Shown here piece by piece: positions 1 to 64,000 of a DNA stretch of 64,000 nucleotides (the first letter of the stretch is position 1; each line of letters begins with the position of its first letter). The notes under the pieces were generated by a model that was given only the letters and a program-made list of their open reading frames with translations, did not search any database and was not told the origin of the DNA. Origin of the DNA: Gemmatimonadaceae bacterium (lineage in GTDB: Bacteria; Gemmatimonadota; Gemmatimonadetes; Gemmatimonadales; Gemmatimonadaceae); the NCBI GenBank assembly GCA_019752115.1, contig JAIEMN010000024.1, positions 124,001 through 188,000 of the forward strand. The letters are read 5' to 3'. Made by a program: the position numbers and the translations under genes.

Positions 1-668
1 ACCACCGTCGGCCGCTGATAGAGCCCCTTCACCGTGAGGCGCGGCGGACGGTTTCGCGGCCACCCCTTCTTGCCCTCGAGCGACGCAAGCATCGCCGACG
101 CTTCGCCGCAGACGTACGAACCGGCGCCGCGATAGACGACCACATCCAGCGAGTAGTTCGTGCCCAGGATGTTCTGCCCGAGCAGGCCGGCCTCGTAGGC
201 CTCGTCCACCGCGCCCTGGATGCGACGGTACGGCAGATCGAACTCGCCGCGAATGTAGATGAAGGCGTGGCGGCCGCCGATCGCATACGACGCGAGCATC
301 AACCCTTCGAGCGTCAGATGCGGCGTGTGCTGCAGAATCCAGCGGTCCTTGAACGTCCCGGGCTCGCCTTCGTCCGCATTCATGCAGACGTAGTGCGGCT
401 CGCCGTCGTTCGGCTTGATGACGCCCCACTTGCGACCGGCCGGAAACGCCGCGCCGCCGTGCCCGAGGAGGCCGGCGTTGCTCACTTCCTTGGTGACATC
501 TGCCGGCTGCAGCGTCTTCAGCGCCTTCTCGAGCGCCTGATAGCCGCCCCGCGCCTTGTACGCGGCCAGCGTATGCGACGTCTCGGTGACCTCGTGGTTC
601 ATGAAGAACTTCACGCCGGTCACGGAGCCGTCTTTCCCCTGCGGGGTGTAGACCACGGGCTCACTCAT
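1..668 (-). CDS. nuoF: NADH-quinone oxidoreductase subunit F (partial, cut at window start)
   Basis: Flavoprotein subunit of respiratory complex I that binds NADH and FMN. About 222 N-terminal residues are present and the frame stays open through base 1. Visible signatures are the glycine-rich FMN loop GLLGHGGAAFPAGRKW, the nucleotide-site stretch NADEGEPGTFKDR, and GAGSYVCGEASAML, where most NuoF proteins have CGEETAL. The ATG at 668 lies inside the end of nuoE (8-bp overlap), which fixes the start and implies translational coupling. The C-terminal 4Fe-4S domain lies outside the window. Last visible gene of the nuoABCDEF operon. Confidence 0.95.
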   Translation of the reverse strand, partial: MSEPVVYTPQGKDGSVTGVKFFMNHEVTETSHTLAAYKARGGYQALEKALKTLQPADVTKEVSNAGLLGHGGAAFPAGRKWGVIKPNDGEPHYVCMNADEGEPGTFKDRWILQHTPHLTLEGLMLASYAIGGRHAFIYIRGEFDLPYRRIQGAVDEAYEAGLLGQNILGTNYSLDVVVYRGAGSYVCGEASAMLASLEGKKGWPRNRPPRLTVKGLYQRPTV

Positions 669-1188
669 GGCTCAACTGCTCCAGCAGCGCGTCCACCGCC
701 GCCGGCGTGAGGTTCTCATGGTAGGCCTCGTTCACGCGCATCATGGGCGCCGTGCCGCAACTCGCGAGGCACTCCACGGTGCTCAGCGTGAACAGGCCGT
801 CGGGGGTCGTTTCCCCCGGCTCGATGCCCAACTTGCCGGTGAGATAGCGGAGCAAGCCCTCCGAGCCCCGCAGCGCGCACGAAAGCGTGTGGCACACCTG
901 CAGGTGATGCCGGCCGATGGGCTCGCGCGTGAACATCGTGTAGAACCCCAGCACCTCGTCGATCTGGGTGCGAGGCACGCCGAGATACGCCTGCAGCTCG
1001 TCCACATCGCTGTCGGCGATGTAGCCGCGCTCCTGCTGGATGCGATGCAGGCACGGGATGGTCAGCGACCCCTCGAAGCCCTCCGGGTAGCGCGCCTTCC
1101 AGCGCTCGAACTCGGGGATGAGGTGCTGAATGCTGGTCATCGATCCCGTCGCGGCCACGCGCGGGCGTTCGGACGTCTGGTCCATCAT
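661..1188 (-). CDS. nuoE: NADH-quinone oxidoreductase subunit E
   Basis: 175-residue thioredoxin-fold subunit of complex I carrying the N1a [2Fe-2S] cluster and pairing with NuoF in the NADH-oxidising arm. The four cluster ligands are visible as CHTLSC (C-x4-C) and, about 35 residues later, CLASC (C-x3-C). The length is normal for the family. The ATG at 1188 overlaps the nuoD stop as ATGA, which supports this start; MTSIQHL, 16 residues further in, is a possible alternative. Its stop overlaps the nuoF start. Confidence 0.95.
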   Translation of the reverse strand: MMDQTSERPRVAATGSMTSIQHLIPEFERWKARYPEGFEGSLTIPCLHRIQQERGYIADSDVDELQAYLGVPRTQIDEVLGFYTMFTREPIGRHHLQVCHTLSCALRGSEGLLRYLTGKLGIEPGETTPDGLFTLSTVECLASCGTAPMMRVNEAYHENLTPAAVDALLEQLSHE

Positions 1189-2417
1189 CGATCACACTCA
1201 CCGCCGATCATGTTCACCGACCCGAAGGTCGTGACCACGTCGGCGAGCTGATAGCCGTTGAGCATGGTGTGGACGCCCCCCATGTGCACGAAGCTGGGGG
1301 AGCGCACATGCACCTTGTGCGGGCGCCCTTCGCCGGTACTGACGCAGTAGAACCCGAGTTCGCCGTTCGCCCCTTCGTGCGCCACGTAGATGTCACCGGC
1401 CGGCACCACCGGCCCTTCCATCACGAGCTTGAAGTGGTTGATGAGCGATTCGATCTCGGTGTAGACCAGCTGCTTCTCGGGGAAGACGCAGCGGCGGTCG
1501 TCCACCATGATCGGCCCATCCGGCACCATGTCGATGAGCTGACGAATCATGTACACCGATTCGTCCATCTCGCGCATGCGCACGTAGTAGCGATCGTAGT
1601 TGTCGCCCTTGATCCCCACCGGCACGTCAAAATCGAGCTCGCCGTAGGCGAGGTACGGCATGTCCTTGCGCAGGTCGCGGGCGGCGCCGGTGCTGCGGAG
1701 GATCGGGCCCGTGAAGCCCCAATGAATCGCGTCCTTGGTGCTGATCACGCCCACATCGCGCATGCGATCGATGAAGATGCGGTTCCGATCGACCAGCCCG
1801 TGCACGCGCTCGATGTACTCCTCGTAGTCCTTGAGGATCTCGGTCAGGCGCTCGAACCACCCGGCCGGCACATCGAAGGCCAGCCCGCCGATCCGACCGA
1901 ATGTGTAGGTCACGCGCGCGCCGGTGATCGCGGCCAGATGCTCGTACATCGAGTCGCGCACCGTGACGAGATACAGGAATGCCGTCATGGCCCCCAGCTC
2001 CATGAGCTGCGCAGCCACACAGGTCAGGTGGTCGGCCAGTCGCGAGTATTCGGCGAGCAGCGTGCGCAGGTACTTGGTGCGGGGCGTGATCTCGATGCCC
2101 ATGAGCTGCTCGACCGCATCGCAGTACGCGAAGTTGTTGATCAGCGCCGAGCAGTAGTTCAGCCGGTCCACATACGGGATGAGGTTGTGCCAGGTGTGAT
2201 CCTCGCACTCCTTCTCGAAGCCGCGATGCAGATAGCCGCAGTGCACATCAGTGCGCAGCACCTTTTCCGCATCCAGCTCGGCGATGATCTGCACGGTGCC
2301 ATGCGTGGCCGGATGCGACGGGCCGAGGTTCACGATGACCGTGTCCTCGCGCGACGCCGTGAGCGTCGTCGAGACCGGATTCGGAATCGGCGGGCGGGGG
2401 ATCGGGCTAGCGGACAA
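1185..2417 (-). CDS. nuoD: NADH-quinone oxidoreductase subunit D
   Basis: 49-kDa-type subunit of complex I; with NuoB it forms the quinone-binding site at the membrane interface. The family hallmark LGPSHPATHG sits near the N terminus and the conserved histidine- and arginine-rich core follows (HCGYLHRGFEK, NYCSALINN). The C terminus GSVNMIGGECDR is typical. No ATG exists near the conserved start. The best choice is TTG at 2417, overlapping the nuoC stop by 11 bp and giving 410 residues; a GTG just before NLGPSHP is the alternative. The open frame continues upstream to 2597 inside nuoC, but that part looks like shadow sequence. Confidence 0.92.
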   Translation of the reverse strand: MSASPIPRPPIPNPVSTTLTASREDTVIVNLGPSHPATHGTVQIIAELDAEKVLRTDVHCGYLHRGFEKECEDHTWHNLIPYVDRLNYCSALINNFAYCDAVEQLMGIEITPRTKYLRTLLAEYSRLADHLTCVAAQLMELGAMTAFLYLVTVRDSMYEHLAAITGARVTYTFGRIGGLAFDVPAGWFERLTEILKDYEEYIERVHGLVDRNRIFIDRMRDVGVISTKDAIHWGFTGPILRSTGAARDLRKDMPYLAYGELDFDVPVGIKGDNYDRYYVRMREMDESVYMIRQLIDMVPDGPIMVDDRRCVFPEKQLVYTEIESLINHFKLVMEGPVVPAGDIYVAHEGANGELGFYCVSTGEGRPHKVHVRSPSFVHMGGVHTMLNGYQLADVVTTFGSVNMIGGECDR

Positions 2418-2940
2418 GGGCGCTCTGCGGCGGACGGTACGGCACGAGGGGCTGCTCCGCCTGCTTCGGATAATCCTTGCGCAGGGGGTGCCCGACGAAG
2501 CCCTCGTAGAGGAGAATGGGACGGAGATCACCGTGCCCGCGGAACTGGATGCCGTACATGTCGTGGCATTCGCGTTCCATGTAGGCAGCCGACCCATAGA
2601 GCGGCGTCAGCGAGTCCACCGTGGGGTCCTCGGCGGTGACGCGCGTCTTGAGGCGCACGCGGACATGCGCCGTGGTCGAGAGGAAGTGGTAGACCACTTC
2701 GAAACGGCGCGCGGCCTCGGGCCAGTCCACGGCGGTCACGTCGAGGAACAGGTCGAAACCAAATTCATCGCGCAGGCGCGTCGCGACCGGCAGGAGCTGC
2801 TCCGGCATGAGCTCGAAGACCAGGATGTGGTGCTGCACGCCGCGGCAGACGATCGGCGTCTCGGCACTCACCGGGCCCTCGTGCCCCGCTTCGCCGGGGG
2901 AGAGCTGCTGGCGCAGCCGGTCGAAGAGTGGGGCAGTCAC
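2407..2940 (-). CDS. nuoC: NADH-quinone oxidoreductase subunit C
   Basis: 30-kDa-type subunit of complex I, about 177 residues. Recognisable motifs are DLFLDVTAVDWPEAARRFEV and the C-terminal region ERECHDMYGIQFRGH with HPLRKDYP, characteristic of NuoC. The start is taken as GTG at 2940, one base after the nuoB stop codon at 2942; an ATG at 3048 would put about 36 non-homologous residues inside nuoB. It is a separate gene from nuoD, not a fused nuoCD. NuoC bridges the NADH arm and the quinone module. Confidence 0.93.
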   Translation of the reverse strand: MTAPLFDRLRQQLSPGEAGHEGPVSAETPIVCRGVQHHILVFELMPEQLLPVATRLRDEFGFDLFLDVTAVDWPEAARRFEVVYHFLSTTAHVRVRLKTRVTAEDPTVDSLTPLYGSAAYMERECHDMYGIQFRGHGDLRPILLYEGFVGHPLRKDYPKQAEQPLVPYRPPQSALVR

Positions 2941-2941
2941 G

Positions 2942-3493
2942 TCAGAATCGGTCGTTGATGATGGGGTGGCGGCTGTTGGCGATCTTTTCCTGCAGCCGCA
3001 TGATCCCGTCGATGACCATCTCCGGTCGGGGCGGACAGCCCGGGACATAGATGTCCACCGGGATGATCCGGTCGATCCCCGGCAGCGACGCGTAGTTCTG
3101 ATAGAACCCGCCCGTGCTCGCGCAGACGCCGAAGGCCATCACCCACTTCGGCTCGCACATCTGCTCGTAGACCTTGAGGAGAATGGGCGCCTGCTTCTGG
3201 GTCACCGTACCGACCACCATGAGCAGGTCGGCCTGGCGCGGCGAAAAGCGCGGGAGCGCGGCGCCGAAGCGGTCGGTGTCGTAGTTGGACGCACTGACCG
3301 CCATGAACTCCATGGCGCAGCAGGCCGTGACGAACGGATAGGGGAAGAGCGAGAACTTGCGCGCCCAGCCGATCAGCTCATCCTTGCGCGTCGTGAGGAA
3401 CTCGAACGCGCCGTCTTTCTGATGCGTCGCCGCCTTGGTCGCGAGTGGTGCATGCGCGCCCGTATCGACGATGGGAAGCCGCTTGCCGTACAT
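2942..3493 (-). CDS. nuoB: NADH-quinone oxidoreductase subunit B
   Basis: 183-residue subunit of complex I that carries the terminal N2 [4Fe-4S] cluster, which passes electrons to quinone. The tandem cysteines are in FVTACCAMEFMA, with the remaining ligands in FGVCASTGG and VPGCPPRPE. The ATG at 3493 lies three bases after the nuoA stop, so the genes are tightly packed. Length and motifs are those of the 20-kDa/PSST family. Confidence 0.96.
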   Translation of the reverse strand: MYGKRLPIVDTGAHAPLATKAATHQKDGAFEFLTTRKDELIGWARKFSLFPYPFVTACCAMEFMAVSASNYDTDRFGAALPRFSPRQADLLMVVGTVTQKQAPILLKVYEQMCEPKWVMAFGVCASTGGFYQNYASLPGIDRIIPVDIYVPGCPPRPEMVIDGIMRLQEKIANSRHPIINDRF

Positions 3494-3496
3494 CCG

Positions 3497-3862
3497 CTAC
3501 TCCGTCACCGCTTCGAGGATGCGTGCCTTGTAGACATAGAGCAGGCAGAGCACCAGCAACGCGGTAAACAGGAAGAAGGTGAACATCATGAAGCCCGAGA
3601 GCGGTCGCGCTCCCAAGGTCCAGATGAACAGGAACATGGTTTCGAGATCGAACAGGATGAACAGAATGGCGACCGCGTAATACTTGATCGGCACCGCCTT
3701 CACGTTCAGGACGTCCACCACCGTGGCGCCGCACTCAAAGGGCTCGAGCTTCGTGGTCGTCGCGGTCGGCTTGGGGCCGAGCACCGCGTTGAGCGACAGC
3801 GCCAGGCCGACAAAGCCGACGATCGCGACCAGATAGAGCAGAAATGTGACGTAGGGTGTCAT
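3497..3862 (-). CDS. nuoA: NADH-quinone oxidoreductase subunit A
   Basis: Small membrane subunit of complex I, 121 residues with three predicted transmembrane helices (TPYVTFLLYLVAIVGFVGLA near the start, a middle helix around YYAVAILFILFDLE, and a C-terminal helix). The signature FECGATVVD and the acidic FDLETMFLF stretch are typical of NuoA. The frame opens upstream at 3949, but the hydrophobic family start MTPYVTF corresponds to ATG 3862. First gene of the operon; its promoter should lie in 3863-4000. Confidence 0.93.
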   Translation of the reverse strand: MTPYVTFLLYLVAIVGFVGLALSLNAVLGPKPTATTTKLEPFECGATVVDVLNVKAVPIKYYAVAILFILFDLETMFLFIWTLGARPLSGFMMFTFFLFTALLVLCLLYVYKARILEAVTE

Positions 3863-4288
3863 CGCACAGCGGGGGGAGTGGGCCGCGCAAGTGCCGGGCG
3901 CTATAGGACTTATCAGTCCGATCTCACAGTCCGTTTTGGCACTCGTCAACCAGCGCCGTCAACGTGCCCATGGGTACGGGCAGAGTCAAGCAGGGAATAA
4001 CCGGCTATCTCATATGACTAGGCCGGTCCGGACTGCGCATATACCGGTCCGGGAATCTTTCCGGTGACGAGAGCGTCTCGGCCGCTGTTGCGGGGGGTGG
4101 AGCGCCGTTGGCCGAACCGGTTTGAAACGGGGACCAGCCGCTCCGTATTTGTACCAGTTGGGTCCCCAGTTGGAAACGAACCGGTGTGTCGCCACATTTC
4201 GCCCCCCAGCGACCTGGGCCGGACTTCCCGCATGTCCGGCTTCCAGCGCTGGTCGTCTCACCCTCATTCCCTCCAAAGGAAACGGTTG
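3863..4288. other. 426-bp divergent intergenic region between nuoA and the SusC-type receptor
   Basis: No credible gene is visible here. The region must hold promoters for both directions. Two direct copies of CCGGTCCGG start at 4023 and 4044, 21 bases or about two helical turns apart, and further CCGGT cores occur at 4061, 4117 (in the palindrome AACCGGTT, 4115-4122) and 4181. This clustering looks like an operator array for the receptor gene, but the regulator is unknown. A Shine-Dalgarno AAAGGA (4275-4280) precedes the receptor ATG. Confidence 0.4.
3921..3949 (-). promoter_or_regulatory. putative sigma-70-like promoter for the nuo operon
   Basis: Read on the minus strand there is TTGACG (3949-3944), a 17-base spacer, then TGAGAT (3926-3921), ending about 60 bases before the nuoA start. 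The hexamers are imperfect and promoter consensus in this phylum is poorly known, so this is a sequence-only suggestion. A second TTGACG lies 14 bases further upstream. Confidence 0.3.
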
Positions 4289-7200
4289 ATGTCCTTCCCT
4301 TCCCTCCCTCGCCTCATGCGTCGCCTCCGGGCTGCGGGGCTGGCCCTGCCAGTGCTCGCGTTCCCGGTCGTCGCCCAGGCGCAGACCGGTACGATCACCG
4401 GCAAGGTGACGGATGCCGCCAGCAAGGCCCCCATTGCTGACGCACGCATTCAGATCACCGGTACGGCGTTCGGTACGCAGACCAACGCCGAAGGCGATTA
4501 TCGCCTCACCGCCGTCCGCGCCGGCATGGTGCAGATCTCGGTCCTCCGGCTCGGCTACAAGTCCACGCGCGACTCGATCCGTGTGGCGGATGGCCAGTCG
4601 GTCACGCTGAACATCAAGCTCGAGCAGTCGGCGATCAACCTCTCGGAAGTCGTCGTCACCGGTACGGCCGGTAACCAGGAGCGTAAGGCGCAGTCGGCGC
4701 TCGTCGCCTCCGTGAAAGCGGCGGACATCATCAAGGACGCCCCGATCACCAACGTGGCCAGCATGCTGCAGTCGCGCGTCCCGGGTGTCGCGCTCTCGGC
4801 GCAGTCGGGCACGAAGGGTGTGGCGACGAGCATCCGCATCCGCGGCGCGTCGTCGATCAACCTCTCGAACCAGCCGCTCATCTTCATCGACGGCGTGCGC
4901 CTCAATGAAGGCTTCATCGGCGCGAACCAGTCGGGTCAGTCGTTCGACCGTTTCAACGACCTGAACCCGGAAGAGATCGAGAGCATCGAAGTCGTGAAGG
5001 GCCCGGCCGCCGCGACGCTGTACGGCGCCGACGCCTCGGCCGGCGTGATCCAGATCATCACCAAGAAGGGCAAGGCCGGCTCGAGCACGTTCACGCAGAA
5101 CGTCCGCGCCGAGCAGAGCACGTCCGACAAGAACTTCTCGCCCCCGTCGAACTACGCGCTGTGCACGGCGGCGGCCGTCGCCGCGACGTCGACCAACCCG
5201 CTCTGCCGCGGCAAGGCGGTGGGTGACCTGGTGAGCGACAACCCGCTCGAGCGTGTCAACGCCTTCCAGCAGGGCGAAGGCCGCATCGTGAACTGGAACG
5301 GGCGTGGCGGTGGCCAGAACTACGGCTACAACCTCTCGTACGGCTCGGACAACACGTTCGGCGTGCTGCCGAACAACCGCTTCAACCGCTACAACATCCG
5401 CACGAACGCCAACTACATCGCCAACTCGAAGCTCAACTTCGACGCCGGCCTTGGCCTCGTGCAGACGCAGGTTGACCTGCCGGACAACGACAACAACATC
5501 TTCGGCTGGCTCGGCGGCGCGATGCTCGGCTCGCCGCTCACGCGCAATGACTCGCCGACGGGTCAGGCGACGAACGACGGCTGGTTCTCGCGTCGTCACT
5601 ACAACGCCATCGCGTCCAAGCAGAATCGCCTGCTCACGAAGCGCGTCACGAGCTCGCTGACGGCCAACTACGCGCCGACCACCTGGTTCACGAACCGCTT
5701 CATCGGCGGTATGGACTACTCCGGTGAACTCACGGACTTCTTCCAGCCGAAGAACGACTCGCTCTGGTGGGGCGGCCTGAACGACGGCGGCAACCGTGCG
5801 ATGGCCTCGCGTGGCGCCGAGCGTTACACGTTCGACTACAGCGGCAACATGAAGAAGAACTGGGCCATGGACATCGAAAGCAATCTGTCCTTCGGCCTGC
5901 AGGTGATCTCGTCGCGCAACCAGGTCGTGAGCTCGACGGGTACGGGCTTCGTGACGAACGCCAACAACTCGATCGGCTCGGCTGCCATCAACACCGGCAG
6001 CAGCGGCTTCACCGAGCAGCGCCAGTACGGCTACTTCGGGCAGCTGCAGCTTGGCTCGGCCAACCGTCGCTTCATTCAGCTCGGCGCGCGCGTTGACCGC
6101 AACTCGTCGTTCGGTTCGCAGTCGCCGTCCTTCTTCCTGCCCAAGATCGGCGGTACGTGGACGATCTCGGAAGAAGACTTCTTCCAGCCGCTCTCGCGCT
6201 ATGTGAGCCAGCTGCGTGTCCGTGCCTCGTGGGGTACCACGGGCCGGTCGCCTGGCCCCGGCGACGCGCTCACGACGCTCGCCGCCGCGACGTACAACAT
6301 CACCGGCACCGCGGGCGCCGGCGTGGTCCTCGGCAACCCCGGTAACCCCGACCTCAAGCCGGAACGCGGCACGGAGTTCGAGACGGGTATCGATGCCGGC
6401 TTCTTCAACAACCGCGTGGGCATGGAGCTCACGTACTTCAACAAGAAGACCAAGGACCTGATCATCACGCGGCCCATTCCGCCGTCGCTCGGCTTCAACA
6501 GCAACCCGCTGGCGAACCTGGGCTCCGTGCTGAACAGCGGCGTCGAGCTCGGCCTGAACATCGCGGCGCTCAACATGCCGAACGCCAAGTGGGATGTCCG
6601 CTTCGGTGCCAACACGCTGCACAACGAACTCACGAGCCTGGGCGGCGTCGCGCCGTTCGCGCTCGGCGCCTCGGGCCGCACGCTCGTGGGCCAGCAGGTC
6701 GGTGTGTACGTGTCCAAGCAGATCCAGTCGATCGACGTGGCCAACAACAAGGTCATCGTGAACGACACGCTGACGCCGATGGGCAACCTGTTCCCGACGC
6801 TCGAGTGGAACCTCACGAACACGGTGACGCTGTTCAAGAACCTGCGCGTGGCGGCCCTGCTCGACTCGAAGCGGGACTATCTCGTGCAGAACTTCACGGC
6901 GTTCTTCCGTGAGACGCAGATCCCGGTGGCGCAGAACCGCATCGACGTGAACAAGCTCTCGGCCTACGAGCGCCTCCGTCGCTACGGCAACCTGACGGCC
7001 GGCCAGCCCGCCTTTGTGCAGAAGAACGGTGGCGCGGCGACGGTGAACGACGTGACCGACGCCTACCTGCAGCCGGGCGACTTCACGCGTCTGCGTGAAG
7101 TGTCGGCGACGTACACCCTGCCGAACTCGCTGCTCGGCTGGACGAACAAGCGCATCACCAACCTCTCGGTCACGGTGGCGCTGCAGAACGTCAAGCTGTG

Positions 7201-7321
7201 GACGAACTACGAAGGCTTCGACCCGGAAGTGAACTCGCAGACCGGCGCCTTCTCGCGCCAGGACTTCCTGACGCTGCCGAATCCGAAGACGACTGTCGTC
7301 CGTCTCAACCTCAACTTCTGA
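4289..7321 (+). CDS. SusC/RagA-type TonB-dependent outer-membrane receptor
   Basis: 1010-residue outer-membrane transporter powered by TonB, probably importing an oligomer or peptide together with the SusD-like lipoprotein downstream. A signal peptide (about residues 1-32, cleavage after AQA) is followed by a carboxypeptidase-regulatory-like beta domain (GTITGKVTDAASKAPIADA), a TonB-box-like SEVVVTG, a plug domain (IRIRGASSI, FIDGVR, VKGPAAATLYG) and a long beta barrel ending in NLNF with a terminal aromatic residue for barrel assembly. ATG 4289 is chosen because it starts the signal peptide and has AAAGGA upstream; the open frame from 4064 is spurious. The substrate cannot be read from sequence. 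Confidence 0.93.
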   Translation: MSFPSLPRLMRRLRAAGLALPVLAFPVVAQAQTGTITGKVTDAASKAPIADARIQITGTAFGTQTNAEGDYRLTAVRAGMVQISVLRLGYKSTRDSIRVADGQSVTLNIKLEQSAINLSEVVVTGTAGNQERKAQSALVASVKAADIIKDAPITNVASMLQSRVPGVALSAQSGTKGVATSIRIRGASSINLSNQPLIFIDGVRLNEGFIGANQSGQSFDRFNDLNPEEIESIEVVKGPAAATLYGADASAGVIQIITKKGKAGSSTFTQNVRAEQSTSDKNFSPPSNYALCTAAAVAATSTNPLCRGKAVGDLVSDNPLERVNAFQQGEGRIVNWNGRGGGQNYGYNLSYGSDNTFGVLPNNRFNRYNIRTNANYIANSKLNFDAGLGLVQTQVDLPDNDNNIFGWLGGAMLGSPLTRNDSPTGQATNDGWFSRRHYNAIASKQNRLLTKRVTSSLTANYAPTTWFTNRFIGGMDYSGELTDFFQPKNDSLWWGGLNDGGNRAMASRGAERYTFDYSGNMKKNWAMDIESNLSFGLQVISSRNQVVSSTGTGFVTNANNSIGSAAINTGSSGFTEQRQYGYFGQLQLGSANRRFIQLGARVDRNSSFGSQSPSFFLPKIGGTWTISEEDFFQPLSRYVSQLRVRASWGTTGRSPGPGDALTTLAAATYNITGTAGAGVVLGNPGNPDLKPERGTEFETGIDAGFFNNRVGMELTYFNKKTKDLIITRPIPPSLGFNSNPLANLGSVLNSGVELGLNIAALNMPNAKWDVRFGANTLHNELTSLGGVAPFALGASGRTLVGQQVGVYVSKQIQSIDVANNKVIVNDTLTPMGNLFPTLEWNLTNTVTLFKNLRVAALLDSKRDYLVQNFTAFFRETQIPVAQNRIDVNKLSAYERLRRYGNLTAGQPAFVQKNGGAATVNDVTDAYLQPGDFTRLREVSATYTLPNSLLGWTNKRITNLSVTVALQNVKLWTNYEGFDPEVNSQTGAFSRQDFLTLPNPKTTVVRLNLNF

Positions 7322-7329
7322 CCGCGACC

Positions 7330-8586
7330 ATGCCCATCAAGAATTTCCGTCGCGCCGTCACGCGCACGGCCGCGGGCACCGTCATGCTCCTCGGAGCATC
7401 GGCCTGCGGTGATCAGTTCCTCACCGTGACCAATCCGAACGTGATCGACGCGAGCACGGTCGATCCGGTCTCGAGCGGTGCCACGCTGGCGCTCTCGGCG
7501 ATGCAGAACCTCGCGTTCGCGGAGGGACTGGCGGCCGCGTACGTCTCCTGGTTCACCGAGGAGACGAACGTCGGTGACACCTTCCCGACGCGTAACGAGT
7601 TCGGCTTCCGTCAGATCACCGACCTGAACGGCTCCCTCTCGACCGACGTGTGGGCACCGCTGTCGCTCGCGGCGGCGTCGTCCAAGCAGGTGCTGGATCT
7701 CGCGCTGCCGACGCCGGCCACGAACATCAACGTGGCCCGTGCCGCGTTCGCGCGTGGCTTCGCCGTGCTGCAGATCGCGAGCGACTTCTGCGAAGGCACG
7801 CTGTCGTCGGGCCCCAAGCTCACGACGTCGGCGCTCCTCGACACGGCCGCGTTCTGGTTCTCGCGGGCGATCGACGTGGGCACCGCGAACGCCAGCACCG
7901 AAGGCGTCTCGCTGGCCAACGCGTCGCGCGTGGGCCGCGCCCGTGCCCGTCTGCAGAAGGGTGACAAGGCGGGGGCGGCGGCCGATGCGGCCGCCGTGCC
8001 GGCCGGCTTCCAGTATGACCTGCGCTACACGGACGACGCGGCCAACCGCAATCGTCTGTCGAACCGTCAGTGGATCTTCTCGTTCGACCGGGCGAACCTC
8101 TCCGTGGCGCCGTTCTTCCGTGTGAACGACCCGCGCGTGACGTACCGCACCGGCGCGGCCGCCACGGCGGCTCCGCAGGACGGCAATCTTCCGGGTGGCT
8201 ACTTCCAGCAGACCAAGTTCCCGGCCTACGGGTCGCCGATGCGGCTCGCCTCGAAGCTCGAGGCGGACTACATCGTCGCCGAAGCCACCGGCACCTCGGC
8301 GATGCTGGCGCTCATTCAGAGCCGTCGCGCCGCGCTGGGCCTCCCGGCCTACACCGGCGCCACGACCGATGCGGCCGTGCTGACGGAGTTCTTCAACCAG
8401 CGCGCCTTTGAGTTCTACCTCGAAGGCAAGCGCGTGGCGGACCTCCGCCGCGCGCCGGCGGCGATCTCGAACATCACGCCGGCTGGCGGCACGTACTTCA
8501 AGCCCGGCTACCAGGCCGTCGGCAACCAGACGTGCTACCCGCTTCCGCGCACGGAGACGGACAACAACCCGAACACGAAGCCGTAA
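7330..8586 (+). CDS. SusD/RagB-like starch-binding-type outer-membrane lipoprotein
   Basis: 418-residue partner of the preceding SusC-type receptor; SusD-like proteins cap the receptor at the cell surface and bind its substrate. The N terminus MPIKNFRRAVTRTAAGT leads into a lipoprotein signal ending LLGASAC|GDQF, so Cys is expected to be lipidated. The C-terminal region with FFNQRAFEFYLEGKRVADLR matches the conserved SusD tail, where the ER...F-EG-R-DLRR pattern is typical. The gene begins 8 bases after the receptor stop, so the two are co-transcribed. A strong terminator follows. Rather short for SusD (often 450-600). Confidence 0.88.
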   Translation: MPIKNFRRAVTRTAAGTVMLLGASACGDQFLTVTNPNVIDASTVDPVSSGATLALSAMQNLAFAEGLAAAYVSWFTEETNVGDTFPTRNEFGFRQITDLNGSLSTDVWAPLSLAAASSKQVLDLALPTPATNINVARAAFARGFAVLQIASDFCEGTLSSGPKLTTSALLDTAAFWFSRAIDVGTANASTEGVSLANASRVGRARARLQKGDKAGAAADAAAVPAGFQYDLRYTDDAANRNRLSNRQWIFSFDRANLSVAPFFRVNDPRVTYRTGAAATAAPQDGNLPGGYFQQTKFPAYGSPMRLASKLEADYIVAEATGTSAMLALIQSRRAALGLPAYTGATTDAAVLTEFFNQRAFEFYLEGKRVADLRRAPAAISNITPAGGTYFKPGYQAVGNQTCYPLPRTETDNNPNTKP

Positions 8587-8610
8587 CGCTTCCGGGGTGG
8601 CAGGACACGG

Positions 8611-8646
8611 CGGGCGCGGGGAGTTTCCCCGCGCCCGCTCGTTTTT
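8611..8646 (+). terminator. Rho-independent terminator after the SusC/SusD pair
   Basis: A perfect 12-bp GC-rich stem (8611-8622 with 8626-8637) closes a 3-base loop and is followed by a run of five T at 8642-8646. This is a textbook intrinsic terminator 24 bases downstream of the SusD stop codon. Confidence 0.9.
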
Positions 8647-8690
8647 GTGGGGGGACGGCCGGCGATGACGGGGATTCGGTCAGTCCAGAG

Positions 8691-8708
8691 TGTCAGCCGT
8701 AGTTGACA
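8691..8708. promoter_or_regulatory. palindromic operator-like site TGTCA-N8-TGACA over the -35 box
   Basis: TGTCA (8691-8695) and TGACA (8704-8708) form a perfect 5-bp inverted repeat with an 8-base spacer, and the right half is the -35 hexamer of the carotenoid promoter. The pattern also fits TGT-N12-ACA, the consensus of the PpsR/CrtJ repressors of carotenoid and photosynthesis genes in phototrophic proteobacteria. A bound factor would occlude RNA polymerase. The identity of the regulator is inference. Confidence 0.4.
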
Positions 8709-8731
8709 GTAGGACCGGGCGGTCGCAAAAT
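8703..8731 (+). promoter_or_regulatory. predicted sigma-70-like promoter of the carotenoid cluster
   Basis: A perfect -35 box TTGACA (8703-8708) is followed by a 17-base spacer and CAAAAT (8726-8731) as a -10-like element. It lies about 170 bases upstream of crtB, so a long 5' leader would be present. It is the only convincing promoter in the 316-base gap between SusD and crtB. Confidence 0.55.
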
Positions 8732-8902
8732 GGAGCAGCTGCCGGGACACCTCTGTGCCCGGCCCCGGAATGATGCGGGAACCTCTTGCCCTGACTGGCG
8801 TTCACTAGTCGGGGCATCCCTGACAGCAGGGGCTCCCGCGCGAACTGTCTACCTGCCCGATCCCGTTTCGATGACCTCACGGCGTCCCTCGCTCCAGGTG
8901 GC

Positions 8903-9895
8903 ATGAGCGCGATAGCGACTGCGAAGGCGACTGCTGCCCAGCCGGGCATCGTGTCCGGGTCTCTGGATGACGCGGCGGAGTGCGCCCGTATCACCATGGC
9001 GCATGCCCGCACCTTTTCGCTGGCCAGCAAGCTGCTGCCCACCGAGAAGCGACGCGCCGCGTACGCGCTGTACGCCTTCTGCCGCGTGGCCGACGACCTG
9101 GTGGATCAGGCCGATCACAACAACCTGCGGGCGCTGCGCGTCCAGCTCGACGAGTACCGCGAGCAGTTGCAGGCGGCGCTCGATGGCCGCCCCAGCGGGC
9201 CGATCTTCCGCGAGATGGCGTGGGTGAGCCGCAGCTACGAGGTGGCGCCCGATCCCCTGTTCGAGCTGCTCGACGGCGTCGGCCGCGATCTCGAAGCGCA
9301 CACCTACGAGACCTGGTGTGAGCTCGAGCAGTACTGCGAGGGGGTCGCCAGCTCCGTGGGGGAGATGTGCACCTACGTGTTCGGTGTGCCGGCGGGTCCC
9401 TCCATGCGCCAGCAGGCTATTCGCTACGCCCGCACGCTCGGCACCGCCATGCAGCTCACCAACATCCTGCGGGATGTGGGTGAAGATGCGCATCGCGGCC
9501 GCTGCTATCTCCCGGCCGAGGACATGGCACGATTCGGGCTCTGCCCGCAGGACGTGCTGACGCGTGGTCCCGAGCTGGTGCGCGAGCCCGGGTGGGCTCG
9601 CCTGATGGCGTTCGAAGTGAGCCGCGCCCGCGCGCTCTACGCGGCCGCCATGCCCGGCATTGCCCTGCTCGCCGCCGATGCGCAGCGCTGCGCGGCGGCC
9701 TGCGCCAACGGCTACGCCGGCATCCTCAGCGCAATAGAGGCGCAGGGGTACGATACGATTTCCACGCGGGCCCGGATCGGCCGCATGGCTCGGGTTGGGA
9801 TTCTCTGGAACGCCTGGCGCTATCGTGCGCCGGAGCCTGATCTCTCCGCCCTCGGACACGGGCCCCGCATCGTGTGGGAGCCACAAAGCGCATGA
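8903..9895 (+). CDS. crtB: phytoene synthase
   Basis: 330-residue head-to-head prenyltransferase that condenses two geranylgeranyl diphosphates to phytoene, the first committed carotenoid step. The two aspartate-rich Mg2+-diphosphate motifs are visible: DDLVD (in FCRVADDLVDQ) and DVGED (in NILRDVGEDAHRGRCYLP). Length is somewhat above the usual 290-310 because of an alanine-rich N-terminal extension of about 30 residues. The stop overlaps the cruF start as ATGA, so translation is probably coupled. Confidence 0.94.
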   Translation: MSAIATAKATAAQPGIVSGSLDDAAECARITMAHARTFSLASKLLPTEKRRAAYALYAFCRVADDLVDQADHNNLRALRVQLDEYREQLQAALDGRPSGPIFREMAWVSRSYEVAPDPLFELLDGVGRDLEAHTYETWCELEQYCEGVASSVGEMCTYVFGVPAGPSMRQQAIRYARTLGTAMQLTNILRDVGEDAHRGRCYLPAEDMARFGLCPQDVLTRGPELVREPGWARLMAFEVSRARALYAAAMPGIALLAADAQRCAAACANGYAGILSAIEAQGYDTISTRARIGRMARVGILWNAWRYRAPEPDLSALGHGPRIVWEPQSA

Positions 9896-10854
9896 CGACA
9901 CCCTCGTTCCAGCGCGACGCCAACGCCGAGACGTTCTTCAAGGTGGCGTCGCTGGCCCTCGTGGGCCACGCGTTCTTCTCGCTCTTCTCGGCCTTCGCCT
10001 TCGCGACGTTCCTGCTGCCGCCGTATCCGGATTGGCTGCAGAGCCCGCAGAACCAGAAGGTCATGGCGGTCGGCTTCGCCTACGGCGGCGCCACGACGGT
10101 CACGCTGGGGGCCATTGCCGGCCTTGGCTTCCTCGCGTGGGCCGTGGGCACCCGCAAGGCGCTGACGGTCTTCGCGATCGCCTTCGCGCTGGCGTTTACC
10201 TCCGAGTACCTCGGCACGGTGACCGACTACCCGTTCGGCGCCTACGAGTACACGAGCCAGCTGGGCTACAAGATCGCCGGCCGCGTGCCGTTCAACATCC
10301 CGACGTCGTGGTTCTACATGCTGGTGGCGTCGCTCGCGATCTGCGGGCGCTTCCTGCCGGGCAAGGACGACAACACGTCGCGCTGGTGGTGGGCGTTCGT
10401 CGGCGGCGTCGTCCTCACGCTGTGGGACGTGTCCATGGACCCGGCGATGGTGAAGACCAATCACTGGTTCTGGCAGATCGGCGATCTCTCGCATCTGCCG
10501 GCGTGGCGCCAGCTCATCGGCAAGCCGATCTTCTTCGGCATGCCGCTCACCAACTGGATGGGGTGGCTGCTCACGGGCATTCTGGTCGCCCGCGTGATGC
10601 TGGCGATCATCCCGCCGTCGGTGTGGGTGTCGGCGATCGCGCCGCATCGCCTCCCGATTGCGCTGTACGCGCTCAACGGCGTGCTCCCGATCGTGATCTG
10701 CGCCCGCTGGGACATGATCCCGGCCGCGATCCTGGGCACGATCGCCATGGCTCTGCCCCTCTGGCTTGCCCTGCGCAACGATCCGTTGCCGCTCACCAGT
10801 CTCGGGACTGCGCCCAAGCCGAACGTCGGCGAGGGCGCTCTCAGCACCCGATAA
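9892..10854 (+). CDS. cruF: carotenoid 1,2-hydratase / 1'-hydroxylase of the CruF family
   Basis: 320-residue polytopic membrane protein with about eight hydrophobic segments. The motifs FTSEYLGTVTDYPFGAYEYT, WDVSMDPAMVKT and GMPLTNWMGWLLTG are those of the DUF422/CruF family, which hydrates the psi-end double bond of acyclic carotenoids. In Gemmatimonas aurantiaca the main pigment is reported as an oscillol dirhamnoside, which carries hydroxyl groups of this kind; the glycosyltransferase expected to act next is not in the window. ATG 9892 overlaps the crtB stop. Confidence 0.85.
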   Translation: MTTPSFQRDANAETFFKVASLALVGHAFFSLFSAFAFATFLLPPYPDWLQSPQNQKVMAVGFAYGGATTVTLGAIAGLGFLAWAVGTRKALTVFAIAFALAFTSEYLGTVTDYPFGAYEYTSQLGYKIAGRVPFNIPTSWFYMLVASLAICGRFLPGKDDNTSRWWWAFVGGVVLTLWDVSMDPAMVKTNHWFWQIGDLSHLPAWRQLIGKPIFFGMPLTNWMGWLLTGILVARVMLAIIPPSVWVSAIAPHRLPIALYALNGVLPIVICARWDMIPAAILGTIAMALPLWLALRNDPLPLTSLGTAPKPNVGEGALSTR

Positions 10855-10861
10855 GCGACAG

Positions 10862-10893
10862 GGGCGGCATCCGAGATGCCGCCCTCTTCGTTT
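10862..10893 (+). terminator. stem-loop with weak T-tract inside the carotenoid cluster
   Basis: A perfect 9-bp stem (10862-10870 with 10876-10884) encloses a 5-base loop, followed by TCTTCGTTTCT. It lies just after cruF and before the small membrane gene and crtI. It could attenuate transcription or protect the 3' end of the crtB-cruF mRNA. Confidence 0.55.
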
Positions 10894-10962
10894 CTCGGGG
10901 AATCCCGGGCACCGTCCGCCGTGTTACGGCGTTAGATCCCCGTCTGCCACTGAACTCCCCGC

Positions 10963-11253
10963 ATGGATCGCCTCGTCCCGATTTTCGATTCCGACGCGCT
11001 GCCGATCGGTATTCTGGTCCTCATCCTGGTTGAGGCCCTGGTGCTGATCATCTGGCAGCGTCGGAACCCCGAGTCGCCACTGGGCTCGCCCAACACGGCG
11101 CGCATCGTGTCGTTCCTCGGGGCCGGTGGCTCGCTGGTTGCGGCGATGATCTTCCATCGCCGGGAGGTGCCGTCGCCGGAAGGATTCGCCGTGGCGATGC
11201 TCTGTGCGATGGTGATTCACCTGTGGCATATCGCCGTGCTGCTGCGCCGCTGA
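10963..11253 (+). CDS. small conserved-looking membrane protein of unknown function in the carotenoid cluster
   Basis: 96-residue protein with three predicted transmembrane segments: residues about 14-31 (LPIGILVLILVEALVLII), about 47-62 (ARIVSFLGAGGSLVAA) and about 75-93 (GFAVAMLCAMVIHLWHIAV). It ends in two arginines. I do not recognise the family. It lies between cruF and crtI on the same strand, so a role in pigment membrane assembly or in carotenoid modification is possible but unproven. A stem-loop separates it from cruF. Confidence 0.7.
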   Translation: MDRLVPIFDSDALPIGILVLILVEALVLIIWQRRNPESPLGSPNTARIVSFLGAGGSLVAAMIFHRREVPSPEGFAVAMLCAMVIHLWHIAVLLRR

Positions 11254-11299
11254 GCGGCGGCGGCAGTCGGTCTTCATCAGTCCTTCAGCACTCCGATTC

Positions 11300-12808
11300 A
11301 TGCGCATCGTCGTCATTGGCAGTGGCTTTGGCGGTCTGGCCGCAGCCATTCGTCTCCAGGCCCAGGGGCACGACGTCACCATCGTCGAGAAGCTCGACAA
11401 GGCTGGTGGTCGCGCCTACGTGTTCGAGCAGGATGGCTTCACCTTCGACGCCGGCCCGACGATCGTCACCGCGCGCTGGGTCTTCGACGAGCTCTTCGCG
11501 CTCACGCGCCGGAAGACCGAAGACTATGTGAACCTGGTCCCGGTCAATCCGTTCTACAACGTCCGGTTCGAAGACGGCTCCGTCTTCCACTACAACGGCG
11601 ACAAGGACGAGCTCATTCGCCAGGTGCGGGAGTTCAATCCGGCCGACGTGGCGGGGTATGAGAAGTTCCGCGCGAAGTCGTGGAGCATCTTCAACATCGG
11701 CATGCCGCTCATCGACAAGCCGTTCCTGACGCTGGGCTCGATGATCAAGGCGCTGCCGGATCTGATCCGCACGCGCGCCGACCGCTCGCTGGCCACGCTC
11801 GCCGAGCAGCACATTCGCGACCCGCGCCTGCGTCAGGTGTTCTCGTTCCATCCGCTCTTCGTCGGCGGTAATCCGTACGCTACCTCGTCGGTCTATGCGC
11901 TCATCCACAAGCTCGAGCAGCAGTGGGGCGTGCTCTTCCCGATGGGCGGCATGGGCGCGCTGGTGCGCGGCCTCGTGCAGGCGTTCGAGGATCTTGGCGG
12001 CAAGATCCGCTACGAGTGCGAAGTCGAAGAGATTCTGGTGGACGACGCCAAGCGCGCCACCGGCGTGCGGCTCAAGGGCGGTGAGCAGCTGCGCGCCGAC
12101 ACGGTCGTCTGCAATGGCGATGTGGTCACGGCCTACCGCAACTGGCTCCCGAAGCACGCCGGCCGGCAGGGCACCGCGCGGCGCATGGAGAAGCTGCAGA
12201 TGTCGATGTCGCTGTTCGTGCTCTACTTCGGCACGAGCAAGCAGTACCCCGATATCAAGCACCATGAGATCCTCATGGGCCCTCGCTACAAGGCGCTGCT
12301 CGAGGACATCTTCGAACGGAAGATCCTCGCCGAGGACTTCTCGCTGTACCTGCACCGCCCTACCGCCTCCGATCCGTCGCTGGCGCCGCCGGGCCATGAC
12401 TGCTGGTACGTCCTCTCACCGGTGCCGCATCTCGGCAGTGGGACCGATTGGGAAGCGGTGGGCCAGCGCTATCGCGACCGCATCATGCAGTACCTCGAAG
12501 ACCGCTACCTCCCGGGGCTCCAGCAGCATCTGGTCACCGAGCGGCGCATCGATCCGCGGTACTTCGAGAAGACGCTCAACAGCTACATGGGGAGCGCCTT
12601 CGGCCCGCAACCGGTGCTGACCCAGTCGGCGTGGATGCGCCCGCACAACCGCGACCAGCAGATCAAGAACCTCTACTTCTGCGGCGCCGGCACCCACCCG
12701 GGCGCGGGGCTGCCGGGCGTGGTGGCCAGCGGCAAGATCGTCGCCGAGCTCATTGGCGGGGCGCCGGCCAAGCGGAACGTCACAGCGCCGGAACTGGCAC
12801 CGGTGTGA
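11300..12808 (+). CDS. crtI: phytoene desaturase (CrtI family)
   Basis: 502-residue FAD-dependent desaturase/isomerase that converts phytoene to lycopene or a similar conjugated acyclic carotene. The N-terminal dinucleotide fold is clear (VVIGSGFGGLAAAIRL, with the acidic end of strand 2 in VEKLDKAGGRA), and the C-terminal FAD-interaction motif is FCGAGTHPGAGLPGVV. Length is typical for CrtI. The start at 11300 is followed directly by the Rossmann strand. Together with crtB and cruF it makes a hydroxylated acyclic carotenoid pathway. Whether it performs three or four desaturation steps cannot be told. Confidence 0.93.
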   Translation: MRIVVIGSGFGGLAAAIRLQAQGHDVTIVEKLDKAGGRAYVFEQDGFTFDAGPTIVTARWVFDELFALTRRKTEDYVNLVPVNPFYNVRFEDGSVFHYNGDKDELIRQVREFNPADVAGYEKFRAKSWSIFNIGMPLIDKPFLTLGSMIKALPDLIRTRADRSLATLAEQHIRDPRLRQVFSFHPLFVGGNPYATSSVYALIHKLEQQWGVLFPMGGMGALVRGLVQAFEDLGGKIRYECEVEEILVDDAKRATGVRLKGGEQLRADTVVCNGDVVTAYRNWLPKHAGRQGTARRMEKLQMSMSLFVLYFGTSKQYPDIKHHEILMGPRYKALLEDIFERKILAEDFSLYLHRPTASDPSLAPPGHDCWYVLSPVPHLGSGTDWEAVGQRYRDRIMQYLEDRYLPGLQQHLVTERRIDPRYFEKTLNSYMGSAFGPQPVLTQSAWMRPHNRDQQIKNLYFCGAGTHPGAGLPGVVASGKIVAELIGGAPAKRNVTAPELAPV

Positions 12809-12869
12809 GGGACCATGGGGCCCACCACTGAATTTCAGGAGCCAGGTGGGAGGGCTTAGGGGGAGGACG

Positions 12870-12903
12870 GGGCAGTCCGAGAGGACTGCCCTTCGTCATT
12901 TCC
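12870..12903 (+). terminator. probable terminator after crtI
   Basis: A perfect 9-bp stem (12870-12878 with 12883-12891) with loop GAGA is followed by TTCGTCATTTCC. The T-tract is weak, but position 60 bases after crtI and before trigger factor fits termination of the carotenoid transcript. Confidence 0.6.
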
Positions 12904-12991
12904 ACCTCCCCCGGACTGCTCCCCCTCTTCCCTCACGTGCGGCCTGTCCGCCCGCTCTCCGTTGTTCCCCTCCCTTGCTAGATTTCTCAAG

Positions 12992-14236
12992 ATGAACATC
13001 TCCATCACCCCCACTGAGACGGCCGGCGTGTCCCGGCGGCTCCAGATCACGGTGCCGGCCGAAACGGTCGCGTCGTACGAAGACCAGGCGGCGCGCAAGT
13101 ACGCGACGCAGGTCCGCATCCCTGGCTTTCGCCCGGGCAAGGCGCCGCCGAGCATGGTGCGCAAGAAGTTCCCCGAGGCGGTCCGTCAGGAAGCCATCGA
13201 AATCGTCATCAACGAAGCGTTCCGTGAGGCGATCGAGCGCGAGGGCCTCAAGCTCGCCGCGCAGCCGCACGTGCACGATCTCAAGGCCGAGCCGGGCCAG
13301 CCGCTCGAGTTCGAGCTGCACTGCGAAGTGCGCCCCGAGCTCACCCTCGAAAAGATCGACGGCTTCAGCGTCACGCGCACCGAAACCGCGGTGACGGACG
13401 AGGCGGTCGAGGAGCAGATCGAGCGCATTCGCGAGCAGAAGGCCGAGTGGACGCCGGTGGACGAGAAGGCGGCGCCCGGTGACATGGTGACGGTGATGCT
13501 GTCCACGGCCGACGCCGACGGCACGCTCCCGGAGGGCAAGGAGTATCGCATCGTGCTCGGTGGCGGCCAGGCCATCGCCGGCATCGAAGAGCTCATCATG
13601 GAGACGGCCCCCGGCGCGACCAGCGAGCGCAACGTGCGCTGGCCCGAGGACTTCCCCGATGAGGCGCAGCGCGGCGTGACCAAGATGGTGCGCGTCGTGG
13701 TGAAGGACGTGAAGCGCAAGGCGCTCCCTGCGCTCGACGACGCGTTCGCGCGCGAGATCGGCGACTTCGACACGATCGAGGCGCTCCGTGCCGCGGTGAA
13801 GACGGACATGGGCGAACACGCCAAGCGTGAGGCCGATGCGGAAGTGCGCGGGCAGCTGATCGAGCAGATCATCACCGCCAATCCGTTCGACGTGCCGAAG
13901 GCGTGGGTGATGCAGCTGGTGGACGGCTACATGCAGATGTACGGCGTGCCCGAAGCGCAGAAGCAGACGTTTGGGCAGGAGTTCATGCCGATGGCCGAGC
14001 GTCAGGTCCGGCGGGATCTGATCGTCGATGCGATCGCCGAGAAGGAGAACCTCGCGGCGAGCGCGGCGGATGTCGACGCCAAGATCGAAGAGCTGGCGAA
14101 GGCCCGGAACGCTGATCCGGGCGCGGTGTACGCGCAGCTCCAGAAGGCCAACCGCCTCACGGAGATCGAACGCGAGATCACCGAAGAGCGCGTGTTCACG
14201 TGGTTGCTCGAGAAGAATCCCGTCGCGGGCGCGTAA
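12992..14236 (+). CDS. tig: trigger factor, ribosome-associated chaperone and peptidyl-prolyl isomerase
   Basis: 414 residues. The N-terminal ribosome-binding domain contains the signature [16 protein letters not shown], where GFRxGKxP is the ribosome-docking loop. An FKBP-like PPIase domain follows at about residues 160-245 ([29 protein letters not shown]), then the helical C-terminal arm. ATG 12992 is preferred over the upstream in-frame codon at 12962 because family homology starts there. It stands upstream of clpP, the common tig-clpP-clpX order, though clpX is displaced here. Confidence 0.95.
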
Positions 14237-14274
14237 GCCGCCCCGACTTCACTTCCGTACTGGAGAGACGCAGC

Positions 14275-14883
14275 ATGGCATCGATCTACATGCCGTACAT
14301 CATCGAGCGCTCGAGCCGCGGCGAGCGGACGTACGACATCTTCTCGCGCCTCCTGATGGACCGCATCGTCTTCCTCGGTTCGCCGATCAATGACGACGTG
14401 GCCAACATCATCATTGCGCAGATGTTGTTCCTCGACGCGGACAACCCGGAGAAGCCGATCCACCTGTACATCAACTCGCCGGGCGGCTCGGTCTCGGCCG
14501 GCCTCGCGATGTACGACACGATGCAGTTCATCAAGGCCCCCGTGTACACCACGTGCATGGGCATGGCCGCCTCGATGGGCGCCTTCCTGCTCTGCGCCGG
14601 CGCCGCCGGTCACCGCAGCGCGCTCCCGCACAGCCGCATCATGATCCACCAGCCGTCCCAGAACGGCGGCGGCGGCTCGGCGTCCGACATCGAGATCCAG
14701 GCCAAGGAGATTCTCTATCTCCGCAGCAAGATGAACGAGCTCATGGCCAAGCACACCGGCCGCCCGGTCGAGCAGATCGAGCGCGACACGGACCGCGACC
14801 GCTTCATGAGCGCCGATGACGCCAAGGTCTACGGCCTGATTGACAACGTGATTTCGTTGCAGGCGGAACTGGCCGCGAGGTGA
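14275..14883 (+). CDS. clpP: ATP-dependent Clp protease proteolytic subunit
   Basis: 202-residue serine protease forming the double heptameric chamber used with ClpX. The catalytic Ser lies in [12 protein letters not shown], the His in SRIMIHQPS, and the triad is completed by an Asp in the later [11 protein letters not shown] region. The oligomer-entry motif [20 protein letters not shown] is present. The start is ATG 14275 with TGGAGAG upstream (14261-14267). It follows tig by 38 bases. Confidence 0.96.
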
Positions 14884-14965
14884 GCGCGTTGACGAGCACT
14901 CGTTGGCATGCGTGAGCGGGTGCCTGCCACGATCACCGTTGTGTAGAGGCCAGGCAGAAGGAGTC

Positions 14966-14996
14966 AGGGGGGAGTGCGCAACGCGCACTCCCCCCT
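14966..14996. terminator. strong stem-loop between convergent clpP and P450 genes
   Basis: A 13-bp perfect GC-rich stem (14967-14979 with 14983-14995, extended by one A-T pair) closes a 3-base loop. It lies 83 bases after clpP and 50 bases after the P450 end on the other strand, so it can serve both. There is no good T-run on either side. Confidence 0.6.
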
Positions 14997-15046
14997 CCGC
15001 TTTCACTTCCCCCTAGACCCTTCCCCCTGGCCCCTGAACTACGGTA

Positions 15047-16417
15047 TCAGTCGAGCGAAGCGACCCGTACCTGCGCACGAATCTCCGTTGCCGGTCTCGT
15101 CGTCAGCCTTGCGTATGGCCGCACGGACGAGGCGTCCAACGACACAAAGTCGAACCGCCGCGTGAGCCGCGCCAAAATGAGCGCCGTCTCAATGGTCGCA
15201 AACGCCGCTCCCACGCACACGCGCGGCCCCGATCCGAACGGCAGGTAGCTCCCCGGCACCTGCTGCGCTTCGCGTTCCGGCAGGAAGCGGTCCGGATCGA
15301 ACCGTTCCGGGTCCTTCCACAGCTTCACGTGCCGGTGCATGGACCAGGGCGCGATCATGAGCATCGTGCCGCGCGGCACGCGGCGGCCGGCGATCTCGGT
15401 GTCCTTGCCGGCCACCCGCGGCAGGAAGGTGATCGGCGGATAGAGCCGCAGCACTTCGCGGAAGAAGTTGCGGATGTACGGCAGCCGCTTCGTGTGCTCC
15501 AGCAGCACGGGCCCGTCGCCGGCGACGCTCGCCACTTCGTCGCGGATGCGCGCCACCACATCCGGGCGCTGCGAGAGGATGAAGAACGCCCAGGTGAGCG
15601 AACTCGCCGTCGTCTCGTGGCCGGCCAGAAAGAACACCCCGAGCTGGTCGATCAGCTCCTCACGCGTGAACGGCTGACCCGTGTCCGTATCGCGCGCCTC
15701 GAGCACGGCGCCGGCAATGTCGTCGTACTCCGGATGCTTGAGTCGCTCGTCGAGCATGCGCCCCAGCTGCTCACGGATGTTCGCGCAGGCCTCGCGCACG
15801 GCCGCCGGCTGCTCATGCGGGCTCCAGGGCTTGTCCCAGAGCAGGCGCTTGAGGTCGATGCTCCCGACCTGTCGCTCGAAGCGCATGAAGTTGTCGAACA
15901 CCGCCTGGCTCGGCCCTTCGTCGAGCGGCACCGAAAAGATCGTGCGCGTGATGACGTCGGCGGTGAGATGGCTCATGGCGGCGTCGAGCGAGAACACCTC
16001 GCCGCTCGCCGCCTGCCGGGCGAGGCGCGCCTCGTAGTCGTCCACCGCCGCGCCCATGAACTCGAAGGCGCGGTTGATGCGCATGTGCGAGAACGCGGGG
16101 TCCACCATCTTGCGCTGGCGGCGCCAGGTGTCGCCGCTGGTGACGAACATCGAGTTCCCCACCAGATCCTCGAGCGCTTCCACGAACAGATCGTTCTTGG
16201 GGAACGTGTCGTGGTCGGAGAGAATCTTGCTCACCCACTGCGGGTCGTTGACCAGCAGGATACCGCGCCGGGTGTAGCCCAGCGGCGTCACCATTTCGCG
16301 GTAGGCGATGTCCGGCAGGAGGCTCAGCAGGTCCTTCTCCCGGCGCCAGATGAGGCGGAGGAGCGAAGGGACCGGTCCGCGCGGCGTCGGCGCTGGCGGG
16401 CGCCAGAGCCCCGTCAC
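15047..16417 (-). CDS. cytochrome P450
   Basis: 456-residue haem monooxygenase. The I-helix oxygen-activation motif is FLAGHETTASS, the K-helix ExxR is EVLRLYPP, and the haem-thiolate loop is PFGSGPRVCVGAAFA with the proximal Cys. No N-terminal membrane anchor is evident, as in soluble bacterial forms. The start GTG at 16417 overlaps the stop of the upstream membrane-protein gene as GTGA. The open frame further upstream reads through that gene in another frame and is not real. Substrate unknown; proximity to the carotenoid cluster is only suggestive. It needs redox partners that are not encoded nearby. Confidence 0.92.
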   Translation of the reverse strand: MTGLWRPPAPTPRGPVPSLLRLIWRREKDLLSLLPDIAYREMVTPLGYTRRGILLVNDPQWVSKILSDHDTFPKNDLFVEALEDLVGNSMFVTSGDTWRRQRKMVDPAFSHMRINRAFEFMGAAVDDYEARLARQAASGEVFSLDAAMSHLTADVITRTIFSVPLDEGPSQAVFDNFMRFERQVGSIDLKRLLWDKPWSPHEQPAAVREACANIREQLGRMLDERLKHPEYDDIAGAVLEARDTDTGQPFTREELIDQLGVFFLAGHETTASSLTWAFFILSQRPDVVARIRDEVASVAGDGPVLLEHTKRLPYIRNFFREVLRLYPPITFLPRVAGKDTEIAGRRVPRGTMLMIAPWSMHRHVKLWKDPERFDPDRFLPEREAQQVPGSYLPFGSGPRVCVGAAFATIETALILARLTRRFDFVSLDASSVRPYARLTTRPATEIRAQVRVASLD

Positions 16418-17169
16418 GCGGCCGCCGTCTGATCGGCCGCGGCCGCGACGCGACGCGGCCGTCGGAAGGCGAGCTGGATCCGCACCTGGTGGTAAATGAT
16501 GATCACCAGCCCCACCGCCAGCGGGATCGCCCACATCTTGGGGTTGAGGGCATGGCCGGGGGCCAGGCGCACAAAGCCGAAGGCCATGAACGCCGTGTAC
16601 ACCGAGATCCCCGAGCCGACGATCGCCTTCACGTGCTCCAGCTGGTACAGGATCTTGCTGGGCGTGGCCAGCAGGATGAACCAGAGATTCGTGAGCCCCG
16701 AGGCCACACCGACCACGGCGAACCACATCATGAGGGCTTCTTTAATCAGCCAGCCCCGATAGGCGCAGGTCAGCGCGGCCAGGATCACCAGTACGTTGAT
16801 CCCGATATTGGCCCAGTGCCGGTTGGCCTCGTGCTGCTTCTTGTTCCGGATGGTCACCACCCCGTGCCAGACCAGCTGGACGGTGAGGATGGCCAGATAG
16901 GCCATCATCCAGCCGAAGATCCCCTCAATGCGGTACTGGGGCCAGTTGAGGGCCACCTGCTTGGGGTGGGTGACGATTGGCGAGGCCAGCGTGGTCATGG
17001 CCATGCAGAAGGCCATGGAGGCGGTCACCAGCATCAACCGGGCGTAGATGTTCCCCCACTTCCGGTGGGCCTGGCTGCCCTTGCGCCCGATGACCGGGAT
17101 CCAGAAGAGGAGCAGACCGACGGCCCCGGTCGAGATATGGACCATCAGGAAGCCTTCGAACGGCCACAT
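16414..17169 (-). CDS. polytopic membrane protein, DUF2306-like
   Basis: 251-residue protein with about seven hydrophobic segments. The first helix contains HISTGAVGLLLFWIPV followed by GRKGSQAHRKWGNIYA, a pattern of spaced histidines and glycines similar to DUF2306 membrane proteins. A second histidine/arginine loop (KKQHEANRHWANIGIN) suggests a haem- or metal-related role, but this is inference. It is the first gene of a two-gene unit with the P450, coupled by a GTGA overlap, so the pair may function together. Confidence 0.75.
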   Translation of the reverse strand: MWPFEGFLMVHISTGAVGLLLFWIPVIGRKGSQAHRKWGNIYARLMLVTASMAFCMAMTTLASPIVTHPKQVALNWPQYRIEGIFGWMMAYLAILTVQLVWHGVVTIRNKKQHEANRHWANIGINVLVILAALTCAYRGWLIKEALMMWFAVVGVASGLTNLWFILLATPSKILYQLEHVKAIVGSGISVYTAFMAFGFVRLAPGHALNPKMWAIPLAVGLVIIIYHQVRIQLAFRRPRRVAAAADQTAAA

Positions 17170-17468
17170 GGGAGTGCGAAAACCTCATCCCCGGGGGGAG
17201 GGTCCGGGGGTTGCGGGCGGGGGGAGGCCGCGGGACGAAACCGTCCCCGCGGGGTAGCACCGTGACAGCACTCTACAGTAGCGCGAACGAAAGCCCGCGC
17301 TATGGGGTTTCCCGGGTGCTGCCGACACTTTCCAAGGTCGGGGTTCGCTTGACCCTGTACGCCAGCAGGCGTTAACTCTACCATGACCAGTGGCGGACTC
17401 CCCCGCGAGGGGACCCGTCATGCCGTCTCGCCGGGACCGTTCCCGGCTGCCCACCGTTCCGGATCGAC
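17170..17468. other. 299-bp divergent promoter region between the P450 unit and clpX
   Basis: No gene is apparent. The clpX side carries the promoter listed separately at 17349-17377. The other side must hold the start of the membrane-protein/P450 transcript, but I see no convincing hexamers for it. A G-rich stretch lies at about 17193-17228. Confidence 0.5.
17349..17377 (+). promoter_or_regulatory. predicted sigma-70-like promoter for clpX
   Basis: TTGACC (17349-17354), a 17-base spacer and TTAACT (17372-17377) give a good match to a housekeeping promoter about 90 bases upstream of the clpX ATG. It would give clpX-lon-engB a start independent of tig-clpP. Confidence 0.45.
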
Positions 17469-18727
17469 ATGTCCCACGACAAGCACCTGCGCTGCTCCTT
17501 CTGCGGCAAGTCCAAGGACGCCGTCCGGAAGTTCATTTCGGGCCCCTCGGTCTACATCTGCAACGAGTGCATCGCCCTCTGCAATGAGATTCTTGCCGAG
17601 GACGAGGAGCGCGAGGTTGCCGAATCCATCACGCAGGTCCCCACGCCGCGTGAGATCAAGAACATCCTCGACCAGTACGTCATCGGCCAGGAACAGGCCA
17701 AGAAGGCGCTCTCGGTCGCGGTCTATAACCACTACAAGCGCATCAATGCCGCCGGGTCGGCGCGGGAAGACGACGTCGAACTCGACAAGTCGAACATCCT
17801 GCTGATCGGTCCCACCGGCACCGGCAAGACGCTCCTCGCCCAGACGCTGGCCCGCATCCTCGACGTGCCCTTCACGATCGCCGATGCCACCACGCTGACC
17901 GAGGCCGGCTACGTCGGCGAAGACGTCGAGAACATTCTGGTCCGCCTGCTCCAGGCCGGTGACTTCAACGTCGCCGAATGCGAGCGCGGCATTGTGTACA
18001 TCGACGAAATCGACAAGATCGCGCGCAAGTCGGAGAACCCGAGCATCACCCGTGATGTCTCGGGTGAGGGCGTGCAGCAGGCGCTCCTCAAGATTCTCGA
18101 AGGCACCGTGGCCAGCGTGCCCCCGCAGGGCGGCCGCAAGCATCCGCAGCAGGAGTACATCCAGATCAACACCAAGGATATCCTGTTCATCTGCGGCGGC
18201 GCCTTCGACGGCCTCGAGAAGATCATCGAGAGCCGCACCGGCAAGCGGCAGCTGGGCTTCGAGACGAAGAAGAGCGACAGCAAGGTGGTGGCCATCAAGC
18301 AGACCACCCCCAAGACGCCCTTCGCGGAAGTCGAGCCCGATGACCTGCTCCGCTTCGGCATCATCCCCGAGCTCGTCGGCCGTCTCCCCGTGTGCGTGCC
18401 CCTCGAGGCGCTCGACGAAGAGGCGCTGGTGAGCATCCTCAAGGAGCCGAAGAACGCGCTGACCAAGCAGTACCAGCGCCTCTTCGATCTCGAGGAAGTG
18501 AAGATCACCTTCGAGGAGTCGGCGTTGCGCGCCGTGGCGCAGAAGGCGCTCAAGCGCGGCACCGGCGCGCGCGGTCTTCGCGCGATCCTCGAAGAAACCC
18601 TGCTCGACACCATGTTCGAGCTGCCGACCCGCGACGATGTCGTGGAAGTGCGCGTGACCGAAACCGCAGTCTTGAGCGGCGCGCCCCCACTCCTCGAGAT
18701 CGCGCCCAAGCGGCAGAAGAAGGAAGC

Positions 18728-18731
<4 letters not shown>
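17469..18731 (+). CDS. clpX: ATP-dependent Clp protease ATP-binding subunit ClpX
   Basis: 420-residue AAA+ unfoldase that feeds substrates to ClpP. The N-terminal C4 zinc-binding domain has CSFCGKS and CNECIALC. The Walker A motif is [12 protein letters not shown] and Walker B is [13 protein letters not shown], followed by the IGF-loop region and sensor motifs near [13 protein letters not shown]. Length is normal. The gene is separated from clpP by two oppositely oriented genes. The next gene, lon, overlaps or abuts its stop codon. Confidence 0.97.
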
Positions 18732-21211
<2,480 letters not shown>

Positions 21212-21217
21212 GCGCCG

Positions 21218-21847
21218 ATGACGACCACCGATCCGCTCGTCATCCGGCATCTCGAGTATCTGGGACCCATGGCCAGCCAGGGAGGCTGGCGGCCGCCCGC
21301 AGAGTTGCCGGAGATCGCCTTTGCCGGCCGCTCGAACGTGGGCAAGAGCTCGCTGCTCAACAAGCTGATGAAGCGGAAGGCGTTTGCCCGCGTGTCAAAC
21401 ACGCCCGGGCGCACGCGCGAGATTCACTTCTTCAATGTGAACCGCGAGTTCGTGCTCGCCGACCTACCGGGTTACGGGTACGCGCGCATCAGCAAGGAGC
21501 GCAAGGCGGAGTGGCGCCCGCTCATTGAGGGCTATCTGCGCGAAAGCCCGGTGCTGCGCGGTGTGGTGCAACTGCTCGATGTGCGCCACGATCCAACCGA
21601 CGATGATCTGCAGATGCTCGACTTCCTCGCCGACCTCGGCGTACCCACGATCTTTGCCTTCACCAAGACCGACAAGCTGCGCAAGGCCGAGGTGGCCCCG
21701 CGGGTGAAGCAGCTGTGCGATACGCTGGGCCTCGAGGTTGATCAGGTGGTGCCGTTCAGTGCACAGACGGGCGCCGGCCGCGATGAGCTTGCTTCGGCGG
21801 TGGTGTCGGTGCTGGCGCTCCCCGACTGGCGGAGCGCACAGCCGTGA
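21218..21847 (+). CDS. engB: ribosome-biogenesis GTP-binding protein EngB/YsxC
   Basis: 209-residue TRAFAC-class GTPase needed for late 50S subunit assembly. G1 is AGRSNVGKSSLLN, the switch region has NTPGRTREIHFF, G3 is LADLPGYGYA (the YGYA variant is diagnostic for EngB), and G4 is FTKTDKLRKAE. It starts six bases after lon and its stop overlaps the following gene as GTGA, so it sits in the clpX-lon operon. Confidence 0.95.
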   Translation: MTTTDPLVIRHLEYLGPMASQGGWRPPAELPEIAFAGRSNVGKSSLLNKLMKRKAFARVSNTPGRTREIHFFNVNREFVLADLPGYGYARISKERKAEWRPLIEGYLRESPVLRGVVQLLDVRHDPTDDDLQMLDFLADLGVPTIFAFTKTDKLRKAEVAPRVKQLCDTLGLEVDQVVPFSAQTGAGRDELASAVVSVLALPDWRSAQP

Positions 21848-22527
21848 GTCGCTCCCGGGCCCTGCTGGTGAGCGCCGGGGCGCTGCTGCTGGCCGCGTGC
21901 GCCTCGGCACCTTCGCTGCCCGCGCAGGGTGCGGCGGGGAACACACGCGCCGGCGGACTGCCGGTGGGTGACACGCTCGATGCGAACTGGGTGCCCACCG
22001 GCTTTGGCTCGCTGCGGCAGGATGACATCGCGCTCCGCATCACACCGGCCAACGGCCTGCAGGTGCGCGCCATCCCGCTCGACGAGCGGTTCATCCGCCT
22101 GCTTTCCCCGGATTCGTATCGCACGCTGCATGATCTGGCCGCCAACCGAGCGACGGCGCTCAATGCCATTCGCGAGCGCAATCGCCTGCCGGCCTACTCG
22201 CTCTGGTACGTGAGCTTCTTCGCCCTTGAGCAGGGCGAGACCCGCTTCTCACCGAATGAGCTGATCATCAACAACACCGGGCGCGATTTCCGGCCACTCG
22301 ACCTGGTGCCGCTGACGCCGGGCTTTGGCGAGTACCGCCTCAAGCAGCGCGAGGTGCAGAGCGCGCTCCTCGTGTTCGACGGGCAGCTCGATCTCAATCA
22401 GCCGCTCACCGCCACGATGGAAGGCACCAGCAGCGCCACCGATTGGAGCGGCGTGCTCCAGCGCGTGGAGCGTGAACGGTCGCTGGTACGCAGCCGCGCA
22501 CAGGCGCAGCGGAAGCCGCCCGAGTAG
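21844..22527 (+). CDS. putative lipoprotein of unknown function
   Basis: 227 residues with a clear type II signal peptide: the hydrophobic run ALLVSAGALLLAAC gives the lipobox LLAAC with Cys at about residue 19. The mature part contains a conserved-looking core (LIINNTGRDFRPLDLVPLTP) that may be a beta-rich fold, then a charged C terminus (VERERSLVRSRAQAQRKPP). I do not recognise the family. Start is GTG 21844, overlapping the engB stop. It ends the plus-strand operon and converges on the NUDIX gene. Confidence 0.75.
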   Translation: MSRSRALLVSAGALLLAACASAPSLPAQGAAGNTRAGGLPVGDTLDANWVPTGFGSLRQDDIALRITPANGLQVRAIPLDERFIRLLSPDSYRTLHDLAANRATALNAIRERNRLPAYSLWYVSFFALEQGETRFSPNELIINNTGRDFRPLDLVPLTPGFGEYRLKQREVQSALLVFDGQLDLNQPLTATMEGTSSATDWSGVLQRVERERSLVRSRAQAQRKPPE

Positions 22528-22544
22528 GCCGGCGGCCGATCAGG

Positions 22545-23054
22545 TCAGCGCGACCGGTCGGGCACGAGCAGCACGTCCTCGACGGGGCCGGCATCGCCCG
22601 ACCGCAACAGGTGCATGGCGTAGCGCACGGCTTCGTGCTCGCGGGGCCACGCCAGCTCCCTACAGGCGTCGTCGGGGGTGCGCCACGCGTACGCATCGTG
22701 CTCAACGCCCAGCTGGATCGCGGTCGTGGCATCGACCACCGCCGCAAAGACGACGGCGAGCTGGATCGTGTCCATCGGGTGCAAGTAGAACGGGTTGACC
22801 GTGAGGCTGTAGAGGCGCTCCACGGCAAGGCCGGTCTCTTCGGCGACCTCGCGCCGCGCCGCCGCGGGCGGCGCCTCGTTGGCCTCGATCCGGCCGTGCA
22901 CGATTTCCCACGCCCCCGTACACCGCGTGCCGGCGGCGCGGCGGAGGGTGAGTACCTGCCAGCGGCTGGCAGCACCCGCTGGGGCCGGCGCCAGCACCAC
23001 CACATCCACGACCCGGGCATCGAGCCGGGTTGTCCCGTTGCCAAGCGAAATCAT
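22545..23054 (-). CDS. NUDIX hydrolase
   Basis: 169-residue nucleoside-diphosphate-X hydrolase. The full Nudix box is present, G-x5-E-x7-REVAEETGL (GRIEANE then REVAEETGL), with the metal-binding glutamates intact. The substrate cannot be assigned; the sequence resembles dihydroneopterin-triphosphate or dNTP pyrophosphatase relatives only in general layout. It is divergent from trpE with a 58-base gap and convergent with the lipoprotein gene. Confidence 0.88.
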   Translation of the reverse strand: MISLGNGTTRLDARVVDVVVLAPAPAGAASRWQVLTLRRAAGTRCTGAWEIVHGRIEANEAPPAAARREVAEETGLAVERLYSLTVNPFYLHPMDTIQLAVVFAAVVDATTAIQLGVEHDAYAWRTPDDACRELAWPREHEAVRYAMHLLRSGDAGPVEDVLLVPDRSR

Positions 23055-23112
23055 GCTCCAATGCTAGGGCGTCGCTTGCCCCGCAGCGAGCGCTTCGGCG
23101 AACTTTCCCGGG

Positions 23113-24639
23113 ATGACCACGTTTGCCGACTTCCGTGTCCGAGCGGAGCAGTGCCTCGCCACCGGCGGGCTTGTGCCCGTCTGGCGCGACTGCCTGCTCG
23201 ACCTGTGTACGCCCATCTCCGCCTTTGCCAAGCTGCGGCGTGGGCCGTTCGCCTTTTTGCTCGAGTCGGCGATCACGCGTGGGGAGAACTGGTCCCGCTA
23301 CACCTACCTCGGCTCCGAGCCCCGCGGCGCGTGGCGCCTGCGTGATGGCGTGGTGGAAGACTGGACCCCCGAGCGTGGCTGGCATGGCGCCCGCACGCCC
23401 GCGGATCCCATCGCGGACCTGCGGGACATCGTGCGCGACATGCGTCCGGTGGAGGCGCCGGAGCTCGGCGCCGTCTGGAGTGGCGCGGTGGGTTTCATGT
23501 CGTATGACGTGGTGCGCCACATCGAGCGTCTGCCGCATGCGCCGCCGCGGGCCCTGCAGTATCCCGATGCCTGCTTCGTGTTCACCGATGCCCTGGTGGT
23601 CATCGACAACTGGCGTGGTCAGGCGCGCGTGATTGTGTCGGCGCCGGTTCCCGCGCAGGCGTCTGACGCCGAGCTCGTGGCGTTGCATGCGCGCGCCACG
23701 GCAACGCTCGAGGACACGATCGCCCGCCTGCAGGGGCCGGAGCAGCTCCCTGCCCTGCAACTCGATGAGCGTGCCGCGCCCGCGGTGGCGCATTCCCGCT
23801 ATGATCGCGCGTCGTTCATGCGCGATGTCCAGCGCATCAAGGAGTACATCCTGTCGGGCGACGTCTTTCAGGCGTTGCTCGCGCGGCGCATGGAAGTCAC
23901 CCTCGACTTCGATACGACGACGCTGTACCGCACCCTGCGCGCGCTCAATCCGTCGCCGTACATGTTCCACCTGCAGCTCGATGGCCTCGAGCTCGTGGGG
24001 AGCTCACCGGAGATGATGGTCCGCGTGGCCGATGGCCGGGTCACCGTGCGCCCCATCGCCGGCACGCGGCCGCGCGGCAAGACGCCCGAGCAGGACGCCG
24101 CGATGGAAGCCGAGCTGATGGCCGACGAAAAGGAACGCGCTGAGCATGTGATGCTGGTGGATCTCGGCCGCAACGATGTCGGTCGCCTCGCGAAGTACGG
24201 CACGGTAGCGGTGACCGATCTCATGGTGGTGGAGAAGTACTCGCACGTGTTTCACATCGTGAGCCAGGTCGAAGGGGAGCTGCGCGACGGCTCGAGTGCC
24301 CTCGATGCCTTCCGTGCGGTGTTCCCGGCGGGGACCATGACGGGCGCGCCCAAGGTGCGCGCGATGGAGATCATCGACGAGCTCGAGCCCGAGCGACGCG
24401 GTGCGTATGCGGGCGCCCTCGGCCTCATCGGCGCCGGCGACCAGCGCATGGACCTCGCGATCACGATTCGTACCTGCGTCATCGCCGACGGCGTGGCGTC
24501 GGTCCAGGCCGGTGCGGGCATTGTGCACGACTCGGTGCCCGAGAAGGAGTGGGAAGAGACCGAGAACAAGGCACGGGCCATGCTCACCGCCATTGGTCGT
24601 GCCCGGGCCGCGTCGGCGGCGTCCGCGCCGTCGCGCTGA
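23113..24639 (+). CDS. trpE: anthranilate synthase component I
   Basis: 508-residue chorismate-utilising enzyme. The N-terminal feedback-site motif LLES (FAFLLESAI), which binds tryptophan in TrpE, is present. The catalytic core shows GSSPEMMVRV, RPIAGTRPRG, the Mg2+/chorismate residues around HVMLVDLGRNDVGR, and the C-terminal TGAPKVRAMEIIDELE with QAGAGIVHDSVPEKEWEE. These favour TrpE over PabB. No trpG partner lies nearby, so the amidotransferase subunit must be elsewhere. The next gene begins one base after the stop. Confidence 0.92.
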   Translation: MTTFADFRVRAEQCLATGGLVPVWRDCLLDLCTPISAFAKLRRGPFAFLLESAITRGENWSRYTYLGSEPRGAWRLRDGVVEDWTPERGWHGARTPADPIADLRDIVRDMRPVEAPELGAVWSGAVGFMSYDVVRHIERLPHAPPRALQYPDACFVFTDALVVIDNWRGQARVIVSAPVPAQASDAELVALHARATATLEDTIARLQGPEQLPALQLDERAAPAVAHSRYDRASFMRDVQRIKEYILSGDVFQALLARRMEVTLDFDTTTLYRTLRALNPSPYMFHLQLDGLELVGSSPEMMVRVADGRVTVRPIAGTRPRGKTPEQDAAMEAELMADEKERAEHVMLVDLGRNDVGRLAKYGTVAVTDLMVVEKYSHVFHIVSQVEGELRDGSSALDAFRAVFPAGTMTGAPKVRAMEIIDELEPERRGAYAGALGLIGAGDQRMDLAITIRTCVIADGVASVQAGAGIVHDSVPEKEWEETENKARAMLTAIGRARAASAASAPSR

Positions 24640-24640
24640 T

Positions 24641-26206
24641 ATGCCACTCGTTCTCGTTTCTGCCGCCGGCGATCGCCGTTTCTCGATCACCGGGACTGCG
24701 ACCCTGATGGTGGGGCGCGATCCGGTGAGCGATCTCCCGATCCTCGACCCGGCGGTCTCACGGCGCCACGCCGAGGTGCGGCTCGATGAGCGCACGCCCC
24801 GCGTGCACGTCACCGATCTCGGCTCCCGCAACGGGACGTGGATCAACGGGACGCGCATCACCCGCGCCACCGCCAAGGCTGGCGATACGGTGGCGTTCGG
24901 CACCGTGGTGTTCAACGTGCTGGAGGCGCGCGACGCCGCCCAGCGCCCGACGCCGTCGACGCCTCCCCTCGATTCCGGCGCCACCCTGCTCCGCGAGCGC
25001 GTCGTCCCGAGCCGTGAACAGGCGCTCGCTGATGTCGCAGCCGCGCGTGATGCCGCCCCCAAGCGTCTCGCGCAGCTGGTCAGTATTGCCCAGCGCCTGG
25101 GCACGTTCACCGATCTCGATCCACTGCTCGAGGCGATCGCCCACGATCTGTTCGTGAGCTTCAACGCCGATCGCGTGGCGATCCTCCTCGCTGGCGCCGA
25201 TGGCACGCTCGAGACGCGCATCTCGCGGGATCGCACGGGGGCCATTCCACGCCCCGTGCCGCGCGCGATCGCCAGCGGCGTGGCCGAACGCCAGGTGGCC
25301 TTGCTGACCAACGATGCCGCCCGCGATGAACGCACCGTGGGCGAGTCGGTCATTCAGCAGTCGGTGTCGTCGGCCATGGCCGCGCCGCTCATCGGTGAGG
25401 AACGGCGCACCCTTGGCATTTTGTACGTGGACCACCTCGCCGAGCATCGCGAGTTCGACGACGGGGATCTCGCCTTTCTCGTGGCCTTTGCCGGCATCGC
25501 GTCGGCCGCCGTGGAACGCGAACAGCAGACCGAGAAGCTCCAGCAGGCGGCCCGTGTCCGCGAGAACTTCGAGCGCTACTTCACGCCGCAGCTCGCCGAA
25601 CGGATTGCCGGCGGCCAGCAGTCGGTGCAACCGGGCGGTGTCCGTCAGCGCGTCGTCGTGATGTTCACCGACGTGCGCGGCTTCACGAAGGTTGCCGAGT
25701 CGTTGCCGCCGACGCAGATGGCGCAGCAGCTCAACGAGTACTTCGCACGCATGGTCGATTGCGTGTTCCGCCACGAGGGCGCGCTCGACAAGTTCATCGG
25801 CGACGCGGTCATGGCGTACTGGGGGGTCCCGGAGCCGGGTGCCACGGATGCGCAGCTGGCCCTGCTGGCCGCGTTCGACATGCAGCGCGAGCTCGCGCAG
25901 CTGAACGCGCGATGGCGCCGCGAAGGACGCCCGGAGCTGCTGGTGGGGATCGGCATTCACGCCGGCGACGCGTTTGTGGGCAACATCGGGTCGCCACGGC
26001 GGCTCGAGTTCACGCTCATCGGTGACACGGTGAACGTCGCCAATCGGTTGTGCGGGTTGGCTGCCGGCGGCCAGGTGCTGGGGAGCGACGCGCTCTGTGA
26101 GGCCCTGCCGGCGATGGAACCGCGTCTGCTGCGCGCCGATCTGCAGGTGCGTCGCAATTCGGGCGAGGATGCCCGCGTGTGGCAGCTCACCGGCGTGCCG
26201 GTATGA
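24641..26206 (+). CDS. class III adenylate cyclase with FHA and GAF domains
   Basis: 521 residues. Domains in order: forkhead-associated phosphothreonine-binding domain at about 5-90 (VGRDPVSD, SRRHAEVRL, SRNGTWING), linker, GAF domain at about 140-295 (LGILYVDHLAEHREF), a short helical signalling linker ending NFERYFTPQLAERI, and a class III cyclase domain at about 335-521. The metal Asp residues are in FTDVRGFTK and GDAVMAYWG; the adenine-selecting Lys is in LDKFIGDA, the companion Thr is in FTLIGDTVN, and the transition-state pair is in NVANRL, as in class IIIb adenylate cyclases. It overlaps the next gene as ATGA. It probably makes cAMP in response to a phosphoprotein and a small ligand. 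Confidence 0.92.
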   Translation: MPLVLVSAAGDRRFSITGTATLMVGRDPVSDLPILDPAVSRRHAEVRLDERTPRVHVTDLGSRNGTWINGTRITRATAKAGDTVAFGTVVFNVLEARDAAQRPTPSTPPLDSGATLLRERVVPSREQALADVAAARDAAPKRLAQLVSIAQRLGTFTDLDPLLEAIAHDLFVSFNADRVAILLAGADGTLETRISRDRTGAIPRPVPRAIASGVAERQVALLTNDAARDERTVGESVIQQSVSSAMAAPLIGEERRTLGILYVDHLAEHREFDDGDLAFLVAFAGIASAAVEREQQTEKLQQAARVRENFERYFTPQLAERIAGGQQSVQPGGVRQRVVVMFTDVRGFTKVAESLPPTQMAQQLNEYFARMVDCVFRHEGALDKFIGDAVMAYWGVPEPGATDAQLALLAAFDMQRELAQLNARWRREGRPELLVGIGIHAGDAFVGNIGSPRRLEFTLIGDTVNVANRLCGLAAGGQVLGSDALCEALPAMEPRLLRADLQVRRNSGEDARVWQLTGVPV

Positions 26207-27003
26207 CGATGCTCTCGGAGCTGGTGACCACCGGCAGTCGCGCGACGCCACTGCAGCCGCTGGTCGTGCCCGGCGCGGAGATTCACGCCCGGCCGCCGCT
26301 GGCCCCCGAGTTCGCGGCGCTGATTCAGCGCCACGGCACGCTGTACGACTGGGCGTCGTCGCAGCCGCAGCCGCGCGCGCTGCGGGGGCGCGCGCCGGTG
26401 TACGTGGCCACGCTCCCCGAGAGCCGCCGCACCGTCGTGGTGCGACACGCCTGGCACGGCGGCCTCCTCGCGCCCTTTACGCGCGATCTTTTCCGACGCC
26501 CCACCCGGGCACCGCTCGAGGTGGAGCGCTCGATCGAACTGCGTGCCCTCGGCATCCCCTCCACGGATGTCGTGGCGTACGCGCTCTATCCGGCACCGCT
26601 CGGACTCGCGCGCGTGGACGTCTGCACCGCGTACGTGGCCGACACCGCCGATCTTGGCATGATCATCGCCGGGCTCGCGCCGCACATCGATGGCGATGGG
26701 GCGTTCGCGGCCACCCTCAATCTGCTCGAACGTCTCGCGCAGCACGGCGTGGTGCACCCCGATCTCAACGTCAAGAACATTCTGGTGCGCACGCCGCCGG
26801 GACGCAGCGCCGAGGCACTGGTGATCGATGTCGATGTCGTGCGCTTCGGTGCCACACCGGCTGAGGCGATGGCGCGCAACGTCGCGCGTCTCGAACGATC
26901 GCTGTTCAAGTGGAAGCGGCACTTCGGCTGCGAGGTGGCCGAACAGCGCATCAAGGCGTTCACCGCGGAAGCGCTGGCACGGACGCCGCGCACAGCGGCG
27001 TGA
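26203..27003 (+). CDS. 3-deoxy-D-manno-octulosonate kinase-like (KdkA/WaaP family) protein
   Basis: 266-residue small protein-kinase-like enzyme related to lipopolysaccharide core kinases. The catalytic loop is HGVVHPDLNVKNILV (Asp base in HPDLN) and the metal-binding DFG equivalent is IDVDVVRF. The upstream VVRHAWHGGLL and FTRDLFRRPTRAPLEVERS resemble KdkA. It probably phosphorylates an inner-core sugar at the membrane. ATG 26203 overlaps the cyclase stop. The GT9 heptosyltransferase-like gene follows by 16 bases, which supports an envelope glycolipid role. Confidence 0.82.
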   Translation: MTMLSELVTTGSRATPLQPLVVPGAEIHARPPLAPEFAALIQRHGTLYDWASSQPQPRALRGRAPVYVATLPESRRTVVVRHAWHGGLLAPFTRDLFRRPTRAPLEVERSIELRALGIPSTDVVAYALYPAPLGLARVDVCTAYVADTADLGMIIAGLAPHIDGDGAFAATLNLLERLAQHGVVHPDLNVKNILVRTPPGRSAEALVIDVDVVRFGATPAEAMARNVARLERSLFKWKRHFGCEVAEQRIKAFTAEALARTPRTAA

Positions 27004-27019
27004 GTGAGTCGGTGACGCG

Positions 27020-28108
27020 ATGAGCCCGGCCACTCCAACCACGCCGCCGCTCCCTCCGGTGGCCTTCAACCGTATCGGCATCGTGATGATGAGCGCCGTG
27101 GGTGATGCGGTGCATGTCATGCCGATCATCCAGGCGCTCAAGGCGCATGCGCCGGCGGCCCGGATTTCGTGGGTGCTGCAACCGGGACCGGCCACGCTGG
27201 TGCGCGGCCACCCGCTGGTCGATGACATCGTGCTCTTCGATCGCTCGAAGGGGTGGCGCGGTTTTCTCGAGACGCGCGCCGCGCTGGCGGCCCGTCCCTT
27301 CGACGTGGTGCTGGGGCTGCAGGTGTATTTCAAGGCCGGCCTCATCACCGGCTTCACGCGCGCCCCCGTCAAGCTCGGCTTCGATCGGGCCCGCGCTCGC
27401 GACGCGAACTGGGTGTTCACTACGCATCGCATTGCGCCGCACCCTGGGCAGCACGTACAGGATCAATACTTCGAGTTTCTCGACGCGCTGGGCGTGCCGC
27501 ACGCGGCGCCGGTCTGGGGTCTCGGCCCGTGGAACGACGAGGAGCGCGCGTGGCAGCGCCAGTTCCTGGCCCAGTTCGATCGGCCCATCGCGCCGATCGT
27601 GGTGGGCACCAGCAAGCCGGCCAAGGATTGGCTCCCCGAGCGATGGGCGGCCGTGTGCCATACGCTGTGGCACGAGCATGGGCTCCAGCCCGTGCTGGTG
27701 GGCGGCAACTCCGAGCGCGAGCGCGCCGCCGCGGCGGTGATCGAGCGGGAGGCCCCCATGGCCCATAACGCCCTGGGGAGCGGCCTCCGTCGACTCGCGG
27801 CCATTCTGGACGGGGCGGCGGTCGCGCTATCACCGGATACGGGCCCACTGCATCTCGCGGTGGCGCTGCGCACACCGGTCATTTCACTCGTGGGCTATAC
27901 GAACCCCAAGCGCGTCGGTCCCTACGACTTTGCGAAGGATCTCATGATCGATGCCTACGGCGATCCGGGCGAGGACTATCCGCTCGACATGAGCTATCGC
28001 GAAGATCGCATGCCGCGTATCACGGTTGCCGATGTGGAGGCGAAGCTCGCCCACTGGCGCGCGCACTACGCGTCGGCGCGGCTCGCGGCGATCGGCCCGA
28101 AGGCGTAG
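27020..28108 (+). CDS. glycosyltransferase family 9 (heptosyltransferase-like)
   Basis: 362-residue GT-B enzyme of the LPS heptosyltransferase family. The N-terminal motif IGIVMMSAVGDAVHVMPII matches the acceptor-domain loop and the C-terminal nucleotide-sugar site shows ALSPDTGPLHLAVAL with GYTNPKRVGPY. It probably adds heptose or a similar sugar to the inner core, alongside the KdkA-like kinase. Its last 43 bases overlap the convergent maf gene. Confidence 0.88.
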   Translation: MSPATPTTPPLPPVAFNRIGIVMMSAVGDAVHVMPIIQALKAHAPAARISWVLQPGPATLVRGHPLVDDIVLFDRSKGWRGFLETRAALAARPFDVVLGLQVYFKAGLITGFTRAPVKLGFDRARARDANWVFTTHRIAPHPGQHVQDQYFEFLDALGVPHAAPVWGLGPWNDEERAWQRQFLAQFDRPIAPIVVGTSKPAKDWLPERWAAVCHTLWHEHGLQPVLVGGNSERERAAAAVIEREAPMAHNALGSGLRRLAAILDGAAVALSPDTGPLHLAVALRTPVISLVGYTNPKRVGPYDFAKDLMIDAYGDPGEDYPLDMSYREDRMPRITVADVEAKLAHWRAHYASARLAAIGPKA

Positions 28109-28704
28109 TCGTAGCCCAGCTCCCGCAGCAGGGTCACCAGCCGAAAGAGGGGCAATCCCATCACGGCGAAGAAGTCGCCGCTGATGCGTTCGACGAGCGT
28201 CGCGCCAAGCCCCTGAATCCCGTAGCTGCCGGCCTTGTCCATCGGTTCGCCCGAATCGACATACGCCTCGATCTGCGCGCGGGTGAGTTGACCGAACGTG
28301 ACGGCGACCGTCTCCACCGCCGACCGGGTCGCACCCTGATGGGCGACGGCCACGGCCGTATGCACCGCGTGTTCTCGCCCCGACAGCCGTTCCAGCATGG
28401 CGATGGCCTCGTCGCGATCGCGCGGCTTCCCGAGAATGGCCCCATCGATCACGACGATCGTATCGGAGCCGATGACCACGGCCTCCGGATGCTGGACCGC
28501 CAGCGTGTGTGCCTTCTCGCGCGCCAAGCGTTCGCAGTGCGGGACGGGGAGCTCGCCCGGCCACACGGTCTCGTCGATGTCGGCCGGCCGCACCGTGTGC
28601 GCGATACCGATGAGCGTGAGCAGTTCACGCCGTCGGGGTGACTGCGAGGCCAGGATGACGGGAACGGGAACGGGGAGCGGAGCGTGCGTGGCGGATTCGG
28701 GCAT
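28066..28704 (-). CDS. maf: Maf-family nucleoside triphosphate pyrophosphatase
   Basis: 212-residue house-cleaning enzyme that hydrolyses non-canonical or excess nucleotides (dTTP/UTP type likely). Signatures are ILASQSPRRRELL, the conserved GSDTIVVIDGAILGKP and the segment MDKAGSYGIQG. The C terminus converges on and overlaps the GT9 gene by 43 bases, so the two mRNAs have complementary 3' ends. Confidence 0.92.
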   Translation of the reverse strand: MPESATHAPLPVPVPVILASQSPRRRELLTLIGIAHTVRPADIDETVWPGELPVPHCERLAREKAHTLAVQHPEAVVIGSDTIVVIDGAILGKPRDRDEAIAMLERLSGREHAVHTAVAVAHQGATRSAVETVAVTFGQLTRAQIEAYVDSGEPMDKAGSYGIQGLGATLVERISGDFFAVMGLPLFRLVTLLRELGYDYAFGPIAASRADA

Positions 28705-28769
28705 GGACTAAGTTTAGAGCATCGTTGATCGGGCGGCAGCACCGCCCTCCATTGCCCACGGATCTGCCC

Positions 28770-29987
28770 ATGTCCGACGCTTCGCACGCCCCGCTCGAAC
28801 CGCACACCGACACGCACGCCGATACGCACTTCGAAACGCGCGCCATCCGCACGCAGGCGCCGATGTCCGACGCGCACGAACATTCGGTGCCGCTGTATCT
28901 CACGTCGAGCTTCCGCTTCGACGATGCCGAGCATGCGCGCGCCCTGTTCGCCGAGGAAGTGCCCGGCAATATCTACAGCCGCTACTCGAATCCGAATACG
29001 GACGAGTTCATCGAGAAGCTGTGCCTGCTTGAAGGCGGCGAGGATGGCATCGCCACGGCGAGCGGGATGTCCGCGGTGTTCACCGCGATTGCCGCCAAGG
29101 TCCAGGCCGGCGATCACATCGTAGCGGCGCGCCCGCTCTTCGGCTCCACCCACCAGCTCTTCACGCGGGTATTCCCCAAGTGGGGCGTGCGGACCGACTA
29201 CGCGGATGTGGCGGACACGCAGAGTTGGGAGCGCCTCATCACGCCGGCGACCAAGCTGCTGTTCATCGAAACCCCCAGCAATCCGGGGCTCGAGCTCATC
29301 GATCTCGAATGGCTCGGGGCTCTCGCGCGGGCGCGTGGCATTGCGCTCGTGGTGGACAACTGCTTTGCGACCCCGTACCTGCAGACGCCGTTGCGGCTCG
29401 GCGCCGATGCCGTCGTGCACTCGGCGACCAAGTACATCGACGGTCAGGGGCGCGCGTTGGGTGGCGCGATCGTGGGCACCAAGGCGTATATCGCCGACTG
29501 CCGATTCTTCGCCCGCCACACCGGCCCGGCGATGAGTGCCTTCAATGCGTGGCTGCTCTCCAAGTCGCTGGAGACGCTCGCGGTACGCATGGACCGGCAT
29601 TGCAGCAATGCGCTGGCGATCGCACAACACTTCGAGGGCCACCCGGCGCTCGAATCGGTACGCTACCCATTTCTGGAATCGCACCCGCAGTACGCGCTCG
29701 CCCGCCGTCAGATGCGCCAAGGCGGTGGAATCGTGGTACTGGTGCTACGTGGCGGGCTTGCAGCAGGCCGGCGCTTTCTCGACCGGGTGCGGCTGGTGTC
29801 ACACTCCGCGAACCTCGGCGACACCCGCACGATCGTCACCCATCCCGCCTCCACGACGCACAGCAAGCTCTCGCCGGCCGAGCGCGAAGCGGTGGCTATC
29901 ACAGACGGCCTCGTGCGCGTAAGTGTGGGGCTCGAGCATGTGCGCGACATCATCGCCGACCTGGAGCAGGCGCTCGCCGCCGACTGA
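28770..29987 (+). CDS. metZ: O-succinylhomoserine sulfhydrylase
   Basis: 405-residue PLP enzyme of the Cys/Met-metabolism family that makes homocysteine directly from O-succinyl- or O-acetylhomoserine and sulfide. The PLP lysine is in HSATKYIDGQGRALGG, a form diagnostic of MetZ, and the phosphate-binding region is SGMSAVFTAIA. The conserved tail THSKLSPAEREA is present. An N-terminal extension of about 20 residues is rich in His, Asp and Thr (HTDTHADTHFE). ATG 28770 is taken as the start. A second family member lies at 40233. Confidence 0.9.
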   Translation: MSDASHAPLEPHTDTHADTHFETRAIRTQAPMSDAHEHSVPLYLTSSFRFDDAEHARALFAEEVPGNIYSRYSNPNTDEFIEKLCLLEGGEDGIATASGMSAVFTAIAAKVQAGDHIVAARPLFGSTHQLFTRVFPKWGVRTDYADVADTQSWERLITPATKLLFIETPSNPGLELIDLEWLGALARARGIALVVDNCFATPYLQTPLRLGADAVVHSATKYIDGQGRALGGAIVGTKAYIADCRFFARHTGPAMSAFNAWLLSKSLETLAVRMDRHCSNALAIAQHFEGHPALESVRYPFLESHPQYALARRQMRQGGGIVVLVLRGGLAAGRRFLDRVRLVSHSANLGDTRTIVTHPASTTHSKLSPAEREAVAITDGLVRVSVGLEHVRDIIADLEQALAAD

Positions 29988-29999
29988 CCGGTCGGCGGC
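29976..29999. terminator. stem-loop spanning the metZ stop codon
   Basis: A perfect 9-bp stem (29976-29984 with 29991-29999) with a 6-base loop that contains the metZ TGA. It lies between convergent metZ and dtd. There is no T-tract, so Rho-independent termination is uncertain; it may act as an RNA 3'-end stabiliser. Confidence 0.4.
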
Positions 30000-30052
30000 A
30001 CCGCGCGCTGTCAGCGTTATGTCAGCCTGCGCGGTACATCTTTCGCGTGCGC

Positions 30053-30532
30053 TTACGACGACTCGTCGGCGCCGGCCTCGCGCTCGAGCCAGAGTGTGAC
30101 GGGGCCATCATTCACCAGCTCCACGTCCATCATGGCGCCAAACTCCCCCGTCTCGACGGGGAGCCCGCGCTGTCGCAAAAGCATCACCAGTTGGTTATAT
30201 AGTGCAGTAGCGGGCTCAGGCTTAGCGGCCGCAAGGAAACTGGGACGTCGCCCCTTCCTCGCGTCACCATAGAGGGTAAACTGAGAGACCACGAGCAATG
30301 CACCGCCTCGCTCACGGATATCCCGGTTCATCTTCTGGTCGTCGTCGGGAAACAGGCGCAACCCCAGCACCTTCTCCGCCATCCATTCGAGTTCTGCGAT
30401 GGTGTCGGTGTGGGTGAAGCCCACGAGCAGCAGGTAACCCGCCTCGATGCGCCCGGTCACGCGCGTCGTCTCCGGGGATTCGGTGTTCACGCGGACTTCG
30501 GCCCGCTTTACGCGTTGCAGTAGAATTCGCAT
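30053..30532 (-). CDS. dtd: D-aminoacyl-tRNA deacylase
   Basis: 159-residue proofreading enzyme that removes D-amino acids from tRNA. The catalytic SQFTLYGD motif and the GP motif NDGPVTLWLE are both present and the N terminus MRILLQRVKRAEVRV is typical. The long in-frame extension to 31258 is antisense to the next gene and not real. The gene is divergent from the unknown gene at 30599 across 66 bases that contain a palindrome. Confidence 0.95.
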   Translation of the reverse strand: MRILLQRVKRAEVRVNTESPETTRVTGRIEAGYLLLVGFTHTDTIAELEWMAEKVLGLRLFPDDDQKMNRDIRERGGALLVVSQFTLYGDARKGRRPSFLAAAKPEPATALYNQLVMLLRQRGLPVETGEFGAMMDVELVNDGPVTLWLEREAGADESS

Positions 30533-30547
30533 AGACCCACATTCTGG

Positions 30548-30577
30548 CCCCGGTTCGATCACATCGAAAGACCGGGG
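30548..30577. promoter_or_regulatory. interrupted palindrome in the dtd / unknown-gene divergent promoter
   Basis: CCCCGGT (30548-30554) and ACCGGGG (30571-30577) flank an inner inverted repeat TCGAT-CAC-ATCGA (30555-30567). In a 66-base divergent gap this looks like an operator able to control both genes, although an RNA hairpin in a leader is equally possible. Confidence 0.35.
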
Positions 30578-30598
30578 ACATTGTGAATCAACACTCCC

Positions 30599-32152
30599 GT
30601 GCAACCTCGTCTTGCGCTCCACTTCGATCTGACGCCGCGTGCTGCGGCGACGGATGCCGACGCCGCCTTTCTTGCGGCGTGCGTTGCCTGGCTCGGTCTT
30701 GACCAGGGTCAGCCCCTCAACTGGGACGCGCCATCCAACCACACGCTGGATGGTGGGCGCATTCTCCGCTGGGCGCCGTTCCGCACGCCGACCGCGGCGC
30801 TGGCGGACATCGTGGTGCACGCGCCGGATCCGCTCGATCGTGCCCTGCAGTGGTCCACCCATGTCACCTACGTCGTCACGACCAGCGCCTCCGGCGCGGT
30901 CCAGCGTCAGGTCAACATCCGGGTAGGCACCGAAGGGGGCGCCAACAACGGGGCACCGCCGCCGGTTCGCCCGCCGCGCCTGCTCGCCGAACTCGACGCC
31001 GCGTTCACGCTGGTCTCGAACGATGGCCCGCTGCAGCGCGTCCCGACGCAGCTCGAGGCCGGCACGCTCGACGCCTTCGTGCGCTTCGTGCTCTGTGATC
31101 CGGCGCGCACGATGCCGGTGCTGCTCCTCACCGAACTCCCCGACGGCGGCTACGTGTTGCCGCCCGAGCAGTTCGCCGCCGAGATGTTCGGCCTGGGGCT
31201 CTGCTTCCAGCTGCGCCACTCCGACACCTTCGCGCTTTCCGATGCCGTCGGCGGGCATGCGCGCTCAGTCTTCCTCGGCTCCGCTCGCGCGTACCTGCCG
31301 GGCTTCACGCTCGAGTCCGATCCGTTCCAGCACCCGCTGGTGCTGGCGCGCGCGCTGGCCCTCCCCGGTGAGCGCCGCCGCCTCGTGCAGCGCCTCGCCG
31401 AAGTGTCGGTGCAGCGCCCATTCTCCGATCCGGCCATCGCCGACGAACTGCGCGACAAGCGCGCCGAGGCCTACAGCAAGCGCCCCGACGCCGCCGAAGC
31501 CCTCGCCGCCGCCGAGTCGGGCGTCGAGATGGACAAGTCGCAGTTGCTCGGCCTGATGCGCCAGCTTGAAGAAGCGGTGCGTGCCGCCGAGGGGGAGCTC
31601 GCGCGCACGCGCGAGCGCCTGAACGAGTCCCGCTCGCAGCTCGAAGCCGAACGCGCCGCCGCCCGTGCGCTCCGCACGACGCTCGCCGCGCTCAAGGAGC
31701 GGCAGCCGATCAGCAAGCCCGCCTCCGATGCCCCGCAGTCGGTGCTGGAAGCGGTCGAACGGGCGCAGGCGCTCTACTCCGACGCCCTCCGCATCCTCCC
31801 GTCGGCGTTTGTCTCGGCGCGCGAGAGCGAGTTCCCCGACCCCGACACCACGTGGGCGTATCTCAAGGCGCTCGGCGAAGTCGGTCGTCGCCGCCAGGAT
31901 CGCGCCCTCGGTCGCCCGCTCGGCGAAGTGTTTGCCGACCTGGGCGTCGACTACTCCCCGGGCCCCAGCGATCCCGCGCGCAAGACGCCGTATGTCTTCC
32001 GCGACGCCGACCGCGAAGTCGAGTGCGCCGATCAGCTCCGAAAGGGCGCCAACCCGCAGACGTGCCTCCGCATCTACTTCGCGAGCACGGAAGACGGCGG
32101 GTTCGTGATCGGACACGTGGGACGGCAGGTCGATACGACGGGCGCAAAGTAA
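30599..32152 (+). CDS. unknown 517-residue protein with central coiled coil and compact C-terminal domain
   Basis: I do not recognise this protein. The first 290 residues are mixed alpha/beta with no membrane segment or signal peptide. Residues about 315-375 form a strongly predicted coiled coil (MRQLEEAVRAAEGELARTRE). The last 110 residues hold a compact domain with an acidic FPDPDTTWAYLKALGEV, a cysteine pair around CADQLRKGANPQTC, and a beta-hairpin-like end (LRIYFASTEDGGFVIGHVGR) that recalls small RelE/ParE-like toxin or nuclease folds. This last comparison is weak. GTG 30599 is the start because the frame and composition hold from there. It is divergent from dtd and ends at an 80-bp palindrome. 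Confidence 0.75.
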   Translation: MQPRLALHFDLTPRAAATDADAAFLAACVAWLGLDQGQPLNWDAPSNHTLDGGRILRWAPFRTPTAALADIVVHAPDPLDRALQWSTHVTYVVTTSASGAVQRQVNIRVGTEGGANNGAPPPVRPPRLLAELDAAFTLVSNDGPLQRVPTQLEAGTLDAFVRFVLCDPARTMPVLLLTELPDGGYVLPPEQFAAEMFGLGLCFQLRHSDTFALSDAVGGHARSVFLGSARAYLPGFTLESDPFQHPLVLARALALPGERRRLVQRLAEVSVQRPFSDPAIADELRDKRAEAYSKRPDAAEALAAAESGVEMDKSQLLGLMRQLEEAVRAAEGELARTRERLNESRSQLEAERAAARALRTTLAALKERQPISKPASDAPQSVLEAVERAQALYSDALRILPSAFVSARESEFPDPDTTWAYLKALGEVGRRRQDRALGRPLGEVFADLGVDYSPGPSDPARKTPYVFRDADREVECADQLRKGANPQTCLRIYFASTEDGGFVIGHVGRQVDTTGAK

Positions 32153-32232
32153 ACCCACGACCCAGAACGAAAAACCCGAAACCCTGAACTGATCAGTTCA
32201 GGGTTTCGGGTTTTTGGTTCTGGGTCGTGGGT
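32153..32232. repeat. 80-bp near-perfect palindrome filling the gap between two convergent genes
   Basis: The arms 32153-32192 and 32193-32232 are complementary over 40 bases with a single mismatch (32169 against 32216) and no loop, centred on TGATCA. It begins the base after the stop codon of the unknown gene and ends five bases before the prfC stop. Each direction carries a run of five T or A (32170-32174, 32211-32215), so it can act as a bidirectional intrinsic terminator, but the stem is far longer than a terminator needs. Confidence 0.9.
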
Positions 32233-32237
32233 CTAGG

Positions 32238-33881
32238 CTACGGCGCCGTCTCATGAAACTGCACCGTCGTCTCATGCTGCAACGCGCGGCGCAACGCCCA
32301 CTGGTCCTGGAAGAGCACGACGATGTTGCCCTTGTGGTCGTAGACCTTCATGCGCCCGAGGCCGGTCGCGACCTTCTCGACATCCGCCTTGGGGCCGGTG
32401 AGCCAGCGCGGCCAGCGGTAGCTCATCTTTTCGAACTTGCACGGGGCCGAGTACTCGTACTCGAGGCGGAAGGCCATGACGTCGAACTGCAGCTGCCCGA
32501 CGGCGCCCACGATCGGCTGTGAGCCGGCGCTGGTCTCCGCGTAGAACACCTGCGCCGCGCCTTCCTCGGTGAGCTGACGGAGGCCGATATCGAACTGCTT
32601 GCGCTTCATCGGATCGGCCGGCATCGCGCGGGCAAAGTGCTCCGGCGCGAAGCGCGGAATGCCCTGAAACTCGAGCTTGCCGTCGCCACCGAGCGTATCG
32701 CCGATACGCAGGTTGCCGCGGTCCATGACGCCGATCACGTCGCCCGGCCACGCGTCTTCGATGGCCACGCGATCACGCGCCATGAACTGCTGTGGCGCGG
32801 CGAGTCGCATGGGCTTGCCGGTGCGCTGATGCACCACCTGCATGTTGGCTTCGAAGTGCCCCGACACGATGCGCAAGAACGCCACGCGATCGCGGTGCTT
32901 CGGGTCCATGTTCGCCTGGATCTTGAAGACGAAGCCCGTGAAGTCCTCGCGATCGGGCGCGACGGGCCCCGCCGTCGATTCGCGCGGCCCCGGGGGCGGC
33001 GCCAACTCGAGAAACTCCCGCAGAAACGGCTCGATCCCGAAGTTGGTGAGCGCCGAGCCGAAGAACACGGGCGTGAGCGCCCCGTCGATCACCCGCTGAT
33101 GCTCGTACTCATGACCGGCCGCATCGAGCAGTTCGATATCGGTCATCAGGCGATCGAACGCCCCCTCGCCCATGGCATCGATGAGCTTGGGGTCGTCGAT
33201 GCTCACGATGGTATCGTCGGCGCGCGTGGCCCCGCGATCGCCGCTGCGCTCGAAGAGGTGAACTTCGCGCTTCAGGCGATCATACACGCCCACGAAGACG
33301 TCGTTCTCGAACACCGGCCAGGTGGCGGCATAGCAGTCGATGCCGAGGTCGGCTTCGACATCCTGAATGAGCTTGAGCGGATCTTCGCCGTGTCGGTCGC
33401 ACTTGTTGACCAGCGTGAAGATCGGCGTTCGCCGCATCTTGCAGACATCGAACAGCTGCCGCGTCCGCTCTTCCACGCCGCGGCGGTTGTCGAGCAGCAT
33501 GATCGCGCTGTCGGCCGCGACCAGCGTGCGGTACGTGTCTTCGGAGAAGTCTTCGTGACCGGGCGTGTCGAGCAGGTTGAGCTGATAGCCGAGGAACTCG
33601 AACTGCAGCACCGAGCTCGTCACCGAGATGCCGCGCTCCTGCTCGAGCTTCATCCAGTCCGACGTGGCGTGGCGCGTGGCGCGACGCGCCTTGACCGAGC
33701 CGGCCAGGTGAATGGCGCCGCCGTACAGCAGCAGCTTTTCGGTGAGCGTCGTCTTGCCGGCGTCGGGGTGCGAAATGATCGCAAACGTGCGCCGACGCGA
33801 GATCTCCCGCTGCAGGCGGGAGTGATCCACGGGCGCAGCGGCGTCGGTCGGCGGCGTATCGGGCTGGACAGCGTCGGTCAT
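32238..33881 (-). CDS. prfC: peptide chain release factor 3
   Basis: 547-residue translational GTPase that recycles RF1/RF2 from the ribosome. G1 is ISHPDAGKTTLTEK, the switch regions include GISVTSSVLQF, G3 is LDTPGHEDFSEDTYR and G4 is VNKCDRHGEDP. The C-terminal domain III shows GAVGQLQFDVMAFRLEYEY. Start is ATG 33881; the extra 19 codons upstream include part of an inverted repeat and are not used. Same strand as glmM-glmS-Fpg, after a 126-base gap with a hairpin. Confidence 0.95.
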   Translation of the reverse strand: MTDAVQPDTPPTDAAAPVDHSRLQREISRRRTFAIISHPDAGKTTLTEKLLLYGGAIHLAGSVKARRATRHATSDWMKLEQERGISVTSSVLQFEFLGYQLNLLDTPGHEDFSEDTYRTLVAADSAIMLLDNRRGVEERTRQLFDVCKMRRTPIFTLVNKCDRHGEDPLKLIQDVEADLGIDCYAATWPVFENDVFVGVYDRLKREVHLFERSGDRGATRADDTIVSIDDPKLIDAMGEGAFDRLMTDIELLDAAGHEYEHQRVIDGALTPVFFGSALTNFGIEPFLREFLELAPPPGPRESTAGPVAPDREDFTGFVFKIQANMDPKHRDRVAFLRIVSGHFEANMQVVHQRTGKPMRLAAPQQFMARDRVAIEDAWPGDVIGVMDRGNLRIGDTLGGDGKLEFQGIPRFAPEHFARAMPADPMKRKQFDIGLRQLTEEGAAQVFYAETSAGSQPIVGAVGQLQFDVMAFRLEYEYSAPCKFEKMSYRWPRWLTGPKADVEKVATGLGRMKVYDHKGNIVVLFQDQWALRRALQHETTVQFHETAP

Positions 33882-33915
33882 AGCCTTGAAAGTTAGCGGA
33901 TCCTGGCGCGTTTTT

Positions 33916-33994
33916 GGCCACGGATACCGCGGAAACACACGGGGTCAGCCTTGTGCACGGGACGGCACCGCGCGTTTCCGTGGTATCCGTGGCC
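33916..33994. repeat. imperfect inverted repeat in the prfC leader
   Basis: Arms 33916-33936 and 33974-33994 (21 bases each, one mismatch) flank a 37-base loop in the gap between the Fpg/Nei-like gene and prfC. On the minus-strand mRNA this would form a stable hairpin 35 bases before the prfC start, either a terminator-like element or an mRNA-processing site. The arm sequence is unrelated to the palindrome at 32153. Confidence 0.8.
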
Positions 33995-34007
33995 TGAAAC
34001 GCCGTGC

Positions 34008-34895
34008 CTAGTCCGCCAGCTCCTCGAGCGTCCGCGGGAAGTCCGTCTTGAGCAGCCGGGACAGGGCCCGATCGGCCAGCACCCGCCCGCCCGTCTGGCA
34101 CCGGGCGCAGTAGTTGGTCTCGTTGTCGGCGTACCGGATGCGCTGGACCGGCGCCCCGCACACGGGACAGGGCTGACCGAACCGCCCGTGGACCGCCATG
34201 GCGTCGTGGAACGCCGTCACCGTTTCCGGGAAGACCCCGGCGTGCTGGCCCCGCAGCCGGTCGGTCCAGGCAAGCAGCGTCCGCTGCATGGCCGCATGCA
34301 ATCGTTCGATCTCGTCGTCGGTGAGCTTGGTCGTGAGCACCATCGGCGAGAGCTCGGCGGCGTGCAGGATCTCGTCCGAGTAGGCATTGCCGATGCCGCT
34401 CAGCAGCCGCGGATCGGTGAGCGTGCGCTTGATCGTATGATTCTCGCGGCGCAGCACCTCGGCGAACTGCCGCACCGAGCAGGTGAGTGGTTCGAGCCCG
34501 CCGCGATCGAACGCCCGCAGCGCGGCGATGCCCTGCACCGCGTGCAGCGCGGCGCGGCGCGTGGTGCCCGCTTCGGTGAGGTACAGCGTCCCGTGGTCGA
34601 AGTGGAGGCTCGCCAGTGACAGCTTGCCGCCAATGTGCTTCCCCGGCGGCCGCCACCGGAGGCGACCGGCGATCATGAGGTGCATGACCAGCACATACTC
34701 CTGCTCGAACACCAGCGCGATGCGCTTGCCGAGGCGCTGGACGCCGCAGATCTGACGCCCTTCGAACGCGGAGAGCGGCGGCTCCACGGAGCGCAACACG
34801 AAGGGGTTATGCACGCGCACCGTCGCAGGCGCATGGCCCACGACGGTGCGTTCGAGGTGCTCGACGTAGAGCGAGACGTCAGGGAGCTCCGGCAT
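34008..34895 (-). CDS. Fpg/Nei-family DNA glycosylase (paralogue of MutM)
   Basis: 295-residue base-excision repair glycosylase/AP lyase. The N-terminal catalytic proline and glutamate are in MPELPDV. The helix-two-turn-helix includes LSGIGNAYSDEIL, and a C4 zinc finger is formed by CPVC and CARC near the C terminus. It differs markedly from the canonical MutM at 43974: the beta-sandwich ends KLSLASLHFDHGTLYLTEAG and the finger tail lacks the usual terminal Q-x-R. It could be a Nei-type (oxidised pyrimidine) enzyme. Ten bases from glmS, so co-transcribed with cell-wall precursor genes. Confidence 0.87.
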   Translation of the reverse strand: MPELPDVSLYVEHLERTVVGHAPATVRVHNPFVLRSVEPPLSAFEGRQICGVQRLGKRIALVFEQEYVLVMHLMIAGRLRWRPPGKHIGGKLSLASLHFDHGTLYLTEAGTTRRAALHAVQGIAALRAFDRGGLEPLTCSVRQFAEVLRRENHTIKRTLTDPRLLSGIGNAYSDEILHAAELSPMVLTTKLTDDEIERLHAAMQRTLLAWTDRLRGQHAGVFPETVTAFHDAMAVHGRFGQPCPVCGAPVQRIRYADNETNYCARCQTGGRVLADRALSRLLKTDFPRTLEELAD

Positions 34896-34905
34896 GCCGG
34901 AGGAT

Positions 34906-36732
<1,827 letters not shown>

Positions 36733-36743
36733 GGCAGTTCTGG

Positions 36744-38105
36744 TCAGAGAGCGTTGAGCGGCGCACGTGCCTGCGAGACGAGCTCGCGGGCCGCCGCTTC
36801 CGTAGGTGCCTCGGCAATCACGCGCACGATGGGCTCGGTCCCGCTCGGGCGCAGGTGCACCCAGCGGTCGGGCCAGTCGAGGCGCAATCCGTCCTGCGTA
36901 TCCGCGGTCGCGTCGGCAAACGCCGACCGCAGCGCCACGTACACCGCATCCAGCGGCGCATCGGGGCGATCCAGCTTGTCCTTCACGATGACATAGCGCG
37001 GACGGTCCGCCTTCAGCTGCGAGAGCGGACGCCCTTCCTCGTGCATGAGCTGCAGCATCAGGGCGGCGCCCACCGGCGCATCGCGTCCCAGATGCATCTC
37101 CGGCAGAATGACACCGCCATTGCCCTCGCCGCCGATCGTTGCCCCGGCATCGCGCATGGCCAGTGCCACGTTCACTTCGCCCACCTTGGCGAAGTGAAAC
37201 GGCACCCCCATCTCGGCGGCGACATCCGATACGACCTTGCTGGTCGACAGGTTCGTCACGACCGGCCCACGGCGATGCTTGAGCACGGTGCGTGCCGCAA
37301 AGGCGAGCGTATAGTCCTCGCCCGGCGCCACGCCGTCATCGAGCACCAGGGCCAGGCGGTCCACATCAGGGTCGGTCGCGAACCCGATGTCCGCGCCCGT
37401 GGCCTGCACCAGCGTGGCCAGCTCGCCGAGGTTCTCCGCCACCGGTTCCGGCGGACGATGAAAGCGCCCGTCGGCCTCCATGTTGATGGCGTAGACCTCG
37501 CAGCCGAGTTCGGTCAACAGCTGCGGCATGATCACGCTTCCCGCGCCGTGGCAGCAGTCCAGTGCCACCTTGAAGCGGCGGGAGCGAATCCCTTCGACGT
37601 CGAGAAACGGCAGCGCGAGGACCTGCGCGATATGGCGGGCGACCGCCTCCTCATCCCGGACGACGTGGCCGAGCTGGTCCCAGGTCGCGCGCGGGATGCC
37701 GCTGTCGAGCAGGGCGCGCATCTCGGCGCCTTCCGCCGCCGAGAGAAAGAGCCCCGACGGACCGATGAACTTGAGGGCGTTCCATTCGATCGGGTTATGG
37801 CTGGCCGTGATGCCAAGGCCACCCGCCGCATGGTGATGCTCCACCGCCAGCTGGATCGTGGGCGTGGGCGCCATGCCGATATCGATGACCGTGCAGCCGA
37901 CGGATTCGAGCGCCCCGTGGACGATCTTGGTGAACATCGGCCCCGAGACGCGACTGTCTCGTCCGACCACCACGGCGCGATTGCCGCCGCGCGAGGCCCA
38001 GGCCCCGAACGCCGCCGCAAAGGTGGCCACGATTTCCGGCGTGAGCGCTTCGCCCACCCGGCCGCGGACCCCGGACACACTCACCATCAACCCGTCAAAC
38101 GCCAT
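36744..38105 (-). CDS. glmM: phosphoglucosamine mutase (phosphohexomutase family)
   Basis: 453-residue alpha-D-phosphohexomutase. The phosphoserine loop is GITASHNPIEWNALKFI, the Mg2+ loop FATDPDVDRLALV, the sugar-recognition loop GGEGNGGVI, and the phosphate-binding loop HLRPSGTEPIVRV. The family also includes phosphomannomutases, but the tight linkage to glmS (11 bases) supports glucosamine 6-phosphate to 1-phosphate conversion. First gene of the glmM-glmS-Fpg unit. Confidence 0.88.
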   Translation of the reverse strand: MAFDGLMVSVSGVRGRVGEALTPEIVATFAAAFGAWASRGGNRAVVVGRDSRVSGPMFTKIVHGALESVGCTVIDIGMAPTPTIQLAVEHHHAAGGLGITASHNPIEWNALKFIGPSGLFLSAAEGAEMRALLDSGIPRATWDQLGHVVRDEEAVARHIAQVLALPFLDVEGIRSRRFKVALDCCHGAGSVIMPQLLTELGCEVYAINMEADGRFHRPPEPVAENLGELATLVQATGADIGFATDPDVDRLALVLDDGVAPGEDYTLAFAARTVLKHRRGPVVTNLSTSKVVSDVAAEMGVPFHFAKVGEVNVALAMRDAGATIGGEGNGGVILPEMHLGRDAPVGAALMLQLMHEEGRPLSQLKADRPRYVIVKDKLDRPDAPLDAVYVALRSAFADATADTQDGLRLDWPDRWVHLRPSGTEPIVRVIAEAPTEAAARELVSQARAPLNAL

Positions 38106-38277
38106 ATCACTCTCGTCGATGTGCTCAACTGGGAAACCGTAGAAGGTAGATAGGCGACGCAGATCACTCTACGGCGCATATCACACTTCGCTTCGGTTTC
38201 TGCCCCGAAACAGACGATTTCGGTGCCTTCACGTTACAGCGGTGGCATCGTTCCGTTTGCCGGACTACCCTCCGTCC

Positions 38278-38949
38278 ATGGCTGATCCCCTCGCGCTGGT
38301 CACCCTCGCCGTCGCCGCAGCCGGCGGGCGCTACGCCGACCAGGACACCGGCGCCCTCGTGGCGGCCGGACATACCCTCCTCCGGCGGTCGGCGGTCCTC
38401 GTGCGGGCGCTCGGGACGACGGTCTCGGCGGTCGCGCTCCCCGCTGGCGGGCCCTGGCTGACCGCGCTGGCCGCGAGCGACGGCCGGGGCGCCCTGCTGC
38501 TCGATCCGGCCGAGAGCGGTGCGGCGGTCGCCCGAGCGCTGACTCAGCATGGTGTTCGGGCGCTCTTCACGACCGAGCCACTGGCCCGGCGCTGGGGTCC
38601 TGATCTCCCCCCGGGGCTCGTGCAGGTGTGGCTCGATCGGGCACCGGCCGAGGCGGTGGTCGTCGCCGATGGCGAGGCCCGTGGCATCGACCTCGGCTCG
38701 CATTTCGGACTTGAGCTGGTCGGGGACACCGCCACGGAAGGGCTCGAGGAGCCCTTCGTGTGGGCGGATGGCGCGTGGCACACCCACCGCGCCGTGCTCG
38801 CCGCCGCGCGCGCCCACGCGGCCGTCCAGGGGCTTACGCCGGTGCACTGGATGGCGGCGGCGCCCCACTGGGCACTCGCGGGGCTGGTGCACCAGCTGGG
38901 CATCCTGCTGCAGGGCGGGCGCGTCACGCTTGGCGACGCGCCCGGCTAG
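38278..38949 (+). CDS. short protein resembling the N-terminal half of an AMP-forming ligase; possibly a remnant
   Basis: 223 residues. Features reminiscent of the N-terminal subdomain of acyl-CoA synthetase-like (ANL) enzymes are visible: an alternating substrate-binding region (ALLLDPAESGAAVARALT), a THRAVLAAARAHAAVQGLTP segment like the post-P-loop helix, and HWALAGLVHQLGILLQGGRV. The phosphate-binding P-loop (TSGTTG...K) and the entire C-terminal lid are missing, so adenylation activity is unlikely. It could be a truncated gene or a dedicated binding protein. ATG 38278 is chosen; convergent with the HD-GYP gene. Confidence 0.55.
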   Translation: MADPLALVTLAVAAAGGRYADQDTGALVAAGHTLLRRSAVLVRALGTTVSAVALPAGGPWLTALAASDGRGALLLDPAESGAAVARALTQHGVRALFTTEPLARRWGPDLPPGLVQVWLDRAPAEAVVVADGEARGIDLGSHFGLELVGDTATEGLEEPFVWADGAWHTHRAVLAAARAHAAVQGLTPVHWMAAAPHWALAGLVHQLGILLQGGRVTLGDAPG

Positions 38950-38970
38950 CTGATCCGGCGGGCCCGACGC

Positions 38971-40059
38971 TCAGGCGATCGCCAGGTGCCGGGCGCGCTG
39001 CACCGAGCGATCGGGCCACGGCACCTTCCGCTGCTCCATCACGCGGCGAAAGGTGGCAACGCAGGCCGAGTCGAACTGCGTCCCGGCACAGCGCTCCAGC
39101 TCAGCGAGCGCGTCGCCCACCGACATGCCCTCGCGATAGGGGCGGCCGCTGGTCATGGCATCGAACGAGTCTGCGACCGCCGTGATACGGGCGACGAGGG
39201 GGATGTCGTCGCCGCACAGGTGATCGGGGACCCCGGCGCCGTCGACGCGCTCGTGATGCGACCGTACCACCGCGAGCGCATGCGGCATCTCAGTAAGCAG
39301 CGGCGCGAGCAGGCGCCAGCCGATGACGGGGTGCTCCATGATGTGTGCGTACTCCGCATCAGTGAGCGGCCCCGGCTTGTTCAACACGGCTTCGCGGACA
39401 CCGATCTTGCCGATGTCGTGCAACCGGCTGCCGAGCTCGAGCTGCTCCAGCAGCGCGGCGCTCATTGGACGCTCGGTGGCCAGTTCGCGGGCGATCGCCA
39501 TGGCGTACTGCGACACCCGCGTGGAGTGCCCCCACGTGTAGGCGTCCTTGACTTCGAGGGCTTCGGCGAGCGAGCGCAGCGCCGCCAGGAAGAGCTGTTC
39601 GTACCGGTGGGTCTGCTCCGCAACGCGCTCTTCGAGGTGCTCGCGATACGCCTCATTTTCGATCAGCAGTCGCCGCTTCTCCACCGCCTGATGGACACGC
39701 GCGCGGACTTCGTCCGTCGTGAAGGGCTTCGTGACGTAATCCAGGGCGCCGGCATCGAGACAGCGAACGGCGGTCTGCACGTCCGAGACGGCGGTGACCA
39801 TGACCACGGCGGTCATGGGCCACCGTTCACGCACCGTCGCCAGCAACGCCGCGCCGCCCATCCCGGGCATGTGGTAGTCCGTCAGGATGAGCGGCACCGG
39901 CGCCTGCTCCTGCAAGGCGACCGCGGCCTCCGCCGACTCCGCTTCGATGCAGCTGTACCCTTCAGCCCGCATCAGGCGAGCGAGCACCCGCCGCAGCGCC
40001 GCTTCGTCGTCCACAATGAGGCACCGGCGATCCTCGAGCACATGATCACGCGGTCGCAT
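38971..40059 (-). CDS. response regulator with HD-GYP output domain
   Basis: 362 residues. The receiver domain (about 12-125) has the acidic pair in LIVDDEAA, the phospho-acceptor Asp in LILTDYHMPGMGG and the Lys in YVTKPF. After a helical linker a HD-GYP phosphodiesterase domain (about 165-340) contains LHDIGKIGVREAVLNKPGP and HHERVDGAGVP. The last motif carries Val in place of the usual Tyr, which defines GYP. The Asp/His metal ligands appear intact. Probably a phosphorylation-controlled cyclic-di-GMP phosphodiesterase. The start ATG 40059 is preferred to the extension at 40179. Confidence 0.88.
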   Translation of the reverse strand: MRPRDHVLEDRRCLIVDDEAALRRVLARLMRAEGYSCIEAESAEAAVALQEQAPVPLILTDYHMPGMGGAALLATVRERWPMTAVVMVTAVSDVQTAVRCLDAGALDYVTKPFTTDEVRARVHQAVEKRRLLIENEAYREHLEERVAEQTHRYEQLFLAALRSLAEALEVKDAYTWGHSTRVSQYAMAIARELATERPMSAALLEQLELGSRLHDIGKIGVREAVLNKPGPLTDAEYAHIMEHPVIGWRLLAPLLTEMPHALAVVRSHHERVDGAGVPDHLCGDDIPLVARITAVADSFDAMTSGRPYREGMSVGDALAELERCAGTQFDSACVATFRRVMEQRKVPWPDRSVQRARHLAIA

Positions 40060-40232
40060 CAGGCCGCCGGCGTCGGATCCGTCGGTGGGCTGGCCCAGGC
40101 CATGGGCACGAAGGAGGCCGCGCGGGGGACCGGGCGCGTGCGCATCCGGAGCAACGGCCGGTGCACCGCTCGCCCGCAACGGCGCGTCGCGGTAGCTTCC
40201 CGCTCCAACTCCCCACGGATGATTCGAAGCCC

Positions 40233-41402
40233 ATGACGCGCATCTTTGACGAAGACCTCGCCGGTGGCATGGCCACCCGCGCCATCCACGCCGGCCAGCG
40301 CCCCGATCCCGTCTCCGGCGCCATCATGACGCCCCTCTACCTCACGTCCACCTACGTGCAGGAGAGCATCGGCGTCAACAAGGGCTACGAGTACGCCCGC
40401 GGCAAGAACCCCACGCGTCAGGCGCTCGAGCGCAATGTCGCCACGCTCGAGGGCGGCCGTCATGGCTTCGCGTTTGGCAGCGGCATGGGCTGCCTGGATT
40501 CGATCATGAAGCTCTTCAAGGCCGGGGACCACATCGTGGTCGGCGAGAACGTGTACGGCGGGACGTTCCGGCTGTTCGATCGAATCTTGCGACATATGGG
40601 ACTGTCCTTCACCTACGTGGATTCCAGTGAACCGCAGCGGGTCGCCGACGCCATGACGGCGGCGACACGGGCGCTCCTCGTGGAGACCCCCACCAACCCG
40701 CTGATGCGACTCACTGACCTCCGGGCCATGGGCGACATCGCCAAGCGGCACGGGGCCCTGCTGGTCGTGGACAACACCTTCGCGACACCGGTCTTCCAGC
40801 GTCCCCTGGAGCTGGGGGCCGACATCGTGTGGCACTCGACCACCAAGTACATCAATGGTCACTCTGATATGATCGGCGGATTGGCGGTCGTTCTTGAGGA
40901 TGACCTGGCCGACCGGCTCCAGTTCATCCTGAACGCCGCGGGCGCCGTCCCCGGCCCCTTCGATGCCTGGCTGGCCCTTCGGGGGACCAAGACGCTTCCG
41001 CTGCGCATGAAGCAGCACGACGCCAACGGCCGCGCCATTGCCCAGTATCTGCTCGACCGCCTCGGCGCGGACCGCGTGATCTACCCCGGCCTGCCCCACC
41101 ATCCGCACCACGAGCTCGCCAAGCAGCAGATGTCGGGCTTTGGCGGGATGATGACCCTCGACCTTGGCACGCAGGACAACGCCCGCCGGTTCCTGGAGCG
41201 GGTCGAGGTGTTCTCGCTGGCGGAGTCGCTGGGCGGTGTCGAAAGCTTGACGAACCATCCGTTTACGATGACGCACGGGTCGGTTCCGGCCGATGTGAAG
41301 CAGGCCATGGGGCTCACCGACGGCATGGTGCGCCTCAGCTGTGGCATTGAGGACGCCGAGGACCTGATTGAGGACCTCGAGCGGGCGCTGGTGGGGCTGT
41401 AG
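40233..41402 (+). CDS. cystathionine gamma-synthase / cystathionine lyase family PLP enzyme
   Basis: 389-residue transsulfuration enzyme. The PLP lysine is in WHSTTKYINGHSDMIGG, the PLP-stacking Tyr in RYE-equivalent YEYARGKNPTRQALE, and the C-terminal SLGGVESLTNHPFTMTH is typical of cystathionine gamma-synthases and gamma-lyases. MetB and MetC/CGL cannot be separated by eye. With metZ at 28770 the organism has two family members, giving both direct sulfhydrylation and transsulfuration. The 173-base upstream gap to the divergent HD-GYP gene shows no recognisable riboswitch. Confidence 0.86.
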   Translation: MTRIFDEDLAGGMATRAIHAGQRPDPVSGAIMTPLYLTSTYVQESIGVNKGYEYARGKNPTRQALERNVATLEGGRHGFAFGSGMGCLDSIMKLFKAGDHIVVGENVYGGTFRLFDRILRHMGLSFTYVDSSEPQRVADAMTAATRALLVETPTNPLMRLTDLRAMGDIAKRHGALLVVDNTFATPVFQRPLELGADIVWHSTTKYINGHSDMIGGLAVVLEDDLADRLQFILNAAGAVPGPFDAWLALRGTKTLPLRMKQHDANGRAIAQYLLDRLGADRVIYPGLPHHPHHELAKQQMSGFGGMMTLDLGTQDNARRFLERVEVFSLAESLGGVESLTNHPFTMTHGSVPADVKQAMGLTDGMVRLSCGIEDAEDLIEDLERALVGL

Positions 41403-41483
41403 CCCCCACGAAACGCCACTGCAACAAACCGGGGCGCCCTTCGTAGGGTCCACAGACTTCGGCCGAAGCCCTTAACCCCTGCG

Positions 41484-42545
41484 ATGATGGCCACTCCACT
41501 GATCCAGATCTCCCCCGTCTCCTGGGAGCATCCGGCTGATCGTGCCGCACTGCGCACGCTCCGGGCGCTTCCGGGATTCGACGAGGTGGTGCGCAAGATT
41601 GCCAGCGTGTTCGGCGAGCGCGGCGTTCGCAACCTGTTCCTTGGCGACGCCGTGCTCGTGGGCCCCACGCAACGGCCCCGGCTCTTCGCCCTGTATCAAG
41701 AGGTGCTGCAGACGCTCGACTGGCCGAACGCCGGCCAGGCGGTACCGCAGCTCTACGTAACGCAGACGCCGATCGCGAATGCCGGCGCGGTGGGGTTCGA
41801 CCAGCCGTTCATCGTGATCAGCTCCGGTACGCTCGAACTGCTGGAGCCTGAGGAACAGAAGTTCATTCTGGCGCAGCAGCTCGGACACATTATGACCGGG
41901 CGCACGACTTACCGCACGATCGCGCTCATCGTGCTCTTCTTCGGCATGAGTGCGCTGCCCTTGCTCGCGTCGATCGCGCTGCTGCCCTTCCAGCTCGCGC
42001 TGCTCGAGTGGTATCGCAAGAGCGAACTCAGCGCCGACCGCGCCGGCATGCTCGGCACGCAGGATCCGCGCGCCAGCCTGATGACGTTCCTCAAGCTCGC
42101 CGGTGGCCGTGCCGAGGGCGACACCATCGACCTCGACGCGTATCTCACGCAGGCCGCGGAGTATGAACTCGGTGGCACCGCGTGGGACAGCGTCCTGCGG
42201 GCGCTCAACACCGCGCTGCGCGAGCATCCGTTCCACACGGTGCGCGCGGGGGAACTGCGGCGGTGGCAGCAGACGGGCGCGTACGCCGAGATCGTGGGCG
42301 GCGCCTACATCCGCCGGGGCTCCGAAGCCGAGCGGCCGTATCGCGACGATCTGCGTGATGCGACCGATTACTACGCGGAGAAGGCGCGCGCCGCCGCCGA
42401 CACCGTGGGCGATGTGATCGGGCGGGCGGCTGATGCGTTCCGTGATGCGTTCCGAGCGGCCAGTGCGATGGGGGGAGCGGAGCCGCCGGCACCGCCCCCA
42501 GCTCCGCCGCCGCCACCGCCAGCTGGTCCGGCTCCGGGCGAATAA
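41484..42545 (+). CDS. M48-family membrane peptidase homologue with degenerate active site
   Basis: 353 residues with one or two transmembrane segments at about residues 148-178 (IALIVLFFGMSALPLLASIA). The context is that of M48 peptidases: a zinc-site helix read as ILAQQLGHIMTGR and a downstream ligand helix KSELSADRAGML. However the expected HExxH is QQLGH, so the first His and the catalytic Glu are both Gln. The remaining ligands (His of LGHI, Glu of SELSAD) are present. The C terminus is proline-rich (PPAPPPPPPAG). Inference: a pseudoprotease or scaffold. Start is ATG 41484 or 41487. Confidence 0.8.
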   Translation: MMATPLIQISPVSWEHPADRAALRTLRALPGFDEVVRKIASVFGERGVRNLFLGDAVLVGPTQRPRLFALYQEVLQTLDWPNAGQAVPQLYVTQTPIANAGAVGFDQPFIVISSGTLELLEPEEQKFILAQQLGHIMTGRTTYRTIALIVLFFGMSALPLLASIALLPFQLALLEWYRKSELSADRAGMLGTQDPRASLMTFLKLAGGRAEGDTIDLDAYLTQAAEYELGGTAWDSVLRALNTALREHPFHTVRAGELRRWQQTGAYAEIVGGAYIRRGSEAERPYRDDLRDATDYYAEKARAAADTVGDVIGRAADAFRDAFRAASAMGGAEPPAPPPAPPPPPPAGPAPGE

Positions 42546-42576
42546 CGGGAGGCATTGGGCCGCAACAACTAACGAG

Positions 42577-42635
42577 GAACGGGACAACTCACGAGGATTC
42601 GCGCCACGCGCCGACCTTCGTGAGTTGTCCCGTTC
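42577..42635. repeat. 18-bp inverted repeat with 23-base loop upstream of purD
   Basis: Arms 42577-42594 and 42618-42635 are perfectly complementary over 18 bases. It lies 31 bases after the M48-like stop and about 65 bases before purD, so it may terminate the upstream transcript or structure the purD leader. No T-tract follows. Confidence 0.8.
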
Positions 42636-42641
42636 TTGTCC

Positions 42642-42682
42642 CTGTTGTCGCCCGCAGGGCCCCCGCTGTTGTCGCCCGCAGG
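42642..42682 (+). repeat. two 17-bp direct repeats upstream of purD
   Basis: CTGTTGTCGCCCGCAGG occurs at 42642-42658 and again at 42666-42682, a period of 24 bases, ending 18 bases before the purD ATG. Its position suggests an operator or a recent slippage duplication. The inner bases TTGTCGCCC partly echo the arms of the adjacent inverted repeat. Confidence 0.7.
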
Positions 42683-42700
42683 TCCCCTTAGTTTTGACGC

Positions 42701-43981
42701 ATGAAGATCCTGCTCCTCGGCTCCGGTGGCCGCGAACATGCCCTCGCCGACACGCTGTCGCGCGAGAACACGCCCGTTGAGATCATCGCGGCCCCCGGGA
42801 ATCCCGGCATCGCCGACCTCGCGCGCCTCGTGAAGGTCGATGCGAACAATCCGGCGGCGGTGTGTGCGCTCGCCGAGCAGGAAGCGGTGGACCTCGTGGT
42901 CGTGGGTCCCGAGGCGCCACTGGCCGCGGGGGTCGTGGATGCGCTGCAGCAGCGCCGCATTCCCGCCTTCGGCCCCACCATGGGCGCGGCGACGGTTGAG
43001 ACGAGCAAGGCCGGCACCAAGGCGTTGATGATGGCGGCCGGCATCCCCACCGCGCACGCCGAAACGCATCGCGACGCCGACGAGGCAAAGGCCGCGGTCA
43101 AGGCACGCTTCGGCGCGCCGGTGGTGATCAAGGCCAGCGGGCTCGCCGCCGGCAAGGGCGTCATCGTCTGCCACAGTGAACGCGAGGCGTTCGACGCGAT
43201 CGATCGCATTCTCGGCGACAAGGTCTTCGGCGAGGCCGGCAACGAGTGCCTCGTCGAGCAGTTCATGACCGGCGAGGAGCTGTCGTTGTTCGCCATCGCC
43301 GACGGCACCGACGTGCTCCCGATGATCGGCGCCCAGGACCACAAGCGCCTGCTCGACGGGGATGACGGCCCGAACACCGGCGGCATGGGCGCCTACACGC
43401 CCGTGAGTTTCTCCACGCCGGCGCTCGTGGATCAGGTTACCGAGTCGATCTTCCTGCCCACACTGCACGCCCTGCGCAAGCGCGGCACGCCGTTCACCGG
43501 CCTGCTCTACGCGGGGCTCATGCTCACCCCCGACGGCCCCAAGGTCGTGGAGTTCAACTGCCGCTTCGGTGATCCGGAGACGCAGGCGATTCTGCCGATG
43601 CTCACCAGCAGCCTGCTCGATCCGATGCTCGCCGTGGCCCGTGGCGCGCGGATCGGCAGCATGGCGCCGTTCACGTGGCGCGCGGGCGCGTCGGTCACCA
43701 CGGTCGTGGCATCGAGCGGCTACCCGGATGCGCCACGCACCGGCTTCCCCATCGAACTGCCGAGCTTCAGCGACCGCATTCGCGTCTTCCACGCCGGCAC
43801 GACGCGGGATGCGCAGGGCACCCTCTGCACCAGTGGCGGGCGCGTCGTGGCCGTGACGGCGCTCGCCGACACCTTCGCCGCCGCGCAGCAGGCGAGCCGC
43901 GACGCGGCGGCGCGCGTGGGCTTCGAGGGCGCGATCTACCGGCGCGACATCGGCTGGCGCGAAGCAGCACGGCGTGCCTGA
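42701..43981 (+). CDS. purD: phosphoribosylamine-glycine ligase
   Basis: 426-residue ATP-grasp enzyme that makes glycinamide ribonucleotide in purine synthesis. The N terminus MKILLLGSGGREHALA is diagnostic, as is GPEAPLAAGVVDAL. The ATP-grasp core shows PVVIKASGLAAGKGVIV, DGDDGPNTGGMGAYTP and VEFNCRFGDPETQ. The mutM start lies within its last 8 bases, so the two are co-translated. Confidence 0.96.
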   Translation: MKILLLGSGGREHALADTLSRENTPVEIIAAPGNPGIADLARLVKVDANNPAAVCALAEQEAVDLVVVGPEAPLAAGVVDALQQRRIPAFGPTMGAATVETSKAGTKALMMAAGIPTAHAETHRDADEAKAAVKARFGAPVVIKASGLAAGKGVIVCHSEREAFDAIDRILGDKVFGEAGNECLVEQFMTGEELSLFAIADGTDVLPMIGAQDHKRLLDGDDGPNTGGMGAYTPVSFSTPALVDQVTESIFLPTLHALRKRGTPFTGLLYAGLMLTPDGPKVVEFNCRFGDPETQAILPMLTSSLLDPMLAVARGARIGSMAPFTWRAGASVTTVVASSGYPDAPRTGFPIELPSFSDRIRVFHAGTTRDAQGTLCTSGGRVVAVTALADTFAAAQQASRDAAARVGFEGAIYRRDIGWREAARRA

Positions 43982-44828
43982 GCTGCCCGAAACAGAAACC
44001 ATCGCGCGCGATCTGCACGCGATGGTCGTGGGCGCGCGCGTGGTAGACGTGGAGGTCACACGCCCCGACGTGGTGCGCGATGTGGAGCCGAGTGAGTTGC
44101 CGGCCGCCCTCATGAGCACCGCGATTGCCCGGGTCTGGCGACGCGCCAAGCTCATCGTGCTCGATCTCAGTGCCCCCGATGCCCTCGCCGACGCGCCCGC
44201 CGACCGCCACCTCGTGGTCCAGCCGCGCTTCACCGGCGGCCTCGTGGTCGAAGCCGAGCCGCTCCCGGCGGAGGAGCTGGCCTACCGATGCGTCTCGCTG
44301 ACCCTCGCCGACGGGCGGCGGCTGCACTATCGGGATGTTCGCCGCCTGGGGACCGTGGCGCTGATGTCGCCGACGCGATTTGCCGAGTATTCCGGCGCAC
44401 TTGGTGCGGAGCCTCTTGACCCGGAGCTCACCGATGCTGCATTTTCGGGCTCTCTTCGGTCATCGCGCCAGGCCATCAAGATTGCCCTGATGGACCAGAA
44501 GCGACTGGCTGGTGTCGGCAACATCTACGCGAACGAGGCTCTGTGGCGCGCCGAGATCGATCCCTCGCGGGCAGCCCAAACGCTCCGCACCGCCGAATGG
44601 GCGGCTCTGCGGCGGGAGCTGCAGGCCGTGCTGGCCGAGAGCATTGCGGCCCGCGGCACGAGCTTCCGGGATTATCGTGATGCCCGAGGCGAGCGCGGGG
44701 CTTTCGTGGAGCAGCTGGCGGCCTACGGTCGTGCCGGCCTCCCCTGTAAGCGATGCGGGCGGACCCTGGTCGGGACGCATGCCGTGGACGGGCGCAGTAC
44801 CGTCTTCTGCCCCGGCTGTCAGTTCTAA
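43974..44828 (+). CDS. mutM: formamidopyrimidine-DNA glycosylase
   Basis: 284-residue repair enzyme removing 8-oxoguanine. The catalytic N terminus is (V/M)PELPETETIARDL; the start codon GTG at 43974 becomes Met and, after removal, Pro is the nucleophile. The LAGVGNIYANEALWRA helix-turn-helix and a C4 zinc finger (CKRC and CPGC) are present, with a terminal QF in place of QR. The typical lysine and Arg of the lesion pocket lie in the middle region. A divergent paralogue sits at 34008. It overlaps purD and the next gene. Confidence 0.94.
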   Translation: MPELPETETIARDLHAMVVGARVVDVEVTRPDVVRDVEPSELPAALMSTAIARVWRRAKLIVLDLSAPDALADAPADRHLVVQPRFTGGLVVEAEPLPAEELAYRCVSLTLADGRRLHYRDVRRLGTVALMSPTRFAEYSGALGAEPLDPELTDAAFSGSLRSSRQAIKIALMDQKRLAGVGNIYANEALWRAEIDPSRAAQTLRTAEWAALRRELQAVLAESIAARGTSFRDYRDARGERGAFVEQLAAYGRAGLPCKRCGRTLVGTHAVDGRSTVFCPGCQF

Positions 44829-46068
44829 GCCACCCGCGGCGGGTCGCCCCCGTCGTCGCGCGGCCACTGCGCCGCTCGCCACCCAGCTCGACCTCGCGGT
44901 CGGGAGCGCCGAGGCCGACGTTGCGCGGCTGCGGGAGCAGGTCCGGGCCACCGCCCGCAATGTGCCCGGTGTCTATCTCATGCGCGGCGCGCACGGGGAA
45001 GTGCTCTATGTGGGCAAGAGCACGCAGGTGCGCACCCGGCTCCTCTCGTACTTCCGGTTGCCGTGGCCCGCGCATCGCCACGCGCGCCTGCTGCGCGAAA
45101 CCGTGCGCATCGAGTGGGAGCCGCTGCCGAGCGAGTTCGCCGCACTGCTGCGCGAAGTCCGGCTGATTCGCGCGCACCTCCCCAAGTACAACGTGCGATC
45201 TGCGCGTCCACTCGACCGGTGGTGGGTGATCACCATCGCCAAGGGGCCCGCGCCGCGATTGCGTATTCAGCGAGCCAGCGCGGCCGCGCGCTCACGCGAC
45301 ATCGCCCAGATGATCGGGCCGTTTGCCTCACGGCGCCCGCTGGTGGACGCGCTACGCGTGCTGAACGACGCGCTGGGCCTGCGCGACTGTTCGGATCGCG
45401 TGCCGATGCACACCAGCGACGTGGCCGAGCTGTTCGACGAGCACGACCCCGCCCTGCAGCGTACGCCGGGCTGTCATCGCTATGAAACGCGCCGCTGTCT
45501 CGGTCCGTGCGTGGGCGCCGCCTCCGAGTACGAGTACCGTGCGCAGCTCACGCGCGCCCGTTCCGTGCTCGAAGGGCGCGACGATACGCCGCATCAGTAC
45601 CTCGTGCGCGAGATGGCCGCCGCGAGCGCGGCGCTGAGCTTCGAGCGCGCCGGATGGCTGCGCGACCGCCTGACGGCGCTACAGGAACTCGATGGGCAGC
45701 TGGCGCGCGTACGTGAGGCGCTGGCGCGGCCGTCCTTCGCGTATGCCGTCCCCGGGCGCGACGGTGATGATCGGCTCTACTTGGTCCGCCATGGCCGCGT
45801 GGTGGGCGAAGCGCGCTGCCTCGATCCCGACTCCGTCGCCGCGCTGCAGGCGCTGGAGCATCGTGGCGTACAAGAACCAAGCGGCGCGATGGTCGAGCAA
45901 TTCGACGAGTTGCTCATGCTGGAGCAGTGGTTCCGCGCCAATCCGTCGGTGGCGCTGCGCGCCGACACGGTCGTCGGTGCCCTCGAGGCCCTCTCGGTGC
46001 ACCTGCGCGAGCAGGCGCTTATGCCGTCGGCGGCTCGGGCAGCTCGTCCGGAAGACCCAGGGGAATGA
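44779..46068 (+). CDS. UvrC-like GIY-YIG protein lacking the C-terminal nuclease
   Basis: About 429 residues. The N-terminal GIY-YIG nuclease domain is clear (VPGVYLMRG, VLYVGKSTQVRTRLLSYF, and the Arg/Glu region LREVRLIRAHLPKYN). The UvrC [4Fe-4S] cysteines appear as LRDC and GCHRYETRRCLGPC, and a UVR helix pair follows (FERAGWLRDRLTALQEL). The RNase H-like second nuclease and HhH domain of full UvrC (about 600 residues) are absent. No ATG or GTG fits near the domain start; ATG 44779, inside the mutM end, is the best candidate. It overlaps the convergent phosphodiesterase gene by 50 bases. Possibly Cho-like. Confidence 0.8.
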   Translation: MPWTGAVPSSAPAVSSKPPAAGRPRRRAATAPLATQLDLAVGSAEADVARLREQVRATARNVPGVYLMRGAHGEVLYVGKSTQVRTRLLSYFRLPWPAHRHARLLRETVRIEWEPLPSEFAALLREVRLIRAHLPKYNVRSARPLDRWWVITIAKGPAPRLRIQRASAAARSRDIAQMIGPFASRRPLVDALRVLNDALGLRDCSDRVPMHTSDVAELFDEHDPALQRTPGCHRYETRRCLGPCVGAASEYEYRAQLTRARSVLEGRDDTPHQYLVREMAAASAALSFERAGWLRDRLTALQELDGQLARVREALARPSFAYAVPGRDGDDRLYLVRHGRVVGEARCLDPDSVAALQALEHRGVQEPSGAMVEQFDELLMLEQWFRANPSVALRADTVVGALEALSVHLREQALMPSAARAARPEDPGE

Positions 46069-46537
46069 GCTCCACGTCCGCCTGCCCCTTCCAGATGTAG
46101 AGCTTCGCCACGCACGGCTGCAGCTTGAAGCGCCGCGGTCCCGCCGCACCGGGGTTCACCACCACGCGGCGCGCCGCCTTGGTCACCAGCTGCTGATGGG
46201 TGTGCCCATACACGATGACGTCGGCATTGGGATACGCCCCCACCAGTTTGGGCGGGGTCGGGCTTCCCAGCTCGTGCCCATGCGTCACCACGATGCGCAC
46301 GCCGTCGATGACATCCTCGATGCGCTCCACCAGATCCGGACGCCCGGGCGCGTCGGTGTTCCCCCACACGGCGCGAATCGGGGCAATCGCCCCCAGCTCC
46401 GCGAGCACGCTGGCCGGCCCCACGTCACCGGCGTGCAGAATCTGCGAGACCCCCTCCAGCGCCTGAAACACTTCGGGGCGCACCAGGCCGTGCGTGTCGG
46501 AAATCAGTCCAATGATCGTGGCAGTCTTGTTCGGCAT
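46019..46537 (-). CDS. YfcE/MJ0936-type metallophosphoesterase
   Basis: 172-residue small calcineurin-like phosphodiesterase. The five metal motifs are visible: ISDTHG, LHAGDV, WGNTD, VTHGHE and YGHTHQ. It probably acts on a small phosphodiester; the cellular substrate is unknown. The start is ATG 46537. Its 3' end overlaps that of the UvrC-like gene. Divergent from the large BIG2 lipoprotein gene with a very short gap. Confidence 0.92.
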   Translation of the reverse strand: MPNKTATIIGLISDTHGLVRPEVFQALEGVSQILHAGDVGPASVLAELGAIAPIRAVWGNTDAPGRPDLVERIEDVIDGVRIVVTHGHELGSPTPPKLVGAYPNADVIVYGHTHQQLVTKAARRVVVNPGAAGPRRFKLQPCVAKLYIWKGQADVELIPLGLPDELPEPPTA

Positions 46538-46600
46538 ACCCCAAAGTAGCCGTTCTCGACTGGCATGAGGGAGTTCACGCGCGAACTGCGCGTGACGTCT

Positions 46601-49546
46601 ATGCCTCTCCTTTCCGCCTCCGCCCGCGCCTCGAGCCCGCTCCGTCGCTTCGCGTCACTCGGCGCGGCGCTGCTCCTGCCGCTCATGCCCACCGCCTGCG
46701 GCAGCGGCGGCGCCGACTCCGTCGCCCCCCCGGCCATCACGGGCGTCCTGCTCAGCACAACCAGCGTACCCCTGCAGGGCGTGGGCGCCTCGGCGACCGT
46801 GAGCGCCACGCTACAGCCTGTTACCTCCACCGGCGCGATCAGCTGGCGTACCGACAACGCGGCGGTCGCCACGGTAAGCGGCGCCGGAAGCAGTGCGACC
46901 ATCACGGCCGTTGGCGGCGGCAGTACGGTGGTGACGGCGTCGGTCGGTGGCGTGAGCGCGAGTGCCACGGTGAGCGTCACGCCACTCGTGCGGAGTCTGT
47001 CGGTGTCACGCACCACCGCCTCTCTCCTCGTCGGCGCAACGACCGCGGTCACCGCGACCGTGACTGCCGACGCGGAGGCGAGCCAACGAGTGCTCTGGAG
47101 CAGTAGCGCGCCAACCGTGGCGACGGTGGATTCCACCGGGCTGATCACCGGCGTCGCTCCCGGCAGCGCGACCCTCACCGTCACGTCGGCGGTGAACAGC
47201 GCGGCCTCGGCGACGGTGAGTGTGGCCGTCGCCTATCCGGTGGTACGCAGCGTGACCGTGACGCCGGCGAATCCGTCGCTGCTGATCGCGGCCACCCGAC
47301 AACTTGCCGCCACGCTCGACGTCGATGCCGGCACCTCTACGGCCGTGACGTGGGTCTCGGCCACACCAGCCGTCGCGACGGTCAGCAGCACCGGCCTGGT
47401 AACGGCCGTCAGCGCCGGCACGAGCGTCATTCGCGCGACCAGTGCGGCGAACCCCACGGTGAGCGGCACGACCACGGTCACGGTGACGACGCCCACCGTG
47501 CGGGGGATCACGCTGTCCCCTACAGCGGCAACGCTGACCACCGCAACGACCCAGCAGATCGTGCCCACGGTTGATGCCGACCCCGGGGCGAACACGCAGC
47601 TCACGTGGAGCACGAGTGACGCCGCGGTGGCCACGGTGAACGCCAGCGGCGTGGTGACCGCCGTTGCGCCGGGCGGCGCGACGATCCGCGCGACCAGTGT
47701 GCTCGTTCCCACCGTGTCGGCCGCGTCCACTGTCACCGTCAGTGGCCCGCAGGTCATCAACGCGTGGAGCCGCACCCCATTGGCCCCCTTCTCGCTGGCC
47801 CCCACGATTGAGATTCGCGATGCATACATCGCGAGCCCATCCGACGGATTCGCCGTCTTCTCGACCGAGGCGGCCGACGGCACCATGCTGCGCTGGGACG
47901 GCACCGCGTGGACGCCAAGCGTGCTCGCACCCTTTGGTTCACTGACCGCGGTCACCGGCATTCCGGGGCGCACGTTCGTTGGCAGTGCCAACGGCCAGAT
48001 CGCCCAGTTCACCACCTTTGCCACGCCGAACCCCGGATTTGTGGCCATGGCCACGCCGCCCATCGGTGCGGTGTTTCGCCTGATGTCCATGGGCTCGACG
48101 GGCGTCGCCGCGCTCGTGGCGAACAGTGGCACATCGGCACCGGCGCGCGGCGTGCTGGTGTTCAACGGCACCACGTGGACCCGCATCGTGGATCCACCGG
48201 GCATGACGTCGCTCCTCTCCATCGACGTGAGCGGCGTGAACAACAACATCCTGGTAAGCGGAAACGGCAGCACCGGACTCGCGCAGTGGAACGGATCCAG
48301 CTGGTCCACCATTCCGGCCCCGCCGGTGACCGGCACGCTCGCGGCCGCGGCGTACGCCGGCAGCGACGTGGTGGTGATCAGCAGCAACTTCACCTCAGCG
48401 CGATGGAATGGCAGCGCGTGGATATCGGTCACCATGCCGACCACGCGAGCGGGCGCGGGCGGCACCTTCGTCACGCGCCTGCAAACCTGCGGCCCCAATC
48501 TCTACGCAGGTACGACCTTCGATGGCCGCATGCTGCGACTCGATGGCAACGCGTGGACAGTGATTGGCGACTACGGCGTGGCCACCCGCGGCAGTTATGT
48601 GATTACGCCGTCGTGTGGAGCAACCGGTACCCTGCGTGCGCTCGGTGCCGACGGCGGGATCGGCCGTTGGACGGGCAGCACGTGGGAACTTGAGTCCTCC
48701 TCGCCGGAGCTCCTCGATGTCGCCGTGGTGAGCAGTTCTCTTGCGTATGCAACCGGCGGCCACGGGCAGGTGCTTCGCTTCAACGGCACGACGTGGACAC
48801 GCGATCTCACCGTGTCGACCTTCGGGGTGCTCCAGACGATCACCGCCACCGCCGATGGCCTGGTGCTCACATCCGAAGCAGGATCGCCCAGCGGCGTCTG
48901 GCGAAAACAGGGCGGCTCCTGGAGCTTTGACGCACTCTCCTCGTCACCGTGGGCGCTCTGGGCCGCCTCGAGCAGCTTCGCGCTCGGTTTTTCAGTCAGC
49001 GAACGCTTCGTCTTCAACGGCACCTCCTGGCAGGCGTCACCGACGCTGACCGGCTTTCTGCCAAGCCGCATTGATGGCGTGTCGCCCACGTTTGCCATGG
49101 CGTCCGGCATCACCAGTGGGAGCGGCGCCATCTACCGGTGGGATGGCACCACCTGGACACGCATGACCACGCCGCCCACGTCTATCGCCTTCACCGGGTT
49201 GCGCGTTTTGTCGCCGGCGCTCGCGTTCGCGGTCTCCGGCCCCAACGCCTACCGGTGGGACGGCACCGCGTGGACCCTGATGCCCGCCTCGGGAGCGCTG
49301 GTCGGTGCGGGGACGCTTCGCACCGTTGCCGCCCTCTCGGCCAGTGATGTCTACGTCGTGACGAGCAGCGGTCGGTTGCTCCGCTTCAACGGCACGACCT
49401 GGTTCACGCAGGAGATCTTCCCGTCGCAGCCCACGACGTTTGTCCCCTACGCTGCCTTCGGGATGGTGAATGGCTTGGGCGTCGTGGCGGGCTACGGCGG
49501 CACGCTGTACGTGGGCCGCCCCGGCGCCATGGTTCGCCAGCGGTAG
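46601..49546 (+). CDS. large lipoprotein with four BIG2 Ig-like domains and a repeat-rich propeller-like half
   Basis: About 981 residues (12 more if the earlier ATG at 46565 is used). A lipoprotein signal ends in LLLPLMPTAC|GSGG. Residues about 45-385 form four bacterial Ig-like (BIG2) domains, each with the W-x(3-9)-VATV...G-VT-V-G-I/A-T pattern. From about residue 390 there are roughly a dozen repeats of the form RxxGTxWT (for example FNGTTWTR, WDGTAWT, WNGSSWS), spaced 40-60 residues, which suggests a beta propeller on the surface. Function unknown; adhesion or carbohydrate binding is plausible. Thr, Ser, Ala and Val rich. Confidence 0.85.
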   Translation: MPLLSASARASSPLRRFASLGAALLLPLMPTACGSGGADSVAPPAITGVLLSTTSVPLQGVGASATVSATLQPVTSTGAISWRTDNAAVATVSGAGSSATITAVGGGSTVVTASVGGVSASATVSVTPLVRSLSVSRTTASLLVGATTAVTATVTADAEASQRVLWSSSAPTVATVDSTGLITGVAPGSATLTVTSAVNSAASATVSVAVAYPVVRSVTVTPANPSLLIAATRQLAATLDVDAGTSTAVTWVSATPAVATVSSTGLVTAVSAGTSVIRATSAANPTVSGTTTVTVTTPTVRGITLSPTAATLTTATTQQIVPTVDADPGANTQLTWSTSDAAVATVNASGVVTAVAPGGATIRATSVLVPTVSAASTVTVSGPQVINAWSRTPLAPFSLAPTIEIRDAYIASPSDGFAVFSTEAADGTMLRWDGTAWTPSVLAPFGSLTAVTGIPGRTFVGSANGQIAQFTTFATPNPGFVAMATPPIGAVFRLMSMGSTGVAALVANSGTSAPARGVLVFNGTTWTRIVDPPGMTSLLSIDVSGVNNNILVSGNGSTGLAQWNGSSWSTIPAPPVTGTLAAAAYAGSDVVVISSNFTSARWNGSAWISVTMPTTRAGAGGTFVTRLQTCGPNLYAGTTFDGRMLRLDGNAWTVIGDYGVATRGSYVITPSCGATGTLRALGADGGIGRWTGSTWELESSSPELLDVAVVSSSLAYATGGHGQVLRFNGTTWTRDLTVSTFGVLQTITATADGLVLTSEAGSPSGVWRKQGGSWSFDALSSSPWALWAASSSFALGFSVSERFVFNGTSWQASPTLTGFLPSRIDGVSPTFAMASGITSGSGAIYRWDGTTWTRMTTPPTSIAFTGLRVLSPALAFAVSGPNAYRWDGTAWTLMPASGALVGAGTLRTVAALSASDVYVVTSSGRLLRFNGTTWFTQEIFPSQPTTFVPYAAFGMVNGLGVVAGYGGTLYVGRPGAMVRQR

Positions 49547-49552
49547 TCGGCG

Positions 49553-50203
49553 TCAGCGCTGCCGCCGCCGCTCCAACTCGGCACGCGCGCCTTCCGCGTC
49601 GCGCGTGCCGGGAAAGCGCTCCACCAGGCGGCGCATCTCGCTCAACGCGCGTGGTTCATCGCGCAGCGCCCCAAAGTAGAGATCGATGAGGCGCTGGGTG
49701 GCGAAGAGTTCGTCCCCCCGCGACACGCCCGGCGTCTGGCGCAGGCGGATCAGCAACTCGCGGGCGCGCTCGGGGCGACCGTCGCGCCCCAGATGCAGGT
49801 CCGCCTCTCGGCGCAACAACTCTGGCGTCGCCCCGTGCTGGTCACGAAGCGCGTCGAAGGCCGCCATGGAGCCCTCGATATCGCCCTGCGTGAAGAGGGC
49901 CTCGGCGCCTGATGTCGGGATCGTCACCGGCCCACCCGACGGCGGATGCAGCAGCGAATGCGCCACCGTCTCCGTCCCGGAAAGCACGGTCCAGATGAAC
50001 ACCACCACAAAGGCCGCCAACGGCGGCGCCGCGAGGAAGGCCACCATCATCCGTTGACTGCGCGGCACGCCCAGCACGCGCACCGCGACGTCCATCACCA
50101 GAAAGGCGAGGACGCACACGATCGCAAACATCACCGCGCCGTTGACCCACTTCCGGCGGCGCTGACGGGCAATCTGATGTTCGAGGAGAGCGAGATCGAG
50201 CAT
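49553..50203 (-). CDS. membrane-anchored TPR-like protein of unknown function
   Basis: 216 residues. Two transmembrane helices lie near residues 20-45 (WVNGAVMFAIVCVLAFLVMD) and 57-78 (MMVAFLAAPPLAAFVVVFIW). The C-terminal two-thirds is alpha-helical with tetratricopeptide-like repeats (FTQGDIEGSMAAFDAL, ERARELLIRLRQTPG, PRALSEMRRLVERFPGTRDAE). No enzyme motif is seen. It is convergent with the BIG2 lipoprotein and ahead of the menaquinone genes. Confidence 0.75.
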   Translation of the reverse strand: MLDLALLEHQIARQRRRKWVNGAVMFAIVCVLAFLVMDVAVRVLGVPRSQRMMVAFLAAPPLAAFVVVFIWTVLSGTETVAHSLLHPPSGGPVTIPTSGAEALFTQGDIEGSMAAFDALRDQHGATPELLRREADLHLGRDGRPERARELLIRLRQTPGVSRGDELFATQRLIDLYFGALRDEPRALSEMRRLVERFPGTRDAEGARAELERRRQR

Positions 50204-50286
50204 GAGGCGGGGCGGGATGGTCCGCCTGTCAGACGGCCCGGCGCCCTCGCGGGATACATGACAGCGCAGGAATGTGCGCGGCCATG

Positions 50287-50901
50287 CTACTCCGTGGGGG
50301 TGTCCTCGCCCCAGCGGTGCCCGACGGTGTGATCGAGCCCGAGATGATCGAGCACCCGCGCGACGATGAAGTCCACCAAATCTTCGATGCGCGTGGGCTG
50401 ATGGTAGAACCCGGGCGCGGCCGGAATCACCGTGGCGCCCGCGCGCGTGATCTGCGTCAGGTTCTCCAGATGGATCAGCGACAGCGGTGTTTCACGTGGC
50501 ACAACGATCAGGGGTCGCCGCTCCTTGAGCGCCACGTCCGCCGCCCGCTCGACCAGTGAGCGCGAGGTGCCGTGCGCGATCGCACTGACGGTCCCCATGG
50601 AGCACGGGCACACCACCATCCCGCTGCTGCGCGCCGACCCGCTCGCCGGCTTCGCCCCGCGGTCGTTGTCGTCGAAGACGGTGACGCACCGATCCCACGC
50701 CTCGGCGCCGACATGCGCCTTGAGCTCGTCGAGGTTCGCAATCCGGCTCTCGGTCCGCAGCAGGCGCCACCCATGGCTCGACACGATCAGCCAGGTGGGG
50801 ACCTGCAGCTCCACCAGCGCCTGCAGCAGGCGCACGGCATACGGCGCCCCCGAGGCCCCGGTAATCGCCACCACGACCGGATAGCGCGTCGTCGCACTCA
50901 C
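50287..50901 (-). CDS. ubiX: UbiX-type flavin prenyltransferase
   Basis: 204-residue enzyme that makes prenylated FMN for the UbiD decarboxylase. The motifs VAITGASGAPYAVRLLQAL at the N terminus, VVCPCSMGTVSAIAHG and RRPLIVVPRETPLSLIHLEN are characteristic. GTG 50901 overlaps the ubiA stop (GTGA), so the genes are translationally coupled. It is the last gene of the menG-ubiD-ubiA-ubiX run. Confidence 0.93.
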   Translation of the reverse strand: MSATTRYPVVVAITGASGAPYAVRLLQALVELQVPTWLIVSSHGWRLLRTESRIANLDELKAHVGAEAWDRCVTVFDDNDRGAKPASGSARSSGMVVCPCSMGTVSAIAHGTSRSLVERAADVALKERRPLIVVPRETPLSLIHLENLTQITRAGATVIPAAPGFYHQPTRIEDLVDFIVARVLDHLGLDHTVGHRWGEDTPTE

Positions 50902-51902
50902 GGGGTGCCCCCTCCGAGGAGCAGCCGCGCGCCAAGCACGGCAGCCAGAAAGACCATCGAGATCACGCCGTTCATCGTGAAGAACGCCGCGTCCACCTTG
51001 GACAGGTCGTCGGCCTTCACCAGGCGATGCTCCCAGAGCAGCAGGACGGCCACCGCTGCCACCGCCGCCCACAGCACCCCGTTCACCAACGGCGTCACCT
51101 CACCCATGGGCTGCGCGGCAATCACCGCCGAGAAGCAGAGCACCGACAGCACATGGTGCGCACGGGCAATCGTGATGGCGCGCGGCACGCCGAACGTGCT
51201 CGGCACACTGTGCAGCCCGTGCTGCCGGTCGAACTCGGCGTCCTGCAGCGCATAGATCATGTCAAAACCACCGCTCCAGCTGGCGACGGCCAACGCCAGC
51301 ACGCAGAGCAGCCACCACGGCTGGCTCCAGTGCCCCGCGACCGCGAGATACCCACCCACCGGGGCAATCGCCAGCCCGAGCCCCAGCCACAGGTGCGACC
51401 AGCGGGTGAAACGCTTGGTGTAGCTGTACCCCAGCACCCAGAACAGCGCGACCGGCGACAGCGCAAAGCACAGCGGGTTGATCATGTACGACGCGAGCAG
51501 GAACAGCGCGCTCGTGACCAGAATGCTGGCACGCGCCTGACCGAGCGTCAGCGCGCCGCGCGGGATCTCGCGCATCGCGGTGCGCGGGTTCTTGGCATCG
51601 ACATCGCGATCCACGAGCCGGTTGAACGCCATCGCGGCAAAGCGTGCGCTGGTGAAGGCGAGCAGCACCCACCCGACCAGCGCCGGCGTCACCGGCGACG
51701 TGACACTCGCAAAGAGCACCCCCACCAGGGTGAACGGCATCGCGAACACCGTGTGCGGCAGCTTGACGAAGTTCGCCAGCCGCACCGGGAGCGAATCGCC
51801 GCTCACCAGCTGCCCATCCACCGCGCCCTTGGGGGGCGTGTAGGACCCGCGCGGCGTCGGACTCACCACTGCGGCACCGGCGGCAACCCGAGGCTCGCCC
51901 AC
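50898..51902 (-). CDS. UbiA-family prenyltransferase, probably for menaquinone
   Basis: 334-residue integral membrane aromatic prenyltransferase with about eight helices. The first Asp-rich motif is NRLVDRDVDAKNPRT (N-x3-D-x3-D) and the second DMIYALQDAEFD. In operon with UbiD, UbiX and MenG it probably attaches the polyprenyl tail in menaquinone synthesis, as MqnP does in the futalosine route, where UbiD/UbiX-like proteins remove the carboxyl group. Ubiquinone synthesis is less likely given the phylum. It overlaps ubiD by 40 bases. An N-terminal Gly/Ala/Pro-rich extension of about 30 residues is odd. Confidence 0.87.
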   Translation of the reverse strand: MGEPRVAAGAAVVSPTPRGSYTPPKGAVDGQLVSGDSLPVRLANFVKLPHTVFAMPFTLVGVLFASVTSPVTPALVGWVLLAFTSARFAAMAFNRLVDRDVDAKNPRTAMREIPRGALTLGQARASILVTSALFLLASYMINPLCFALSPVALFWVLGYSYTKRFTRWSHLWLGLGLAIAPVGGYLAVAGHWSQPWWLLCVLALAVASWSGGFDMIYALQDAEFDRQHGLHSVPSTFGVPRAITIARAHHVLSVLCFSAVIAAQPMGEVTPLVNGVLWAAVAAVAVLLLWEHRLVKADDLSKVDAAFFTMNGVISMVFLAAVLGARLLLGGGTP

Positions 51903-53353
51903 TTGGCGTCAACCGCGCGCTTGGTGGCCTCATCCATCTCGATCACCTTGGGCCACGCGCGGGTGAAGCCTTCCTCCGGCCACTTCCGCGTCGCGTCGAT
52001 CCCCATCTTGCTGCCGTACGTGAACGCGCGACTGGCATGGTCGAGCACATCCACCGGCCCCATGGTGAAGCGCACGTCGCGCTGCGGGTCCATGTTGTTG
52101 AGCGCCACCCACCACGCCTCCACCGGGTTGCGCACATTGATCTCCTTGTCGACCACCACCAGCACCTTGGCGAGCGACATGAGCCCCTGCCCCCACAAGG
52201 CGTGCATCACCTTGTCGGCGTGGCCCGGGTACTTCTTGTCGATGCTCACGAACACGAGGTTGTGGAACCCACCCTCGGCCGGCATGTGGTAGTCCACAAT
52301 CTCCGGCGTGGTGAGCTTGAGCAGCGGCAGGAAGATCCGCTCGGTAGCATGGCCGAGGTAGAAGTCTTCCATCGGCGGGCGCCCCACGATGGTTGTGGCG
52401 TACACCGCATTCTTGCGCATCGTCACCGCTGTGACGTGCACCTTGGGATAGAGATCGGCCTCGGAGTAGAACCCCGTGTGATCGCCAAACGGGCCTTCCA
52501 CGATGAGCGCTTCGGCGGGATCGATGTAGCCTTCGATCACGAACTCGGCGTCGGCCGGGACTTCGAGATCGTTCGTGACCGCCTTCGCCAACCGCACCGG
52601 CTCACGCCGGAGGAAACCGGCGAACAGGAACTCGTCGATGTTCGGCGGCAGCGGCGCGCTCGCCGAGTACATGCTCGCCGGGTCCGACCCGACGACGATG
52701 CACACCGGCATCTTCTCGCCCCGCTCGGCCATCTGCCGCAGATGCTCGGCGCCCGTCTTGTGGCGCTGCCAGTGCATGGCCACGTGCTTCTTGTCGAGCT
52801 GCTGCACGCGGTACATGCCCACGTTGCGAATACCGCGCGCCGGGTCCTTGGAGATCACGGCCGTCATGGTGATGTACGGCCCGCCGTCTTCCGGCCAGCA
52901 GTGCAGCACGGGGATGCGGTCGAGATCGATCTCGTCGCCACGCCAGACGATTTCCTGACAGGCGGGCGTGCCGCCTTTCGTGCGCGGCGGGAACTTGGAG
53001 ATCTCGAGCAGGCGCGGCAGCAGCGACAGCTTGCCGACGAATCCGTCGGGGACCTTGAGGTCCATCAGCTGCGTGATACGGTCGCCGATCTCATCGAGCT
53101 TCTCGACACCAAGGGCGAGCGCCATGCGGCGCATCGAGCCGAAGATGTTGATGGCGACCGGGTACGGCGAGATGGAGCCGTCACGGAGCACCGGCTTCTC
53201 GAAGAGCAGCGCCTTGCCGCCGCCCGGCATCTTGGACACCCGATCGGCGATCTCGGTGAGTTCGAGATGCACCTTGACCGGCTGCGTGATGCGATGGAGT
53301 TCGCCGATCCGTTCGACGGCGGCGAGAAAATCCGAAAGAGTATCGAGAGCCAT
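51863..53353 (-). CDS. UbiD-family decarboxylase (menaquinone-type)
   Basis: 496-residue prFMN-dependent decarboxylase. Key segments are IRNVGMYRVQQLDKKHVAMHWQ (prFMN contact), VVGSDPASMYSASAPLP and the catalytic Glu/Asp region VEGPFGDHTGFYSEAD. Start ATG 53353 is followed by the family N terminus MALDTLSDFLAAVER. Between menG and ubiA on the same strand, this supports decarboxylation of a prenylated or unprenylated naphthoate in menaquinone formation (MqnL/M-like). The exact substrate is inference. Confidence 0.9.
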   Translation of the reverse strand: MALDTLSDFLAAVERIGELHRITQPVKVHLELTEIADRVSKMPGGGKALLFEKPVLRDGSISPYPVAINIFGSMRRMALALGVEKLDEIGDRITQLMDLKVPDGFVGKLSLLPRLLEISKFPPRTKGGTPACQEIVWRGDEIDLDRIPVLHCWPEDGGPYITMTAVISKDPARGIRNVGMYRVQQLDKKHVAMHWQRHKTGAEHLRQMAERGEKMPVCIVVGSDPASMYSASAPLPPNIDEFLFAGFLRREPVRLAKAVTNDLEVPADAEFVIEGYIDPAEALIVEGPFGDHTGFYSEADLYPKVHVTAVTMRKNAVYATTIVGRPPMEDFYLGHATERIFLPLLKLTTPEIVDYHMPAEGGFHNLVFVSIDKKYPGHADKVMHALWGQGLMSLAKVLVVVDKEINVRNPVEAWWVALNNMDPQRDVRFTMGPVDVLDHASRAFTYGSKMGIDATRKWPEEGFTRAWPKVIEMDEATKRAVDAKWASLGLPPVPQW

Positions 53354-53381
53354 TGCTGAGTAACCGCGCGCGACGCTGCCG

Positions 53382-54170
53382 CTAGACGGTCGCGACGTGA
53401 ATCGCCGCGATCCCGAAGGTGAGGCGCTGCCACTGCACGGTGCGGAAGCCTGCCTGGCGCAGCCGATCGGCGAGCGCCTCCTCCGTGGGGAACTTGGCCA
53501 CGGAGAGCGGCAGATAGGTGTACGCCGAGCCATGACCGCTCACGAGGCGACCGATCAGGGGCAGGACGTTGTGGAAGTACGCGTGATAGAGCGCCCGCAC
53601 GATGGCGAACCGTGGCGTCGAGAACTCGAGGATGACGAAACGCGCGCCCGGCGTGAGCACACGCCGCACCTCGCGCAGCCCGGCGTCGAGATCAGCCACA
53701 TTGCGGATGCCGAAAGCCACAATGGCCCCATCGAGCGTCGCGTTCCCAAACGGCAGCGCGAGCGCGTCGGCGCCCACCGGGGCGAGCACCGCCCGCGGCG
53801 CCTTGCCGGCCCCGTGCTGCAGCATGGGCACGGCGAAATCGGCGCCGGCCACGAACCCCGTAAAGCCGCGTTGCCGCACGAGCGTCGCGCCCACGTCGAG
53901 CGTGCCGGCGCACAGGTCGAGATAGGTACCGGCCGGCCGCGCCGTCCAGCCGAGGGCCGCGAGCGCCTTCTTCCGCCAGCGCTTGTCGATGTTCATCGAC
54001 AGCACATGGTTGAGCAGGTCATAGCGCGGCGCGATGTCCGAGAACATCTGCTGCACGTACTCGCGCTTGCCCGTCCCGTCGGCCGCCTGGGCCGCGACGG
54101 CGAGCGCGTCGGGACCCGCGCCGGAGCGCTCGGGCGTCGTCGCCCCCGGGGCGTCGATGGTGCTTGGCAT
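53382..54170 (-). CDS. menG: demethylmenaquinone methyltransferase (MenG/UbiE)
   Basis: 262-residue SAM-dependent methyltransferase. The family motifs are YVQQMFSDIAPRYDLLNHVLS at the N terminus, SAM motif I YLDLCAGTLDVGA (an unusual GTLD in place of GTGD), IVAFGIRNVADLD and FVILEFSTP. It performs the last methylation of menaquinone. ATG 54170 is preferred; a TTG at 54176 is possible. First gene of the four-gene late menaquinone run and divergent from the ECF sigma gene. Confidence 0.92.
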   Translation of the reverse strand: MPSTIDAPGATTPERSGAGPDALAVAAQAADGTGKREYVQQMFSDIAPRYDLLNHVLSMNIDKRWRKKALAALGWTARPAGTYLDLCAGTLDVGATLVRQRGFTGFVAGADFAVPMLQHGAGKAPRAVLAPVGADALALPFGNATLDGAIVAFGIRNVADLDAGLREVRRVLTPGARFVILEFSTPRFAIVRALYHAYFHNVLPLIGRLVSGHGSAYTYLPLSVAKFPTEEALADRLRQAGFRTVQWQRLTFGIAAIHVATV

Positions 54171-54290
54171 CCTCAAAGATCACCGGAATGGGTGACGGCG
54201 AGCAAGGCGAATCCCGAACCCCGATCAGTCCGGAACTCGGGCCGTCTGGCTGGTTTGCCCCTGTCCACGCCGCTAGCTTTGCCCCAGCGC

Positions 54291-54893
54291 ATGCCGACTC
54301 TCGACGAGCTGGGAACCCTTCCCGATGCCGATGTTGTCCGCCTCGCCCAGCAGGGGCGCGAGCTCGCGTTTCGTGAGCTCGTGCGTCGCTACGAGCGGCC
54401 GGTGTTCTCGCTCATCTACCGCATGGTGCGCGACCGCGAGACGTCGGAAGACCTCGCGCAGGATGCCTTCATCAAGGTCCTGAACCACATCGACAAGTAC
54501 AGCCCCGAGTTCAAGTTCTCGAGCTGACTGTTCAAGATCGCCAATAACGTCGCCATCGATCATCTCCGTCGGCGGCGGCTCGACACGATCTCCATCGACG
54601 GCAGCCCGCACGCGGCCACGGCGTCCGAGGTCGAGGCCAGCAGCATCGACCTCGAAGCCGACCAGGAGAACGCCCTCGAGGAGCTCGAATCGCGCGAGCT
54701 GGGGTCGGCCATCGAAAAGGCCATTGCCAAGCTCCGCCCCGAGTATCGGGCGTGCATCATGCTGCGTCATGTGGAAGGGCGAGCCTACGAGGAAATCGCG
54801 GCCACCCTCGACTTGCCGCTGGGCACGGTGAAGACGTACATCCACCGGGCCCGGCACGAGCTGCGGAAGGCGCTGGAGCCCCTCCGCGAATGA
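54291..54893 (+). pseudogene. ECF (sigma-70 region 2/4) sigma factor interrupted by an in-frame TGA
   Basis: A 200-codon frame runs from ATG 54291 to TGA 54891-54893 and is fully readable as an ECF sigma factor. Region 2 includes LVRRYERPVFSLIYRMV, RETSEDLAQDAFIKVLN and FKIANNVAIDHLRRRR; region 4 includes LRPEYRACIMLRHVEGRAYEEIA and GTVKTYIHRARHELRKAL. Codon 79 (54525-54527) is TGA exactly where the conserved Trp of F-S-[ST]-W-L is expected (KFSS-stop-LFKIANN). The stop is followed by C, a context known to be leaky. The frame is intact on both sides and the anti-sigma gene follows, so this is a recent nonsense mutation, a sequencing error, or readthrough. Confidence 0.85.
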
Positions 54894-54965
54894 TGAAACG
54901 CTCACCAAATCCCCTGAAACACCGCCCACAGCCGCTGCGTAGTGCCACCATGGAGGCTCCCCATC

Positions 54966-55553
54966 ATGCAGGATAGACACCTCAGACCGGACGAAATCGA
55001 GCTCCTCCTCGATGGCGAGGAAGGCTTCGGCGTGGCGCCCCTCAGGGCTCACGTCCGTTCGTGTTTGGAGTGCCAGACCGAGCTGGAGAGCGCCCGGGAG
55101 CTCATGCTGGCGCTGGACACGCTCCCCGACTTTGCCCCCTCGGCGGGCTTCGCCGACCGGGTCATGAGTCAGGTGCAGGTGTTTGAGCCCTGGCACGCGG
55201 CCGCGACCCGCGCCGTCGAGAGCTACGTCCCGGCGTCACGCCCCGCGCGCGTGGCCGCGGGCATCGGTGCCGCATTGACCGCCGGCCTGGGGACTGCGGC
55301 CGCCACCTGGGCGGTGGCCCGCGCCGACATGGGGCTGGTCCTCGCCTCGCTCGGCCTCGAGCGCTTCCGCGAACAGGTTGTCGCCGCCGGCAGCGACCTG
55401 ATGGCCACCGTACTGGGCCAGCCGGGGCTCGACGCCCTGCGCGCCAGCACGCCCGAGACCATGGCCCTCGCCCTCGGCGGCTTTGTGGCCGCGGCCGGCC
55501 TGGGCGTCGTGGGAATCCGGGCGCTCGCCACGGCCTCGCGCCGCACGAGCTGA
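54966..55553 (+). CDS. zinc-finger anti-sigma factor
   Basis: 195 residues, immediately downstream of the interrupted ECF sigma gene. The N-terminal ZAS motif is H-x3-C-x2-C in RAHVRSCLECQTELESAREL, preceded by the typical LDGEEG and followed by a helical region. Hydrophobic alanine-rich stretches at about residues 95-120 and 165-190 suggest one or two membrane spans. It would hold the sigma factor inactive until a signal. ATG 54966. The gene for the cognate sigma is the broken one. Confidence 0.85.
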   Translation: MQDRHLRPDEIELLLDGEEGFGVAPLRAHVRSCLECQTELESARELMLALDTLPDFAPSAGFADRVMSQVQVFEPWHAAATRAVESYVPASRPARVAAGIGAALTAGLGTAAATWAVARADMGLVLASLGLERFREQVVAAGSDLMATVLGQPGLDALRASTPETMALALGGFVAAAGLGVVGIRALATASRRTS

Positions 55554-55566
55554 CGGAGGGCATGCC

Positions 55567-56274
55567 ATGCTGACGACCCTCTACGCCATCACCGGGGTTT
55601 TCGGCATCGGCCTGCTGATCGGGGTCGTGGTGCTCATGACCGCCGAAGAGGCACTGCTCGCCGTGGCCAAGACCGCCGCCCGCGATGTGTCGGGCAGCTT
55701 CTGGGCCGGCATCCTCTGGCAGCTCCTGGCCGCCCCCCTGCTGGCGGTCCTTCTGCTCGCCTGCGCCATCACCATCATCGGCCTGCTGGCCACCCCCATC
55801 GTGGCGCTGGCCTGGGCACTGGCCTATGCCGGGGCGTTCACGCTCGGCATCCTGGCCGTGGCCATGGTCATCGGCCGAGCGCTGGCCGGGCGCGGCTCGG
55901 GCCAGAACGAGCGCAACGCGGCGCTCCGCGGCCTGACCGTCGGGCTCGCCGCGCTCAGCCTGGTGTGGTTTGGGACCGCCGCCGCTGCCCCGATCCCGCT
56001 GGCCGGGGGCATCGCCCGCCTGATCGCCGTCGCCTTTACCTGGGCCGTCGGCACGGTTGGTCTGGGCGCGGTGGTGAAGTCGCGCATTGGCGTCGCCAAG
56101 CTCAGCGTGCAGTTCGGGCGCTTCAAGGGCGCTCGCTGGGGTGCCGCCAGCACCACCACCACGATGGAAGCGCCGGCCCCAAGCTGGCAGACGCCGACGC
56201 CGGTCCAAGGCGTCGTGGCGGCCCGTCGGCCGGTCAGCACCAACAGCGGCACCGGCTCGGGCGCCGACCTCTAA
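55567..56274 (+). CDS. polytopic membrane protein following the anti-sigma factor
   Basis: 235 residues with about five to six hydrophobic segments (GVFGIGLLIGVVVLM, LAAPLLAVLLLACAITIIGL, LAYAGAFTLGILAVAMVIG, LTVGLAALSLVWFGTAA, AFTWAVGTVGLGAVV). The last 50 residues are a flexible Pro/Thr-rich tail. The family is not recognised; membrane proteins at this position often act as signal or effector components of ECF modules, but this is inference. ATG 55567 is the clearest start, 13 bases after the anti-sigma stop. Confidence 0.75.
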   Translation: MLTTLYAITGVFGIGLLIGVVVLMTAEEALLAVAKTAARDVSGSFWAGILWQLLAAPLLAVLLLACAITIIGLLATPIVALAWALAYAGAFTLGILAVAMVIGRALAGRGSGQNERNAALRGLTVGLAALSLVWFGTAAAAPIPLAGGIARLIAVAFTWAVGTVGLGAVVKSRIGVAKLSVQFGRFKGARWGAASTTTTMEAPAPSWQTPTPVQGVVAARRPVSTNSGTGSGADL

Positions 56275-56297
56275 GCGCCCCCCTGCACGCCCCGCGC

Positions 56298-57050
56298 TCA
56301 GCGCGGGCGCAGCACCACCGACGCCCCGCGCGTGAGCCCAAGCGCGATCGCGGCGTTCCCCTCGCGCATCGCCAGTTCGACAAAGCCGTTCGATCCGACG
56401 AGCGCAATCAGCGCCCCCGTCTCGGCGTCTCCGTACGTGCGCACCATCGGCGCGCGTCGCCCCGCCACCTCGATCACGCCGCCATCGCGCACCGCGAGAT
56501 TCGTGATCGCGTTGCCGAAACGATCAATCGTGAGCACTTCGCCGTGCAGCGACCCGTCGGCGTGCCGCTGTGGCTGCGGCGTCCGCAATCGCAGCGCGCT
56601 CATATAGGGATCCCCCACGCTCTCGAGCGGCGCGCCCATCGCCAACTCGGCGGCCACGGGGGCAAAGACATCGCGGCCATGAAACGTCGCCGAGGCCTGT
56701 GCATCAACCGGCAGGGCGACCACGCGCGCATCGAGCGTGAAGAGCGCCGGTGAGAGCACCCCGTTATCGGGACCCACCAGAAAGCGCCCGTCACTTTCGA
56801 CGGCGATCGCCGCGCGCCCGGTACCGACACCCGGATCGACCACGACGAGATGCACGGTCCCGGCGGGAAAGCGCCGCCAATAACGCGCCACCGCGAGCCG
56901 CGCCGCCGCCACATCCTGCGGCGGGATCTCATGCGACAGATCGATCAGCGGCACCTGAGGCGCGCGCGACACGAGCACGCCCTTGAGCTCGGCCACGTAG
57001 CCGTCGGCCGTGCCGAAGTCGGTAAGCAGGGTGATCGCCGGTGCGGTCAT
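56298..57050 (-). CDS. SAM hydroxide adenosyltransferase (DUF62 family)
   Basis: 250 residues. The signatures ITLLTDFGTADGYVAELKGV, VVDPGVGTGRAAIAVES and IDRFGNAITNLAV match the SAM hydrolase family, which is related to chlorinase/fluorinase and splits S-adenosylmethionine into adenosine and methionine. The catalytic Asp-Arg-His region is present (GPDNGVLSPAL). ATG 57050 is used. Same strand and 14 bases after the MATE gene, so probably one transcript. Cellular role is not established. Confidence 0.9.
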   Translation of the reverse strand: MTAPAITLLTDFGTADGYVAELKGVLVSRAPQVPLIDLSHEIPPQDVAAARLAVARYWRRFPAGTVHLVVVDPGVGTGRAAIAVESDGRFLVGPDNGVLSPALFTLDARVVALPVDAQASATFHGRDVFAPVAAELAMGAPLESVGDPYMSALRLRTPQPQRHADGSLHGEVLTIDRFGNAITNLAVRDGGVIEVAGRRAPMVRTYGDAETGALIALVGSNGFVELAMREGNAAIALGLTRGASVVLRPR

Positions 57051-57064
57051 GGGCGAAACGTGCG

Positions 57065-58426
57065 TCAGACCTGCGACCGACGCCAGCGGCCCCACGCCCA
57101 GAGCGCGGCCATCACGATTCCGCGCGCCGCCGCCGTCAGGGCAATCGTCCACCACAACCCGGTCGTGCCCCACCGCGCCGCGGCCCAGGCGCCAACCGGC
57201 AGCCGCAACGCGGTCAGTGCCGTACTCAGCACCATCGGCACGAAGGTCCACCCCGCGCCACCCATCGCACTCTCGAGCACCACCTCGGCGCCCAGAAACA
57301 GCTGCGAGAACGCCGCGATGCGCAGATAATGCGCCGCCTCGGCGACGACGGCCGGATCGGTGGAAAAGATGCCCGCGAGCTGCGTCGGAAAGACATAGGT
57401 GACCGCGGCCATGACCGCGCCAATTGCGCTCACCACGGCCATGCCGGCCCATCCCGCGCGAATGGCGCGTCGTTCATCACCGGCGCCAAGGCTCTGCCCC
57501 ACGATCGCCGCCGTGGCCGCGCCCATTCCGACGCTCACGACGTACACCACGCTCTCCACGCGAAAGCCGAGGCCGAGCGCCGCGAGCGCCGGCGTACCGA
57601 ACTGCGTGGTGATGCGCGTCAGCCAGACGTAGATCGCACTGAACGCCACGCCGGTGGCTGCCGCCGGCGCGCCGATCCGCGCGATGGTCAGCAACGACGA
57701 CCAGCGCGGTGCGCGCCACGCGATCATTGCGCGCTGATGCAACCACCACACGCCCACCACACACGCGAGCGCACGCGGCACGAGCGTGGCCAGTGCCGCG
57801 CCGCGCACCCCAAGCGCCGGGATGGGCCCGAAGCCGCGAATGAGTATGGGGTCGAGGATGAGCCCCAATACCGTCGTCACCGCGAGGATCACGAGCGGCG
57901 AGCGCGTGTCGCCCTTGCCGCGGAAGGTCGCGTCAACAGCAAAGAAGCCGAACACGAGCGGCATCCCCAGCAGGTAGAGCCCGAGGTACGTCTGCCCGAT
58001 GGCACTCACGCCGGCGCTCGTCTCCTCGAGCGCAAAGAGTGCGCGCACCACGAAGGGCGCCGCGGCCGCGATACACGCGCCGAGTCCCAGTGCCAGCCAG
58101 AGCCCCTCGCTCGCCGCATGTGCCGCTTCGTGTGGGCGCCGCTCACCATGACGCCGCGCGACGATGGCATCGAGACCGATCGACACCATCTCGCCGATCG
58201 AAATCACCAGCCAGATCCAGAACACGGCCCCCGTGACCGCCGCCAGCGACTCGGCGCCCAACGACCGCCCGATCCAGAAGGTGTCGATGTTGTGAAAGGC
58301 CGTCATCAGCAGGTTCGCGATGACGGCCGGAAGCGCCACGCGGCGAATCGTCAGCGAAAGCGGTTCGCCAACGAGTTCGCCGCGTGGGGCATCGAGCGGT
58401 TCGTGATCAGCCGTAGCGTTCGTCAA
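57065..58426 (-). CDS. MATE-family efflux transporter
   Basis: 453-residue multidrug and toxin extrusion type protein with twelve predicted membrane helices. The N-terminal segment LTIRRVALPAVIANLLMTAF and repeats such as VGQSLGAGDERRA and the loop FRGKGDTRSPLVIL are MATE-like. It could export cations or drugs by a sodium or proton gradient; substrate unknown. The start overlaps mrp by 20 bases, and its end lies 14 bases before the SAM hydrolase. Confidence 0.88.
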   Translation of the reverse strand: MTNATADHEPLDAPRGELVGEPLSLTIRRVALPAVIANLLMTAFHNIDTFWIGRSLGAESLAAVTGAVFWIWLVISIGEMVSIGLDAIVARRHGERRPHEAAHAASEGLWLALGLGACIAAAAPFVVRALFALEETSAGVSAIGQTYLGLYLLGMPLVFGFFAVDATFRGKGDTRSPLVILAVTTVLGLILDPILIRGFGPIPALGVRGAALATLVPRALACVVGVWWLHQRAMIAWRAPRWSSLLTIARIGAPAAATGVAFSAIYVWLTRITTQFGTPALAALGLGFRVESVVYVVSVGMGAATAAIVGQSLGAGDERRAIRAGWAGMAVVSAIGAVMAAVTYVFPTQLAGIFSTDPAVVAEAAHYLRIAAFSQLFLGAEVVLESAMGGAGWTFVPMVLSTALTALRLPVGAWAAARWGTTGLWWTIALTAAARGIVMAALWAWGRWRRSQV

Positions 58427-59555
58427 GACGCTGCATCACACGTTCCGCGACCTGCGCGATGGCCTTGGCCGCGCGCGAGTCGGGCTGCGCATCCACGATG
58501 GGGCGACCGGTGTCCCCCCCCTCCTGAATGCGCGGATCGAGCGGCACCTGCCCGAGCAGCGGCAAGTCGCACTCCTTGGCGAGGCGCTCACCGCCGCCGC
58601 TCCCGAAGATGGCGATCGGCTTGCCGGTCTCGGGGTTCTCGAAGTACGACATGTTCTCCACGATGCCGAGCACCGGCACCGCCGTGCGCTCGAACATCTT
58701 CACGCCACGCAGCGCATCACCAACGGCCACCTGCTGCGGCGTCGTCACCACGACCGCGCCATGCACCTGCGTGGCCTGCACGAGCGACAGCTGCGCGTCA
58801 CCGGTGCCCGGCGGCATGTCCACGAGGAAGTAGTCGAGCTGCCCCCAGTTCACATCGCGCAGGAACTGCGTGATGATCTTCATCACGATGGGGCCACGCC
58901 AGATCGCCGGCTGCTCCTTCTCGATGAGGAAGCCGAGCGAGATGACCTTCACGCCGTACGCTTCGAGCGGAATGATCTTCTCGTCGCGCACGGCGGGCGC
59001 CGCATCGACGCCCAGCATGAGCGGGAGATTCGGGCCGTAGATGTCGGCGTCCATGATGCCGACCCGCTTGCCGGCCTTGGCGAGCGCCACCGCGAGATTC
59101 ACGGCGACGGTGCTCTTCCCGACGCCGCCCTTGCCCGACGAGACGGCGATGATGCGGCCGAGGTTCGGGTACTGCACCGGCTCGGGGACCTTGGGCGGCG
59201 CCTTGGCTGGCGCCGCATCCATCACGGGCAGCGCGCGGCCGAAGCCACCAGCCGCGGGAGCCTTCGGTTGGTTCATGGGAGAAGGCGCCTGACGCGCCGG
59301 TGTGGGTTCGGATTGCGCCGGGTCGCGGACATCGACGCGCACATCGGTCACGCCGGCCAGCGCCTCGACGGCCTGACGGACGTCGCGCACCAGCGTGGCG
59401 TCGTCCTCGGGCGCGAGGAGCAGCGTGAGGCGGACCTTGCCGTCAACGGTGGTAGCGATATCGCGCACCTGCTCGGCGGCCATCACATCGGCGCCGGTGC
59501 GCGGGTTGCGGACAGCGGCGAGCGCGCCGGTGATCCGCTCCATCAGGGGCTGCAT
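58407..59555 (-). CDS. mrp: Mrp/ApbC-type Fe-S cluster carrier ATPase
   Basis: 382 residues. An N-terminal DUF59-like (MIP18) domain (about 1-80) precedes a linker rich in Ala and Pro (PSPMNQPKAPAAGG) and the deviant P-loop ATPase IIAVSSGKGGVGKSTVAVNL, with Walker B VDMPPGTGDAQLSL. ATP-dependent transfer of Fe-S clusters to apo-proteins is expected. The usual CxxC near ENMSYF is absent (ENPETGK), as in some Mrp variants. First gene of the mrp-MATE-SAM hydrolase unit. Confidence 0.92.
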   Translation of the reverse strand: MQPLMERITGALAAVRNPRTGADVMAAEQVRDIATTVDGKVRLTLLLAPEDDATLVRDVRQAVEALAGVTDVRVDVRDPAQSEPTPARQAPSPMNQPKAPAAGGFGRALPVMDAAPAKAPPKVPEPVQYPNLGRIIAVSSGKGGVGKSTVAVNLAVALAKAGKRVGIMDADIYGPNLPLMLGVDAAPAVRDEKIIPLEAYGVKVISLGFLIEKEQPAIWRGPIVMKIITQFLRDVNWGQLDYFLVDMPPGTGDAQLSLVQATQVHGAVVVTTPQQVAVGDALRGVKMFERTAVPVLGIVENMSYFENPETGKPIAIFGSGGGERLAKECDLPLLGQVPLDPRIQEGGDTGRPIVDAQPDSRAAKAIAQVAERVMQRLDERYG

Positions 59556-59793
59556 TGGATCTCTGCGTTACGGGGTCTGGGACAACCCCTGAAAGCTAGG
59601 CGGGGGTGGGAGGGTCTCCAAGGCGACCCGCCGGGCCGCGTTGGAACGGCCCAATGCCCGACGGAACGATGACACGTCGGTGACGCCCCCGCGGTACTGT
59701 GGCCCCGTCGGTGCTGGCGCCTGCGGGCGACCACCGGCCGGCCGCGCGGCGGGGGCCGCGCGCCTTTTCACGGATAGATGAGAGGAGCACACC

Positions 59794-60159
59794 ATGACCA
59801 CCCGGATTCCACGCCTGGCCACTGCCGTCTTCGCGGTCCTGTTCGCCCTGGCCACCGTCAACGTCGCCACCGCCCGCGCCGACGAGGGTGACCCGATCTC
59901 GACCACCTGCGGGGCCGGTACCCTCACCGAGTGCGGCAAGGCGCCCCAGCAGCAGTGCGACTGGAGCATTGACTTCAGCTACGCCGGCGGCTGGAACATC
60001 ACGCTGCGCATCAGCCGCACGAACTGCCGCACCATCGGCGAAGTGCCGATCTACAAGGATCGCAATGCGTCGTCCGCGCTGAGCGGCTCGTGCACGCTGC
60101 TCTCGCCGTTCCTGGGCATGCCCGCCGGCTCGGGCTGCTCGCTCGACGACGAGACCTGA
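59794..60159 (+). CDS. small exported cysteine-rich protein of unknown function
   Basis: 121 residues, opening a three-gene cassette. A signal peptide (LATAVFAVLFALATVNVATA, cleavage after ARA at about residue 29) leaves a mature chain of about 92 residues with six Cys (TTC, TEC, QQC, TNC, GSC, SGC) and an NITLRISRTNC centre, consistent with three disulfide bonds. No homology is recognised. A near-ideal Shine-Dalgarno AGAGGAG lies 7 bases before ATG 59794. The overall context resembles small exported peptides of Bacteroidota-type cassettes. Confidence 0.7.
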   Translation: MTTRIPRLATAVFAVLFALATVNVATARADEGDPISTTCGAGTLTECGKAPQQQCDWSIDFSYAGGWNITLRISRTNCRTIGEVPIYKDRNASSALSGSCTLLSPFLGMPAGSGCSLDDET

Positions 60160-60165
60160 CCGCCG

Positions 60166-60675
60166 ATGCGCCGTTTCCTCATCGGGAGCGGCGCAGGGCT
60201 CTCGGTGCTGCTCGCGAGTGCCGCCATCGATCACTCGCGAGTCGCACCCTCGAGCGCCCTGCGTAGCGCCAGCGCCGACACCCGCACCGTCCTCACCGGC
60301 GAGCCGCTAAGGGCCGCGATGCTGCTGCAGCGCAGCGATTGCAGCGGCAATCTGCGGATGTTCGACCTGCTGCACCGGCGCGGGGTCGGCGAGCGCGTCC
60401 GGCTGGGGGTGATCTGGTATGTCGGCGATCCCCGCGATTCCACGATCATCCGCCGTCTGCTGCCCGCCTGGACGCGCCACGCAGACCTCAAGCCGGCCCC
60501 CCGCGCGGTCATCCGCGAACTCGCGACGCTGGGTCATCGCAGCACCCCGGTCGTGATCATGTACGACCAGGAGGGGCGCGTGCGGCTCACGTCGCAGAGC
60601 CCGCGCTCCCCGCGCGAGTTCGCCGGGCTGCGGCGCGCCATCGAAGGGCTGACCTGGATCGAGCAGATCGAGTAA
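60166..60675 (+). CDS. exported thioredoxin-fold-like protein of unknown function
   Basis: 169 residues with a signal peptide (MRRFLIGSGAGLSVLLASAA). The region AAMLLQRSDCSGNLRMFDLL has a single Cys where a CxxC would be expected, then strands VRLGVIWYVGD and STPVVIMYDQEGRVRLTS, the latter resembling the cis-Pro and beta3-beta4 hairpin of thioredoxin-like proteins. Function unclear: perhaps a one-Cys relative that handles the preceding cysteine-rich product. It begins six bases after the previous stop and its stop overlaps the next start as TAATG. Confidence 0.7.
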   Translation: MRRFLIGSGAGLSVLLASAAIDHSRVAPSSALRSASADTRTVLTGEPLRAAMLLQRSDCSGNLRMFDLLHRRGVGERVRLGVIWYVGDPRDSTIIRRLLPAWTRHADLKPAPRAVIRELATLGHRSTPVVIMYDQEGRVRLTSQSPRSPREFAGLRRAIEGLTWIEQIE

Positions 60676-61862
60676 TGCGCACCTCTCCACCTTCCACACA
60701 CGGACCCATGCCATCGTCTCGGTTCCGCCTGCGCATCGCCCTCGCGGGGCTCCTCGTGCCGGCACTCTGCACGGCCCAAGCGGCGCGCACCTTCGCCACC
60801 GATTCGCTGTGGCGTCGCGTGTTCTCCATTGGCGCCGAGAAGGAGTCGGAGACCTTTGTGGAGCCGCGACAAATTGTCGTGACGTCGGGGCTCGTCGCGG
60901 TGCTCGATCTGGGCACGCGTGAAGTGCGCGGTTTTGATGCCCGCACGGGTCGCCCTCGTTTCGTCCTGAAGGCCACCGGCAACGGCCCGGGCGAGTTCAA
61001 GCGCCCGTCGCTGCTGCTGCCCACGCCCTGGGGCTTCGCCGTGGTGGACCAATCCACCGCCCGCCTCACCGGCTATCGCGCCACTGGATCCATGCACTGG
61101 GACATCATCCTGCCGGATCTCTTCCGGGTCTCGCACGCCTGCGTCCGCCCGGATGGCCGCATCCTCGTGGCGTATGAGCGGAGTGATTCGGCACTGGTCG
61201 TCCTCGATACGGCCGGCCGGCGCGTGAGCACCTTCAACGCCGACTGGCGGCCAGCGAGACACGCGACCGAGTCATTCGCGCACCGCGCGTTTCTCAGTGC
61301 CGCGGACGGTAGCGGCGCCTGCGCGCTCGTGCGCTTCTTTGGCGCCGACTGGGCGCTGGTGCGGCCGGATACACGCGCGGTGGCCATGCACCCGCTGATC
61401 GAGCGCGGCCCTGAGCCGGTCGTGAAGGTGGTGGAACGGGTGCGAGAGCGCACGCTTACGCAGGTCATCATCGAGGCGCCGCAGACGTCGGAGTCACGTC
61501 CGATCGCGCGCGGCATCGCCATCCGCGGCGACACGGTACTGATCTTCGGCTCGGAGACGGCGCGTGATGCCTTTCGCCTCGTGGACTACTATGACCGGCT
61601 CAGCGGGCGGTATCTCTACAGCCGGCGCTTGCCGCTGGTGCTCCATGCGGTCACGGTCGGCGACGACGGCACCTTCTACGGCACGGTCATCGCCGAAAAC
61701 ACACAGGCGCTCGTGGCATTCCGCCCCGAGCGCCTCACGAAGGATCTGCAGCGGGAGCTCGATCGCGCCCGCGCCCCAACGCCGTCGGTTACGCCCCCGA
61801 CGCGAGATACTGTCGCGCGTCGTGCACCACCTGCGAGCGGACGTCCGCGAGGGCGCCCGTAA
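60675..61862 (+). CDS. exported beta-propeller protein of unknown function
   Basis: 395 residues with a signal peptide (IALAGLLVPALCTAQA). The mature part has repeated short strands of the six-bladed/NHL type (VAVLDLGTREVRGFDARTG, VVDQSTARLTGYRATGS, DGRILVAYERSDSALVVLD), with GNGPGEF in the first blade, as found in six-bladed propeller proteins of Bacteroidota. The C terminus is Pro/Thr/Arg-rich. The start ATG 60675 overlaps the previous stop (TAATG); MPSSRF at 60708 is an alternative. Its last 74 bases overlap the convergent DHH gene. Confidence 0.72.
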   Translation: MRTSPPSTHGPMPSSRFRLRIALAGLLVPALCTAQAARTFATDSLWRRVFSIGAEKESETFVEPRQIVVTSGLVAVLDLGTREVRGFDARTGRPRFVLKATGNGPGEFKRPSLLLPTPWGFAVVDQSTARLTGYRATGSMHWDIILPDLFRVSHACVRPDGRILVAYERSDSALVVLDTAGRRVSTFNADWRPARHATESFAHRAFLSAADGSGACALVRFFGADWALVRPDTRAVAMHPLIERGPEPVVKVVERVRERTLTQVIIEAPQTSESRPIARGIAIRGDTVLIFGSETARDAFRLVDYYDRLSGRYLYSRRLPLVLHAVTVGDDGTFYGTVIAENTQALVAFRPERLTKDLQRELDRARAPTPSVTPPTRDTVARRAPPASGRPRGRP

Positions 61863-62823
61863 GCAGTGCGCCGCTGGCCTTGGCGTGGCCGCCGCCGCCG
61901 TAGCGGCGGGCGAACTGCTGCACATCCACCTGCCCGGTGCTGCGGAAGCTCACCTTGACCTTGCCGTGGCCGAGGTCGCGGAAGAAGAGCGCGAGGCGAG
62001 TGCCGGAGATCGATCGCGGGTGTTCGACGATGCCGTCGAGATCTTCGCTCGTGACCTTGAAGCGTTCCATGGCATCGGCATCCACGGAGATCCATGACAG
62101 GCCGATGCTGCTATCGACTTCGAGGGTCTCGAGTGCGGAGCGCAGCAGCTGCAGGCGTCCGACGCTCACCTGGGCGTAGATGCGGCGGTACATCTCCTCG
62201 GGGTCAACGCCGGCCGACAGGAGATGGGAGGCCACGGCGTGGGCGCGCGGGGAGGTATTGCTGTAGCGGAAGCTGCCGGTATCGGTGAGGATCGCGGCGT
62301 AGAGCGACTGGGCGATCGCCGGCGTGATCTCGAGGTCGAGCGCCATGGCGATGTCGTACACGAGCTCACCGGTGGCGCAGGCAGCGGTGTCGGTCACCGC
62401 GAGCGTGCCGACCGGTTCATCGCCGGCCACGTGGTGATCGATCACCGAGATCGGCACGGTCAGCGCGCGCACGCGGTCGGCGAGCTGACCGAGCCGGCGG
62501 ACATCGTTGATATCGAGCACCACGAGGGCGTCGATATCATCGAGGGCCGCGGCGCCCTGGGCGGTGGCGTCGTGCACGTCATCGCCCAGGAGGAACTGGA
62601 ACATCGCCGGCCACGGCGTGGGATTCACGATGCGGCACGTGATCCCCCGCTGGGCGAGGAGGCGGGCGAGTGCGGTTTCCGAACCGCACCCGTCGCCATC
62701 AGCATTGATGTGGGTGGAGAGCGCCACGGTCATCCCGGGGCGCAGCGCGTCGGCCCAGCTGCGAATTGCTGCCCGACGCGCATCCGATGCGCTCAGCAGC
62801 CCATCGGCCACCCCTGTACCCAT
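61789..62823 (-). CDS. DHH/DHHA1 phosphoesterase (NrnA/pAp phosphatase-like)
   Basis: 344 residues. The DHH domain carries the metal motifs THINADGDGCGSETALAR and VIDHHVAGDEP, with the second-half DTAACATGELVYD and LTDTGSFRY. The DHHA1 C-terminal domain shows RRYGGGGHAKASGALL. It probably degrades short RNA oligonucleotides (nanoRNA) or pAp. ATG 62823 overlaps the stop of the permease gene as TAATG and its 3' end overlaps the beta-propeller gene by 74 bases. Confidence 0.92.
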   Translation of the reverse strand: MGTGVADGLLSASDARRAAIRSWADALRPGMTVALSTHINADGDGCGSETALARLLAQRGITCRIVNPTPWPAMFQFLLGDDVHDATAQGAAALDDIDALVVLDINDVRRLGQLADRVRALTVPISVIDHHVAGDEPVGTLAVTDTAACATGELVYDIAMALDLEITPAIAQSLYAAILTDTGSFRYSNTSPRAHAVASHLLSAGVDPEEMYRRIYAQVSVGRLQLLRSALETLEVDSSIGLSWISVDADAMERFKVTSEDLDGIVEHPRSISGTRLALFFRDLGHGKVKVSFRSTGQVDVQQFARRYGGGGHAKASGALLTGALADVRSQVVHDARQYLASGA

Positions 62824-64000
62824 TACCGGCCCGATTCCTTCTTGCCGATCGTGGAGTTCTTCATGCCATAGATGAAGTACGTCGTCATGCCGATCGCCGT
62901 CCACGCGGCCAGGAGCATCCACGTGAGCTTCGGCAGCTGGTACATCATGTACAGCGTCGCGCCGGCGCCCAGGATCGGCACGAGCGGCACGAGCGGGGTG
63001 CGGAACGGGCGCTCGAGTTCCGGCGAGCGCTTGCGGAGGACCATCACGCCAATGCAGACCGTGGCGAACGCGGCGAGCGTGCCGCCCGACACGAGCTCAC
63101 CGAGGAGGCCGAGCGGGAAGAAGCCGGCGATGACGATGGCGATGATGCCGACGATCCAGGTCGAGGCGGCCGGCGTCTGATAGCGCGGGTGCACCTTGGC
63201 GAAGATCTTCGGCAGCAGGCCGTCGCGCGACATCGTGTAGAAGATGCGCGGCTGGCCCATGAGCATGACGAGCACGACCGACGACAGACCCGCGACGGCG
63301 CCGATGTTCACGAGGTACTCGAGCCACTTGAGCTGCGGCACCGCTTCGAGCGCGGCCGACACCGGGTGCGCGACGCCAAGCGCCGTGTACTTGGTGAGGC
63401 CCGTCATGACCAGCGACATCAGGATGTAGAGCACCGTGCAGATCAGCAGCGACGAGATCATGCCGATCGGCAGGTCGCGCTGCGGGTTCTTCGCTTCCTG
63501 CGCAGCGGTGGAGACGGCGTCGAAGCCGATGTAGGCGAAGAAGACGACCGGGGCCGCGCGGAGCACGCCGGCCACGCCGTACTTCGTGCTGCCGTCGGGG
63601 TTGGTGACCATCTCCGGGATGAACGGCGTCCAGTTCTCGCGGTTCACGTACATGAACCCGAAGCCGATCACGAGGAGCACGATGACCATCTTGATGGCGA
63701 CGATGATGTTGTTGAGCGTCGCCGATTCCTGCACACCACGCACGAGGAGCATCGTGAGCGCGAGGATGAGCAGCACGGCCGGGAGGTTGATCAGGCCGTT
63801 GACCACATTGCCACCGGCGGCCGTGCACGCATCACGCGTGGCATACGCTGCCTTGCTCACCGCATCCACCAGGGTGGCGCCGCTGGCGTCCACGCAGGTG
63901 AAGGCGCGCACCACCGTGTGGCCGCCTTCCACGCCGAGTGGCGCGCTGGCGAAGGCCGCCGGAATGTGGATCCCCACCTCGTTCAGCATCGCGCTGAAAT
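62823..64000 (-). CDS. amino-acid permease of the APC family (partial, cut at window end)
   Basis: At least 392 residues of an APC-superfamily transporter, whose N terminus lies beyond the window. The frame is open through base 64000, reading FSAMLNEVGIH there. Visible segments include VVFFAYIGFDAVSTAAQEAKNPQRDLPIGMI, which is the core helix 6 motif of cationic-amino-acid/YhdG-type permeases, and PRIFYTMSRDGLLPKIFAKVHPRYQTP. Substrate is probably an amino acid; which one is unknown. It shares a TAATG junction with the DHH gene. Confidence 0.9.
   Translation of the reverse strand, partial: FSAMLNEVGIHIPAAFASAPLGVEGGHTVVRAFTCVDASGATLVDAVSKAAYATRDACTAAGGNVVNGLINLPAVLLILALTMLLVRGVQESATLNNIIVAIKMVIVLLVIGFGFMYVNRENWTPFIPEMVTNPDGSTKYGVAGVLRAAPVVFFAYIGFDAVSTAAQEAKNPQRDLPIGMISSLLICTVLYILMSLVMTGLTKYTALGVAHPVSAALEAVPQLKWLEYLVNIGAVAGLSSVVLVMLMGQPRIFYTMSRDGLLPKIFAKVHPRYQTPAASTWIVGIIAIVIAGFFPLGLLGELVSGGTLAAFATVCIGVMVLRKRSPELERPFRTPLVPLVPILGAGATLYMMYQLPKLTWMLLAAWTAIGMTTYFIYGMKNSTIGKKESGR

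Follow-up and report, generated by a model that had tools for sequence, protein, structure and literature searches.

The 80-bp palindrome studied here, which lies in a window of 64,000 nt (the whole stretch of DNA that was analysed), is not a lone feature but one of about 60 copies of a dispersed repeat family in a Gemmatimonas genome. It is probably a head-to-head dimer of a non-autonomous, REP/BIME-like repeat that serves, at this site, as a bidirectional transcript-end hairpin. The family, its basic unit, the forms in which the unit occurs, its placement relative to genes, and its presence or absence at orthologous junctions are described below.

Anatomy and stability of the palindrome

The original prediction was of a loopless 80-bp palindrome with one mismatch that takes up 80 of the 85 bases separating two convergent genes, and base-by-base inspection agrees with it. 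The palindrome extends from 32153 to 32232, its 40-nt arms meet without a spacer, 39 of the 40 positions are paired, and the sole mismatch is G32169/G32216. It is abutted by the TAA stop codon of a gene on the + strand (30599..32152) that encodes 517 amino acids without a Pfam match, and on the other side lies prfC, the gene for peptide chain release factor 3 (RF3), on the - strand (32238..33938). An inverted-repeat search of the window placed the palindrome in a slightly wider repeat, with 43-nt arms (32150-32192 and 32193-32235) that are 95% complementary and again lack a spacer, while in the runner-up among the close inverted repeats of the 64 kb the arms are 28 nt long and 86% complementary. 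This second repeat, at 42577-42635, has a 3-nt loop and a sequence unlike that of the GATC-headed family. The palindrome is far beyond chance: its RNA fold has an energy of -76.2 kcal/mol (z = -12.95), with none of 200 shuffles being equally stable, and its DNA fold has a z of -13.8.

The inverted repeat and the edges of 54 aligned copies define the window copy as a dimer of subfamily A that begins with ACCC and ends with GGGT. At its centre is a 14-bp palindromic head, GAACTGATCAGTTC, at 32186..32199, which has AACYGATCRGTT as its core and is shared by the two halves. According to the sequence and the unit consensus, one half-unit reads rightwards on the + strand (32193..32232), through half of the head and then a heptad tail, and its opposite-strand copy occupies 32153..32192 on the - strand. 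Sequence and fold also delimit an inner stem-loop at 32175..32210, flanked by AAAAA (32170-32174) and TTTTT (32211-32215), a layout that resembles a bidirectional terminator and in which the A- and T-tracts pair with each other. A simple terminator scan gave no site at the palindrome, and the comparison with Rfam gave six matches, every one of them below the gathering scores.

A dispersed family built from one half-unit

A blastn search of the palindrome's own genome (5.17 Mb in 83 contigs) returned 82 matches, both strands counted, and a covariance model built from the 54 copies returned 119 matches over both strands, corresponding to about 60 sites. The core AACYGATCRGTT is found 74 times in the 5.17 Mb, where base composition would predict 0.30 occurrences. 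Two subfamilies are distinguished among the aligned copies, namely A, with 39 copies of 80 bp including that of the window, and B, with 15 copies of 86 bp. The edges of the elements are sharp, at 40 or 43 nt on either side of the centre, and beyond them most copies are unrelated in sequence.

The basic unit of the family is one half of the palindrome, of about 40-47 nt, and consists of the head followed by a directional, G/T-rich tail made of five heptads of the form NNGNGTT. From the centre outward, its consensus reads TCAGTTCaGGGTTTCGGGTTTTTGGTcGTGGGTTGTGGGTT in subfamily A and, in the two related genomes G028 and G001, TCAGTTCCGGGTTgTGGGTTcGGGTTtTGgGTTGTGGGT and TCAGTTTCGGGTTcTGgGTTCAGGTTtCGAGTCgTGAGTT, respectively. 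The halves occur in three arrangements: head-to-head with one common head, which gives the loopless palindrome of 80 or 86 bp; tail-to-tail, which gives an inside-out hairpin; and single. We counted 50 head-to-head copies with a strict cut of 0.72 G/T on both sides, by which several slightly decayed copies fall into the single class. Single halves and tail-to-tail pairs were found by searching for heads with one tail only, and the 13 tail-to-tail pairs comprise eight detected automatically and five with a mutated partner that were added by eye.

Some additional arrangements and repeats were observed. Two copies have a split or duplicated centre, in which two GATC heads are separated by a short spacer or the head is duplicated in tandem (L070:3672-3764 and L054:2515-2607), and palindromes of the AACCGCGG type are located at or beside the tail junction of some half-units (L182 about 2555, L197 about 2595, and L183 about 2570). 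Long inverted repeats with CACAGAG-type units form a second family in the same genome (L073:3918-4017, L091:1119-1241, and L069:3173-3270), and there is a third repeated hairpin, TCAGGGGGGAGAGCTCAGGAC...GTCCTGAGCTCTCCCCCCTGA (L064:3496-3545, L088:1278-1326, and L092:823-864). We also considered G-quadruplexes as a conserved feature and rejected them: the canonical motif, with loops of up to 7, is found in 10 of the 30 arms of subfamily B and 0 of the 78 arms of subfamily A, and relatives vary at the middle G of several heptads.

Placement relative to genes

Gene contexts were taken from a codon-score gene caller made for this analysis, which is not a standard annotation. The 53 copies examined have 106 sides, 50 of which have a gene 3' end within reach. 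On 31 of those 50, the distance from the centre to the end of the stop codon is 39-44 nt, which places the stop at the edge of the element. Stops inside the element were also found, six of them at 20 nt and one at 11 nt from the centre. TAA accounts for 23 of the 31 abutting stops, compared with 11 of the 51 genes of the window (Fisher p = 2e-5, computed with 22 of 31).

The 50 head-to-head copies are distributed as 21 between convergent genes, 25 between tandem genes, and 4 between divergent genes. Their convergent share exceeds that of the other junctions of the window, where 6 of 53 are convergent (p = 6e-4). Two of the checks suggested by the original prediction, namely a search for further copies of the palindrome in the genome and another for long palindromes at other convergent 3' ends, gave positive results. 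Among the copies sampled in relatives, 10 of 20 are convergent in G028 and only 6 of 20 in G001.

The 13 tail-to-tail pairs comprise nine in tandem contexts, three in convergent ones, and one in a context that could not be assigned, and their main site is the operon-like spacer. According to Pfam, two of these spacers are tuf|rpsJ and sufBD|nifU. A gap of less than 45 nt to the next start was found for 6 of the 9 tandem tail-to-tail pairs, in comparison with 5 of the 25 tandem head-to-head copies (p = 0.03). Convergent placement alone does not differ significantly between the two forms (p = 0.34). An integron or cargo element was rejected, since closely spaced copies enclose what appear to be ordinary genes of the chromosome, as confirmed for one by its Pfam match (SRP54/Ffh) and judged by eye for the rest.

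Transcript ends and the orientation of the units

Read as RNA in either direction, a head-to-head element of subfamily A presents an A-tract, a GC-rich inner stem, and then UUUUU. In the tail-to-tail form there is no downstream U-tract, because the G/U-rich arm precedes and the A-rich arm comes last. The difference between the two orientations in the gap to the next gene is, with small numbers, the strongest indication that the head-to-head form is relevant to transcription.

We propose the following model. Two units inverted about one common head would generate the loopless palindrome, and the dimer would land, or be tolerated, at gene 3' ends directly past the stop codons. The transcripts of the 517-aa gene and of prfC would both fold into a very stable hairpin, with UUUUU after the inner stem either way, and this hairpin would end transcription and shield the 3' ends of both mRNAs. 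Termination is not expected of the tail-to-tail form, whose A-rich side is downstream, as would suit its occurrence in operon-like spacers. From its anatomy, its placement, its orientation, and the replacement of such elements by other hairpins at the same junction in other species, we infer that the window copy is most likely a bidirectional transcript end for both of its convergent neighbors.

At least four T at positions 19-23 are found in 55 of 78 subfamily A arms, in contrast to 6 of 30 B arms, 2 of 40 arms in G028, and 0 of 40 in G001. Since few arms outside subfamily A have the T-tract, we do not claim intrinsic termination for the whole family, and other members may be barriers at 3' ends or sites for proteins, or may have no activity. 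The occurrence of the same unit in two orientations provides a natural test, with a U-tract downstream at the ends of transcription units and none inside operons such as tuf-rpsJ.

Divergence of the arms

The two arms of a copy appear to change independently. Private changes in subfamily A affect one arm in 25 cases and both arms in 1; in subfamily B, the values are 17 and 6, and all six belong to the deviant copy L076. Counted over the whole family, there are 244 both-side changes compared with 88 in shuffles, and much of this excess separates subfamilies A and B. The arms of the head-to-head copies in the genome of the window match at 0.854 within a copy and at 0.803 across copies, the maximum of 2000 shuffles being 0.826. 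For tail-to-tail arms, the match is 0.774 within a pair and 0.796 across copies, based on seven of the eight automatic pairs, since the eighth belongs to the other subfamily. Neither G028 nor G001 has an arm-arm match significantly higher than that of shuffles; with the comparison confined to variable positions, the observed value is reached by 142 and 156 shuffles out of 2000, respectively. Given the 25:1 ratio in subfamily A and the lack of a significant excess in these two relatives, we do not claim compensatory selection on the stem. A fold-back origin of the head-to-head copies is supported only in part, by the within-copy excess in the first genome, which is not significant in the other two.

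The simplest reading of these comparisons is that head-to-head copies would start near-perfect and then decay arm by arm, and the window copy, with its one mismatch, is therefore best read as young. This affects the original view that such palindromes are usually unstable and that the maintenance of this one is notable: the copy is indeed near-perfect, but the argument is weak since copies appear to decay arm by arm. In E. coli, also, palindromes become lethal only at lengths greater than 80 bp. SbcD-like matches at E <= 0.001 are present in 29 of 30 genomes of the genus, and those above the curated cut-off in 4 of 30, the genome of the window not being among these.

Distribution and orthologous junctions

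The covariance model has matches in 21 of the 30 genomes of the genus, in the form of related, species-specific families. The core pattern was detected in 12 of 61 genomes, all within the genus. Within the order, 17 of 151 genomes have model matches, eight of them inside the genus and nine outside, the latter with one or two weak matches each. Elsewhere in the genus there are long palindromes of the same heptad style with other centres, of the AGCGCT or CACGTG type (L134, L135, L137, L138 and L139, L140, L142), which suggests that Gemmatimonas lineages may have switched heads.

At the prfC junction, inspection by eye of 16 orthologous loci in relatives identified a GATC-headed palindrome with different arms in six (L107, L110, L111, L112, L114, and L120), unrelated hairpins, some with T-tracts, in seven (L109, L113, L115, L117, L118, L119, and L121), another long inverted repeat in L106, and nothing evident in L108 and L116. 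A further relative assembled as a single contig, L210, also has a related palindrome at this junction. After another orthologous gene, a CACGTG-centred element is located right at the stop codon in three loci (L166, L168, and L172), and in L167 and L170 a short plain spacer without an element precedes the same next gene.

Of the 40 elements sampled from G028 and G001, six are flanked on both sides by the same genes as an element of the window's genome, the prfC junction of L210 included, and the arms at these six orthologous junctions are no more alike than random pairs. The elements may have been gained independently or may have changed in concert, and the arm comparison fits either. Since elements are present at some orthologous junctions and absent from others, it is possible to trace across the genus how a terminator-like element was gained and lost.

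Mobility and alternative explanations

Target-site duplications of at least 2 nt, which would be expected of a MITE, are no more common than in shuffled flanks, under four choices of edge in 39 subfamily A copies, and the Pfam model of RAYT transposases (PF01797) has no match in the genome of the window, whose assembly is 97% complete. With neither of these signs, we infer mobility only from the dispersal of the family and from its presence or absence at junctions. An autonomous relative with the same ends, as a MITE would have, was sought among the matches inspected in the same 83-contig assembly, and separated arms were not observed, the one small split centre being that at L070:3672-3764. 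A viral vehicle was rejected, as the pattern ACCCNNAACTGATCAGTTNNGGGT gave 0 matches in viral_contigs. As a tentative and rather doubtful extension of our model, the family might represent an undescribed class of mobile extragenic repeat moved by a non-RAYT enzyme. By snapping back, the head of a half-unit would serve as the primer from which its own tail is copied, and a perfect loopless palindrome would result; lineages would have switched the head (GATC, CACGTG or AGCGCT) but retained the heptads of the tail; and the cell would sort the elements by orientation, with the terminating form at gene ends and the non-terminating one in operons.

It is unlikely that the family is a purely selfish dispersed repeat without a role, for which convergent sites would simply be the least harmful places of insertion. 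The independent decay of the arms, the absence of a significant arm-arm excess in the two relatives, and the four copies in divergent gaps are consistent with this explanation. However, a stop codon abuts the element in 31 of 50 sides, other species have unrelated hairpins instead at the prfC junction, the head-to-head and tail-to-tail forms differ in operon-like gaps, and the inner stem of subfamily A pairs somewhat better than the outer one (0.886 and 0.840), all of which argue against a repeat without a role.

We consider it quite unlikely that the elements form a protein-binding array, in which a nucleoid, topology, or chromosome-organising protein would read the head and heptads and the hairpin would be incidental. 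BIMEs are said to be read by gyrase, IHF or Pol I. The conservation of the head and the G/T framework across species, with variable linkers and no significant covariation in G028 and G001, would agree with such an array, as would the positive supercoils that accumulate at convergent gene ends, according to the discussion of REPs in the available text of PMC1525189. There is, however, no candidate protein, the units number only about 60-100, and the A5/T5 tracts kept in subfamily A would be needless for a binding site.

The hypothesis of a REPIN mobilised by a RAYT, an IS200/IS605-like Y1 transposase, is disfavoured as very improbable. The dimers, both head-to-head and tail-to-tail, and their hairpin-forming capacity point in this direction, and 8 of the 30 genomes of the genus have one PF01797 gene each. 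Nevertheless, the gene is missing not only from the genome of the window but also from G001, G022, and G028, which are, beside it, the genomes with the most copies; the unit has no GTAG/GTGG tag as described for REPs; and four inspected RAYT loci have either an unrelated hairpin, TTCAAGGGGTCAGAGTCGTTGAA (three loci), or none (one locus). This hairpin, near the RAYT-like genes of relatives (L144:2077-2156, L145:1112-1162, and L146:2148-2198), is a REP-like pair of the ordinary type and has no relationship to the GATC units.

Chimeric reads can produce loopless palindromes, but the chance of an assembly fold-back artefact, which together with absence in close relatives was to have refuted the original prediction, is negligible and we exclude it, given about 60 dispersed copies with different arms and unique flanks, and related palindromes at the prfC junction of independent assemblies (6 of 16 orthologous loci, and the single-contig L210).

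Comparison with known systems

Subfamily A resembles bidirectional intrinsic terminators in its layout of a GC-rich inner hairpin with an A-tract before it and a T-tract after it, which in the window copy was discerned by eye. It differs from them by its repetition throughout the genome, by the lack of the T-tract in most other members of the family, and by an additional stretch of about 17 base pairs beyond the tracts. The original prediction was right to see here an over-long, loopless hairpin between convergent genes.

The inverted pairs of DNA-uptake sequences (DUS/USS) in Neisseria and Pasteurellaceae also consist of a short repeat inverted in close pairs at gene ends, where they form terminator hairpins, and the available text of PMC1852404 gives such motifs a length of 9-11 nt and generally 1000 or more copies. 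In contrast, the Gemmatimonas family has a 40-nt unit, no link to competence, and about 74 exact head cores in 5.17 Mb, below the hundreds to thousands of copies that characterise uptake sequences. The G-rich heptamers of Xanthomonas (GGGAATC, or GGGANTN) and Nostoc (GGGGA(T/C)T) resemble the tails in being intergenic G-rich heptads, and 70-75 inverted pairs of them are reported per Xanthomonas genome. In the available text of PMC4692102, their description includes a variable number of units and no conserved palindromic head, and gives a central place to G-quadruplex potential, which is not conserved in the Gemmatimonas family.

The literature searched on palindromic, intergenic, and terminator repeats in Gemmatimonas or Gemmatimonadetes, on REPs, REPINs, bidirectional and uptake-sequence terminators, heptad palindromes, and the inviability caused by long palindromes does not, in its available text, describe this family, and the main text of the REP survey PMC12306157 has no word beginning with "Gemmatimon". 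The closest similarity is to REP/BIME/REPIN elements, which, as portrayed in the available texts of PMC3116915, PMC3733652, and PMC2817692, are likewise dispersed, extragenic, species-specific, and hairpin-forming, are often near convergent genes, and occur as singles and as head-to-head or tail-to-tail dimers. REP units end in a GT(A/G)G or CGTC tag, according to the accessible portions of PMC2817692 and PMC3733652. This tag (GTAG/CGTC) is absent from our unit consensus, which has GAACTGATCAGTTC as its head and GGGT(T) as the end of its tail. The Gemmatimonas units also differ in that they share one palindromic head without a spacer, their arms are heptad tails, one unit alone does not make a long hairpin, and the genome has no RAYT. 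The elements described here are REP-like dimers that lack both the tag and the transposase usual for REPs, and they occur in a phylum for which the literature searched, as far as its available text extends, describes none; they have in common with REPs and REPINs the defining organisation of dispersed, extragenic short repeats arranged as inverted, hairpin-forming dimers.
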